From the IMG/VR virus record IMGVR_UViG_3300046804_003087, positions 1 through 36,989 of that record: a DNA stretch of 36,989 nt. One strand, 5' to 3'. The notes beneath the pieces were generated by a model. The model was given only the letters and a program-made list of their open reading frames with translations. It was not told the origin of the DNA and did no database searches. This DNA comes from a virus. Below, piece after piece: positions 1-36,989 of this stretch (the stretch's first letter is position 1; each line of letters opens with the position of its first letter). Both the position numbers and the translations under genes were made by a program.

Positions 1-1142
1 AATACATAGGTCCTGTAATATCATTTATCGGTGGTATTATTGCAAAAGTTTTGATAAAACCGTTAGAGACACTTGCCGGAATTATTTCAGCTGTTGTGAA
101 GATTTTCACCGGAGATTTTGAAGGGGGGTTAAAAACACTCGGAGACACAATGTTTAATTTCTTCCTTGGCATACCCAAAATGATTTTAATGGGTATCGGT
201 GGTGCAATAGATGCCATATTTGGAACAAATTTAAAAGAATCTATTGGTGGCTTCTTTGATTGGATTCAAAAGGCATTTGGATTTGTTTATAGTTTAATAG
301 AGCCTATATTTAAATATGTTATGAAGATAGGTGGTATTTTAATAGACTATTTATTACAACCTTTTAAATCTATATGGGGTGTAATCGAAGGTATTGGGAA
401 GTTGTTCACCGGAGATCTTCAGGGGGGATTAGAACTTATTGGCCAGGCAATAGCTGATTTTTTCATGGCACCCGTAAACCTTGTAATGGGTTTATTTGAT
501 GCATTTGTTGGTTTATTTAAGGGTATAGGTGATAAAATAAAGGCAGCTGTCAAAGATTTATTACCTGGATGGGCATTAGATTTATTGGGATTGGGTGGAG
601 AGGAAGAAAAAGCCGCAGAGGAAACAAAGAGCTCTGCCGGTGGCGGTGCGAAAACAGAAGTACCAAAAATGGCGGCGGGTGGAACAGTAGAAAAAGGTGG
701 GTTAGCTATGGTAGGAGAAAATGGCCCAGAGGTAGTTTCTTTACCATCGGGAGCAACTGTAGCATCTACTGGTGCGAGTGATCAAACATCTTCTATATTA
801 GAAGCACTTGGAATTCCCACAGGAGCTTCTGATGCAAAAGCAGAAAAACAAGGTGGCCGCGGCGGAGTAATATCCACCGTTGCCGAGGGAATAGGTGGTT
901 TATTTGGTAGTGTTGTTGGTGGAGCAGTAGGTGCTATTAGTGGTGGGGGTGGTGGTACTAATATGGCTAATGTAGAGAAAAAATTAGACACACTTATAAC
1001 TTTATTTACTCAAGCCGCATCACAACCAACGGTTATTAAATTTGGAGAAAAAACTGTGGAAGAAATTAAAGGTCAACTTAACTTTAAAAAAGCATATCAG
1101 GTTGGAACCGATAACACATATGGTCGTGCCGTAGAAGGTTAA
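1..1142 (+). CDS. Tape measure protein, C-terminal part (5' end outside window)
   Basis: The reading frame is open from the left edge (first full codon at 3), so this is the last ~379 residues of a longer protein. It is rich in Gly, Ile and Phe with long hydrophobic helices. Two related segments carry KIFTGDFEGGL and KLFTGDLQGGL, about 100 residues apart, an internal duplication. A later stretch reads AAGGTVEKGGLAMVGENGPE and continues into LPSG; this GG..V..G...VGE.GPE..LP.G signature is typical of tape-measure C-termini. Tape-measure proteins set tail length inside the tube and are partly membrane-active at infection. The next genes are tail/baseplate genes, which fits. The role is inferred from the signature, composition and context. 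Confidence 0.85.
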   Translation, partial: YIGPVISFIGGIIAKVLIKPLETLAGIISAVVKIFTGDFEGGLKTLGDTMFNFFLGIPKMILMGIGGAIDAIFGTNLKESIGGFFDWIQKAFGFVYSLIEPIFKYVMKIGGILIDYLLQPFKSIWGVIEGIGKLFTGDLQGGLELIGQAIADFFMAPVNLVMGLFDAFVGLFKGIGDKIKAAVKDLLPGWALDLLGLGGEEEKAAEETKSSAGGGAKTEVPKMAAGGTVEKGGLAMVGENGPEVVSLPSGATVASTGASDQTSSILEALGIPTGASDAKAEKQGGRGGVISTVAEGIGGLFGSVVGGAVGAISGGGGGTNMANVEKKLDTLITLFTQAASQPTVIKFGEKTVEEIKGQLNFKKAYQVGTDNTYGRAVEG

Positions 1143-1157
1143 TTAATCTTGTTTTAC

Positions 1158-1166
1158 GATATTTAT
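1158..1166 (+). promoter_or_regulatory. GATATTTAT motif upstream of the 2059-aa structural gene
   Basis: GATATTTAT lies 22 bases before the ATG at 1189, in the short gap after the tape-measure stop. The same nonamer core recurs before several other genes. A -33 TTG box is not seen at the N20 spacing. It is a candidate late-class promoter element, inferred from recurrence only. Confidence 0.35.
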
Positions 1167-1188
1167 CTAAACAAACAGGTAACAATAT

Positions 1189-4100
1189 ATGGCATTATTA
1201 GACTTATCATCAGACTTATCAAGATACCGTTCCGAAGTTAGTAGAGAGCCAAAGAATACTCCAGAGGCATCAAAGGCTACTAATAATAAGAACTTTGCAA
1301 CTTTTCAACCTATAAGTGAAAAGATTTCAAAGTATTCTCCTAATGTCAAAAAAGTAAAAACGCAAGAGTTAGAAAAAAAGTTAAGTTCCACAAAACTTGA
1401 TGATGTAAAAAAATTAATACAAGAAGATTTAACTATCAATTCTGTTTCGAGATACTCATCTGTAAATCGTACTTACGATACTCGAAATATCAATGGTGTT
1501 AGTATAGAAGATATAGCAACAAAGTTTAATTCTATACAAAAGTTTGAAACCGTAAGTAGATTAGACAAATCTAATATTGTTGTTTTAAGAACAAATCCTG
1601 GCACGAATAACTTAGAGTCAACAACAGATATAACTTCAGGTCAATTAACATTTGATCGTGAAAATAGTTCTCCGAACATAAAAAAAAATCCAAATGACCC
1701 TACTGATAATGTAGAGAATCCAAACACGAAAATAAACAAAGTACCATTAACATTTGACAGAGAAGATTCAATTCCGAATGTTATAAATCGTGTTCCGTTT
1801 ACATTTGACAGAACTAAGCAATCTTTGATTATTAATAAAGATTTAGTATCTCCGCTTAACAATGTTGTAAATCCAAAAATAGCTTTGGATATAACAAATT
1901 TAACTTATGATAGAGAATCACAAACTCCAAACATAATAACAGATACTATTAAACAAGGTTTAGTTGTAGATCCAAATACAAAAGTATTACGTGTGGAGAA
2001 TGGAACATTTAATTTGGATGATAACAGTAGATTAAATCTTGACGGAACTCCAATTAGATTTATAACAAAATCCAGACTAACAGGTAAGAAAATTTTACAA
2101 GTTGCAGAAACTGATAAATACGATCAAGAATCTTCAATGTTGAAAGATACATCTGATCTTAATGTTGACACGGTAATAAAAACAATTCCCTATGGTAGAA
2201 ATGAAGACCCGAATAAATCAAGGCTTTCAATTATCGGTGTTCAACAGGTAAACTTTTTCCAAGATACAAACGCGACTGGATTTGTAGTTAAACAACAACC
2301 AGGTCAGAGTCAATATAAAGATGGTTCTAAATTTGGTTGGTCTGGCGGTAAAAAAGCTGCACCAACAACAAACTTTATTACTGATGTTAATGGTAAAGGA
2401 TTTACAAAGTTTGCACAAAAAGGTGAAACTTTATATGAAACAGAAAGTTCTGAATTTGGATTTAATAAACCACCACAAGTTGACTTCTTTGATGTAACAA
2501 AGAAATATACTTCTGAGGGATTCAAGACTTTTGTTACAACACTTCAATCCGCATATCAACCAGATGCTTCATCTTTTGGTTGGAAGGGTAAGAGTAATCA
2601 AGCACCAGAAACAGATTACTTTGATGTAACAAGTAAAAATACATCTGCTGGATTTCACAAGTTTGCTCAAACGTATGACACAAAGTATATTCCAGATTCT
2701 TCTCAATTTGATTGGGATGGTTCACGAACTTCTTCTCCAGAAGTTAATTACTTTGATGTAACAAGTAAAAATACAAATGCTGGATTCCATAGATTCGCTC
2801 AAATATATGATACAAAGTATATTCCCGAATCATCACAGTTTGACTGGGATGGTACACGCGAAAAAGCACCAATAACAAATTACTTTGATTTAACTGCAAA
2901 GAATACAACTGCCGGATTCCATTCCTTTGCACAGTTGTATGACACAAAGTATGTTGCAGAATCCTCACAATTTGATTGGGACGGTACTAAACAAGAAGCA
3001 CCAGAAGTTAATTACTTTGATTTAACGGGTAAGAATACAACTGCTGGGTTCAATAAATTTGCACAGATATACGATACAAAGTATGTACCCGAATCTTCAA
3101 TCTATGATTGGGATGGAAAACGTGAGCAAGCACCCCAAGTAAATTACTTCGATTTAACTGCAAAGAATACAACAATTGGATTCCATAGATTTGCTCAATT
3201 ATATGATACAAAATATGTTGCAGAATCATCTGTATTTGATTGGGATGGAAAGAGAGAACAAGCACCTGAAGTAAATTACTTCGATTTAACTGCAAAAAAT
3301 ACAACAATAGGTTTTCATAAATTTGCTCAAATCTATGATACAAAATATGTTGCAGAATCATCTATCTTTGATTGGGATGGAACAAAACAACAGGCACCTT
3401 CTGTAAATTATTTTGACCTTACTTCAGCAAATACAAATGCTGGATTCCATACATTTGCACAAATATATGATACAAAGTACATACACGAATCTTCAATTTA
3501 CGATTGGGATGGCACAAGAGAAAGTTCCCCTGAAGTAAATTACTTTGATTTAATTGCAAAGAATACAACTAAAGGTTTTCATAGACTCGCCCAATTGTAT
3601 GATACAAAGTATGTTCATGAGTCTTCTGTGTATGATTGGGACGGGACAAAACAATCTGCACCAGAGGTCAACTATTTTGATTTAACAGGAAAGAATACTA
3701 AAAAAGGATTCCATAGAAACGCTGAACTTTATGATACAAAGTATGTTAAAGATTCTTCGATTTATGACTGGGATGGTGCATCAAAAGCTGCACCAACAAC
3801 AAACTTCTTTGTTGATGGTAAGGCAACAGGATTCACAAAGTTTGCACCAAAATTAGAAACGGAATACAAGAAGGATATTTCAGAGTTCACGTTTAAAGGT
3901 TCACTACCAACACCAATAGATTTCTTTGGTAATACACAGGCAAGTGGATTCGTAAATAAAACAGCTTTACTTGAAAGTAAATACAATAAAGATATTAGTG
4001 GATTTACATTTAAGGGATCATTACCAACACCTGTTGATTTTTTTGGTAATGATAAGAGTGAAGGATTCAATACAAAGATAGGATTACACGATAGTAAGTA

Positions 4101-7100
4101 TAAAGAAGATATTAGTAGTTTTACATTCAAGGGAAGTTCACAGAATGCACCGAGTACAAATTACTTTACCGATTCTAATAATAAAGGTTTCACGAATTTT
4201 GCTCAATCATTGAGTAGTGAATATGAAACAGAAAAATCAAGATTTACATTTGTTGGTACACGTTCAACTGCTCCTGCTGTAGATTACTTAATAAATACAT
4301 CTGCAACAGGATTCAATACATTAGCACAATCTCTTGAAAGTAAGTATGTAAATGATGTTAGTAGATATGTTTGGAAAGGTAATTCACAACAGGCACCGAG
4401 TGTAGATTATTTCGGAATAGGTGGTGATACACCTAAAGCTGTTGCTGGGTTTACTAATTTCTTTATAAATCCAAGCGAGACTAAACTATCATACGAACCA
4501 TCAAGATTCTCATTCGGTGCCGTTAAAAATCTTTCGTCAACAAAGAATGTACCATATACATCATTCTTTGGATTTACGCCATCGGAGAAATCGGGATTCA
4601 TGGTAGGAATGACATCCGCTGAACTTTCACTTTATCCGATTATAAATCCGCGTTTAAGTGCAAACGATAATCCTAATAAACGATATGAGATAGAAACAAA
4701 TCGTGCACAACAAAGAAGATTAAAAACTCAAGATGAAGAAAAATACGCACCACTTTCTCTTGGAAGAAGGCCGTGGGTAGATGGAACATTATTCTCAACA
4801 CTTGAAAATCAAATACCACAGTTAAAGACAAAAGGAACTGCCGGTTCATTTGATAAGAAGTATGAGAGAACAGTAAAAGATAGTACAGAAAAATTAGGCT
4901 ATTTAACAAAGTGGGCAACAACAAGACGTTCACCGTCACCGCTTGACGAGCAATATTCTAAATATAAACTTCAAAAGGAATCAACTAATTCAGAGCCAGC
5001 ATTTTTCTTCCAACCTTATGTTGTTCGTGGTATTCAACGAGATGGTGAAGTTGAAAATCAGAGATGGGGATTTGGTGTAACATTTGACGATGGTATAGTT
5101 CGTGGTGGTGTTGTAACACAGGCAGAAAGAATTCTGATGGACGTTGTTCGTATCGGAAAATGGACTGCGAGTGTTAAGGGATTATTGTTTAATGTAAGAC
5201 AACTTGGATTACAATTAATGAATCCTATGGTAGATGTTGATCCTAAAAAAACTGAAAGTGGAATTTTAGGTTTTTCAACTACTCACTTATTTAATCCTAT
5301 TACTTTATTGGGAAATGTGGCTACGGCTCGAGCGGGAGTGCATTTATCTCGTCACGGATTAAATCCTTTTAATTCCGATTATCTAAACAAATACGAACAG
5401 GCAACTACGAATCGAGAATTAAATCAAAGATTTAATGACAAAACTTTTTCAGATTTAAATGCTCCAAACGACGTGTTAAGAGACCCCGATGGTTATAATC
5501 GTCTTATTGGTTTAATGCGAGAATTATTACCGAATTCCTTTTTACCAATGACGAAACCGAAATCAGGCGCAACTTCTGTTGCTGATACTGCAAAAAATAC
5601 TGCTATTGATTATGCTAAAAAACAAGTGGGTATATCAGGAATAGCTAGAATATCTTCTACATTAGGTGGACCTAATTCATTTTTAGGAATAGGTGGGACA
5701 ACAATAAATAAATCAACTCACCCATATTTGGGTTTATACACCACAGCTCCGCAGTTATTTAATGATCAAAAAGAACCTGCATACTTAGATTCTGCGAAAA
5801 GAGAATCATTTTTTGGTGCGATAAAGGAAACTAAATATACAGATATACTAAACAAAGAATATTCAAATTTAGAAAGCAAAGATTTTTATGGTATAATATT
5901 AGCACTATCACAAATAGTGAACGAAAGACCATTAAATCAAATAAAGAAAAATCCGGACACTAAACTTAAAGAAAATATACCTGTTCAAACACAAACAAAG
6001 GATAAAATAGAAAAACTAAATCCGTTTAATCCCAAGTATGATGATCCTTTAAATAGATTAAAAAGTATAACATCTGACAATGCTACTAGAAATGGTAGTC
6101 AATTGCATTTAGGTCCATCTAACAAAATAAATGACTATAATACCAATCCAATTAAAAAATATAGAACACTTGCTTACAATAAATTACAAAAAGCTGAAAA
6201 GGGTCAAGGTGGTAGATCAAATCTATTTAATGATTTTAGACACGATTTAGAATTGAGTGGATCGGAATCATTTATAAATAATCCAAAGATAGCAAGATAT
6301 GATACAAGAAATCAAGAAGATTTCTTTGGTATGGGTAAACACGGAAAACCTGGTGCACAAAGAGATATACCATTTGTAAGTAATATTATTTATGCTAAAC
6401 AACCAAAACCGGTCGATAACCCAGATAATAAGCATCCAGAATTTTCTAATTATTCTATACCAAAACTAAAGAGTGGCGGTGGATATGAGTTCCGCGGCGA
6501 TAGAATAAATATTATAGATTATAAACGAGCAAATTTCAACATAACAAAAGATTTGGTGTATGAGAAGAGTAAGTTTTCAGATCCATCACTTCCAGGTAAA
6601 GAAGATTTTGTAGAGTTTTATTTCTCAAGTATAGTATTGAGTGGACACAAAAATTGTCCAGCTGAGGTTATAGTATTTCGTGCTACATTTGATAGTATAA
6701 CAGATAACCACAAACCAAGTTGGAACTCAGTAAAATATATGGGACGTGCAGACCCACTATATGTTTATCAAGGATATGAACGCTCAGTTTCATTTGGATT
6801 TACTGTTCACATCGGTTCTCGTGATGAGATGAAAGCAACTTGGAGAAAATTAAATTATCTTGCATCATGGACAGCACCAGAATATACACAAGCTGGTTGG
6901 ATTCGTGGCCCTCTAATTCGTTTGAATATTGGAAATCTTTTCCGTAAAATGCCTGGATATTTATCAAATCTTACATATACATTTGATAATACACAAGGAA
7001 CATGGGAGACTGCAAAATTAAAAGAAGACCAAGATTTATCCGGTGCAAATAAAGATAAGGTTCAACCTGGCGTATTGCAATTACCAAAAACAATTCAAGT

Positions 7101-7368
7101 TTCTTGTGAATTTGTTCCAGTTGGAGTTTACAGACCAGAATTTAGAGGCGTCATGTACTCATTATATGATGACACAGGTAACAGTCCAGAGAACGGATTA
7201 ATTCCAAAAGATTCAAATAAAGTTAATTATTTCAAATCATATGATGATGTTAATATGGATAATCCAGATAATAAATTCTATTTACCAGTTGCTCCGGGTG
7301 AAGAAACAAAGATAGACACGGGAATAGAACCAGCCGAGACTTTATTTGAAAGTGGTAGTGCAGTATAA
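1189..7368 (+). CDS. Giant repeat-rich virion protein with baseplate-like C-terminus
   Basis: A 2059-residue protein in three parts. Residues ~145-250 carry about four short repeats of the type LTFDRE.S.PNI. Residues ~350-1140 carry about 18-19 repeats of ~44 residues; the best-conserved nine start at codons exactly 132 bases apart (2614 to 3670), with core NYFDLTAKNTTAGF, FAQxYDTKYV and SSxFDWDG. The rest is non-repetitive: a middle block with RWGFGVTFDDGIVRGG, and a C-terminal domain (about 1800-2000) with YMGRADPLYVYQGYERS, KLNYLASWTAPEY and GPLIRLNIGNLF. I associate that C-terminal pattern with baseplate/tail-tube-end proteins of marine myoviruses, from memory. It sits between tape measure and LysM baseplate genes. 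Exact role is unproven; the repeats may form an extended fibre or scaffold. Confidence 0.75.
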   Translation: MALLDLSSDLSRYRSEVSREPKNTPEASKATNNKNFATFQPISEKISKYSPNVKKVKTQELEKKLSSTKLDDVKKLIQEDLTINSVSRYSSVNRTYDTRNINGVSIEDIATKFNSIQKFETVSRLDKSNIVVLRTNPGTNNLESTTDITSGQLTFDRENSSPNIKKNPNDPTDNVENPNTKINKVPLTFDREDSIPNVINRVPFTFDRTKQSLIINKDLVSPLNNVVNPKIALDITNLTYDRESQTPNIITDTIKQGLVVDPNTKVLRVENGTFNLDDNSRLNLDGTPIRFITKSRLTGKKILQVAETDKYDQESSMLKDTSDLNVDTVIKTIPYGRNEDPNKSRLSIIGVQQVNFFQDTNATGFVVKQQPGQSQYKDGSKFGWSGGKKAAPTTNFITDVNGKGFTKFAQKGETLYETESSEFGFNKPPQVDFFDVTKKYTSEGFKTFVTTLQSAYQPDASSFGWKGKSNQAPETDYFDVTSKNTSAGFHKFAQTYDTKYIPDSSQFDWDGSRTSSPEVNYFDVTSKNTNAGFHRFAQIYDTKYIPESSQFDWDGTREKAPITNYFDLTAKNTTAGFHSFAQLYDTKYVAESSQFDWDGTKQEAPEVNYFDLTGKNTTAGFNKFAQIYDTKYVPESSIYDWDGKREQAPQVNYFDLTAKNTTIGFHRFAQLYDTKYVAESSVFDWDGKREQAPEVNYFDLTAKNTTIGFHKFAQIYDTKYVAESSIFDWDGTKQQAPSVNYFDLTSANTNAGFHTFAQIYDTKYIHESSIYDWDGTRESSPEVNYFDLIAKNTTKGFHRLAQLYDTKYVHESSVYDWDGTKQSAPEVNYFDLTGKNTKKGFHRNAELYDTKYVKDSSIYDWDGASKAAPTTNFFVDGKATGFTKFAPKLETEYKKDISEFTFKGSLPTPIDFFGNTQASGFVNKTALLESKYNKDISGFTFKGSLPTPVDFFGNDKSEGFNTKIGLHDSKYKEDISSFTFKGSSQNAPSTNYFTDSNNKGFTNFAQSLSSEYETEKSRFTFVGTRSTAPAVDYLINTSATGFNTLAQSLESKYVNDVSRYVWKGNSQQAPSVDYFGIGGDTPKAVAGFTNFFINPSETKLSYEPSRFSFGAVKNLSSTKNVPYTSFFGFTPSEKSGFMVGMTSAELSLYPIINPRLSANDNPNKRYEIETNRAQQRRLKTQDEEKYAPLSLGRRPWVDGTLFSTLENQIPQLKTKGTAGSFDKKYERTVKDSTEKLGYLTKWATTRRSPSPLDEQYSKYKLQKESTNSEPAFFFQPYVVRGIQRDGEVENQRWGFGVTFDDGIVRGGVVTQAERILMDVVRIGKWTASVKGLLFNVRQLGLQLMNPMVDVDPKKTESGILGFSTTHLFNPITLLGNVATARAGVHLSRHGLNPFNSDYLNKYEQATTNRELNQRFNDKTFSDLNAPNDVLRDPDGYNRLIGLMRELLPNSFLPMTKPKSGATSVADTAKNTAIDYAKKQVGISGIARISSTLGGPNSFLGIGGTTINKSTHPYLGLYTTAPQLFNDQKEPAYLDSAKRESFFGAIKETKYTDILNKEYSNLESKDFYGIILALSQIVNERPLNQIKKNPDTKLKENIPVQTQTKDKIEKLNPFNPKYDDPLNRLKSITSDNATRNGSQLHLGPSNKINDYNTNPIKKYRTLAYNKLQKAEKGQGGRSNLFNDFRHDLELSGSESFINNPKIARYDTRNQEDFFGMGKHGKPGAQRDIPFVSNIIYAKQPKPVDNPDNKHPEFSNYSIPKLKSGGGYEFRGDRINIIDYKRANFNITKDLVYEKSKFSDPSLPGKEDFVEFYFSSIVLSGHKNCPAEVIVFRATFDSITDNHKPSWNSVKYMGRADPLYVYQGYERSVSFGFTVHIGSRDEMKATWRKLNYLASWTAPEYTQAGWIRGPLIRLNIGNLFRKMPGYLSNLTYTFDNTQGTWETAKLKEDQDLSGANKDKVQPGVLQLPKTIQVSCEFVPVGVYRPEFRGVMYSLYDDTGNSPENGLIPKDSNKVNYFKSYDDVNMDNPDNKFYLPVAPGEETKIDTGIEPAETLFESGSAV
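1639..1920 (+). repeat. Short N-terminal coding repeats (LTFDRE.S.PN type)
   Basis: Four degenerate copies of a short motif, LTFDRENSSPNI, LTFDREDSIPNV, FTFDRTKQ and LTYDRESQTPNI, are encoded at irregular spacing in the first part of the 2059-residue protein. They are distinct from the 132-bp repeats downstream. Confidence 0.7.
2242..4600 (+). repeat. Array of ~18-19 coding repeats, 132-bp unit in the centre
   Basis: Anchor codons for (N/D)YFD occur at 2614, 2746, 2878, 3010, 3142, 3274, 3406, 3538 and 3670, exactly 132 bases apart. Flanking units (2242-2613 and 3790-4600) are shorter or more divergent and keep the pattern FF or YF, then GF, then a YxxxxSxF and WxG or FxG core. The gradient from uniform centre to diverged edges suggests expansion by unequal exchange in the middle. 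Confidence 0.9.
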
Positions 7369-7401
7369 TTGAGAAAAAATTAGTATATTGAAGGAAAATA
7401 T

Positions 7402-7740
7402 ATGGCAAACCGATATGAAAATTCATACTTAATACCAAATTCTAGAAAAATAGAATCTGACGGAAATGTAAAAACTGTTAGGAGAATTTCTACAATAATG
7501 TATCCAGACTTATCAACGGGTGCAGATGATACAAAAATTGTATCACAGCAGGGTGATAGACTTGATTTATTGGCAAAAGAGTATTATGGAGATGAAACAT
7601 TCTGGTTCACTATCGCACGAGCGAACGGGTTGGGTAAAGGTAGTATGATAATTCCTCCTGGAAAAATCATAAGAATACCATTCTATACAGATTATACTGG
7701 TATTGCAGCTTTGTTAAATGATTTCAATGAGAGTAGATAA
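7402..7740 (+). CDS. LysM-type baseplate protein (gp53-like)
   Basis: 112 residues. After a basic N-terminal arm, residues ~48-95 read as a LysM-like fold: QQGDRLDLLAKEYYGDETFW, then IARANGL, then IPPGKIIRIP. In contractile-tail phages small LysM proteins of this type sit in the baseplate wedge or hub and bind tail components or peptidoglycan during penetration. An AAGGAAAATAT stretch precedes the ATG. The stop codon shares one base with the start of the hub gene (TAATG), indicating translational coupling. The LysM pattern is clear; the gp53-like assignment rests on size and context. Confidence 0.8.
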   Translation: MANRYENSYLIPNSRKIESDGNVKTVRRISTIMYPDLSTGADDTKIVSQQGDRLDLLAKEYYGDETFWFTIARANGLGKGSMIIPPGKIIRIPFYTDYTGIAALLNDFNESR

Positions 7741-9704
7741 TGCCAAAAGTTGGTGATAAATATGTCAATCCTTTTTATAGAGAAGTTGATGGTTTTGTTC
7801 AAACAGAATTAAATACTCGTGCATCTTATTATGGTAGAAAAGTACGAGGAGTCGGTAAAGCATTCCCACAAAATGTAGTTTGGTCATATCAGAAAACTGC
7901 ATGGGGAAGAGTTATATCGGTAGATCATCCTGAAATATCTTTGGGATTTCCCGGTTCAAAAGTAATGTCAGATGAAAAAGGGAATCTAACGTTGTATAGT
8001 TCACAACGTAACGTTCCTAAAAAACCACTTTTGACCGGAATAGAAATATCAAATGAAGGTACAATTGGCTCATTACTCAAGGGTAAATTCACATTTACAA
8101 TATTCCCAGTTTTAACTGCAAATGGATTTGATTTGGGAAAATTGGAAGAAGCATTCTTTATGCCAGGTAAGGAAGTGGAAATTTCTTGGGGATGGAGTAT
8201 ATCCGCCGCTAATAAAAAAGCTTGCATACAAGAATTCACGGGGATTATTTATAACTTTAATTGGTCATTTAATAGTGATCTTTCTGTTACTGCAGATTGT
8301 TCTATTGTATCTGCTGCCACTATTTCTTTAGGACAATCGGGTGACCAAAGTTCAAAAGAAGAAGGCGAAGCAAAAGATCCAAAGGGAGAAGCATTAAAAG
8401 GAGATAATCTTATCACTATAATTGACCAAGATTTAGCAGCACTATCTGCGTCTATAAATTTATCCGAAGGACAAAGTAAATATATTGGAACAAGTGAAAC
8501 AAGTGCAAAAAAATTGGAATATTATGCCGTGGGTTTGCCGTTCCAAGAATCCGCCGATGTTGACGATAAAGGTAATCCAAAAAATAAACCAGTACCAAAA
8601 ACATTTTGGTATGTAAAGTTTGGTGCTATAACTGAATTTTTAAATAAGTTAGTTACTGATTTTGAAGGGAATAATCCTGTTTTCGGTAGTTTGTATAGAA
8701 TACAAACTTTCGGGAATGAGGCTTCACTCAATACCGAAGTTAAATCTACAACTCCAATAAAAGTTTTGTTTCCTCATAAAGAACTTGGGTCATACGGTGA
8801 TTTGAAACCGTTTGAAAATGAAGAATCTTTAACAAAGAATGTTTCAGCTGGAACAATTGATATTGGTGGAATACTACTGGGTACTGATTATATTAAAGAA
8901 ACATATAGAGGATTTGTAGAGCAAAATGCAACAAATGTTCCATTCAAAAATATAACAAAATTAATTGAGGCCTTTTCAAAAGGAATAAATGTTGCAACGG
9001 GTGACATATATCAATTAACTCCACAAATGTACGAACCAAGGCAACCATCCGGTAAACTAAATGCTACTGCATCTCCACCTGAACCAGCGATACTTTCAGT
9101 TGAAGATTTTAATTTAGCTAAAGCACATACTGAAAAAGTAGTTCCTTATTTATTTGAGGCATCAATATTTAAGCCATTGATAAAAAATATATCATTATCA
9201 TCTAAACCTCCTGGACCACTTGCTACTGCTGCATATGCACAAGCTCGTGGAACTAAAGGTGGTAAACAAGTTCCTCCATCAAATAGTGATACTTCTACGG
9301 CAACAAAAGCTGAAAAAAGTGATGATTTCGATAAAGAATACGATGAAGCTAAAAAAGGTTACGATGAGGCAATTAGTAAGGCAAAAGAAAGAGGATTCAA
9401 TGATGCTTGGTCTGATAAAGTACGAAGTTCTCTTGTGAAGATAAAAAGAATGAAACGAGATGAAAAAGGAAATGCTGGTAGTGCTCACTGGTTAAATAAA
9501 GCAATTTATCCAATAGATTTAAGTATAACAATAGATGGTGTATCTGGCTTTAAATTCGGAGACGTTATAACAACTAATTTGATACCAAAACATTATTTTA
9601 CAACATATAAAATGGTGTTTACTGTAACAAAAATAAATCATACAATAAAAGATGGCGTTTGGGAAACAACTTTAAATACTAAATCACGTATTAGCATGGA
9701 TTAA
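7740..9704 (+). CDS. Baseplate hub protein (gp27 / late control D-like)
   Basis: 654 residues. The N-terminal half has alternating beta-strand patterns with IEISNEGTIGSLLKGKFTFT and GKEVEISWGWS, typical of hub domains that imitate the tail tube. The C-terminus reads YPIDLSITIDGVSGFKFGD, then IPKHYFTTYKMVFTVTKINH and WETTLNTKSR, the classic ending of gp27/gpD-type hub proteins. A low-complexity Lys/Glu/Ser linker (residues ~510-580) separates the parts. The start overlaps the preceding stop by one base. The hub links the tail tube to the spike. No lysozyme domain is visible. Confidence 0.8.
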   Translation: MPKVGDKYVNPFYREVDGFVQTELNTRASYYGRKVRGVGKAFPQNVVWSYQKTAWGRVISVDHPEISLGFPGSKVMSDEKGNLTLYSSQRNVPKKPLLTGIEISNEGTIGSLLKGKFTFTIFPVLTANGFDLGKLEEAFFMPGKEVEISWGWSISAANKKACIQEFTGIIYNFNWSFNSDLSVTADCSIVSAATISLGQSGDQSSKEEGEAKDPKGEALKGDNLITIIDQDLAALSASINLSEGQSKYIGTSETSAKKLEYYAVGLPFQESADVDDKGNPKNKPVPKTFWYVKFGAITEFLNKLVTDFEGNNPVFGSLYRIQTFGNEASLNTEVKSTTPIKVLFPHKELGSYGDLKPFENEESLTKNVSAGTIDIGGILLGTDYIKETYRGFVEQNATNVPFKNITKLIEAFSKGINVATGDIYQLTPQMYEPRQPSGKLNATASPPEPAILSVEDFNLAKAHTEKVVPYLFEASIFKPLIKNISLSSKPPGPLATAAYAQARGTKGGKQVPPSNSDTSTATKAEKSDDFDKEYDEAKKGYDEAISKAKERGFNDAWSDKVRSSLVKIKRMKRDEKGNAGSAHWLNKAIYPIDLSITIDGVSGFKFGDVITTNLIPKHYFTTYKMVFTVTKINHTIKDGVWETTLNTKSRISMD

Positions 9705-9710
9705 TAAATT

Positions 9711-10367
9711 ATGGCTTTTCGAAAAAAAATATATTATCCCGAAAATCAAATTGAAAGAAATCTTTTCACAAAAGGTGATGAATGGATGACCCTTGAAGAT
9801 TGGAAAGAATATCAAGGATTTTATCACAAGTATTCTACGGGAGAGATATTCACGGAAAAAGATTGGGATCCAATAAAATCTAAAAAACTTGTTAAGTTTA
9901 AAAAAAGAGAAGATTCATATTTTAGATACCTCGATTTAAAACATTATGTCTTGATTGGTGGAGAAAAGAAACAAGTAATTGGTGGAGGTGGAAATCAATT
10001 TTCGAGATATACTGCTCCTCGTGCTGTTAAAGTCAGGCCAAGTCAGATAGAACAAGAAGACGGTGTGATGAAACGATATTTCATTTATAAAAAGAATGAA
10101 CCCAATAAAGTATTTTTTGAAGTTGATAAGTCTCAAACTGCAAATTATGATAGAGATCATGAGGGCATAAATCAATATCTGTATGGTCTTTTGGAAATCC
10201 CGTGGAAACTTTCTGGACCAGAATTTGATATTAGACGTAATGGAATATTAGTTCAACCTGGAATCGTTGATACAAACCAAAGAATTATTGATAGAAATTC
10301 AAAAAAATTTCCTATATTGAAACAAATTCTAGTTAATCCACGAGAACACACAAAATACGATAAGTAA
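9711..10367 (+). CDS. Conserved phage protein in the baseplate operon, unknown function
   Basis: 218 residues, starting 7 bases after the hub gene. It is rich in aromatic and charged residues (EDWKEYQGFYHKYSTGEIF near residue 29) with a Gly-rich turn (IGGGGNQFSRY near 88). No signal peptide, membrane segment or catalytic motif is recognised. Its place in an unbroken run of baseplate genes suggests a structural or tail-assembly role, an inference from context only. Confidence 0.7.
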   Translation: MAFRKKIYYPENQIERNLFTKGDEWMTLEDWKEYQGFYHKYSTGEIFTEKDWDPIKSKKLVKFKKREDSYFRYLDLKHYVLIGGEKKQVIGGGGNQFSRYTAPRAVKVRPSQIEQEDGVMKRYFIYKKNEPNKVFFEVDKSQTANYDRDHEGINQYLYGLLEIPWKLSGPEFDIRRNGILVQPGIVDTNQRIIDRNSKKFPILKQILVNPREHTKYDK

Positions 10368-10372
10368 GAATT

Positions 10373-11581
10373 ATGTTTCAAGATACCCCTTGTATCTGTA
10401 TTCCGTTTTTTTCAAATAACAACTTTCATTCTTCTGATGTGGAAGTAAATGGGATATACCTTTATTTTATAGATGGTAGTAGAAAGTTGATAAATTTTAC
10501 ACATCCAGATTCCCTTGCATCTGAATATAACTTATCCGATATAAAACTACATCCAAACTCTCTTGTTCTTAATAAGAAAACTATGTTATATCATACTTTT
10601 GACGTTGGTATAGACTTGAATTCTTACCTTCATTATTACATCCATGACCATGTGAATGTGCAAGAATTCTATACAAATGTGATGGAGAATTTTTACTCTC
10701 GGTATTACGACTCTAAAAAGTTGACCAAGATAATACCTCTTTCAAAACTTATAGAGTTTGCAGAAAACGTTATTCTATATGTTCTTCCTTACTATAAACC
10801 AGATAAGATTTCAAAACAATGTATAGACTACTGTGAAGATTTTACACATGAATTTAAGTTCATAGAACTAAACGAAATTCCTGTTGGTGATGAGATGAAG
10901 AAACAAAACTATATGTGGTACACCGCAACATCTCGTCCAAGTAATTCATGGAATAACTTTAACTTCTCTGCCTTGAACAAAAACGATGGTACACGTAATA
11001 AGATTCATTCTCGCTTTGAAGGAGGCAAGATCGTCCAGTTTGACTATGATGCTTTTCACATTAAATTATTGGCTAAGATTCTTGACTATAAGTTTACCAA
11101 ACACCCATACGAAGAAATAAAAGAAGAGTTGGGACTTGACATTTCGTATGACGAAGTAAAGTCGCGAGTATTTCAAAATATCTATGGAACAATTACAGAC
11201 CAATTTATACAACACCCGTTCTTCCAAAGAGTTCAGGCAATGATTGACGAGTTGTATAAAGAGTATGTGGAGAAAGGATATACGGAATCATATTTCTATC
11301 ACAAGAGATTCCGTGATATAGAAGACCCAACACCAAACAAGGTCTTCAATTACTTCTTACAATCATTAGAGACCGAATACAACGTTCGTAAATTAAAAAC
11401 GATTCTACCTCTATTACAGGACAAACGAACGGTATTGTGTATGTATCTCTATGATGCTTTTGTATTTGACGTTCCATCTGATGAAATAGAATTTATACCA
11501 CAATTAAAACGTGCTTTCGAAACCGATGGTATGACAACTAAATGTTCTATTGGTGAGAATTTTGGTAGTTTACAGGATTAA
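10373..11581 (+). CDS. Short divergent family A DNA polymerase domain, no exonuclease domain
   Basis: 402 residues, about the size of the polymerase domain alone in Taq Pol I. Family A landmarks appear in order: TATSRPSNS (~184-192, matching TATGRLSS); motif A IVQFDYDAFHIKLLAKI with D224; motif B KSRVFQNIYG, keeping the K-x3-F-x3-Y spacing (K263, F267, Y271); motif C MYLYDAFVFDVP with D361. Both metal-binding aspartates are therefore present. The Glu after motif A is His, the motif B Arg is Tyr, and the HDE of motif C is YDA. The first ~170 residues show no 3'-5' exonuclease motifs and may be a thumb region. The family is convincing; activity is uncertain. It sits oddly between the baseplate and small-gene blocks. 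Confidence 0.75.
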   Translation: MFQDTPCICIPFFSNNNFHSSDVEVNGIYLYFIDGSRKLINFTHPDSLASEYNLSDIKLHPNSLVLNKKTMLYHTFDVGIDLNSYLHYYIHDHVNVQEFYTNVMENFYSRYYDSKKLTKIIPLSKLIEFAENVILYVLPYYKPDKISKQCIDYCEDFTHEFKFIELNEIPVGDEMKKQNYMWYTATSRPSNSWNNFNFSALNKNDGTRNKIHSRFEGGKIVQFDYDAFHIKLLAKILDYKFTKHPYEEIKEELGLDISYDEVKSRVFQNIYGTITDQFIQHPFFQRVQAMIDELYKEYVEKGYTESYFYHKRFRDIEDPTPNKVFNYFLQSLETEYNVRKLKTILPLLQDKRTVLCMYLYDAFVFDVPSDEIEFIPQLKRAFETDGMTTKCSIGENFGSLQD

Positions 11582-11584
11582 AGT

Positions 11585-11593
11585 GATATTTAT
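11585..11593 (+). promoter_or_regulatory. GATATTTAT motif
   Basis: GATATTTAT followed by AG, 15 bases before the ATG at 11609. Same nonamer as at 1158, 12214 and 24070. A TTG occurs 20 bases upstream (11562-11564), but inside the polymerase coding region, so it may be coincidental. Confidence 0.35.
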
Positions 11594-11608
11594 AGCATAT
11601 ACTAATAC

Positions 11609-11794
11609 ATGAAAGAAAAGAATATGGAAGATGTAGTAGAAGAGATAGTGGTTGAATTATCTAATAGAATTCCGTCGGGAATAATAGATTTAAAAAACGA
11701 ATCACATTTAAACATATTATTTGGTATAATGAACGAATATATCGGAGAACAGGATATAATCATCGAGTGGATTAAGAACATAGCTAATAACTAA
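11609..11794 (+). CDS. Small acidic protein, unknown function
   Basis: 61 residues, strongly acidic and predicted helical (MEDVVEEIVVELSNRIPSG). An in-frame ATG at 11624 is an alternative start; neither has a clear ribosome binding site. It is followed at once by another small gene. No family is recognised. The open frame, spacing and upstream ATATTTAT motif support it as a real gene. Confidence 0.5.
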   Translation: MKEKNMEDVVEEIVVELSNRIPSGIIDLKNESHLNILFGIMNEYIGEQDIIIEWIKNIANN

Positions 11795-11807
11795 TGAGAG
11801 AAAGGTA

Positions 11808-12197
11808 TTGAAGACACAGTTAATATGTACATTTGTAAAAAATAATAAGATAGACCAAACATTGCAGAAAATTTCAGAATCCTTTGAATTGTTAAATAAC
11901 AAAGTATTCTTGTTGAAGTCGGTTGACTTGGAAAATGAAATGATATTATCGTACAATATCATATTGGATTCCCATCGAGAATTTTTACCGGATTCTATCT
12001 TGGTTCATCGTAAGAAAGAAACAAATACAATTTACACTATTAACGCTTTAAATGATTTAATTATGTCATTGAATAACGGTGTACTCGATAAAAAATATCC
12101 GATTGAGTGGGAAAGATACAAAGATACTATGTTGTCAAAAAAGCCAGACGGTCTGAAGATTATAAGAATTCAAATAGTTAAAACTTATTCTATTTAG
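11808..12197 (+). CDS. Conserved phage protein of unknown function (TTG start)
   Basis: 129 residues. The likely start is TTG at 11808, preceded by GAGAGAAAGG; no in-frame ATG gives the full conserved N-terminus. The pattern TQLICTFVKNNKIDQTLQKI, then HRKKETNTIYTINALNDLI and KKYPIEWERYKD resembles, from memory, a hypothetical protein common in T4-like marine phages. There are no catalytic motifs, signal peptide or membrane segments. Predicted alpha/beta. Confidence 0.7.
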   Translation: MKTQLICTFVKNNKIDQTLQKISESFELLNNKVFLLKSVDLENEMILSYNIILDSHREFLPDSILVHRKKETNTIYTINALNDLIMSLNNGVLDKKYPIEWERYKDTMLSKKPDGLKIIRIQIVKTYSI

Positions 12198-12202
12198 AAA
12201 TT

Positions 12203-12232
12203 TTGAACTTTCAGATATTTATAGTATATTGG
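12203..12232 (+). promoter_or_regulatory. Promoter candidate TTG-N19-TATATTGG with embedded GATATTTAT
   Basis: TTG at 12203-12205 and TATATTGG at 12225-12232 are separated by 19 bases, one fewer than the usual spacing here. The GATATTTAT motif (12214-12222) lies inside the spacer. The ATG of the next gene is at 12242, so the transcribed leader would be very short. Confidence 0.45.
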
Positions 12233-12241
12233 AACAAACTT

Positions 12242-12565
12242 ATGAAAATGAACTATACAAAACTTATTGAAGAAACAAATTCGATAATAAAATCCATGAA
12301 GGAACAATTTAAAATTGTAACCGAATCGGAAGGTATTGATAATTTGTTTAATGATTTAAAAGTAAAATTGGGAAACATAACAATGTTACCCAATAATGTT
12401 ATTAATGCCAGTAAGTATCAGGAACATCAAATCGTAGATGTTCTTCGTGGTCTTGGTTATGAATACAAGAAACCTATGGGCAACAAATTACATTTCTTCA
12501 ATAAAAAAACAAGTATAAGTGTATATGTTGGACAACAGAACAGATATATTACTTTACAACCTTAA
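12242..12565 (+). CDS. Small protein of unknown function with MK..LI.E-type N-terminus
   Basis: 107 residues from ATG 12242; a further upstream in-frame TTG lies inside the promoter candidate and is less likely. The N-terminus is helical (NYTKLIEETNSIIKSMKEQF), like several other small proteins in this window. The C-terminal part (EHQIVDVLRGLGYEYKKPMG, then SVYVGQQNRYITLQP) has a compact alpha/beta look but no recognised motif. It is followed after 12 bases by the next gene. Confidence 0.6.
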   Translation: MKMNYTKLIEETNSIIKSMKEQFKIVTESEGIDNLFNDLKVKLGNITMLPNNVINASKYQEHQIVDVLRGLGYEYKKPMGNKLHFFNKKTSISVYVGQQNRYITLQP

Positions 12566-12577
12566 TTGAGGAATTTA

Positions 12578-13249
12578 ATGAAAAAGATTAATGAAGATAT
12601 TGCAGACATAATTTCAGCACCGATGAAGTATGTTGCTTTTATAGATGCTGGTTCTTATGTTACTCGTGGAAACGGTTTGTTGACAATAATATTCCCTGAC
12701 CTTGGACCCGCTGAAATATCAAAATGGTTTAGAGAATTAGGTAGAACCGAGTCGTTTAAGAAAAATGAAGCAACTTTTAAATCTATATCTTCAAGATTTT
12801 CTTCTCTTCCCGCATTAAAAGGTTTACTGATTACATTGAAGAAACTTAAAAAAATGCAACCCACAGAAGAAGAACGTGCGGATTTTGATGCGGACATGAA
12901 ACGAGTAATGAGTAAGATTGCAAAAATCATTAGTTCGAAGATGACCGACGAAGATAAAGAACTTTTCGATTCAATTTCAGCAGAATTAAATGCAGTAGCT
13001 GAAACTATTACATCTAAACTTGATGATTCAATTGTTGTTGGACAAGAAGAAAAACCAGAAGAACCAGAAGAAAAAGAAACAGGTGACGATGAAGAAAGTG
13101 GAGATGACGGGATGGATTCCGAAACATCAGATACTGGAGATACAGCTCCTGTTGAAGATACGGGTGAAGAAGAAACATCAGAAGCACTTCAACGACGTGT
13201 AAAAAATATTGTTAGAGAAATTTTAAAAAAAGCTGTAACCAAAAAGTAA
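12578..13249 (+). CDS. Acidic-linker protein of unknown function
   Basis: 223 residues from ATG 12578, with GAGG seven bases upstream. Residues 1-150 are mostly helical and charged (MKKINEDIADIISAPMKYVA at the start). Residues ~150-205 are a low-complexity acidic tract rich in Glu, Asp, Thr and Ser. The last ~20 residues are basic (RRVKNIVREILKKAVTKK). This architecture suggests a scaffold or internal virion protein rather than an enzyme, but no family is recognised. Confidence 0.6.
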   Translation: MKKINEDIADIISAPMKYVAFIDAGSYVTRGNGLLTIIFPDLGPAEISKWFRELGRTESFKKNEATFKSISSRFSSLPALKGLLITLKKLKKMQPTEEERADFDADMKRVMSKIAKIISSKMTDEDKELFDSISAELNAVAETITSKLDDSIVVGQEEKPEEPEEKETGDDEESGDDGMDSETSDTGDTAPVEDTGEEETSEALQRRVKNIVREILKKAVTKK

Positions 13250-13292
13250 TTTGCGGGTTATTATAAAAAAGATGTTTTACAAAGGAGAAATT

Positions 13293-13910
13293 ATGAAGAC
13301 AACACTACTTTCACTCGTTACTGTTTTTGGACTGATGACATTCATCGGTTGCTCAAATACACAAACTGGTCCAATAGAATCAGAAGCAATATACACAACA
13401 ATGGTGGTAAATTCTGATGGTTCTATATCAGAACAACCAATCGAAACTCCAAAGCCAGATGCAGGTAAAAAGGTTACTCCAAGTCCATTTGTTGACCTTC
13501 TTCGTATTTTGAATCTTACACCAGAACAAAAAACAATAGTAGAAACTTTACTCAAACAACACAAAGAATGTACACAATCTTGTATCGAAACACTCAAGAC
13601 AGCTGAACGTGAAATTCTTATAAACTCAAGAGTAGAAGAACAAAAAATCAAAGAAGCATTAAAAGCCGGTACAATCACTCGTGAACAAGCACGTCGTGAA
13701 TTGGCAGACCTTAAAAAGGCAACACAAGAAAAACTAAAAGCATTACCAAAGGATAAGGTTCGTGAATGTTTACAAGGGTGTGATACACAATTTTTAAACT
13801 CACTCAAAGAAATTCTTACACCTGAACAGAAGATTATACTTGAAAAGTGGATTGTCTCTCGTCAAAAAAGAGGAACCACAGACGATAAGAATCCAAAGGG
13901 TCGGGGTTAA
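13293..13910 (+). CDS. Lipoprotein with two LTPEQ motifs and twin CxxxC (Spy/CpxP-like)
   Basis: 205 residues from ATG 13293, with AAAGGAG upstream. The first 20 residues are a signal peptide ending in FIGC, a lipobox-like site with C20 as the probable lipidated Cys. The mature part is helical, with LTPEQK at ~75-80 and again at ~175-180, the LTxxQ hallmark of Spy/CpxP-like periplasmic proteins. Two CxxxC pairs (C93/C97 and C159/C163) could form two disulphides stapling a helical hairpin. Likely in the cell envelope. Spy/CpxP proteins act as periplasmic chaperones or stress sensors; the phage role is unknown (envelope stress, exclusion or lysis timing are possible). A strong terminator overlaps its end. 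Confidence 0.7.
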   Translation: MKTTLLSLVTVFGLMTFIGCSNTQTGPIESEAIYTTMVVNSDGSISEQPIETPKPDAGKKVTPSPFVDLLRILNLTPEQKTIVETLLKQHKECTQSCIETLKTAEREILINSRVEEQKIKEALKAGTITREQARRELADLKKATQEKLKALPKDKVRECLQGCDTQFLNSLKEILTPEQKIILEKWIVSRQKRGTTDDKNPKGRG

Positions 13911-13935
13911 TTCCCTGACCCTTTTGGGTTTTTTT
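13896..13935 (+). terminator. Rho-independent terminator after the lipoprotein gene
   Basis: Arms 13896-13906 and 13913-13923 form an 11-bp stem (AAGGGTCGGGG with CCCTGACCCTT, one G-T pair). A run of seven T follows at 13929-13935. The stem overlaps the last codons of the lipoprotein. Confidence 0.85.
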
Positions 13936-13942
13936 ATCCACA
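13934..13942 (+). promoter_or_regulatory. DnaA box TTATCCACA
   Basis: An exact consensus DnaA box lies 4 bases before the TTG element of the SSB promoter, overlapping the T-run of the preceding terminator. Similar boxes occur at 25949 and 30688, also just upstream of promoters. Confidence 0.55.
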
Positions 13943-13946
13943 CCTA

Positions 13947-13977
13947 TTGACTTTTAACATTTAATTTCGTATATTAG
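13947..13977 (+). promoter_or_regulatory. Promoter TTG-N20-TATATTAG for the SSB/UvsX unit
   Basis: TTG at 13947 is followed after 20 bases by TATATTAG, the same geometry as the other promoters here. The -33 side reads TTGACTTT rather than the usual TTGGAAAT, so it also looks like a sigma70-type TTGACT-N18-TATATT. The leader runs ~75 bases to the SSB start. Confidence 0.65.
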
Positions 13978-14050
13978 TATTATAAATTAACAATTGACCT
14001 GATAAAAGCTATCAGTTCACAATTATCATTTAACATTTAGGAGTAACACT

Positions 14051-14806
14051 ATGGCAATCAATCTTGATGCTATCCGCAACCGTTTGAACAATCTGAAGAA
14101 TGCGACGAATCGCACTTCAAATATTTGGAAGCCAGAACCTGGCGAACACCAAATTCGAATTGTTCCTTATGTACACAACCGAGAAAATCCTTTCATCGAG
14201 TTGTTCTTCCACTACAATCTTGTAAAGAAATCAATCGTTTCACCTGTATCATTTGGTCGTCCTGACCCAATCGTTGAGTTTGCAGAAAAACTAAAGCAAA
14301 CTGGCGATAAGGAAAGTTGGGTTATGGGTCGTAAATTAGAACCGAAGATGCGTACATATGTTCCTGTAATTGTTCGTGGTCAAGAAAAAGAAGGTGTTAA
14401 GTTTTGGGGATTTGGTAAGCAACTTTACCAAGAACTTCTTTCATTTATTGCTGACCCTGATTACGGTGATATTACAGACTTGAAGGAAGGTCGTGACATC
14501 GTAGTAACTGTAAAGTCTGCTGAAGAAGCTGGTAAGAACTTTGCTGAAACAACGATTCGTATCAAGCCAAAGCAAACACCGGCAACAGAAAACCCTGAGA
14601 TAATTGAGAAGATTAAGGAGCAACCTTCCATTACAGAACTTTATCCAGAACCAACTTATGAAGAATTGAAGTCATATCTTCAAACTTGGATGGGTCAAGC
14701 CGAAGAACAAAGCGAGGAAACAGAATATAAGAAACCTTCCGAGCCTCAAAAACAATCGGTAACAAAGGCAGAAATCGAAGATGCATTTGATGACTTATTT
14801 TCATAA
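14051..14806 (+). CDS. Single-stranded DNA-binding protein (gp32-like)
   Basis: 251 residues; ATG 14051 is preceded by TAGGAG. The core has YVPVIVRGQEKEGVKFWGFG and DPDYGDITDLKEGRDIVV, a pattern of T4 gp32-like OB-fold SSBs in divergent myoviruses. The C-terminal tail is acidic and ends AEIEDAFDDLFS, the usual partner-docking tip. No zinc-binding Cys/His cluster like that of T4 gp32 is visible. It coats replication and recombination intermediates and would work with the UvsX encoded 10 bases downstream. Confidence 0.85.
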   Translation: MAINLDAIRNRLNNLKNATNRTSNIWKPEPGEHQIRIVPYVHNRENPFIELFFHYNLVKKSIVSPVSFGRPDPIVEFAEKLKQTGDKESWVMGRKLEPKMRTYVPVIVRGQEKEGVKFWGFGKQLYQELLSFIADPDYGDITDLKEGRDIVVTVKSAEEAGKNFAETTIRIKPKQTPATENPEIIEKIKEQPSITELYPEPTYEELKSYLQTWMGQAEEQSEETEYKKPSEPQKQSVTKAEIEDAFDDLFS

Positions 14807-14816
14807 GAGATAAACT

Positions 14817-15968
14817 ATGGCAAAAACAAATAATAAAGCACAACTCACCGATGAACTCGGTGGGGCAATCGCAGAAACTATTAACAAGCAATTCAAGTCA
14901 CAGAACTTGAAGACCGCCTACTTCTTGGAAGGTGACGATGATGCACCAACCATCGTGAAGGAATGGGTATCTACGGGGTCAACTATCCTTGACCTTGCCA
15001 TCTCAAACAGAAAGAATGGTGGATTTCCCGTTGGTCGTGTTTGTGAAATAACAGGGTTGGAACAGAGCGGTAAGTCACTACTTGCCGCTCACACCCTACT
15101 CAATACTCAAAAGAAGGGTGGTCTTGCTGTCTATATTGACACAGAAAATGCCCTTTCAACAGAGTTTCTTTCAGCCATCGGTCTCAATCTAAAAGAGATG
15201 TTATACATACCGCTTGAAACGGTAGAAGACATTTTCGAAACGGTGGAAACTATCATTGAGAAGGTTCGTTCATCAGATAAGAACCGACTTGTGACTATCG
15301 TTGTTGACTCTATTGCAGGAGCTTCAACAAAGACAGAGATGGCGGCTGACTTTGATAAGGATGGTTATGCAACTGCAAAGGCACTCATCATCTCAAAGGC
15401 GATGAGAAAGATTACGAACTTGATTGGTCGTGAACGTATCTGCCTTATATTTACAAACCAACTTCGTCAAAAGTTGAATGCACCGGCTTTCTCTGATCCA
15501 TGGACAACTCCAGGTGGTAAGGGAATTCCATTTCACGCTTCTGTTCGTATTCGTCTATCATCCATCGGTGCCATCAAGGCAAAGGTGAATGGACAAGATA
15601 CAATCATTGGTTCGAGAGTAAAGGCAAAACTCGTAAAAAATCGTGTAGGACCTCCTCTCAGAGAATGTGAATATGAAGTGTACTTTGATTCGGGTATCGA
15701 TGATTACTCGTCTTGGTTGACAACAATGAAGGACTACGGTCTCGTCGGTCAATCGGGTGCTTGGTATTCTTGGACGGACAAACGTTCGGGCGAAATTATT
15801 AAGTTCCAATCAAAGGAATTCGTAGAGAAAATCATCAACGTTCCCGAACTTGCTGAAATCATTTATGATGAAATTGCCGATAAGGTGATTATGAAATATC
15901 AGCAGTTAGATGGGGCACGAATAGATGATGTAGTTCTTTCAGAAGACCCACTCATCGATGATGTTTGA
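14817..15968 (+). CDS. uvsX: UvsX/RecA-like recombinase
   Basis: 383 residues. Walker A is GLEQSGKS (residues 80-87), the catalytic Glu region is YIDTENAL (~106-113), and Walker B is LVTIVVDSIAG (~158-168). The stretch RICLIFTNQLRQK followed by PGGKGIPFHASVRIRL matches the RecA L2 region and core end. RecA-family recombinases form filaments on ssDNA and drive strand exchange; in T4 they start recombination-dependent replication. Cotranscribed with the SSB and closed by a terminator just after the stop. Confidence 0.9.
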   Translation: MAKTNNKAQLTDELGGAIAETINKQFKSQNLKTAYFLEGDDDAPTIVKEWVSTGSTILDLAISNRKNGGFPVGRVCEITGLEQSGKSLLAAHTLLNTQKKGGLAVYIDTENALSTEFLSAIGLNLKEMLYIPLETVEDIFETVETIIEKVRSSDKNRLVTIVVDSIAGASTKTEMAADFDKDGYATAKALIISKAMRKITNLIGRERICLIFTNQLRQKLNAPAFSDPWTTPGGKGIPFHASVRIRLSSIGAIKAKVNGQDTIIGSRVKAKLVKNRVGPPLRECEYEVYFDSGIDDYSSWLTTMKDYGLVGQSGAWYSWTDKRSGEIIKFQSKEFVEKIINVPELAEIIYDEIADKVIMKYQQLDGARIDDVVLSEDPLIDDV

Positions 15969-15975
15969 TTTAATA

Positions 15976-16004
15976 AAAGGGAATCCAAACGGGTTCCCTT
16001 TTTT
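15976..16004 (+). terminator. Rho-independent terminator after uvsX
   Basis: Stem 15976-15986 with 15991-16001 (AAAGGGAATCC and GGGTTCCCTTT, one T-G pair), loop AAAC, then T residues to 16004. The next promoter starts three bases later, so the two units are cleanly separated. Confidence 0.85.
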
Positions 16005-16006
16005 AT

Positions 16007-16037
16007 TTGGATATGTCCCGAAAATTTCATATATTGT
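16007..16037 (+). promoter_or_regulatory. Promoter TTGG-type, TTG-N20-TATATTGT
   Basis: TTGGATAT starts at 16007 and TATATTGT at 16030, with exactly 20 bases after TTG. It lies immediately after the uvsX terminator and 30 bases before the 5' nuclease start. Confidence 0.75.
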
Positions 16038-16066
16038 AGTCCATTCAAATTCACACGGAATACATT

Positions 16067-17116
16067 ATGATGATTCGTAAATATAAAGAACTTCTGAAAG
16101 AAGTAGAAGAAGAACACAAAAATGCAGATAATCTTCACCGAGATAGTAGAGTTTTGATAGTTGACGGGATGAATCTTTTTATCAGAACATTCTCCGCTAT
16201 ACCCACATTAAATGACGATGGACAACATATAGGTGGTTTAGTTGGTTTCCTTAAATCACTTGGTGCCACTATAAGAATGACTCGACCAACACGAGTGGTT
16301 GTAGTATTTGATGGTAAGGGTGGGTCTTTAAGACGTAAAAAAGTATATTCAAATTATAAAGAACGCAGAGCAATCAAATCTCGTCTCAACCGAGTTGTTG
16401 GTTTTGAAGATATTGTAGATGAACAACAATCTATGAAATTTCAGATTTCACGGGTATATCAATATCTGCAACAACTTCCAGTAACAACGATTATGATTGA
16501 CAATATCGAAGCCGATGATGTTATTGCTTACTTATCGTCATACCTTCCCGAAAAAGTTTTCATTCTTTCAAATGACCGAGATTTTCTACAACTAGTTTCG
16601 GATAAGGTGAATGTTTATGTTCCAACTAAAAAGAAGATGTATAACCCCGAAAATTTATTGGAAGAGTCTGGTATTTGGTCTGAGAACTTTGCCCTTTACA
16701 AGGCACTTCTCGGAGATAAGTCGGATAACATTCAGGGTATAAAAGGAATGGGAGACAAGACGATTCTCAAACAATTTCCACAATTAGGAGACCGTCAAAA
16801 AATAAATTTGGAAGAGTTCGTAGAAAGTTGTAAATTGTACGATGGTAAGTCAAAAGCGATGAATGAATTGAAAAACAACATCAGCCAATTTGAAACAAAC
16901 TACCAGATAATGCAATTAGAAGATGTTGATATTCCTTCTTCTACAAAGTCAACAATTCGTAATTTGGTTGACGGTGAAATTGATGGTATGTCTAAAATAG
17001 AATTGGATAAGATGTTCGTTCAAGATAAACTTCGTAGTGCTTTCCCAACGTGGGAAGATTGGCTTCAAAATAATTTTAGTAATCTAAATTCTCTTCGGGA
17101 GAAATATGCAGGATAA
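16067..17116 (+). CDS. 5'-3' exonuclease / RNase H (T4 rnh-like, FEN family)
   Basis: 349 residues. Acidic metal-site motifs occur in order: LIVDGMNLFIR (D33), VVVFDGKGGSLRRKKVYSNY, NIEADDVIAYL, LSNDRDFLQLV, and GDKSDNIQGIKGMGDKT with the helix-hairpin-helix. This is the FEN/PIN-like 5' nuclease family; the T4 member removes RNA primers from Okazaki fragments. Because the polymerase at 10373 lacks a nuclease domain, this separate gene can supply that function. Its last 11 bases overlap the helicase start, a sign of coupled translation. Confidence 0.88.
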   Translation: MMIRKYKELLKEVEEEHKNADNLHRDSRVLIVDGMNLFIRTFSAIPTLNDDGQHIGGLVGFLKSLGATIRMTRPTRVVVVFDGKGGSLRRKKVYSNYKERRAIKSRLNRVVGFEDIVDEQQSMKFQISRVYQYLQQLPVTTIMIDNIEADDVIAYLSSYLPEKVFILSNDRDFLQLVSDKVNVYVPTKKKMYNPENLLEESGIWSENFALYKALLGDKSDNIQGIKGMGDKTILKQFPQLGDRQKINLEEFVESCKLYDGKSKAMNELKNNISQFETNYQIMQLEDVDIPSSTKSTIRNLVDGEIDGMSKIELDKMFVQDKLRSAFPTWEDWLQNNFSNLNSLREKYAG

Positions 17117-18458
17117 TTTGTCCGAGTACGGGCATACGTTTCAAACAAAAGTAATATCATCCCTCATTTCAGATAGAGGGTTTCTACAACAAACTTCTGA
17201 TTTGTTGGAACCGGCTTACTTTGAGTCACAAGCAAACAATTGGTTGGTAGATAAGATTCTGAAGTATCATACCGAGTATAGAAATTCGCCAACACCTGAA
17301 GTTTTCAAATCACTTCTTGTTCCAGTGGAAGATAAACTTCTACGGACTTCTATCGTTGATGGATTGAAGGAAGCACTTCGACTTCAAAACTCTCCTGACT
17401 TGGAATACGTCAAGAATGAAACCATTGAGTTCTGTAAGAATCAAAAGATGAAAGTTGCCATCCTTGAATCTGTTGACCTTTTGAAAGCTGGTAAGTTCGA
17501 TGCAATCAAGAAAAAAGTAGATTCTGCACTCAAGGCTGGTGCCGATAAAGACGTTGGTCACGAATATAAAGACCAAATAGAAGAACGATATTCAGAAGGC
17601 GCAAGAACGTGTGTCTCTACAAATTGGGATGTAATTAATGACATTATGTCAGGTGGTCTTGCTGGTGGTGAGTTGGGTGTTGTAGTTGCTCCTGCCGGTG
17701 GTGGTAAGAGTTGGGGTCTAATCAATCTCGCAGCAAATGCGGTAAAACAAGGTAAGACAGTTATCTATTACACACTTGAATTGAATGCTTTCTACGTTGG
17801 TAGGCGTATCGATGCTTATCTAACAAAGATACCATTCCAAAATCTTCAAGATGAACATTCTCGTGAAAGAATTCAAGAAGTAATGGAAAGTTTGGATGGA
17901 AATCTTATTATTAAGTATTACCCCACGAGAACTGCTTCAATAACCACTATCACATCACACATCGAGAAATGTATAAGCCAAGGTAAAAAGCCAGACATGA
18001 TTGTTCTTGATTATGCTGACTTGATTCGTCCATCGAAGGCTGGTGATAAGAGATTAGAATTGAATGACATTTACGAAGACCTTCGTGGTGTTGCTGGTGA
18101 GTATGACATTCCAATTTGGACTGCATCACAAGCCAATCGTTCTGCCACAGAAGAAGATGTGATTGAAGGTAATAAGGTTTCAGAATCTTATAATAAAGTT
18201 ATGGTCTGTGATTTCATTATGTCTCTCTCACGTAAACTAAACGATAAGATTGGTGGAACAGGAAGATGGCACATTATTAAAAACCGATTTGGTCCTGATG
18301 GTATGACATTCCCAAGTAAGATAAATACAATGACGGGACATATTGAAATCTTTGAACCAAACTCTGACATTGGTAAATCTGTTTCGGATTCTATGAAGGG
18401 TGAGGTGATGGTAAAGAAAGCACTTGCACAAAAGTTTAAGGAATTGGAAGGATTTTAA
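17106..18458 (+). CDS. Replicative DNA helicase (DnaB / gp41-like)
   Basis: 450 residues; ATG 17106 overlaps the end of the nuclease gene. Residues 1-150 form the helical N-terminal domain (SQANNWLVDKILKYHTEY, then TPEVFKSLL). Walker A is APAGGGKS (~195-202), Walker B is PDMIVLDYADLI, and IPIWTASQANRSA supplies the following sensor motif. Hexameric DnaB-like helicases unwind DNA at the fork and recruit primase. No primase domain is fused and no separate primase gene is recognised in this window. Confidence 0.88.
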   Translation: MQDNLSEYGHTFQTKVISSLISDRGFLQQTSDLLEPAYFESQANNWLVDKILKYHTEYRNSPTPEVFKSLLVPVEDKLLRTSIVDGLKEALRLQNSPDLEYVKNETIEFCKNQKMKVAILESVDLLKAGKFDAIKKKVDSALKAGADKDVGHEYKDQIEERYSEGARTCVSTNWDVINDIMSGGLAGGELGVVVAPAGGGKSWGLINLAANAVKQGKTVIYYTLELNAFYVGRRIDAYLTKIPFQNLQDEHSRERIQEVMESLDGNLIIKYYPTRTASITTITSHIEKCISQGKKPDMIVLDYADLIRPSKAGDKRLELNDIYEDLRGVAGEYDIPIWTASQANRSATEEDVIEGNKVSESYNKVMVCDFIMSLSRKLNDKIGGTGRWHIIKNRFGPDGMTFPSKINTMTGHIEIFEPNSDIGKSVSDSMKGEVMVKKALAQKFKELEGF

Positions 18459-18476
18459 AAGTTATAATATATTTAT
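18444..18476 (+). promoter_or_regulatory. Promoter candidate TTG-N21-TATATTTA / ATATTTAT motif
   Basis: TTGGAAGG at 18444 (inside the helicase 3' end) and TATATTTAT at 18468-18476 are 21 bases apart. The site contains the ATATTTAT core. The next gene starts at 18513 after a T10 tract and CGGAG. Confidence 0.45.
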
Positions 18477-18512
18477 ATCTATAACCAAGATTTTTTTTTT
18501 TCGGAGTAATAA

Positions 18513-19244
18513 ATGAAATTATCAAGTAGGAAAGAATTACTACGTGAAGCAACAGAAGAATTGAACAAGATTAAGAAGTCTATAACACGTAGTTCTATTA
18601 AAGAATCAAACAGAATAAAAGAATTTAGTTTAACGGGTGAATTGGCAACGGACCTCGCGATAAACACGACTGCAATACGAGATATGTATATGGCTAAATT
18701 TATGAGAAAATCTGATATTAGAGACATTATCGTTAAAGTTGAAACTGCAATAGAAGAAATCGGTGAAAAATATCACGGAAAAATAGGTTATTATGACGGT
18801 ATCGTTATTAGTTTTGATGGAGAAGCAGATTCTTCTATGATTGAAAAACTGTTTATTGAGATTAAGCGCGCAGTTGAGCCGATGATAAATACAAAACTGT
18901 TTGAGTTGAATGTTAGTGCGTATGTTTATAAGTCATCTGGTATTCTGGGGACAAAAATTGGTCGCGGTAAGATAAAAAAATGGATTATGGGACAAAATGC
19001 CGGCAGAGATACATCGATTGGAAATGGCGATTCATACGAAGAGACTTTCCAAAAGAGTATTGATAATATGATTTCAAAATTTTCTGAACACGAACGGGAT
19101 TATATTGAAAAAAAGATTGATAATCTATGTGCGTCATACTTTAAAGATAAATCGGTATTGGTAAAAGATACTGATTGGGTAAAAGAAATTATTAAAAAAC
19201 TCCCATCCTATCTAGAATATGTGTATAAACACGGTACTGATTAG
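18513..19244 (+). CDS. Protein of unknown function, MK..-type helical N-terminus
   Basis: 243 residues; CGGAG lies 8 bases before the ATG. The first ~40 residues are strongly helical and basic (KLSSRKELLREATEELNKIK). The middle contains VKVETAIEEIGEKYHGKIGY, predicted alpha/beta. Near residue 155 is GRGKIKKWIMGQNAGRD. No enzyme motif is recognised. Immediately after its stop lie 36 bases that, in another frame, encode the C-terminus of the paralogues downstream, so a recombination event ended here. Confidence 0.6.
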   Translation: MKLSSRKELLREATEELNKIKKSITRSSIKESNRIKEFSLTGELATDLAINTTAIRDMYMAKFMRKSDIRDIIVKVETAIEEIGEKYHGKIGYYDGIVISFDGEADSSMIEKLFIEIKRAVEPMINTKLFELNVSAYVYKSSGILGTKIGRGKIKKWIMGQNAGRDTSIGNGDSYEETFQKSIDNMISKFSEHERDYIEKKIDNLCASYFKDKSVLVKDTDWVKEIIKKLPSYLEYVYKHGTD

Positions 19245-19278
19245 TCCCAATATTAAAAAAATTTTAGGAGAGCAATAA
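19243..19278 (+). pseudogene. Vestigial C-terminus of a third paralogue
   Basis: Read from 19243, the sequence gives SPNIKKILGEQ then stop, matching SPEIKKILGE and SPDIKKILEE at the ends of the two genes that follow. It is out of frame with the gene before it. Only the last ~11 codons remain; their terminal GGAGAGCAATAA also serves as the ribosome binding site of the next gene. Confidence 0.75.
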
Positions 19279-19713
19279 ATGAAAGACTTAATAAACGAAG
19301 GTAGAAAACTTCAAGACATATTCAAGAAGACTATCAACGAAAACTTAGATTATGAGTACGCGTCTGAAGTACAAGATGCTTATGTAGAAATGGCAAAACA
19401 AAAACGTACAATAGGTCCGTTTAGATTTTCCGATGCGAAAAGTCAAAATATAGGTGGTGCTTCAAATGATTGGATTGCAAAAACTAAATCGGGAAAGCAG
19501 TTGGATATATCATTTGAACCATTTTGGGAAGGTGCTTCTGAATTTGAAGTTGTAATAGTATTAGACTTTGGTGCACCGATGGATGCCCTCTCAAATAAAT
19601 TAAAAAAGAGTGTAACTTCAACGAAGGATGTGCAGAAGGATGCTAAAATGGCGATGGACTACATAAAAAATGTATTGATGAGTCCCGAGATTAAAAAAAT
19701 CTTGGGAGAATAA
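19279..19713 (+). CDS. Paralogue A, small protein with putative virion-targeting N-terminus
   Basis: 144 residues; AGGAGAG lies upstream. The N-terminus MKDLINEGRKLQDIFKKTIN is nearly shared with the next gene, as is the C-terminus (DVQKDAKMAMDYIKNVLMSP, then KKILGE). The middle differs more: this copy has IGPFRFSDAKSQNIGGASND. Predicted small alpha/beta domain with helical ends. Function unknown. The tandem arrangement and conserved ends point to duplication followed by divergence of the centre. Confidence 0.7.
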   Translation: MKDLINEGRKLQDIFKKTINENLDYEYASEVQDAYVEMAKQKRTIGPFRFSDAKSQNIGGASNDWIAKTKSGKQLDISFEPFWEGASEFEVVIVLDFGAPMDALSNKLKKSVTSTKDVQKDAKMAMDYIKNVLMSPEIKKILGE

Positions 19714-19716
19714 AAA

Positions 19717-20193
19717 ATGAAAGATTTAATTCAAGAAGGCAGAAAGATTCAAGAAACATTCACACAATCATTAAATGAAATGGAGTTGGATAAAGATTAC
19801 GTGTCAGACGTACAGGATGTTTATGTAAAAATGGCACAAAAAATAGGTTCATTGGGTAAATTTAAATTTCGTAACAATGTGCAAGTGCCCGATGGTTCCG
19901 TAGGTGCTAGAAACAAAGTGAATTTGGGTGGATGGAATACAAATAATGGTTGGTTTGCAACAACTCAATCTGGAAAAGATATTATGGTATTATTTGAGCC
20001 ATTTTTGAAACGTAGGTCTCAATTTGAAATTACTACACGGTTGGAATATTATAAATCATTGAATGTCCTCGAACAAAACTTCAAAAAGAGAGTAACTTCA
20101 ACAGGGGATGTACAGAAGGATGCCAAAATGGCGATGGACTACATAAAAAATGTATTGATGAGTCCTGATATTAAAAAAATCTTGGAAGAGTAA
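19717..20193 (+). CDS. Paralogue B of the preceding gene
   Basis: 158 residues, starting 4 bases after paralogue A. N-terminus MKDLIQEGRKIQETFTQSLN and C-terminus DVQKDAKMAMDYIKNVLMSP followed by KKILEE match paralogue A closely, also at DNA level. The centre is longer, with LGGWNTNNGWFATTQSGKD aligning to ASNDWIAKTKSGKQ of A. No catalytic motif. A hairpin with a TTCG loop follows the stop, closing the unit. Confidence 0.7.
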   Translation: MKDLIQEGRKIQETFTQSLNEMELDKDYVSDVQDVYVKMAQKIGSLGKFKFRNNVQVPDGSVGARNKVNLGGWNTNNGWFATTQSGKDIMVLFEPFLKRRSQFEITTRLEYYKSLNVLEQNFKKRVTSTGDVQKDAKMAMDYIKNVLMSPDIKKILEE

Positions 20194-20201
20194 AATCAAA
20201 A

Positions 20202-20221
20202 AAGGGGACTTCGGTTCCCTT
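20202..20221 (+). terminator. Hairpin with TTCG tetraloop after the paralogue pair
   Basis: Stem 20202-20209 with 20214-20221 (AAGGGGAC and GTTCCCTT, one G-T pair) around the stable C(TTCG)G loop. There is no long T run, so it could be a weak terminator or an RNA-stabilising 3' end. Confidence 0.55.
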
Positions 20222-20240
20222 AATTGTAAACGGAGTAGTT

Positions 20241-20966
20241 ATGTCTTACCTAAATATACCAATCCCACCAATAGACGCAATGATACGTGGAAACTTTTTA
20301 AGAGATCAACAGGACTCACATGATAAAAAGTTTCCATGTATCATTTTTGGCATGGCGTCAATTCCGGCACAAGCTCCATTATTTCACTTTATTATGCAAG
20401 ATGGTGGAATATGGTGGAGAATGCCGATACACGCATTTTGTTGGAAAGAAGATGCTGAAGAACAACCACTTGATGAGTTGGTTCTATGGGATTCATTTTC
20501 ATATCATGTATCAGCAACACAATTTCCTTATCTAAAAAATAGAAATATGACCTTTATTTCACGAAGAAGACAAAAATACAAAGGTAAGTATCTATTCACA
20601 TTGGATTGGGCAGCGTCAACCGATTCGGGTGATACCGATTATTTGTTTTCAGAATATCCATCTCAACATAAATGTGGTCATGTTATTGCGATGGACAATG
20701 GAAACTTTGCAATACAACCTAATAATCGTTTACTATTACATGATCCTTCCTTCACAACAAAAGAAGAACTATTGATAAATCGAATGTATAATAATACTGT
20801 TTGGACTGCAGAAAGAAATCCAAGATGGGTAACTCCCGAAACAGATAATATGCAGTATGACCACACAGATTTAGAGGCGGGTGAATCAAACGAACAACGA
20901 TCAAAAGAATATGATGAGAAATTAAATGAAGATAAGGATAAGTCATCTAAACGGAAAGTACGATGA
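20241..20966 (+). CDS. Conserved phage protein of unknown function
   Basis: 241 residues; CGGAGTAGTT precedes the ATG. It is rich in aromatics, with IPAQAPLFHFIMQDGGIWWR and IHAFCWKEDAEEQPLDELVL in the first half, and LFTLDWAAS, then KCGHVIAMDNGNFAIQPNNR in the second. The last ~40 residues are charged and probably disordered. The well-defined core suggests a conserved globular phage protein, but I recognise no function. Its 3' end overlaps the next gene by 41 bases in another frame. Confidence 0.65.
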   Translation: MSYLNIPIPPIDAMIRGNFLRDQQDSHDKKFPCIIFGMASIPAQAPLFHFIMQDGGIWWRMPIHAFCWKEDAEEQPLDELVLWDSFSYHVSATQFPYLKNRNMTFISRRRQKYKGKYLFTLDWAASTDSGDTDYLFSEYPSQHKCGHVIAMDNGNFAIQPNNRLLLHDPSFTTKEELLINRMYNNTVWTAERNPRWVTPETDNMQYDHTDLEAGESNEQRSKEYDEKLNEDKDKSSKRKVR

Positions 20967-21501
20967 CAATACGGGGGCAGACCTCTGTGAAGTATTTGGG
21001 ACACCTGAGAATGAAACATATAAAGAACTTTTTGAATCGGGTTGGTTGCCAACAAAAAATGGAGAGTGGTATCAATCCCGCTCGTCTCGTGTAACAATAA
21101 GTAAGTTATCAGGACCACGTCGGCATTCTATAAAAAAATTGAATGTATCAAATGAAGGTGATTGGAAAAAGATATTTGAAGAATCAAAAGATTATTATCC
21201 AAACTTTCAGGAAGATTACATAAGAACCTGCCTTTCATTCAACCATGAGATTTATTATTTCGATAACTCTGTATTTGCAGTTTTAAATTGGTTTGATAAC
21301 ATTCCATTTTTTTCAACAGTTATTGGTGGTAGAAAAAATAAAAATGGAATAACACCACTAACTTGTTATTACTTTATACAGAAATTACTTGACCATTCTT
21401 ATCCTTATTTGTATATTAGTGAATGGTATGACCAGTTCAATTTTAAGGAAAACTATCCTAATTTTGAATGGTGGGATGGGGAAAATTGGGTGAAAAAATA
21501 A
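20926..21501 (+). CDS. Unknown protein, faint resemblance to aminoacyl-tRNA-protein transferases
   Basis: 191 residues if ATG 20926 is used, which overlaps the previous gene by 41 bases; downstream starts are possible. The segment NETYKELFESGWLPTKNGEW followed by YQSRSSRVTISKLSGPRRHS, and later YLYISEWYDQFNFKENYPNF, recalls the layout of bacterial Leu/Arg-tRNA-protein transferases (GNAT-like fold). The Cys-pair typical of that family is not seen. Treat that idea as weak. The gene ends just before a terminator and the RNR leader. Confidence 0.5.
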   Translation: MKIRISHLNGKYDDNTGADLCEVFGTPENETYKELFESGWLPTKNGEWYQSRSSRVTISKLSGPRRHSIKKLNVSNEGDWKKIFEESKDYYPNFQEDYIRTCLSFNHEIYYFDNSVFAVLNWFDNIPFFSTVIGGRKNKNGITPLTCYYFIQKLLDHSYPYLYISEWYDQFNFKENYPNFEWWDGENWVKK

Positions 21502-21504
21502 TTG

Positions 21505-21524
21505 AAAAAATCACCGATTTTTTT
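21505..21524 (+). terminator. Terminator hairpin before the RNR gene
   Basis: AAAAAATC (21505-21512) pairs with GATTTTTT (21516-21523) around a 3-base loop; the second arm doubles as the T run. Three bases after the preceding stop codon. Confidence 0.65.
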
Positions 21525-21533
21525 ATCCAAATT

Positions 21534-21568
21534 GTATAGTTATCTCTATACCGTTCTGTTTTAGAACG
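21534..21568 (+). promoter_or_regulatory. Two adjacent inverted repeats in the RNR leader
   Basis: GTATAG (21534-21539) and CTATAC (21546-21551) flank six bases. Directly abutting, CGTTCT (21552-21557) and AGAACG (21563-21568) flank GTTTT. They lie 40-75 bases before the RNR start. They could be RNA hairpins or operator half-sites. Neither matches the NrdR box as I know it, and the leader is too short for a cobalamin riboswitch. Confidence 0.4.
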
Positions 21569-21609
21569 AAAAATAGACGTTTTTATGAAAAATTAATGTG
21601 GAGAAATTT

Positions 21610-23466
21610 ATGGATATTAGTAACCGAATTCTTTCGGAAATCACGGTTTATATGAAGTATGCCCGTTACATACCCGAATTGAATCGTAGGGAAACTTGGA
21701 ATGAGTTGGTAACAAGGAATAAAGAAATGCACCAAAAGAAGTACCCACAACTTCACGAAGAAATTGAAAACGTCTATAAGTTTGTCTATGATAAGAAGGT
21801 TCTTCCTTCAATGCGTTCACTTCAATTCGGTGGTAAACCAATTGAGATTTCACCAAACCGTATTTACAATTGTGCTTATATGCCTATTGATGACTGGCGT
21901 GCTTTCGGTGAAGTCATGTTCCTTCTTCTCGGTGGAACTGGTGTAGGTTACTCTGTTCAGAAACATCACGTTGAGAAACTTCCTGAAATTCGTAAACCAA
22001 AGTCGGATAGAGAAAGAAGATTCCTTGTATCGGATTCTATCGAAGGTTGGGCAGATGCAATCAAGGCACTCGTAAAGTCATACTACACAGGCGGTTCATC
22101 ACTTCGATTTGATTATTCAGATATTCGTCCAAAGGGTGCTCGTCTTATTACATCGGGTGGCAAAGCACCTGGTGCGGAACCACTTCGTATTTGTGTTGAG
22201 AAACTTCGTTCTATTCTTGATTTAAAGAAAGACGGAGATAAATTGTCACCTATTGAAGTTCACGATATGGTTTGTCATATTGCAGACGCAGTTCTTGCTG
22301 GCGGTATTCGCCGAGCTGCTCTTATCTCTCTATTCTCCGCAGATGATGATGAGATGGTTTCTTGTAAGTTTGGCGCTTGGTGGGAATTGAATCCTCAACG
22401 AGGACGTGCAAATAACTCGGCGGTATTACTTCGTAGTAAAGTAACCGAAGAATTCTTCAAGGGACTTTGGAAGAAGATTGAACTTTCAAATGCAGGTGAA
22501 CCTGGAATTTACTTCTCGAACGATAAAGATTGGGGAACAAATCCTTGTTGTGAAATTGCACTTCGTCCTTTTCAATTCTGTAATCTATGTGAAGTAAACG
22601 TATCAGATGTAGTAGACCAACAAGATTTAGAAGACCGAGTTAAAGCCGCAACATTCATCGGAACACTCCAAGCAAGTTATACAGATTTCCATTATCTTCG
22701 TCCAATCTGGCAAAGAACAACAGAGAAAGATGGACTTCTTGGAGTCGGTATGACCGGTATTGGTTCAGGTGTTGTGCAGAAATTAGATGTGAAGGCGGCA
22801 ACAAAGATTGCAAAGGAAGAGAACGAAAGAGTTGCAAACATTCTCGGTATCAACAAAGCTGCTCGTATCACAACAATCAAGCCAGCTGGTACATCATCCC
22901 TCACACTTGGTTGTTCATCGGGTATTCATGCTTGGCACAATGACTATTATCTCCGTCGTGTTCGTGTTGGTAAGAACGAAGCAATCTATACACATCTTGC
23001 AATTAACCACCCTGAATTGGTTGAAGATGAATACTTCCGTCCACATGATACCGCAGTTATTGGTGTACCACAAAAGGCGCCAGACCATGCTATCCTCCGA
23101 ACAGAATCACCACTTCAACTTCTTGAACGTGTAAAGTGGTTCAATCAAAATTGGATAAAGCCGGGTCATCGTAATGGAATGAACACTCACAACATTTCAG
23201 CAACGGTATCTATCCGTGAACACGAATGGGATGCAGTAGGAAATTGGATGTGGGAAAACCGTGAACATTTCAATGGACTTTCAGTTCTCCCGTATGATGG
23301 TGGAACATATATCCAGGCTCCTTTCGAGGACATCACAAAAGAAAAGTACGAACAACTAATGCAAACACTTCACGATGTTGATCTGAGTAAGGTTGTTGAA
23401 CACGATGACAATACAGACTTAACGGGTGAACTTGCGTGTAGTGGAAATGCGTGTGAAATCAAATAA
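21610..23466 (+). CDS. nrdJ: Adenosylcobalamin-dependent ribonucleotide reductase (class II)
   Basis: 618 residues from ATG 21610, with GTGGAG 6 bases upstream; an in-frame GTG at 21598 is less likely because the ribosome site lies after it. Class II markers: RIYNCAYMPIDDWRAFGEVM, LGGTGVGYSVQ, RPKGARLITSGGKAPG, the Cys-rich active-site stretch NPCCEIALRPFQFCNLCEVN, and KPAGTSSLTLGCSSGIHAWH. The C-terminal ACSGNACEIK supplies the redox Cys pair (C-x4-C). The enzyme makes deoxyribonucleotides without oxygen and needs B12, so the host must make or import it. Length and layout match the monomeric RTPR type. Thioredoxin and dUTPase are encoded ~11 kb downstream. Confidence 0.92.
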   Translation: MDISNRILSEITVYMKYARYIPELNRRETWNELVTRNKEMHQKKYPQLHEEIENVYKFVYDKKVLPSMRSLQFGGKPIEISPNRIYNCAYMPIDDWRAFGEVMFLLLGGTGVGYSVQKHHVEKLPEIRKPKSDRERRFLVSDSIEGWADAIKALVKSYYTGGSSLRFDYSDIRPKGARLITSGGKAPGAEPLRICVEKLRSILDLKKDGDKLSPIEVHDMVCHIADAVLAGGIRRAALISLFSADDDEMVSCKFGAWWELNPQRGRANNSAVLLRSKVTEEFFKGLWKKIELSNAGEPGIYFSNDKDWGTNPCCEIALRPFQFCNLCEVNVSDVVDQQDLEDRVKAATFIGTLQASYTDFHYLRPIWQRTTEKDGLLGVGMTGIGSGVVQKLDVKAATKIAKEENERVANILGINKAARITTIKPAGTSSLTLGCSSGIHAWHNDYYLRRVRVGKNEAIYTHLAINHPELVEDEYFRPHDTAVIGVPQKAPDHAILRTESPLQLLERVKWFNQNWIKPGHRNGMNTHNISATVSIREHEWDAVGNWMWENREHFNGLSVLPYDGGTYIQAPFEDITKEKYEQLMQTLHDVDLSKVVEHDDNTDLTGELACSGNACEIK

Positions 23467-23653
23467 TGATTATTACATAAATGAAAACGGCGAGGTGGTA
23501 TTCACGGAAGAGTATCACCTTCGTCGTGGTAAATGTTGTGGCAATGGGTGTAAACATTGCCCATTTGAACCAAAACATATAAAGGGGGTTACCAATGTTG
23601 AAGTTACAAAACGAGATAGATCCAAGAATAATTCAACCAAAACATCTTGCTAA
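23447..23653 (+). CDS. DUF5522-like Cys-rich small protein
   Basis: 68 residues from ATG 23447, overlapping the RNR end by 20 bases. The core DYYINENGEVVFTEEYHLRR followed by GKCCGNGCKHCPF matches, from memory, the small DUF5522 family common in Bacteroidota and relatives. Cys-Cys-x3-Cys-x2-Cys plus a nearby His could bind a metal. The tail after residue 45 is variable and basic. Coupling to RNR suggests expression with it, but no function is known. Confidence 0.7.
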   Translation: MRVKSNNDYYINENGEVVFTEEYHLRRGKCCGNGCKHCPFEPKHIKGVTNVEVTKRDRSKNNSTKTSC

Positions 23654-23798
23654 TAAAAATATACTTGTTAGAGAAAAAGATAACATTTATATTTCAAAGG
23701 TAATTATGATAGCTGATAATGTTTATGTGAGGTATTTTAGTGTAACAAAACCAATTATAGAAGTAGATGGGTGGACTGAATTGCCAGTCATTCCATAG
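23595..23798 (+). CDS. Small protein of unknown function
   Basis: 67 residues. ATG 23595 follows GGGGG at a good distance and overlaps the DUF5522-like gene by 59 bases in another frame. The sequence (ILVREKDNIYISKVIMIADN) looks like a small beta-rich fold, perhaps SH3-like, ending VDGWTELPVIP. No family recognised. Confidence 0.55.
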   Translation: MLKLQNEIDPRIIQPKHLANKNILVREKDNIYISKVIMIADNVYVRYFSVTKPIIEVDGWTELPVIP

Positions 23799-23852
23799 TT
23801 ATAGATGTAAATACAGTTTGTCCACAACAAGGTAATTATATGGGAAATCCTA

Positions 23853-24071
23853 ATGATCACTATAAAAAGACAAAAATATCGCGAAACTCTCGCAAAAACT
23901 TGTTTGGTTTTAGGAACATTCTTCAACCCACTTGGATTCGATGCGGCCTTTGCTTTCACTACAAAACTTACAGGAAGTTACTTCATTACAGATCTTATCT
24001 TTTATGGTGTAGCGCTTTTCTTTTTTGGACTTTATTTTATCTTATCCCGTAAGAAAACAAAATCTGAATGA
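23853..24071 (+). CDS. Small two-helix membrane protein
   Basis: 72 residues from ATG 23853. Two hydrophobic segments, LGTFFNPLGFDAAFAFTT (~20-37) and ITDLIFYGVALFFFGLYFIL (~45-64), are followed by a Lys-rich tail (SRKKTKSE), so the C-terminus is probably cytoplasmic. An overlapping frame starting at 23840 lacks this organisation. Such small membrane proteins in phages may act in lysis or exclusion, but nothing specific is visible. Confidence 0.6.
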   Translation: MITIKRQKYRETLAKTCLVLGTFFNPLGFDAAFAFTTKLTGSYFITDLIFYGVALFFFGLYFILSRKKTKSE

Positions 24072-24078
24072 TATTTAT
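24070..24078 (+). promoter_or_regulatory. GATATTTAT motif
   Basis: Exact GATATTTAT at the stop codon of the membrane protein gene, 47 bases before the next start (24126). No N20-spaced TTG partner. Confidence 0.3.
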
Positions 24079-24125
24079 TAGTATGAATCCATAGTAGTTT
24101 GATGTGATTAAAATAAGGAAATGAA

Positions 24126-24434
24126 ATGAAACTATCCAAAATTATTAAAGAAGCAAATGAAACCGTCGGTAAAGACGTAGAAACAGCCGTTGGTAAAATG
24201 CAAAAATTTACAGATGAAGGTCATGCAACGGAAGCTTTGATTGAACTTTCAAAACTCTTAAAGTCAAAGAAACACGAAAATATCTTAAAGGCAATTCAGG
24301 ATATTACAAAAGAAGAAGAATCTATGCCTTATATGATAGAAAAGTATCGTGAGGAAGTAGGAAGAGAATTGTCACTAATGTGCAGAGAGAAACTAAATAA
24401 CAAGGAATTCGCAGCAGTTTATTCGGCTTTATAA
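24126..24434 (+). CDS. Small helical protein, MK..II.E-type N-terminus
   Basis: 102 residues; AATAAGGAAATGAA precedes the ATG. Almost entirely helical and charged: MKLSKIIKEANETVGKDVET, then EALIELSKLLKSKKHENILK and EEVGRELSLMCREKLNNKEF. The N-terminus resembles those of the genes at 12242, 19279 and 19717. Function unknown; possibly an internal virion protein. A perfect terminator hairpin follows. Confidence 0.6.
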   Translation: MKLSKIIKEANETVGKDVETAVGKMQKFTDEGHATEALIELSKLLKSKKHENILKAIQDITKEEESMPYMIEKYREEVGRELSLMCREKLNNKEFAAVYSAL

Positions 24435-24456
24435 AAAAAATTCCACACCAGTTCAG

Positions 24457-24490
24457 AAGTCTCACATTTTTATTATGTGAGACTTTTTTT
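24457..24490 (+). terminator. Rho-independent terminator
   Basis: Perfect 11-bp stem AAGTCTCACAT / ATGTGAGACTT (24457-24467 and 24475-24485), 7-base loop, then T residues to 24490. A promoter begins three bases later. Confidence 0.9.
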
Positions 24491-24492
24491 AT

Positions 24493-24523
24493 TTGGAAAT
24501 GTCAAATATTTTTTGTATATTGA
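24493..24523 (+). promoter_or_regulatory. Promoter TTGGAAATG, TTG-N20-TATATTGA
   Basis: TTGGAAATGTC at 24493 and TATATTGA at 24516. Precedes the 94-residue gene and the first tRNA cluster, which may be cotranscribed. Confidence 0.75.
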
Positions 24524-24550
24524 ACTCAATAAAGATTAGAAGTTATTGAA

Positions 24551-24835
24551 ATGACACCGAGACAACAAAAGAAACTTGATGAATTTCATCTGAAGGCACT
24601 TGACGAAATGTTCCGTCGTGTTGGATTCGATGGATATGAAAAAGAGTTTACTCAACAACCTTTTTGGTTTACACTACGTGAATGGACATTAGAAGAAGAT
24701 GTTTCATTTACTAAGTGGTTTATAGATGAATATTCCAAAACGTTTCGTGAACCAAAGTACAAAGCAAAAGAAGTCGCTGGATGGTTTATATTCAATTACG
24801 GGTGGAAAACAAAAAGAATGTGTGATACCATTTAA
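24551..24835 (+). CDS. Conserved phage protein of unknown function
   Basis: 94 residues. The pattern QPFWFTLREWTLEEDVSFTK followed by WFIDEYSK and EVAGWFIFNYGWK is a compact aromatic-rich motif I associate with small proteins of T4-like marine phages. No clear ribosome site. The gene lies 7 bases before the first tRNA, so it probably shares a transcript with it. Confidence 0.65.
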   Translation: MTPRQQKKLDEFHLKALDEMFRRVGFDGYEKEFTQQPFWFTLREWTLEEDVSFTKWFIDEYSKTFREPKYKAKEVAGWFIFNYGWKTKRMCDTI

Positions 24836-24842
24836 CTATAAT

Positions 24843-24916
24843 AGCGGATTGGCTCAGTCCGGTAGAGCACTCGCTTTGGGAGCGAGGGGTCGTGGGTTCA
24901 AATCCCGCATCCGCTA
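24843..24916 (+). tRNA. tRNA-Pro (UGG)
   Basis: Acceptor AGCGGAT pairs with ATCCGCT (7 bp). Anticodon stem CTCGC/GCGAG around loop TTTGGGA gives anticodon TGG. T-loop TTCAAAT is present. CCA is not encoded. Confidence 0.9.
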
Positions 24917-24922
24917 CACAAT

Positions 24923-25003
24923 GTGGAGTGGCCAAATTGGCAGTCACGCCTGTCTTAGAAGCAGGTGCCGTAAGGCATGGGGGTTCAAGTCCCTCTTCGG
25001 GCA
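24923..25003 (+). tRNA. tRNA-Leu (UAG) with damaged acceptor stem, possibly a pseudo-tRNA
   Basis: Anticodon stem-loop CCTGT-CTTAGAA-GCAGG gives anticodon TAG. A long variable arm (TGCCGTAAGGCA) and a T-arm GGGGG-TTCAAGT-CCCTC are intact. The 3' acceptor strand TTCGGGC would need 5' GCCCGAA, but the 5' side reads TGTGGAG before TGGCC, about four bases short, so the acceptor stem barely pairs. Confidence 0.5.
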
Positions 25004-25009
25004 CACAAT

Positions 25010-25081
25010 GCGGAAGTAGCTCAATGGTAGAGTCACTGCCTTCCAAGCAGTATGTTGCGAGTTCAAATCTCGTCTTCCGCT
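25010..25081 (+). tRNA. tRNA-Gly (UCC)
   Basis: Acceptor GCGGAAG/CTTCCGC, anticodon stem ACTGC/GCAGT with loop CTTCCAA (anticodon TCC), T-loop TTCAAAT. CCA is not encoded. Confidence 0.92.
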
Positions 25082-25091
25082 CAAATAAAAT

Positions 25092-25165
25092 GCACCCGTG
25101 GGCAAATTGGTTAAGCCACAACCCTTTCAAGGTTGAGATTGCGCGTTCGAGCCGCGTCGGGTGTA
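25092..25165 (+). tRNA. tRNA-Glu (UUC)
   Basis: Acceptor GCACCCG/CGGGTGT (one G-T pair), D-stem GGC/GCC, anticodon stem CAACC/GGTTG with loop CTTTCAA (anticodon TTC), T-arm GCGCG-TTCGAGC-CGCGT. Confidence 0.88.
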
Positions 25166-25200
25166 CTAAATGAATCAAAGTGATTTTATTAGTTCGTCTC

Positions 25201-25209
25201 CATATTTAT
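25201..25209 (+). promoter_or_regulatory. CATATTTAT motif before the endonuclease gene
   Basis: ATATTTAT core, 16 bases before the ATG at 25226 and just upstream of AAAAGGAG. No TTG box at N20. Confidence 0.35.
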
Positions 25210-25225
25210 ATGAAAAGGAGACATT

Positions 25226-25921
25226 ATGAAAAAATGTAAAAACTGTGGAAACGATATTGTTTCAAAGAACTCGATAGTTTTTTGTGGTAGGTCTTGTTCG
25301 GCAATCTATAATAACAAAAAGAGAATACATTCCGAATCATCTAAACAAAAACGTAGCATAGCGGCAACAAATTTGTGGGCTAATGGTGTTTATAGTCATA
25401 TAGAACAATTCAAACGTAATAGAATAACTAAAACGTGTATATCATGTGGAAATGAATTCGAAACAGTCCAATCGAATAATTATCGGGCGTGTTCGATTAA
25501 GTGTAAAAACTATGCATACGAAAACAATCTATACGACCTAAAAGGTAAATCGGGTGGCTATCGAAAAGGTAGTGGTAGGGGAAAATCTGGTTGGTATAAA
25601 GGAGTATGGTGTGACAGCTCTTATGAATTGGCTTGGGTAATTTATCATATAGAAAACAACATACCATTTGAGAGAAACAAAGAGTCATTTCAGTATGAAT
25701 ATAATGGTGAAATTCACTTATATTATCCTGATTTTAGATTAAAGGAATCAAATGAATTGGTGGAGATAAAGGGATTTTATACAGAGCAAACTCATGTAAA
25801 ATTGAAATCGGTTACCAATACTAAATTGACCGTTATTGATAAACAGAAGATACAACCCTATATTGATTACGTTACTGATAGGTATGGGAAAAACTTCGTT
25901 TCTTTATATGAATCTCCGTAA
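25226..25921 (+). CDS. Zinc-finger PD-(D/E)XK homing-type endonuclease
   Basis: 231 residues; AAAAGGAGACATT precedes the ATG. The N-terminal ~95 residues hold two Cys-rich fingers: CKNCG with CGRSC, and CISCG with CSIKC. The C-terminal domain has SGWYKGVWCDSSYELAWVIY, IPFERNKESFQYEYNG, then YYPDFRL and ELVEIKG, the D...E-x-K arrangement of PD-(D/E)XK nucleases seen in some phage free-standing or intron homing enzymes. It probably cuts a specific site in related phages. It sits directly behind a tRNA cluster, a common homing site, and has an ATATTTAT motif like the HNH genes here. Confidence 0.75.
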   Translation: MKKCKNCGNDIVSKNSIVFCGRSCSAIYNNKKRIHSESSKQKRSIAATNLWANGVYSHIEQFKRNRITKTCISCGNEFETVQSNNYRACSIKCKNYAYENNLYDLKGKSGGYRKGSGRGKSGWYKGVWCDSSYELAWVIYHIENNIPFERNKESFQYEYNGEIHLYYPDFRLKESNELVEIKGFYTEQTHVKLKSVTNTKLTVIDKQKIQPYIDYVTDRYGKNFVSLYESP

Positions 25922-25948
25922 GTCCTTATAAATCAAGGATTTAAAAAG

Positions 25949-25957
25949 TTATCCACA
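25949..25957 (+). promoter_or_regulatory. DnaA box TTATCCACA
   Basis: Exact DnaA box 16 bases before the TTG element of the ligase promoter. Confidence 0.55.
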
Positions 25958-25973
25958 CATCCTAAATTTTTAT

Positions 25974-26004
25974 TTGGAAATTACAAAAAAATTTCGTAGA
26001 TTTG
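25974..26004 (+). promoter_or_regulatory. Promoter TTTGG, TTG-N20-TAGATTTG for DNA ligase
   Basis: TTGGAAATTAC at 25974 and TAGATTTG at 25997. With the preceding T this equals TTTG-N20-TAGATTTG, an exact match to the Bacteroidota -33/-7 consensus. Confidence 0.8.
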
Positions 26005-26037
26005 TATGTTCGTAAAATTCATACAAAAGGTTTCCTA

Positions 26038-27120
26038 ATGAAAACAACATTCCCAACAATTTACAAATACGATTCTCGTGGTCTCGTTCAAGAATGGACT
26101 ATCGAAGTTCAAGGCAACAAGTTTTGGACTATTGAAGGCGTCAAGGGTGGTAAACTAACAAAGTCAGAACCAACCGTTTGTTTTGGTAAAAATGTTGGTC
26201 GTGCTAATGAAACAACCGATTCCGAACAAGCTCTCCGCGAAGCACAATCAAAATTCCAAAAGAAGTTAGACAAGGGTTACAATGAGAAACTTACAAAGAC
26301 AAAGAAGTTTTTTGAACCAATGTTGGCACAAAAGTATGAGAAGTATTCAGACCTATGTTTTGTCAATCCTACCTTTATTCAACCAAAGTTGGACGGCCTC
26401 CGTTGTATCAATTCTGATGGTACGATGATGTCACGTAACGGTAAACCGTTCCTCACGGTTGACCACTTGACACAAGATGTTGCAATTCTTGACGGTGAAT
26501 TGTATGCACACGATTATAGTGATGACTTCAACAAGATTGTTTCACTTGTGAAGAAGACAAAACCAACCCAAGAAGATATTGAAGAATGTCAATCTGTTAT
26601 GGAGTTTTGGGCATACGATTTCCCTGAATGGGATGGTGTATTCTCCGAACGGTATGCGGAATTAAAGAAGGTGGTAAAGTCTTTGAAGAATCCAATGATT
26701 AAGGTTGTACCTACATATCAAGTTCATTCAGAAGAAGACATCCAAAAGTACCACGAACAATTCCTCGAAGAAGGTTACGAAGGTTCAATCATCCGTGTAG
26801 ATATTGCACCGTATGAGAACAAGCGTTCAAAGCAACTTCTAAAGAAGAAGGACTTTTACGATGGTGAGTTCACTATTGTTGATGTTGAAGAAGGTAAGGG
26901 AAACCGTGCAGGAACTGCTGGAAACCTTATCCTCGAATTAGAAGATGGTCGTACATTCGGTGCAACACTTCGTGGTTCACGTCAATGGGTTCGTTCGGTG
27001 TTGGAGAATCGTGATAACCTTATCGGTAAGACTGCGACTATCAAGTATTTCCAAGAGACTCCCGATGGTATTCCCCGTTTCGGTGTTGCTATCCAAATTG
27101 ACCGTGAATCCTACGAGTAA
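26038..27120 (+). CDS. ATP-dependent DNA ligase with WGR-like N-terminal domain
   Basis: 360 residues from ATG 26038; a frame extension upstream to 26002 lies inside the promoter and is rejected. Residues 1-90 look WGR-like (WTIEVQGNKFWTIEGVKGGK, then GKNVGRANETT and EA..KFQKKLDKGY). The adenylation domain has motif I KLDGLR (K117), LDGELYAHD, WAYDFPEWDG, motif IV EGYEGSIIRVD and motif V LLKKKDFYDGEF. The C-terminal OB-like part follows (GNLILELEDGRTFGATLRGS). It seals nicks in replication and recombination. The codon choice (many CGT, GTT, ATC) suggests strong early expression. Confidence 0.9.
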   Translation: MKTTFPTIYKYDSRGLVQEWTIEVQGNKFWTIEGVKGGKLTKSEPTVCFGKNVGRANETTDSEQALREAQSKFQKKLDKGYNEKLTKTKKFFEPMLAQKYEKYSDLCFVNPTFIQPKLDGLRCINSDGTMMSRNGKPFLTVDHLTQDVAILDGELYAHDYSDDFNKIVSLVKKTKPTQEDIEECQSVMEFWAYDFPEWDGVFSERYAELKKVVKSLKNPMIKVVPTYQVHSEEDIQKYHEQFLEEGYEGSIIRVDIAPYENKRSKQLLKKKDFYDGEFTIVDVEEGKGNRAGTAGNLILELEDGRTFGATLRGSRQWVRSVLENRDNLIGKTATIKYFQETPDGIPRFGVAIQIDRESYE

Positions 27121-27129
27121 AAAAATCGC

Positions 27130-27160
27130 TTGGAATTCTCAGAATTTTTCCGTATCATAT
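27130..27160 (+). promoter_or_regulatory. Promoter TTGGAATT, TTG-N20-TATCATAT
   Basis: TTGGAATTCTC at 27130 and TATCATAT at 27153, ten bases after the ligase stop. The -7 element is the most diverged of the set. Confidence 0.6.
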
Positions 27161-27185
27161 TATATCAACAAAAGGAATTACACAA

Positions 27186-27533
27186 ATGACAAACAAACAA
27201 GTTTTTCTTAACGGTTCCGTAATTGAACATTATCCAATTGATTACAATCCGTTTACAGGTAAGGAAGAATCAAATGGTGGTGTGGAGAATCTTGTGATAT
27301 TCAATCATAAAGTTTATTCGGTTATCACCGATTTTACTGGCTCGGTCGCTGACCCAGATGGACCTCCAGATATTATTTCAGATGATCCTGATGAATTTAT
27401 AAAACAGATTTTTTCGTTTGATGACCCAGAAGAAGTTGCGATGGCTGAGGCAAACGAACAAGCGCAAAGAGATGATGATGAGATGGCAATGCTTTATTAC
27501 TGGGAGCAAAGTCAACGAGAGAATGAATGGTAG
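27186..27533 (+). CDS. Acidic small protein of unknown function
   Basis: 115 residues; AAAAGGAATTACACAA precedes the ATG. The first half is beta-rich (NKQVFLNGSVIEHYPIDYNP, then NLVIFNHKVYSVITDFTGSV). The second half is strongly acidic and ends in a Glu/Gln/Asp-rich helix. No motif recognised. Acidic small early phage proteins sometimes mimic DNA or bind host factors, but that is only a possibility. Eight bases separate it from the second tRNA cluster, likely the same transcript. Confidence 0.6.
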   Translation: MTNKQVFLNGSVIEHYPIDYNPFTGKEESNGGVENLVIFNHKVYSVITDFTGSVADPDGPPDIISDDPDEFIKQIFSFDDPEEVAMAEANEQAQRDDDEMAMLYYWEQSQRENEW

Positions 27534-27541
27534 GATGAATA

Positions 27542-27617
27542 GGGCTTGTAGCTCAATGGTTAGAGCATCCGACTCATAATCGGCAGGTTATCGGTTCAAG
27601 TCCGGTCAGGCCCACCA
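27542..27617 (+). tRNA. tRNA-Met or tRNA-Ile2 (anticodon CAU)
   Basis: Acceptor GGGCTTG/CAGGCCC, loop CTCATAA giving anticodon CAT, T-loop TTCAAGT, and an encoded CCA end. The outermost anticodon-stem pair (T-C) is a mismatch. Elongator Met and lysidine-modified Ile cannot be told apart here. Confidence 0.88.
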
Positions 27618-27629
27618 AAACAAAACAAT

Positions 27630-27702
27630 GATTTCGTAGCTCAGTTGGTAGAGCAACAGACTTTTAATCTGTGGGTCGTGGGTTCGAGCCCCACCGAAAT
27701 CA
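27630..27702 (+). tRNA. tRNA-Lys (UUU)
   Basis: Acceptor GATTTCG/CGAAATC, anticodon stem CAGA/TCTG with loop CTTTTAA (anticodon TTT), T-loop TTCGAGC. Confidence 0.92.
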
Positions 27703-27716
27703 CTTTGAAAATAAAT

Positions 27717-27800
27717 GCCACCGTGGCGAAATAGGCAGACGCAACAGACTTAAAATCTGTTGTCCGTAAGGGCGTACCGGTTCAAGTCCGGTCGGTGGTA
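27717..27800 (+). tRNA. tRNA-Leu (UAA)
   Basis: Acceptor GCCACCG/CGGTGGT, anticodon stem CAGA/TCTG with loop CTTAAAA (anticodon TAA), long variable arm TGTCCGTAAGGGCG, T-loop TTCAAGT. Its intact acceptor contrasts with the other tRNA-Leu. Confidence 0.9.
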
Positions 27801-27815
27801 CAATTGAAAACATAT

Positions 27816-27889
27816 GTGGAGGTGGCTCGATTGGTGAAGGCAACGGTCTTATACGCCGTCTTACGTGGGTTCAAATCCCGCCCTCCATA
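27816..27889 (+). tRNA. tRNA-Ile (UAU)
   Basis: Acceptor GTGGAGG/CCTCCAT, anticodon stem ACGGT/GCCGT with loop CTTATAC giving anticodon TAT, T-arm GTGGG-TTCAAAT-CCCGC. It reads AUA, a codon frequent in the tail genes. Confidence 0.85.
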
Positions 27890-27929
27890 CAAAATCAAAC
27901 CGTAGGTCAGACGAATAAAAACCGATGAG

Positions 27930-27938
27930 CATATTTAT
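27930..27938 (+). promoter_or_regulatory. CATATTTAT motif before the HNH gene
   Basis: ATATTTAT core ending 5 bases before ATG 27944. This is very close for a -10 element, so a leaderless transcript, a later start or another function is possible. Confidence 0.3.
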
Positions 27939-27943
27939 AGGTG

Positions 27944-28465
27944 ATGCTACACAAACACCATATAATACCCAAACACATGGGAGGACCAGATGATCCTAAT
28001 AATCTCATTGAGTTGACGATTGCGGAACACGCAGAAGCTCATCGTATTTTATGGGAAACCTATGGTAAACAAGAAGACTTTTTAGCTTGGAAATCTTTAT
28101 CCAAACAAATTGATGAAGAACAAATCCAAGAAATTCGTTCATCAATCGGTGGTAAGAACAATAAAGGAAGACCAAAAAGTGATGATACGAAACGAAAAAT
28201 GTCAGAGACTAAAAAGAAAATGATTCAAGATGGTACACTACTTGTGCCAAAAATGGATGAAGTGAATCGCGAAAAAATATCAAACGCCCTAAAGGGAAAC
28301 AATAATTTCAAGAAGGGTTGGAGTGAAGAGAGGCGAAAGGCTTTCTCCGAGAGAATGAAGCAATCTCATCGGGAAAATCCAAGAGTCTTTGAGAGAGATG
28401 AAACAGGAAAAATAAAATGCACCCGTAGCTCAGCTGGACAGCAGCAATTGCCTTCTAAGCAATAG
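27944..28465 (+). CDS. HNH homing endonuclease, C-terminus runs into tRNA-Arg
   Basis: 173 residues from ATG 27944 (GTG at 27941 is possible). The HNH core is at the very N-terminus: LHKHHIIPKHMGGPDDPNNL, then ELTIAEHAEAHRIL. NUMOD3-like DNA-binding segments follow (SDDTKRKMSETKKK and SEERRKAFSERMKQSH). The last ~16 codons lie inside the tRNA-Arg gene, and the stop is in its anticodon stem, so endonuclease and tRNA share 47 bases. It probably mobilises itself between phage genomes at the tRNA locus. Confidence 0.75.
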   Translation: MLHKHHIIPKHMGGPDDPNNLIELTIAEHAEAHRILWETYGKQEDFLAWKSLSKQIDEEQIQEIRSSIGGKNNKGRPKSDDTKRKMSETKKKMIQDGTLLVPKMDEVNREKISNALKGNNNFKKGWSEERRKAFSERMKQSHRENPRVFERDETGKIKCTRSSAGQQQLPSKQ

Positions 28466-28493
28466 GTCATTGGTTCAAATCCAATCGGGTGTG
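28419..28493 (+). tRNA. tRNA-Arg (UCU)
   Basis: Acceptor GCACCCG/CGGGTGT, anticodon stem ATTGC/GCAAT with loop CTTCTAA (anticodon TCT), T-loop TTCAAAT. D-stem is only three clear pairs (GCT/AGC). It reads AGA, common in the tail genes. Its first 47 bases are also HNH coding sequence. Confidence 0.85.
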
Positions 28494-28498
28494 CAAAC

Positions 28499-28515
28499 GT
28501 GTTATCGTTCTTTGA
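28499..28515 (+). repeat. Left arm of a perfect 17-bp inverted repeat
   Basis: GTGTTATCGTTCTTTGA at 28499-28515 is the exact reverse complement of 28899-28915. The arms enclose a single gene between tRNA-Arg and tRNA-Ser. Confidence 0.9.
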
Positions 28516-28533
28516 AATAATAAGGAGACTATT

Positions 28534-28890
28534 ATGGATATAACATCATTTACTTTGGGTATATTGTCTGTTGCATTTACATTTAATTTTGTAGGTGCAG
28601 TTTTCAATTTAGTCATGGTTTACAAATTAAAAAGAGAACTCAACGAGTTCAATCAGATGATTAGCGATACTACAAATTGGACGAGCAACAAATTCGATTC
28701 AACAAACGATAAAATTGAATCCCAGAACGCACAGCTGTATAGGGATATGATAAGAATTTTCGATTCTCGCCTTGATAAGGTGGCAAATCGAATTGACCGA
28801 TTGGAACGTGAACACTTGGGTAAGTCAAGAGATGACGAAGCTATTTCAGAACGAGTCACGAAACTTCAAAAAGAATTACTAAAAGATTAA
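28534..28890 (+). CDS. Membrane-anchored coiled-coil protein
   Basis: 118 residues; AATAAGGAGACTATT precedes the ATG. One hydrophobic segment near the N-terminus (SFTLGILSVAFTFNFVGAVF into NLVMVY, ~5-30) is followed by a long helical region with heptad character (RMIRIFDSRLDKVANRIDRL-like spacing of I/L/V) and a charged end. Probably inserted in the inner membrane with a cytoplasmic coiled coil. It is the only gene between the 17-bp inverted repeat arms. Function unknown; an exclusion or membrane-scaffold role is conceivable. Confidence 0.65.
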   Translation: MDITSFTLGILSVAFTFNFVGAVFNLVMVYKLKRELNEFNQMISDTTNWTSNKFDSTNDKIESQNAQLYRDMIRIFDSRLDKVANRIDRLEREHLGKSRDDEAISERVTKLQKELLKD

Positions 28891-28898
28891 CAAACTAA

Positions 28899-28915
28899 TC
28901 AAAGAACGATAACAC
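28899..28915 (+). repeat. Right arm of the 17-bp inverted repeat
   Basis: TCAAAGAACGATAACAC at 28899-28915, eight bases after the stop of the membrane/coiled-coil gene and three before tRNA-Ser. Confidence 0.9.
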
Positions 28916-28918
28916 ATT

Positions 28919-29003
28919 GGAGGGTTGCCCGAACGGTAAGGGGACGGTTTGCTAAACCGTAGCCGGGTTCACACCCGAACTGGTTCGATTCCAGTACCCT
29001 CCG
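28919..29003 (+). tRNA. tRNA-Ser (GCU)
   Basis: Acceptor GGAGGGT/ACCCTCC, anticodon stem ACGGT/ACCGT with loop TTGCTAA (anticodon GCT), long variable arm, T-loop TTCGATT. Confidence 0.9.
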
Positions 29004-29023
29004 CAACTAACTTGAAAAAGTGC

Positions 29024-29054
29024 TTGGAATTGTCAAGAATTTTTCATAGATTAG
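29024..29054 (+). promoter_or_regulatory. Promoter TTGGAATTG, TTG-N20-TAGATTAG
   Basis: TTGGAATTGTC at 29024 and TAGATTAG at 29047. The leader to the ParB-like gene is ~75 bases with no other feature seen. Confidence 0.75.
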
Positions 29055-29134
29055 TAAAGGTTGTTCAAGTTTTATACACAGAGGAACAGCCGCTATACAA
29101 TTCATTATGTTTCATTATTGTTAAAGGCATTGCC

Positions 29135-30610
29135 ATGAAGAACAATAATCGGAGTTCAAATCATAACTCCAAAATTCAAAACTCGTACACTAATGTACAG
29201 GTTTATCGTCAACAAAGCGGAGCAGATTTTGAGAAGGAAATCCGCGACCGTCTCGTCTCACGGGGAATTATTACAAAAAAGAAAACAGTCCTCGTCGCAT
29301 CAAATCCTGATGTAAAGAAAATTTCAGACTATTTCTTCGTTGGTGAAAAGAAAAAGAACAAGTATTGGATTGAGGCAACTACCTGCATCACCAATCAAGC
29401 TCGTGTAGAAGAATTAATAACCAAGAAGGAAAAAGTACAAGCCGTAGACCCAACTATCAACAATTGGGTAGTATTCTTCCGTAAGGATCCACGTCAACGT
29501 AATCAATCACAAAGCACTATCAACTCTTTTGAAAAGCAGTTTACTAAAGCTGGTTATGTATTCTGCAATGGTGATGACGAAATCAATAACTATATTGAAG
29601 GTATCTTAAAGACTGAGGGTATGTCATCACGTCCTACTATCAATATTGCTAAGGGTGCGATGATTCCGCTCAATAGGATAAAAACACATCCAGATAATCG
29701 GACAATAGAATTTCAAAATAAAGATCGTTTGGTTGATTCAATTACGGATGTTGGTTTTGTCACACAATTGAATGTAGTTCCAGAATCAATTAACGGCGTC
29801 TTAACTGGGTACTATCTAATTATTGAAGGAAATACCCGTTACGAAGCACTAATGGACGTTGTTCAAATGGGCAACTTACCAGAAGATGTGGAAGTCCTCT
29901 GTTCAGTTGTTCACTGGCTTACTTCTGAAGATAAGGAAGAAGTTAATGAACTTCTCTGCCGATTGAATACAATGATTGTAAATTGGAAGATGAAGAATTA
30001 TATCAAGTGGCATTACGATACATCACAACCGTCTAGGGTAGATAATCCCCACAAGCACTCAAGTTATAGTGTGTTAACATGGCTTAGTTCAGATGAAGCA
30101 CGAAGGACTTTAGTTCAGAAGAACGGTAAGTCATCGTTTGAATTACTCGGAGAAACTAAGTTGATTTACATCTATGGACCAAAACTGAGTAACGCAACGA
30201 ATTCAAAGTGGATTGATACAAACCTTATTAACAAAGGTCACTATCGTAGTGGAACCGAAGACGATCCATTCTTTGAAAAGCGGCTTATGGAAAGCCACCG
30301 TTTGGATGTCCTGATGCCATTCCACAAGTGGTATGTTCAAAGTGATGATGTAGAATTTGATATGGATGTACTAACCCGCTTTATGAAAGGTTCTTGGGAG
30401 CGATACAAGAATGCAAACGGTGATAATACTGACGAAGTTAATCTGTTATCCGAATACTTTAAACAGAATCCTCCTGTAAAGGCAACACATATTGATGGTA
30501 ATTTTTGGATTGATGCCGATGCCTATGTTAAGAAAAACATCACGAAGAAAACAAAAAAGGTAAAATTTTCCGTGTCTGATATAACTCCTTATAAATCAAT
30601 GACTTACTAA
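29135..30610 (+). CDS. Fusion of PD-(D/E)XK-like and ParB-like domains
   Basis: 491 residues from ATG 29135; upstream in-frame codons lie in the promoter and tRNA-Ser and are rejected. Residues ~25-150 look like a restriction-type nuclease fold: SGADFEKEIRDRLVSRG, then DYFFVGEKKKNKYWIEATT, where the usual E-x-K is E-A-T. Residues ~175-275 are ParB/Srx-like: IPLNRIKTHPDNRTIEFQNK, LVDSITDVGFVTQLNVVPES, and YYLIIEGNTRYEAL (the GNTR motif replaces GEHR). The remaining ~215 residues are unassigned. ParB-like folds can bind CTP or act as nucleases. The role may be host-DNA processing or defence, which is inferred. Confidence 0.65.
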   Translation: MKNNNRSSNHNSKIQNSYTNVQVYRQQSGADFEKEIRDRLVSRGIITKKKTVLVASNPDVKKISDYFFVGEKKKNKYWIEATTCITNQARVEELITKKEKVQAVDPTINNWVVFFRKDPRQRNQSQSTINSFEKQFTKAGYVFCNGDDEINNYIEGILKTEGMSSRPTINIAKGAMIPLNRIKTHPDNRTIEFQNKDRLVDSITDVGFVTQLNVVPESINGVLTGYYLIIEGNTRYEALMDVVQMGNLPEDVEVLCSVVHWLTSEDKEEVNELLCRLNTMIVNWKMKNYIKWHYDTSQPSRVDNPHKHSSYSVLTWLSSDEARRTLVQKNGKSSFELLGETKLIYIYGPKLSNATNSKWIDTNLINKGHYRSGTEDDPFFEKRLMESHRLDVLMPFHKWYVQSDDVEFDMDVLTRFMKGSWERYKNANGDNTDEVNLLSEYFKQNPPVKATHIDGNFWIDADAYVKKNITKKTKKVKFSVSDITPYKSMTY

Positions 30611-30614
30611 GTCG

Positions 30615-30682
30615 TTATGCGGCAAGGACTTACGAAGACGGAATCTCCTAACCTTCGTAAGTCCTTATGCGGCAAAGACTTA
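30615..30682 (+). repeat. Direct repeat and 14-bp perfect hairpin
   Basis: TTATGCGGCAAGGACTTA (30615-30632) recurs with one change at 30665-30682. Between and overlapping them, AAGGACTTACGAAG (30624-30637) and CTTCGTAAGTCCTT (30653-30666) form a perfect 14-bp stem with a 15-base loop. No T run follows the stem, so it is not a standard terminator. Confidence 0.8.
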
Positions 30683-30687
30683 AAAAG

Positions 30688-30696
30688 TTTTCCACA
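30688..30696 (+). promoter_or_regulatory. DnaA-box-like TTTTCCACA
   Basis: Fits the relaxed DnaA consensus TTWTNCACA and lies 14 bases before the TTG element, the same arrangement as at 25949. Confidence 0.45.
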
Positions 30697-30710
30697 CCTT
30701 CATTTTTTGC

Positions 30711-30741
30711 TTGGAAATACCAAAAATTCTTCGTAGTTTTG
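30711..30741 (+). promoter_or_regulatory. Promoter TTGGAAAT, TTG-N20-TAGTTTTG
   Basis: TTGGAAATACC at 30711 and TAGTTTTG at 30734, very close to the ligase promoter and to the Bacteroidota TAnnTTTG element. Confidence 0.8.
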
Positions 30742-30776
30742 TGTATTCAATTTTCTAACACTTCAAGGAGAAGACA

Positions 30777-31271
30777 ATGGGTCTCGATATGTATCTCACC
30801 AAAAAGACGTTCATTGGTGCGAACTATGAACATCGTGGTGTATCTGGTAAGGTTGACCTTACAATCAAGGATTCACCCGTAAATATCAATCTCAACCGTG
30901 TAACTTATATTTCCGAACAAGTAGGTTACTGGCGTAAGGCAAATCAAATTCATAATTGGTTTGTTCAAAATGTTCAAGGTGGCGAAGATAATTGTAGAGA
31001 CCACAGGGTATCTCGTGAGGACCTTCAGAATCTTCTTCAAACAGTAAACCTTGTTCTGAATGCAAAGGGAACTCCCGAAGAATCTTCCATCATCGAAGAG
31101 AATCTTCCACCAACAGAAGGATTCTTTTTCGGTACAACGGAAATTAACGAGTGGTATTGGGACGACTTGGAATTGACAAAACAAATCGTTTCCGATGTTC
31201 TTGCAGAGATGGACGAGGACTCAAAGAACCCCGACTCATGGGTTGACTATTATTATGCTTCTTCTTGGTAA
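30777..31271 (+). CDS. Conserved protein of unknown function (MGLDMYL family)
   Basis: 164 residues; AAGGAGAAGACA precedes the ATG. The N-terminus MGLDMYLTKKTFIG, the centre VGYWRKANQIHNWFVQNVQGG, and TEGFFFGTTEINEWYWDDLE form a pattern found widely in phage and bacterial hypothetical proteins, as I recall. No known catalytic role. Codon choice resembles the replication genes, and the promoter is near-consensus, so early expression is likely. The next gene follows after 14 bases. Confidence 0.75.
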   Translation: MGLDMYLTKKTFIGANYEHRGVSGKVDLTIKDSPVNINLNRVTYISEQVGYWRKANQIHNWFVQNVQGGEDNCRDHRVSREDLQNLLQTVNLVLNAKGTPEESSIIEENLPPTEGFFFGTTEINEWYWDDLELTKQIVSDVLAEMDEDSKNPDSWVDYYYASSW

Positions 31272-31285
31272 TTGGAGTAAAAACA

Positions 31286-31639
31286 ATGAACAATCTTCCA
31301 GAAAAAATTGTTAGTCTTTATCCACCAACAATAATTCATACAGTACATGACAAAAAATTTGCTGTTTATTCTAGTTCAGGTTGGTTTGAGGTCGATGAGG
31401 ATTTTACGTTACAGGATGCTTACGACCGATGGGAAAAATGGGTGCCGTCAGGCAAGCCCCTTAATGAATCAATACAGGACAAGTCTTGGGAAGTTGAATC
31501 ATCGAAGAAAGGTTCATTCTATACTGTAAGAAATAATGGTAATTATTGGGGATGTTCTTGTCCAGCCAATACTTATCATAGAAATAAAGAGTGTAGGCAC
31601 ATAAAAGAAATTAAGGAGAAAACAGGATGGAAACCGTAG
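31286..31639 (+). CDS. SWIM-type zinc-finger protein
   Basis: 117 residues from ATG 31286, with GGAG 8 bases upstream. The N-terminal half is alpha/beta (PTIIHTVHDKKFAVYSSSGW). Residues ~70-117 carry SSKKGSFYTVRNNGNYWGCS and CPANTYHRNKECRHIKEIKE, i.e. the CxC...CxH pattern of SWIM zinc fingers, which bind nucleic acid or proteins and occur in transposases and recombination mediators. No catalytic domain is attached. It overlaps the next small gene by 13 bases. Confidence 0.7.
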   Translation: MNNLPEKIVSLYPPTIIHTVHDKKFAVYSSSGWFEVDEDFTLQDAYDRWEKWVPSGKPLNESIQDKSWEVESSKKGSFYTVRNNGNYWGCSCPANTYHRNKECRHIKEIKEKTGWKP

Positions 31640-31788
31640 GGACTACTGAATCCCGAAAACGTCAGGCACAAGTCGAGGCTGGTGTATATGATGGAAGGTA
31701 CAAGACGAAGGTGGTAGAGGACAAGAAAAAGAAGGTAGCAAAAATTGCTTGCCGCAAGTTCAAACAAATAAAAATTGACGGCGAGTAA
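31627..31788 (+). CDS. Very small basic protein (53 aa)
   Basis: ATG 31627 follows AAGGAGAAAACAGG at a suitable distance and overlaps the SWIM gene by 13 bases. The product has ESRKRQAQVEAGVYDGRYKT followed by KVVEDKKKK, a basic motif I recall from small phage proteins (AGVYDGR..KVV.DKKK). It is probably nucleic-acid-binding given its charge, though that is inference. A promoter follows nine bases after the stop. Confidence 0.65.
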   Translation: METVGTTESRKRQAQVEAGVYDGRYKTKVVEDKKKKVAKIACRKFKQIKIDGE

Positions 31789-31796
31789 AAAAGTGC

Positions 31797-31827
31797 TTGG
31801 AAATGTCAGATTTTTTTCGTAAGTTAG
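31797..31827 (+). promoter_or_regulatory. Promoter TTGGAAATG, TTG-N20-TAAGTTAG
   Basis: TTGGAAATGTC at 31797 and TAAGTTAG at 31820; 28 bases before ATG 31856. Confidence 0.75.
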
Positions 31828-31855
31828 TATTACTTCAATAACAAAGGACAACAAA

Positions 31856-32011
31856 ATGCAATACTTGGAAATGTTCGATGAAGATTTCATTGACCCGATT
31901 GACAAGTGGATTGAGGAAAACAATGCCGATATTAAGAAAGTAAAGTCGGTATCGTATAGTAAGGTAAAACAATTATTGGAAAAAGATTATGTTGATGAAG
32001 ACGTTGAATAA
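31856..32011 (+). CDS. Very small acidic protein (51 aa)
   Basis: ATG 31856 lies behind AAAGGACAACAAA and directly under a near-consensus promoter, which argues for a real gene despite its size. The product is acidic and helical (MQYLEMFDEDFIDPIDKWIE, then KVKQLLEKDYVDEDVE). Its 3' end overlaps the next gene by 23 bases in another frame. Function unknown. Confidence 0.6.
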   Translation: MQYLEMFDEDFIDPIDKWIEENNADIKKVKSVSYSKVKQLLEKDYVDEDVE

Positions 32012-32180
32012 CAAAGACTCATTCTTTCGTCAATTACTATTGATAATTGGCTTTACTGTACAAACATTATTTTTGTTGACTATTATTTCAAACTTTGGAT
32101 GGACACACGTTCTATCATATTCGATTTACATTATGACTGCCGTTGTCTATTTCATATTTTATTATCTCTGGAAACAATAA
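31989..32180 (+). CDS. Small two-helix membrane protein
   Basis: 63 residues from ATG 31989 (ATG 31995 is an alternative). Two hydrophobic segments: FFRQLLLIIGFTVQTLFLLT (~12-31) and YSIYIMTAVVYFIFYYLW (~44-61). It overlaps the preceding acidic gene by 23 bases, a compact arrangement similar to the membrane protein at 23853. Candidate for a membrane effector (holin-like, exclusion), with no specific evidence. Confidence 0.6.
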   Translation: MLMKTLNNKDSFFRQLLLIIGFTVQTLFLLTIISNFGWTHVLSYSIYIMTAVVYFIFYYLWKQ

Positions 32181-32199
32181 TCGGATAAACCGATTTTTT
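32179..32199 (+). terminator. Terminator hairpin
   Basis: AATCGG (32179-32184) pairs with CCGATT (32190-32195) around ATAAA, followed by T residues to 32199. It overlaps the preceding stop codon. Confidence 0.7.
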
Positions 32200-32238
32200 A
32201 TAACCCCCATTTATTATTTATTTTTTATAGGTATTTTT

Positions 32239-32526
32239 ATGATTACTGTTGATGCTGCTGGTCGTATTCGTCTTTCTCGTGAAGCTTCTCGTGGTGCAGG
32301 ATTCCGTCCTGGCCAAAAGATTGCTGTTGTTGCTGAAGGACAAAACTCGTTCCGTATTCAATCTTCCGCTAAGACCCCGAAGTCAACTGACTCGGCTCGT
32401 TATTCGGTTGAACAAGATGGCCGTATTCGCGTGAACCGCGTTGCTGTCCGTGAACTTGGTGTTAAGGGACGCCGCAAGAATATGTCAGCTGACGTTCGTA
32501 AGGGTAGTATCGTTGTAACTATGTAA
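32239..32526 (+). CDS. Double AbrB/MazE-like DNA-binding protein
   Basis: 95 residues from ATG 32239. Two similar halves: ITVDAAGRIRLSREASRGAG followed by FRPGQKIAVVAE, and YSVEQDGRIRVNRVAVRELG followed by VKGRRKN...KGSIVVT. Each matches the swapped-hairpin AbrB pattern (V...GRIR...REL...G). AbrB-type proteins bind DNA as dimers; a tandem copy in one chain could form the fold alone. Very basic. The codons are strongly biased to CGT, GCT and GTT, unlike the A/T-rich neighbours, which suggests high expression. It is isolated between two terminators. Possible roles are transcription regulator or nucleoid-like protein. Confidence 0.65.
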   Translation: MITVDAAGRIRLSREASRGAGFRPGQKIAVVAEGQNSFRIQSSAKTPKSTDSARYSVEQDGRIRVNRVAVRELGVKGRRKNMSADVRKGSIVVTM

Positions 32527-32557
32527 TAATAGTTTGTACGGTATCAACCCACAATCT

Positions 32558-32589
32558 TGGGGAGTTTCTAAAAAGAGACTCCCCATTTT
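32558..32589 (+). terminator. Rho-independent terminator
   Basis: 12-bp stem TGGGGAGTTTCT (32558-32569) with AGAGACTCCCCA (32574-32585), loop AAAA, then TTTT. One T-G pair. Confidence 0.9.
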
Positions 32590-32591
32590 AT

Positions 32592-32622
32592 TTGGAAATG
32601 TATCAGAAATTTCATATATTTA
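32592..32622 (+). promoter_or_regulatory. Promoter TTTGGAAATG, TTG-N20-TATATTTA
   Basis: TTGGAAATGTA at 32592 and TATATTTA at 32615, just after the terminator and 40 bases before the HNH gene. Confidence 0.75.
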
Positions 32623-32661
32623 TAACTGACTAAACTAATATGAATTTCATCAAAACACTAT

Positions 32662-33165
32662 ATGCAACAGAGTAAAAATGTTCTCGTTTTAGATCAATGG
32701 TATCAACCAGTTACACTAACAAGTGTCCGTAAAGCCATATCGCTTATATGGTTGGACAAAGTGGAACTAATAGAGAATTCAGAACAAGTTTTACGGTCTC
32801 CTTCAATGACTTTTAAACGTCCATTGATTATTCGTTTGAAACAAAAATTGAGAACAAAGGATTGGAGACGGGTTCAATTGAATCGTAAAAATCTATTCAA
32901 GAGGGATGACCATAAGTGTGTCTATTGTGGTTCAAATGAAAATCTAACCGTTGACCATGTTGTTCCAAGATGTTATGGTGGTAAAACAACATGGGATAAT
33001 GTTGTTACTGCCTGCCACAAGTGTAACAATAAGAAAGACAACAAAGCTCCTGAAGAAGTCGGTTTGTATTTAAGAGTAAAACCAAAACAACCACACCACT
33101 TACTTTTCATGGCACACAAAACAAAACTTCACGAAAAGTGGAAACCATATTTGTATATGGCATAA
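32662..33165 (+). CDS. HNH endonuclease (bacterial-type, zinc-binding)
   Basis: 167 residues. The first ~85 residues are a conserved lead-in (VLVLDQWYQPVTLTSVRKAI, then RPLIIRLKQK). The HNH domain follows: DDHKCVYCGSNENLTVDHVV, PRCYGGKTTWDNVVTACHKC and NNKKDNKAPEE, with two CxxC pairs for zinc and the catalytic His in VDHVV. This full-length type is widespread in bacteria and is not a typical mobile intron enzyme. In phages some HNH proteins help terminase cut DNA; here it is far from packaging genes, so the substrate is unknown. Confidence 0.85.
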   Translation: MQQSKNVLVLDQWYQPVTLTSVRKAISLIWLDKVELIENSEQVLRSPSMTFKRPLIIRLKQKLRTKDWRRVQLNRKNLFKRDDHKCVYCGSNENLTVDHVVPRCYGGKTTWDNVVTACHKCNNKKDNKAPEEVGLYLRVKPKQPHHLLFMAHKTKLHEKWKPYLYMA

Positions 33166-33181
33166 CTTATTAGTATATTAC
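33151..33181 (+). promoter_or_regulatory. Promoter TTG-N20-TATATTAC
   Basis: TTG at 33151 (inside the HNH 3' end) and TATATTAC at 33174, with the same N20 spacing but without the GGAAAT extension; 28 bases before the phosphoesterase start. Confidence 0.55.
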
Positions 33182-33208
33182 AGAATCACAAAACAGAAGG
33201 TTACGAAA

Positions 33209-33928
33209 ATGATTATCGCTATCGGTGATGTTCACGGAAAATTTGATCAACTCATTCTGAAGATACAAAATGTCTTGATGGGAAACACAGGTGTAAACTT
33301 TGTTCAACTCGGTGACTTCGGTCTTGGGTTTGGACACCCAAAGAATGAATGGAGTAAACTCAACGAACTGAATCAGATATTGTTGGATTCGGATTCTAAA
33401 TTATATGTTATTCGTGGGAATCACGATAACCCTGCCCTTTGGTATAAGGGAATTAGGTTTGAATTCTCCAATATTCAATTTGTTATAGATGATACGCTAC
33501 TCTTGATAGAAGACAAGTATTGTTATTTCGCTGGAGGTGCTATTTCAGTTGATAGGTCAAATAGACGGCAAGGTGTAGATTATTGGTCTGATGAGGGATA
33601 TGCTTCATTAGAATGGGTATTCGGTGGCCACGTTAATGGTGAATTTGATAGAATTGATTTTCTATTCACACATGATGTTTATCATCCATGTTCCCCATAC
33701 AGTATAAGCAATTCTCATATTGTAAATCATTTTGCAAAGGTTGATAAACGTTTGATACCAAGATTAATGGAGAGTCAAGAAGAAATGAAGATACTCTACT
33801 ATGATATTGTGAAGATAAGTCCAAACTTCACATGGTATCACGGACACTATCATGAATCACACGTAACAAATAATAACGAACAAATAACTCACTCTCTTTC
33901 GGAATTAGAATTTAAGGAAGTACGCTAA
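33209..33928 (+). CDS. Calcineurin-like metallophosphoesterase
   Basis: 239 residues. Metal-site motifs in order: AIGDVHGKFDQ (D-x-H), FVQLGDFGLGFG (GD), VIRGNHDNPA (GNHD), FLFTHDVYHP (H) and WYHGHYHESH (GHxH). All expected ligands are present, so it should be active. Substrates in this superfamily range from phosphoproteins and cyclic nucleotides to DNA ends. Phage homologues have been linked to DNA or RNA end processing and nucleotide signal hydrolysis; which applies here cannot be told. Confidence 0.85.
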   Translation: MIIAIGDVHGKFDQLILKIQNVLMGNTGVNFVQLGDFGLGFGHPKNEWSKLNELNQILLDSDSKLYVIRGNHDNPALWYKGIRFEFSNIQFVIDDTLLLIEDKYCYFAGGAISVDRSNRRQGVDYWSDEGYASLEWVFGGHVNGEFDRIDFLFTHDVYHPCSPYSISNSHIVNHFAKVDKRLIPRLMESQEEMKILYYDIVKISPNFTWYHGHYHESHVTNNNEQITHSLSELEFKEVR

Positions 33929-33954
33929 AATTTTACTGCTAATTGGTGTGGTCT

Positions 33955-33963
33955 TATATTTAT
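33955..33963 (+). promoter_or_regulatory. TATATTTAT motif before the HNH gene
   Basis: ATATTTAT core ending 4 bases before ATG 33968, the same close position as at the HNH gene 27944. Confidence 0.3.
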
Positions 33964-33967
33964 ATGT

Positions 33968-34687
33968 ATGAAAAGAGCAACAGAATCAAACATGGAAAGA
34001 TACTTGGAGTATGTGAACTTCATAAAAGAGTGTTCGAAGAAATCTTATTCTTCGGATTTGGTTTTACACAGACACCATATAGTTCCACGAAAATTGTGGG
34101 ATGATAAAGATATGTCTGTGAATGACCCTTCCAACCTAGTTCTATTATCGGTTGAAGACCATGTGATGGCCCATATCCTATATGCAAACGCATATGATTC
34201 AGATACAATAGAACATATAATGAATATGAGAAGTGCTCGCATACTGAATCGAAAATCAATACGTGATGTTCATACATTGAATAAAATAACAGAGACATAT
34301 GTTGGTAAAAAAAATCCGTTTTATGGAAAAAAACACAATGAAAAGACACGTCAAATTATCCGTGAATCCAACCGAAAGTTATTGACCGATGTCTCTTATG
34401 AAGAACGATATGGTCAGAACAGTTCGATAGAAAAAGAAAAGAGACGTGATGGAGTTCGTAGGAGTTGGGAGAATATGTCAGATGAACAGAAAGAACAGAG
34501 AAGAAAAAATATCTCAAAATCATTGGTGGGTAAAATGTCTGGTGGTAAAAATCCATTCGCAACACCGGTTATTGTAAATGGAATCCACTATGATAGTATA
34601 GCCGATGCCAGAAAAGAACTTGGAGTTAGTTCATACATACTAGAAAAACATTATGAAGTTATCAAATTAGAAAGGAAGAAGAAATGA
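33968..34687 (+). CDS. HNH homing endonuclease with NUMOD-like modules
   Basis: 239 residues. The HNH region is LHRHHIVPRKLWDDKDMS, then NLVLLSVEDHVMAHILYANA. NUMOD3-like modules follow (GKKNPFYGKKHNEKTRQIIR, and GKMSGGKNPF). The last ~35 residues (VNGIHYDSIADARKELGVSS) resemble the NUMOD1 helix-turn-helix used to read DNA. This is a typical free-standing homing endonuclease. Its stop overlaps the thioredoxin start (ATGA), so the two are translationally coupled. No ribosome site precedes it, and an ATATTTAT motif abuts the start. Confidence 0.8.
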   Translation: MKRATESNMERYLEYVNFIKECSKKSYSSDLVLHRHHIVPRKLWDDKDMSVNDPSNLVLLSVEDHVMAHILYANAYDSDTIEHIMNMRSARILNRKSIRDVHTLNKITETYVGKKNPFYGKKHNEKTRQIIRESNRKLLTDVSYEERYGQNSSIEKEKRRDGVRRSWENMSDEQKEQRRKNISKSLVGKMSGGKNPFATPVIVNGIHYDSIADARKELGVSSYILEKHYEVIKLERKKK

Positions 34688-34938
34688 CGATAATCAAACA
34701 CTACGGGGCAGAACAATGGTGTGCCCCGTGCAGAGCTCTAAAACCTGTAATCCAGGAAATTATATCACGAAATCCGTCGGTATCTTATCAATACATTGAT
34801 GTTGACCAAAACCAAGCAGACGCACAGGTAAATGGTATTCGTTCCATCCCTGTTGTAATCGTTCAAAAGAATGGAATCGAAACATCGCGTTTCGTTGGTA
34901 TTCAACCAAAAGCAGTTTACGAACAAGCAATAAAGTAA
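34684..34938 (+). CDS. Thioredoxin-like protein
   Basis: 84 residues, shorter than bacterial thioredoxin (~105). The active site is WCAPC (C13, C16), the cis-proline region is IRSIPVVIV (P56), and the end is FVGIQPKAVYEQAI. Thioredoxins reduce the C-terminal Cys pair of ribonucleotide reductase, and the class II RNR here keeps that pair, so partnership is likely. AAGGAAGAAG lies before the start, inside the HNH gene. Confidence 0.85.
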   Translation: MTIIKHYGAEQWCAPCRALKPVIQEIISRNPSVSYQYIDVDQNQADAQVNGIRSIPVVIVQKNGIETSRFVGIQPKAVYEQAIK

Positions 34939-34947
34939 GGAGTAAAA

Positions 34948-35430
34948 ATGAATAGTACAGTTCGCTGGACAACACCCGATGGTGTAAAATACGAAGTAGG
35001 TGGATATGATAACACGTTGAACGTAAGATTCAAGAAGTTACATCCCGATGCAATCAGACCAACATATGCAAAGGATGGTGATGCTGGTCTTGACTTAACC
35101 GCGATTTCAAAATCACACAATGATAAATTCATTCAATATGGAACTGGTATTGCCGTGGAAATACCAAAGGGATATGTTGGATTGATATTTCCACGTTCAT
35201 CTGTTTCAAAGTTGGAAGACTTTTATCTAAAGAATTCTGTTGGTGTAATTGATTCAGGTTATCGTGGTGAAATTATGCTAAGATTCAACAACTCAAACGA
35301 ATCGTATAAGGCAGGGGAAAAAGTTGGTCAACTTATCATTATACCATATCCAACTATTTATTTGGAAGAAGTTGATGATTTGTCTTCAACTGAACGCGGT
35401 GATGGTGGATTTGGTAGTACAGGAAATTAA
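34948..35430 (+). CDS. dut: dUTP pyrophosphatase (dUTPase)
   Basis: 160 residues; AAGGAGTAAAA precedes the ATG. All five trimeric dUTPase motifs are visible: DAGLDLTA, PRSSVS, GVIDSGYRGEI, GQLIIIPYP and the C-terminal RGDGGFGSTG. The first ~30 residues are an extra N-terminal stretch. It converts dUTP to dUMP, keeping uracil out of DNA and feeding thymidylate synthesis. It forms a nucleotide group with thioredoxin. Confidence 0.93.
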   Translation: MNSTVRWTTPDGVKYEVGGYDNTLNVRFKKLHPDAIRPTYAKDGDAGLDLTAISKSHNDKFIQYGTGIAVEIPKGYVGLIFPRSSVSKLEDFYLKNSVGVIDSGYRGEIMLRFNNSNESYKAGEKVGQLIIIPYPTIYLEEVDDLSSTERGDGGFGSTGN

Positions 35431-35446
35431 AAATTAGGAGAATTGA

Positions 35447-36178
35447 ATGACGAATATTTTTAGACGTATATTAGTTTTATCACTATTAACAGTATCTTTT
35501 GTATCGAGTTATGCACAACGAGGCGCCCATGAGAAATATGGTTTACCAGCAAAAACAAATGATGGTATTATCATCAAACGTGGCGAATTCATTTACTCGT
35601 TCAACAGAACAACAGGATTTTCAAATTGGGTTTTACACAGACTTGGTAAAGATGACTTTGGACCAGTTCCAAGATTTCATGGACCATTCTTCAAGGACTC
35701 ACTCCTTCCGATAGACCTACCACGTCCAACAAATACTGACTTTGAAAATTCAGGATTTGATAAAGGACACGCAGTTCGTTCAGAAGAAAGAACTTGTACG
35801 AATGAGGCAAACCGCCAAACATTTGTTATGTCAAACGTCTTTCCACAAACACCAGAATTAAATCGTGGTCCTTGGTTAGATTGTGAGAGATGGGTTGAGA
35901 AAATGTGTAAGGATTCTACTTATGAGTTTTGGATTGTAGTTGGACCAGTTTATGAAACAGGTAAGACGGTATATCTTAATAAGAAAAATAAAACCTTCCC
36001 CGTACCACAGTTTGTATTTAAAGTGATGATGGTAAAGAAACCAAACGGCTCAATCGAAAAGATTGCGGTTGTTATGCCAAACATCAATGGTATTCGCAAG
36101 TTAGATTGGAAAACATATATCGTTCCTCTTTCAAAGGTTGAGGAATTAACTGGTTATAAATTTTTCGTAAATCAATAA
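35447..36178 (+). CDS. Secreted DNA/RNA non-specific endonuclease (NUC1 type)
   Basis: 243 residues; TTAGGAGAATTGA precedes the ATG. Residues 1-24 form a Sec signal peptide (RRILVLSLLTVSFVSSYAQ, cut near AQ-R). The beta-beta-alpha-metal nuclease motif is DKGHAVRSEE (D105 to H108, in place of DRGH), followed by SNVFPQTPELNRGPWLDCE with N130 and N139 and by E151. Related enzymes degrade DNA and RNA. Export implies action in the periplasm or outside: clearing released DNA, nutrient salvage or attacking incoming rival phage DNA. Stop and next start overlap (TAATG). Confidence 0.85.
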   Translation: MTNIFRRILVLSLLTVSFVSSYAQRGAHEKYGLPAKTNDGIIIKRGEFIYSFNRTTGFSNWVLHRLGKDDFGPVPRFHGPFFKDSLLPIDLPRPTNTDFENSGFDKGHAVRSEERTCTNEANRQTFVMSNVFPQTPELNRGPWLDCERWVEKMCKDSTYEFWIVVGPVYETGKTVYLNKKNKTFPVPQFVFKVMMVKKPNGSIEKIAVVMPNINGIRKLDWKTYIVPLSKVEELTGYKFFVNQ

Positions 36179-36603
36179 TGAATAGAATAGATACAGAAAA
36201 CCTTGACAAGATGTTTCGGATTGCTAATTTGAATCGAAAAGATTTGCATGATGCTTTGATAGAAATGGGTCCTAAGTTTTTACACAATAAAAAAATGCGA
36301 GAAGAATACGATGTAAATAATCCAACTCGTAATTTTTGTTATGTTGTATCTGAGTTTGTTCTACATTACATAGCACCAAAAGGTTCAAAACCTTATGGAT
36401 TGAAAATAGATGGTGATGAATCATTACATCGTTTTATAAAGTGGCCAGACGGAACAATCGTCGATTTGACTTGTGATCAATTTTCAGATTACTCAAAGGT
36501 TGTTTATGAGAATGCAAAAGTATGCCCCTTTCTTCCTGTTAATGGAAAGTCACAACCTTCCAAAAGAGCAAAACATTTAGCAAAGTTACTTGGTTATGAA
36601 TGA
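36178..36603 (+). CDS. Conserved phage protein, possible papain-like Cys-His-Asp fold
   Basis: 141 residues, coupled to the nuclease by TAATG. RNFCYVVSEFVLHYIAP (C54) and ESLHRFIKWPDGTIVDLT (H84, D96) give Cys, His and Asp in the order of papain/NlpC-like hydrolases, and FLPVNGKSQPSKRAKHLAKL closes the protein. I recall related phage hypotheticals with the same HxFxxWPDGxxxDLT pattern. Activity is not established. It overlaps the next gene by 8 bases. Confidence 0.6.
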   Translation: MNRIDTENLDKMFRIANLNRKDLHDALIEMGPKFLHNKKMREEYDVNNPTRNFCYVVSEFVLHYIAPKGSKPYGLKIDGDESLHRFIKWPDGTIVDLTCDQFSDYSKVVYENAKVCPFLPVNGKSQPSKRAKHLAKLLGYE

Positions 36604-36989
36604 TTTTTTTGAATACGATGCACCGCCAGTCGAAACTAACTTACCGAATCCAATTGTTGAACGTCATGGCAGATTTTGGGTTGTAAGAGATGATTTACTT
36701 CCAGGTGGAACAAAGCGAAGATTCCTTTATAGGTTTCTAAGTGCACAACCAAACGTAAAAGAATGGGTTTATGCTTCGCCTCGTGTTGGATATGCACAAG
36801 TTGCTTTGGCTCATGTTACCAAAGATTTGGGTATAAAGGGGACAGTTGTTCTTCCAAAAGGGAAACACTTTCATTTAACAACTGAAGCAATTTCATTGGG
36901 TGCAAATATAATTGAAGTACCTATGGGATTCTTAACTCACATCCAACACGTTGCAAAAAAATACGTGGAAGAAACAGAGGGGTCTCAAC
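36596..36989 (+). CDS. PLP-dependent enzyme, ACC deaminase/D-cysteine desulfhydrase-like (3' end outside window)
   Basis: First 131 residues; the frame is open to the right edge. ATG 36596 overlaps the preceding gene. WVVRDDLLPGGTKRRFL contains the fold-type II PLP lysine (K40). VYASPRVGYAQVALAHVTKD aligns with the substrate/PLP-binding S-N-H..Q..A region, though the usual SNH is SPRVG here. GTVVLPKGKHF and ISLGANIIEVP follow the family layout. Known relatives deaminate ACC or D-cysteine. In a phage the substrate may differ; a base-modification role is a speculative option. Confidence 0.7.
   Translation, partial: MNDFFEYDAPPVETNLPNPIVERHGRFWVVRDDLLPGGTKRRFLYRFLSAQPNVKEWVYASPRVGYAQVALAHVTKDLGIKGTVVLPKGKHFHLTTEAISLGANIIEVPMGFLTHIQHVAKKYVEETEGSQ

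What the first reader, a model, noticed from the sequence alone, without database searches (positions are those of the whole stretch)
29135..30610. Nuclease-like plus ParB-like fusion protein
A PD-(D/E)XK-type N-terminal region with E-A-T instead of E-x-K is joined to a ParB-type domain with GNTR, plus a long unassigned C-terminal part, under its own near-consensus promoter. The combination may sense nucleotides and cut or clamp DNA: a candidate host-takeover or anti-competitor effector.
Basis: partly seen in the sequence, partly recalled or inferred. Interest (0 to 1): 0.65.

Follow-up and report, generated by a model that had tools for sequence, protein, structure and literature searches.

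The report
ParB-fold phage gene inserted beside tRNA
A phage carries a one-gene insertion directly after a tRNA gene that encodes an orphan protein with a nucleotide-binding ParB-type domain and a possible, unproven nuclease domain; it sits where mobile homing-endonuclease genes usually land, so it may be an unusual member of that kind of selfish gene.

Summary
The ORF is real: 29135-30610, 491 codons, with coding signal only in its own frame. Its middle (aa ~170-270, EGNTR 231-235) is a ParB/Srx-fold domain, recovered by several ParB PHROGs (best E 4e-7). The N-terminal PD-(D/E)XK reading is not established. No profile or PDB sequence matches it, both AF2 models are poor (pLDDT 32 and 39), and only the helix/strand order and a D65...E80-A-T fit. 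The C-terminus matches nothing. The promoter is not near-consensus sigma70.

The new result is comparative. The nearest sequenced phage (two assemblies, 99.98% identical) lacks exactly this gene. About 1,572 bp, window ~29010-30581, is inserted immediately after tRNA-Ser. The protein's last eight residues and stop codon are read from pre-existing intergenic DNA. Two other insertions relative to that phage in this region are HNH homing-type genes, one between tRNA-Ile and tRNA-Arg. No full-length relative was found anywhere searched.

Best explanation: a recently acquired free-standing mobile nuclease-type gene that behaves like a homing endonuclease, with an NTP-binding ParB module. The insertion is shown; nuclease and homing activity are inferred. 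Main rival: a ParB-fold accessory gene without homing. Novelty: new variant of a known kind, moderate interest.

The parts
29135..30610 (+). Focal ORF, 491 aa: N-terminal unassigned domain + ParB/Srx domain + unassigned C-terminus
   Evidence: ORF; coding log-odds only in own frame; ParB PHROG hits
29010..30581 (.). Inserted segment (~1,572 bp) relative to the nearest phage, starting just after tRNA-Ser; ends approximate to a few bases
   Evidence: Flanks contiguous in L087/L088
29192..29629 (+). N-terminal domain aa 20-165; candidate PD-(D/E)XK-like: helix with E33/E35, D65, E80-A-T82, lysines 97/98/100 in next helix
   Evidence: Secondary-structure order in low-confidence AF2 models; residue numbers; no profile match
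29630..29947 (+). ParB/Srx (ParB-CTPase) fold domain, HPDN 185-188 and P-motif EGNTR 231-235 (GxxR)
   Evidence: phrog_4715 E 3.8e-7, phrog_620 4.2e-6, phrog_1033 1.4e-4; Acetobacter plasmid ParB 30% over ~100 aa
29948..30607 (+). C-terminal region, unassigned; contains N-x4-W-type segment (LNTMIVNWKMKNYIKWH)
   Evidence: No Pfam/PHROG match; by-eye similarity to L097 only
30584..30610 (+). Last eight codons and stop (TPYKSMTY*), read from intergenic DNA that pre-dates the insertion
   Evidence: Same frame in L088 reads SPYKSTTY* in its gene-free spacer
28919..29004 (+). tRNA-Ser(gct) at the left insertion edge
   Evidence: ARAGORN; orthologous tRNA in L088
29021..29055 (+). 35-nt promoter-like element inside the insert, resembling the one upstream of the next gene (30708-30742)
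   Evidence: Direct repeat D2, 77%; TTGG-N19-TAGnTTTG form at 30711 and 25974
27941..28465 (+). HNH/NUMOD3 homing-type gene, clean insertion between tRNA-Ile and tRNA-Arg (supporting context)
   Evidence: phrog_655 1e-18, Pfam HNH and NUMOD3; absent from L088

Best explanation
The gene is a recently acquired, free-standing mobile nuclease-type gene. It works like a homing endonuclease: the protein cuts the insert-free allele near the 3' end of tRNA-Ser in a co-infecting relative, and break repair copies the gene in. Shown: a one-gene insertion exactly after tRNA-Ser, its absence from the nearest relative, its use of flanking DNA for its C-terminal tail, neighbouring HNH homing-type insertions, and a ParB-fold domain. 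Inferred: the N-terminal domain is the cutting domain (PD-(D/E)XK-like, lysine replaced or moved), the ParB fold binds an NTP that gates or clamps the protein on DNA, and the C-terminus helps target recognition.
For: Empty site in L087/L088 with both flanks conserved: window 28409-29005 and 30582-31778 are adjacent there (junctions). Last eight codons and stop come from the flank. HNH genes at 27941-28465 and 33968-34687 are insertions relative to the same phage. Codon log-odds per codon (0.189) fall between this phage's HNH genes (0.04-0.16) and its core genes (0.20-0.44). No relative in ~200 related-phage loci or 33 larger related records. Precedent: T4 segB is a free-standing homing endonuclease gene lying between tRNA-Arg and tRNA-Ile and targeting the tRNA intergenic region (PMC2988022). 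ParB fold.
Against: No recognised homing-endonuclease motif in the protein. The nuclease fold is unproven and the expected lysine is not at its usual place. Only one effective comparator virus shows the empty site, so loss in that lineage is not formally excluded. No paper consulted describes a ParB domain as part of a homing endonuclease.
Confidence: 0.38

Rival explanations
1. ParB-fold accessory (moron-type) gene: an NTP-binding DNA-associated protein that acts on transcription, DNA protection, superinfection or host defence. It was inserted by ordinary illegitimate or homologous recombination and is not itself a nuclease.
For: The ParB fold is the only certain domain. Phage ParB-fold proteins are often fused to unknown domains and bind CTP or ATP without known nuclease partners (PMC12704722).
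Against: The HEG-like clean single-gene insertion among HNH insertions is not specially explained by this reading.
Confidence: 0.37
2. NTP-regulated non-specific DNase (Osa-, GmrS- or DdrB-like ParB nuclease) degrading host or competitor DNA, with the ParB domain itself active: the first reader's effector idea.
For: ParB-like DNases or NTPases are described in Osa, GmrSD and phage DdrB-type proteins (PMC5512222).
Against: No sequence kinship beyond the fold was found. The gene is absent from close relatives and sits among tRNA genes, not in the late/virion context described for DdrB-type proteins.
Confidence: 0.15
3. The gene is ancestral and was deleted from the L088 lineage.
For: Only one effective comparator (L087 and L088 are 99.98% identical) spans the site.
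Against: No relative in any other related phage. The tail codons come from a spacer that is complete and gene-free in L088.
Confidence: 0.1

Closest known systems
Free-standing phage homing endonuclease genes, e.g. T4 segB (GIY-YIG) in the tRNA cluster
   Same: Single ORF inserted in an intergenic gap of a phage tRNA region, absent from a near relative, own upstream promoter-like element
   Different: No GIY-YIG, HNH or other homing motif; has a ParB-fold domain; cleavage and homing untested
Phage orphan ParB-fold fusions (PMC12704722; PHROGs 4715, 620, 1033; DUF6551 group)
   Same: ParB-CTPase fold with GxxR P-motif, no ParA seen among the scanned neighbours, fused to extra domains
   Different: No Pfam domain matched here; N-terminal partner matches none of the reported partners (DUF3850, DUF4417, methyltransferases)
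PD-(D/E)XK homing endonuclease I-Ssp6803I (own knowledge)
   Same: Would share fold class and tRNA association if the N-terminal assignment is right
   Different: That enzyme is intron-encoded and small; no sequence match to any PDB chain found here
ParB-like conflict nucleases: Osa, GmrS, DdrB-type (PMC5512222)
   Same: ParB/Srx fold in mobile DNA
   Different: Different architecture and context; no sequence kinship beyond the fold found

Membership tests
ParB/Srx (ParB-CTPase) fold | Domain similarity to known ParB-like families | tested here: met
   phrog_4715 3.8e-7, phrog_620 4.2e-6 and others; Pfam ParB_N itself not matched
ParB/Srx (ParB-CTPase) fold | P-motif GxxR | tested here: met
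   EGNTR 231-235
ParB/Srx (ParB-CTPase) fold | NTP binding | not testable with these tools
   Needs a binding assay such as DRaCALA
Canonical ParABS ParB | HTH and dimerisation domains, neighbouring parA | tested here: not met
   No Pfam HTH or dimerisation match; no ParA among the neighbouring proteins scanned
PD-(D/E)XK nuclease | Core alpha-beta-beta-beta-alpha-beta fold | tested here: inconclusive
   Element order compatible, but pLDDT 32 and 39; Foldseek best E 0.48, VRR_NUC 4qbl only at E 1.5-3.4
PD-(D/E)XK nuclease | D...(D/E)xK active site | tested here: inconclusive
   D65 and E80 present, T82 at the lysine position; conservation untestable without relatives
Free-standing homing endonuclease gene | Intergenic single-gene insertion with empty allele in a relative | tested here: met
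Free-standing homing endonuclease gene | Known homing nuclease domain (GIY-YIG, HNH, LAGLIDADG, EDxHD) | tested here: not met
   No such match in Pfam or PHROGs; hence not filed as a member, only 'works like'
Free-standing homing endonuclease gene | Cuts empty allele and is inherited preferentially | not testable with these tools
   Needs cleavage and mixed-infection assays

The most novel reading that the evidence does not exclude
A new class of mobile homing nuclease in which a ParB-type NTP switch is joined to a divergent PD-(D/E)XK cutter, so that homing at a phage tRNA locus is nucleotide-gated.
Probability: 0.17. Interest if true: 0.7.

Novelty: new variant of a known kind. Interest (0 to 1): 0.42.

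Why it matters
ParB-fold proteins outside chromosome segregation are a fresh and largely uncharacterised group of NTP switches. A phage member with an empty allele in an identified relative gives a concrete substrate (the L088 tRNA-Ser/spacer) on which cutting, NTP dependence and biased inheritance can be tested directly.

Tried and rejected
Relatives by pattern scan: viral contigs with the whole protein and the N-terminal domain, genome contigs; none. tblastn in phages: none at 0.01 for the whole protein, and at E up to 10 only chance-level ParB or short hits. Plasmids: ParB-only Acetobacter matches. About 1,190 genomes in the phyla of a Lutibacter MAG, Enterovibrio and a Ruminococcus MAG: none. 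GNTR patterns gave other ParB-fold proteins but none related outside the ParB domain. The ParB profile phrog_4715 found no ParB-like gene in 40 related phage records. AF2 on the full protein and the N-terminal domain, and Foldseek on the latter, gave nothing usable. Single-sequence hhalign was uninformative. Sigma70 promoter claim rejected. A set of randomly altered copies of the protein was generated as a possible degenerate query and dropped unused.

Full report
Setting. The window is a 36,989-bp IMG/VR virus record. Its tail-region, recombinase, DnaB-type helicase and RNR proteins are mostly 38-70% identical to, and largely collinear with, those of Microcystis phage Mel-JY01. The right half holds ten tRNA genes and several HNH genes.

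The ORF. 29135-30610 encodes 491 aa. The TTG-initiated longer form (28949) would start inside tRNA-Ser and is unlikely. Codon log-odds against the phage's own genes are positive only in the annotated frame (0.189 per codon; other frames -0.42 to -0.94), and the longest open frame in 200 base shuffles of the window was 163 aa. This is a genuine gene.

The ParB domain. Aa ~170-270 match several ParB-like PHROGs: phrog_4715 at 3.8e-7, phrog_620 at 4.2e-6, phrog_1033 at 1.4e-4. They also match Acetobacter plasmid ParB proteins at 30% over about 100 aa, ParB part only. The P-motif is EGNTR 231-235. Other GNTR-type ParB proteins exist in phages and bacteria. One of them, L095, is DUF6551, a fusion group whose phage members bound CTP or ATP (PMC12704722). 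NTP binding is therefore a fair inference, not a result here.

The N-terminal domain. Nothing convincing matches it: Pfam, PHROGs, PADLOC, NCBIfam or PDB by sequence (the weak PAX hit at 0.09-0.17 is below cutoff). Single-sequence AF2 gave pLDDT 31.7 for the whole protein and 38.7 for the domain. The secondary-structure order H-E-E-(E)-H-E-H-E-H is what a PD-(D/E)XK core would give, with D65 near the start of one strand and E80-A-T82 in the next. Foldseek gave no hit at E<=0.001. VRR_NUC (4qbl), a PD-(D/E)XK nuclease, appeared only at E 1.5-3.4 over 52 columns. I treat the nuclease assignment as about even odds. The missing lysine at position 82 cannot be judged without relatives; lysines 97, 98 and 100 in the next helix could stand in.

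The insertion. In L088 and L087 (two metagenome assemblies, 99.98% identical), window 28409-29005 and 30582-31778 correspond to adjacent DNA. The junctions read: tRNA-Ser end, CCGCA, short divergent stretch, then TAAnTCCTTATAAATCAAnGACTTACTAA. About 1,572 bp is extra in the window. The final codons TPYKSMTY and the TAA stop lie in the conserved spacer; the same frame in L088 reads SPYKSTTY and stop. This argues that the gene came into an existing spacer and uses its stop, rather than having been lost from L088. The insert also carries a 35-nt element like the one before the next gene.

Company. Relative to the same phage, HNH genes at 27941-28465 (between tRNA-Ile and tRNA-Arg) and 33968-34687 are also insertions, and the HNH gene at 25226-25921 lies in a replaced stretch. 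T4 segB, a proven homing endonuclease gene, sits between tRNA-Arg and tRNA-Ile and targets the tRNA intergenic region (PMC2988022). Clustering of homing-type nuclease genes in hot spots is a general phage pattern (PMC10448857).

Distribution. No relative was found in the phage, plasmid, viral-contig or genome-contig searches, in about 1,190 sampled genomes of three phyla, or in about 200 related-phage loci. These searches are limited: pattern scans reach only close relatives, genome phyla were sampled, and many contigs are fragments. 'Orphan at this sensitivity' is the claim.

Verdict. The ORF and ParB domain are sound, the nuclease is open, and the promoter claim is not supported as written. 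The strongest new fact is the clean post-tRNA insertion. The most likely reading is a homing-endonuclease-like mobile gene with an NTP-binding ParB module, with a non-homing ParB accessory gene almost as likely.

Noticed in passing
25974-26004 and 30711-30741: Two matching promoter-like elements (TTGG-N19-TAGnTTTG) upstream of the DNA ligase and of the phrog_7971 gene resemble the TAnnTTTG-type promoter of Bacteroidota; the host of this phage group may not be a cyanobacterium.
   Followed up: partly
27941-28465: HNH/NUMOD3 homing-type gene cleanly inserted between tRNA-Ile and tRNA-Arg; L088 has these tRNAs 10 nt apart.
   Followed up: yes
33968-34687: Another HNH homing-type gene absent from L088, at the start of the next gene.
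   Followed up: partly
30603-30687: Spacer after the focal gene holds direct copies of AAGTCnTTATGCGGCAA and a 14-nt perfect inverted repeat; the hairpin part is conserved in L088, the TATGCGGCAA filler is not.
   Followed up: partly
28496-28515 and 28899-28918: 20-nt inverted repeat (95%) flanking the small gene 28534-28890 between tRNA-Arg and tRNA-Ser.
   Followed up: no
L096:4977-6281 and L094: Phage proteins with a GNTR ParB-like domain and an N-terminal domain that by eye resembles a divergent GIY-YIG nuclease (YLYAW...FNIGSK); Pfam does not recognise it.
   Followed up: partly
26002-27120: ATP-dependent DNA ligase with a weak N-terminal WGR domain match.
   Followed up: no
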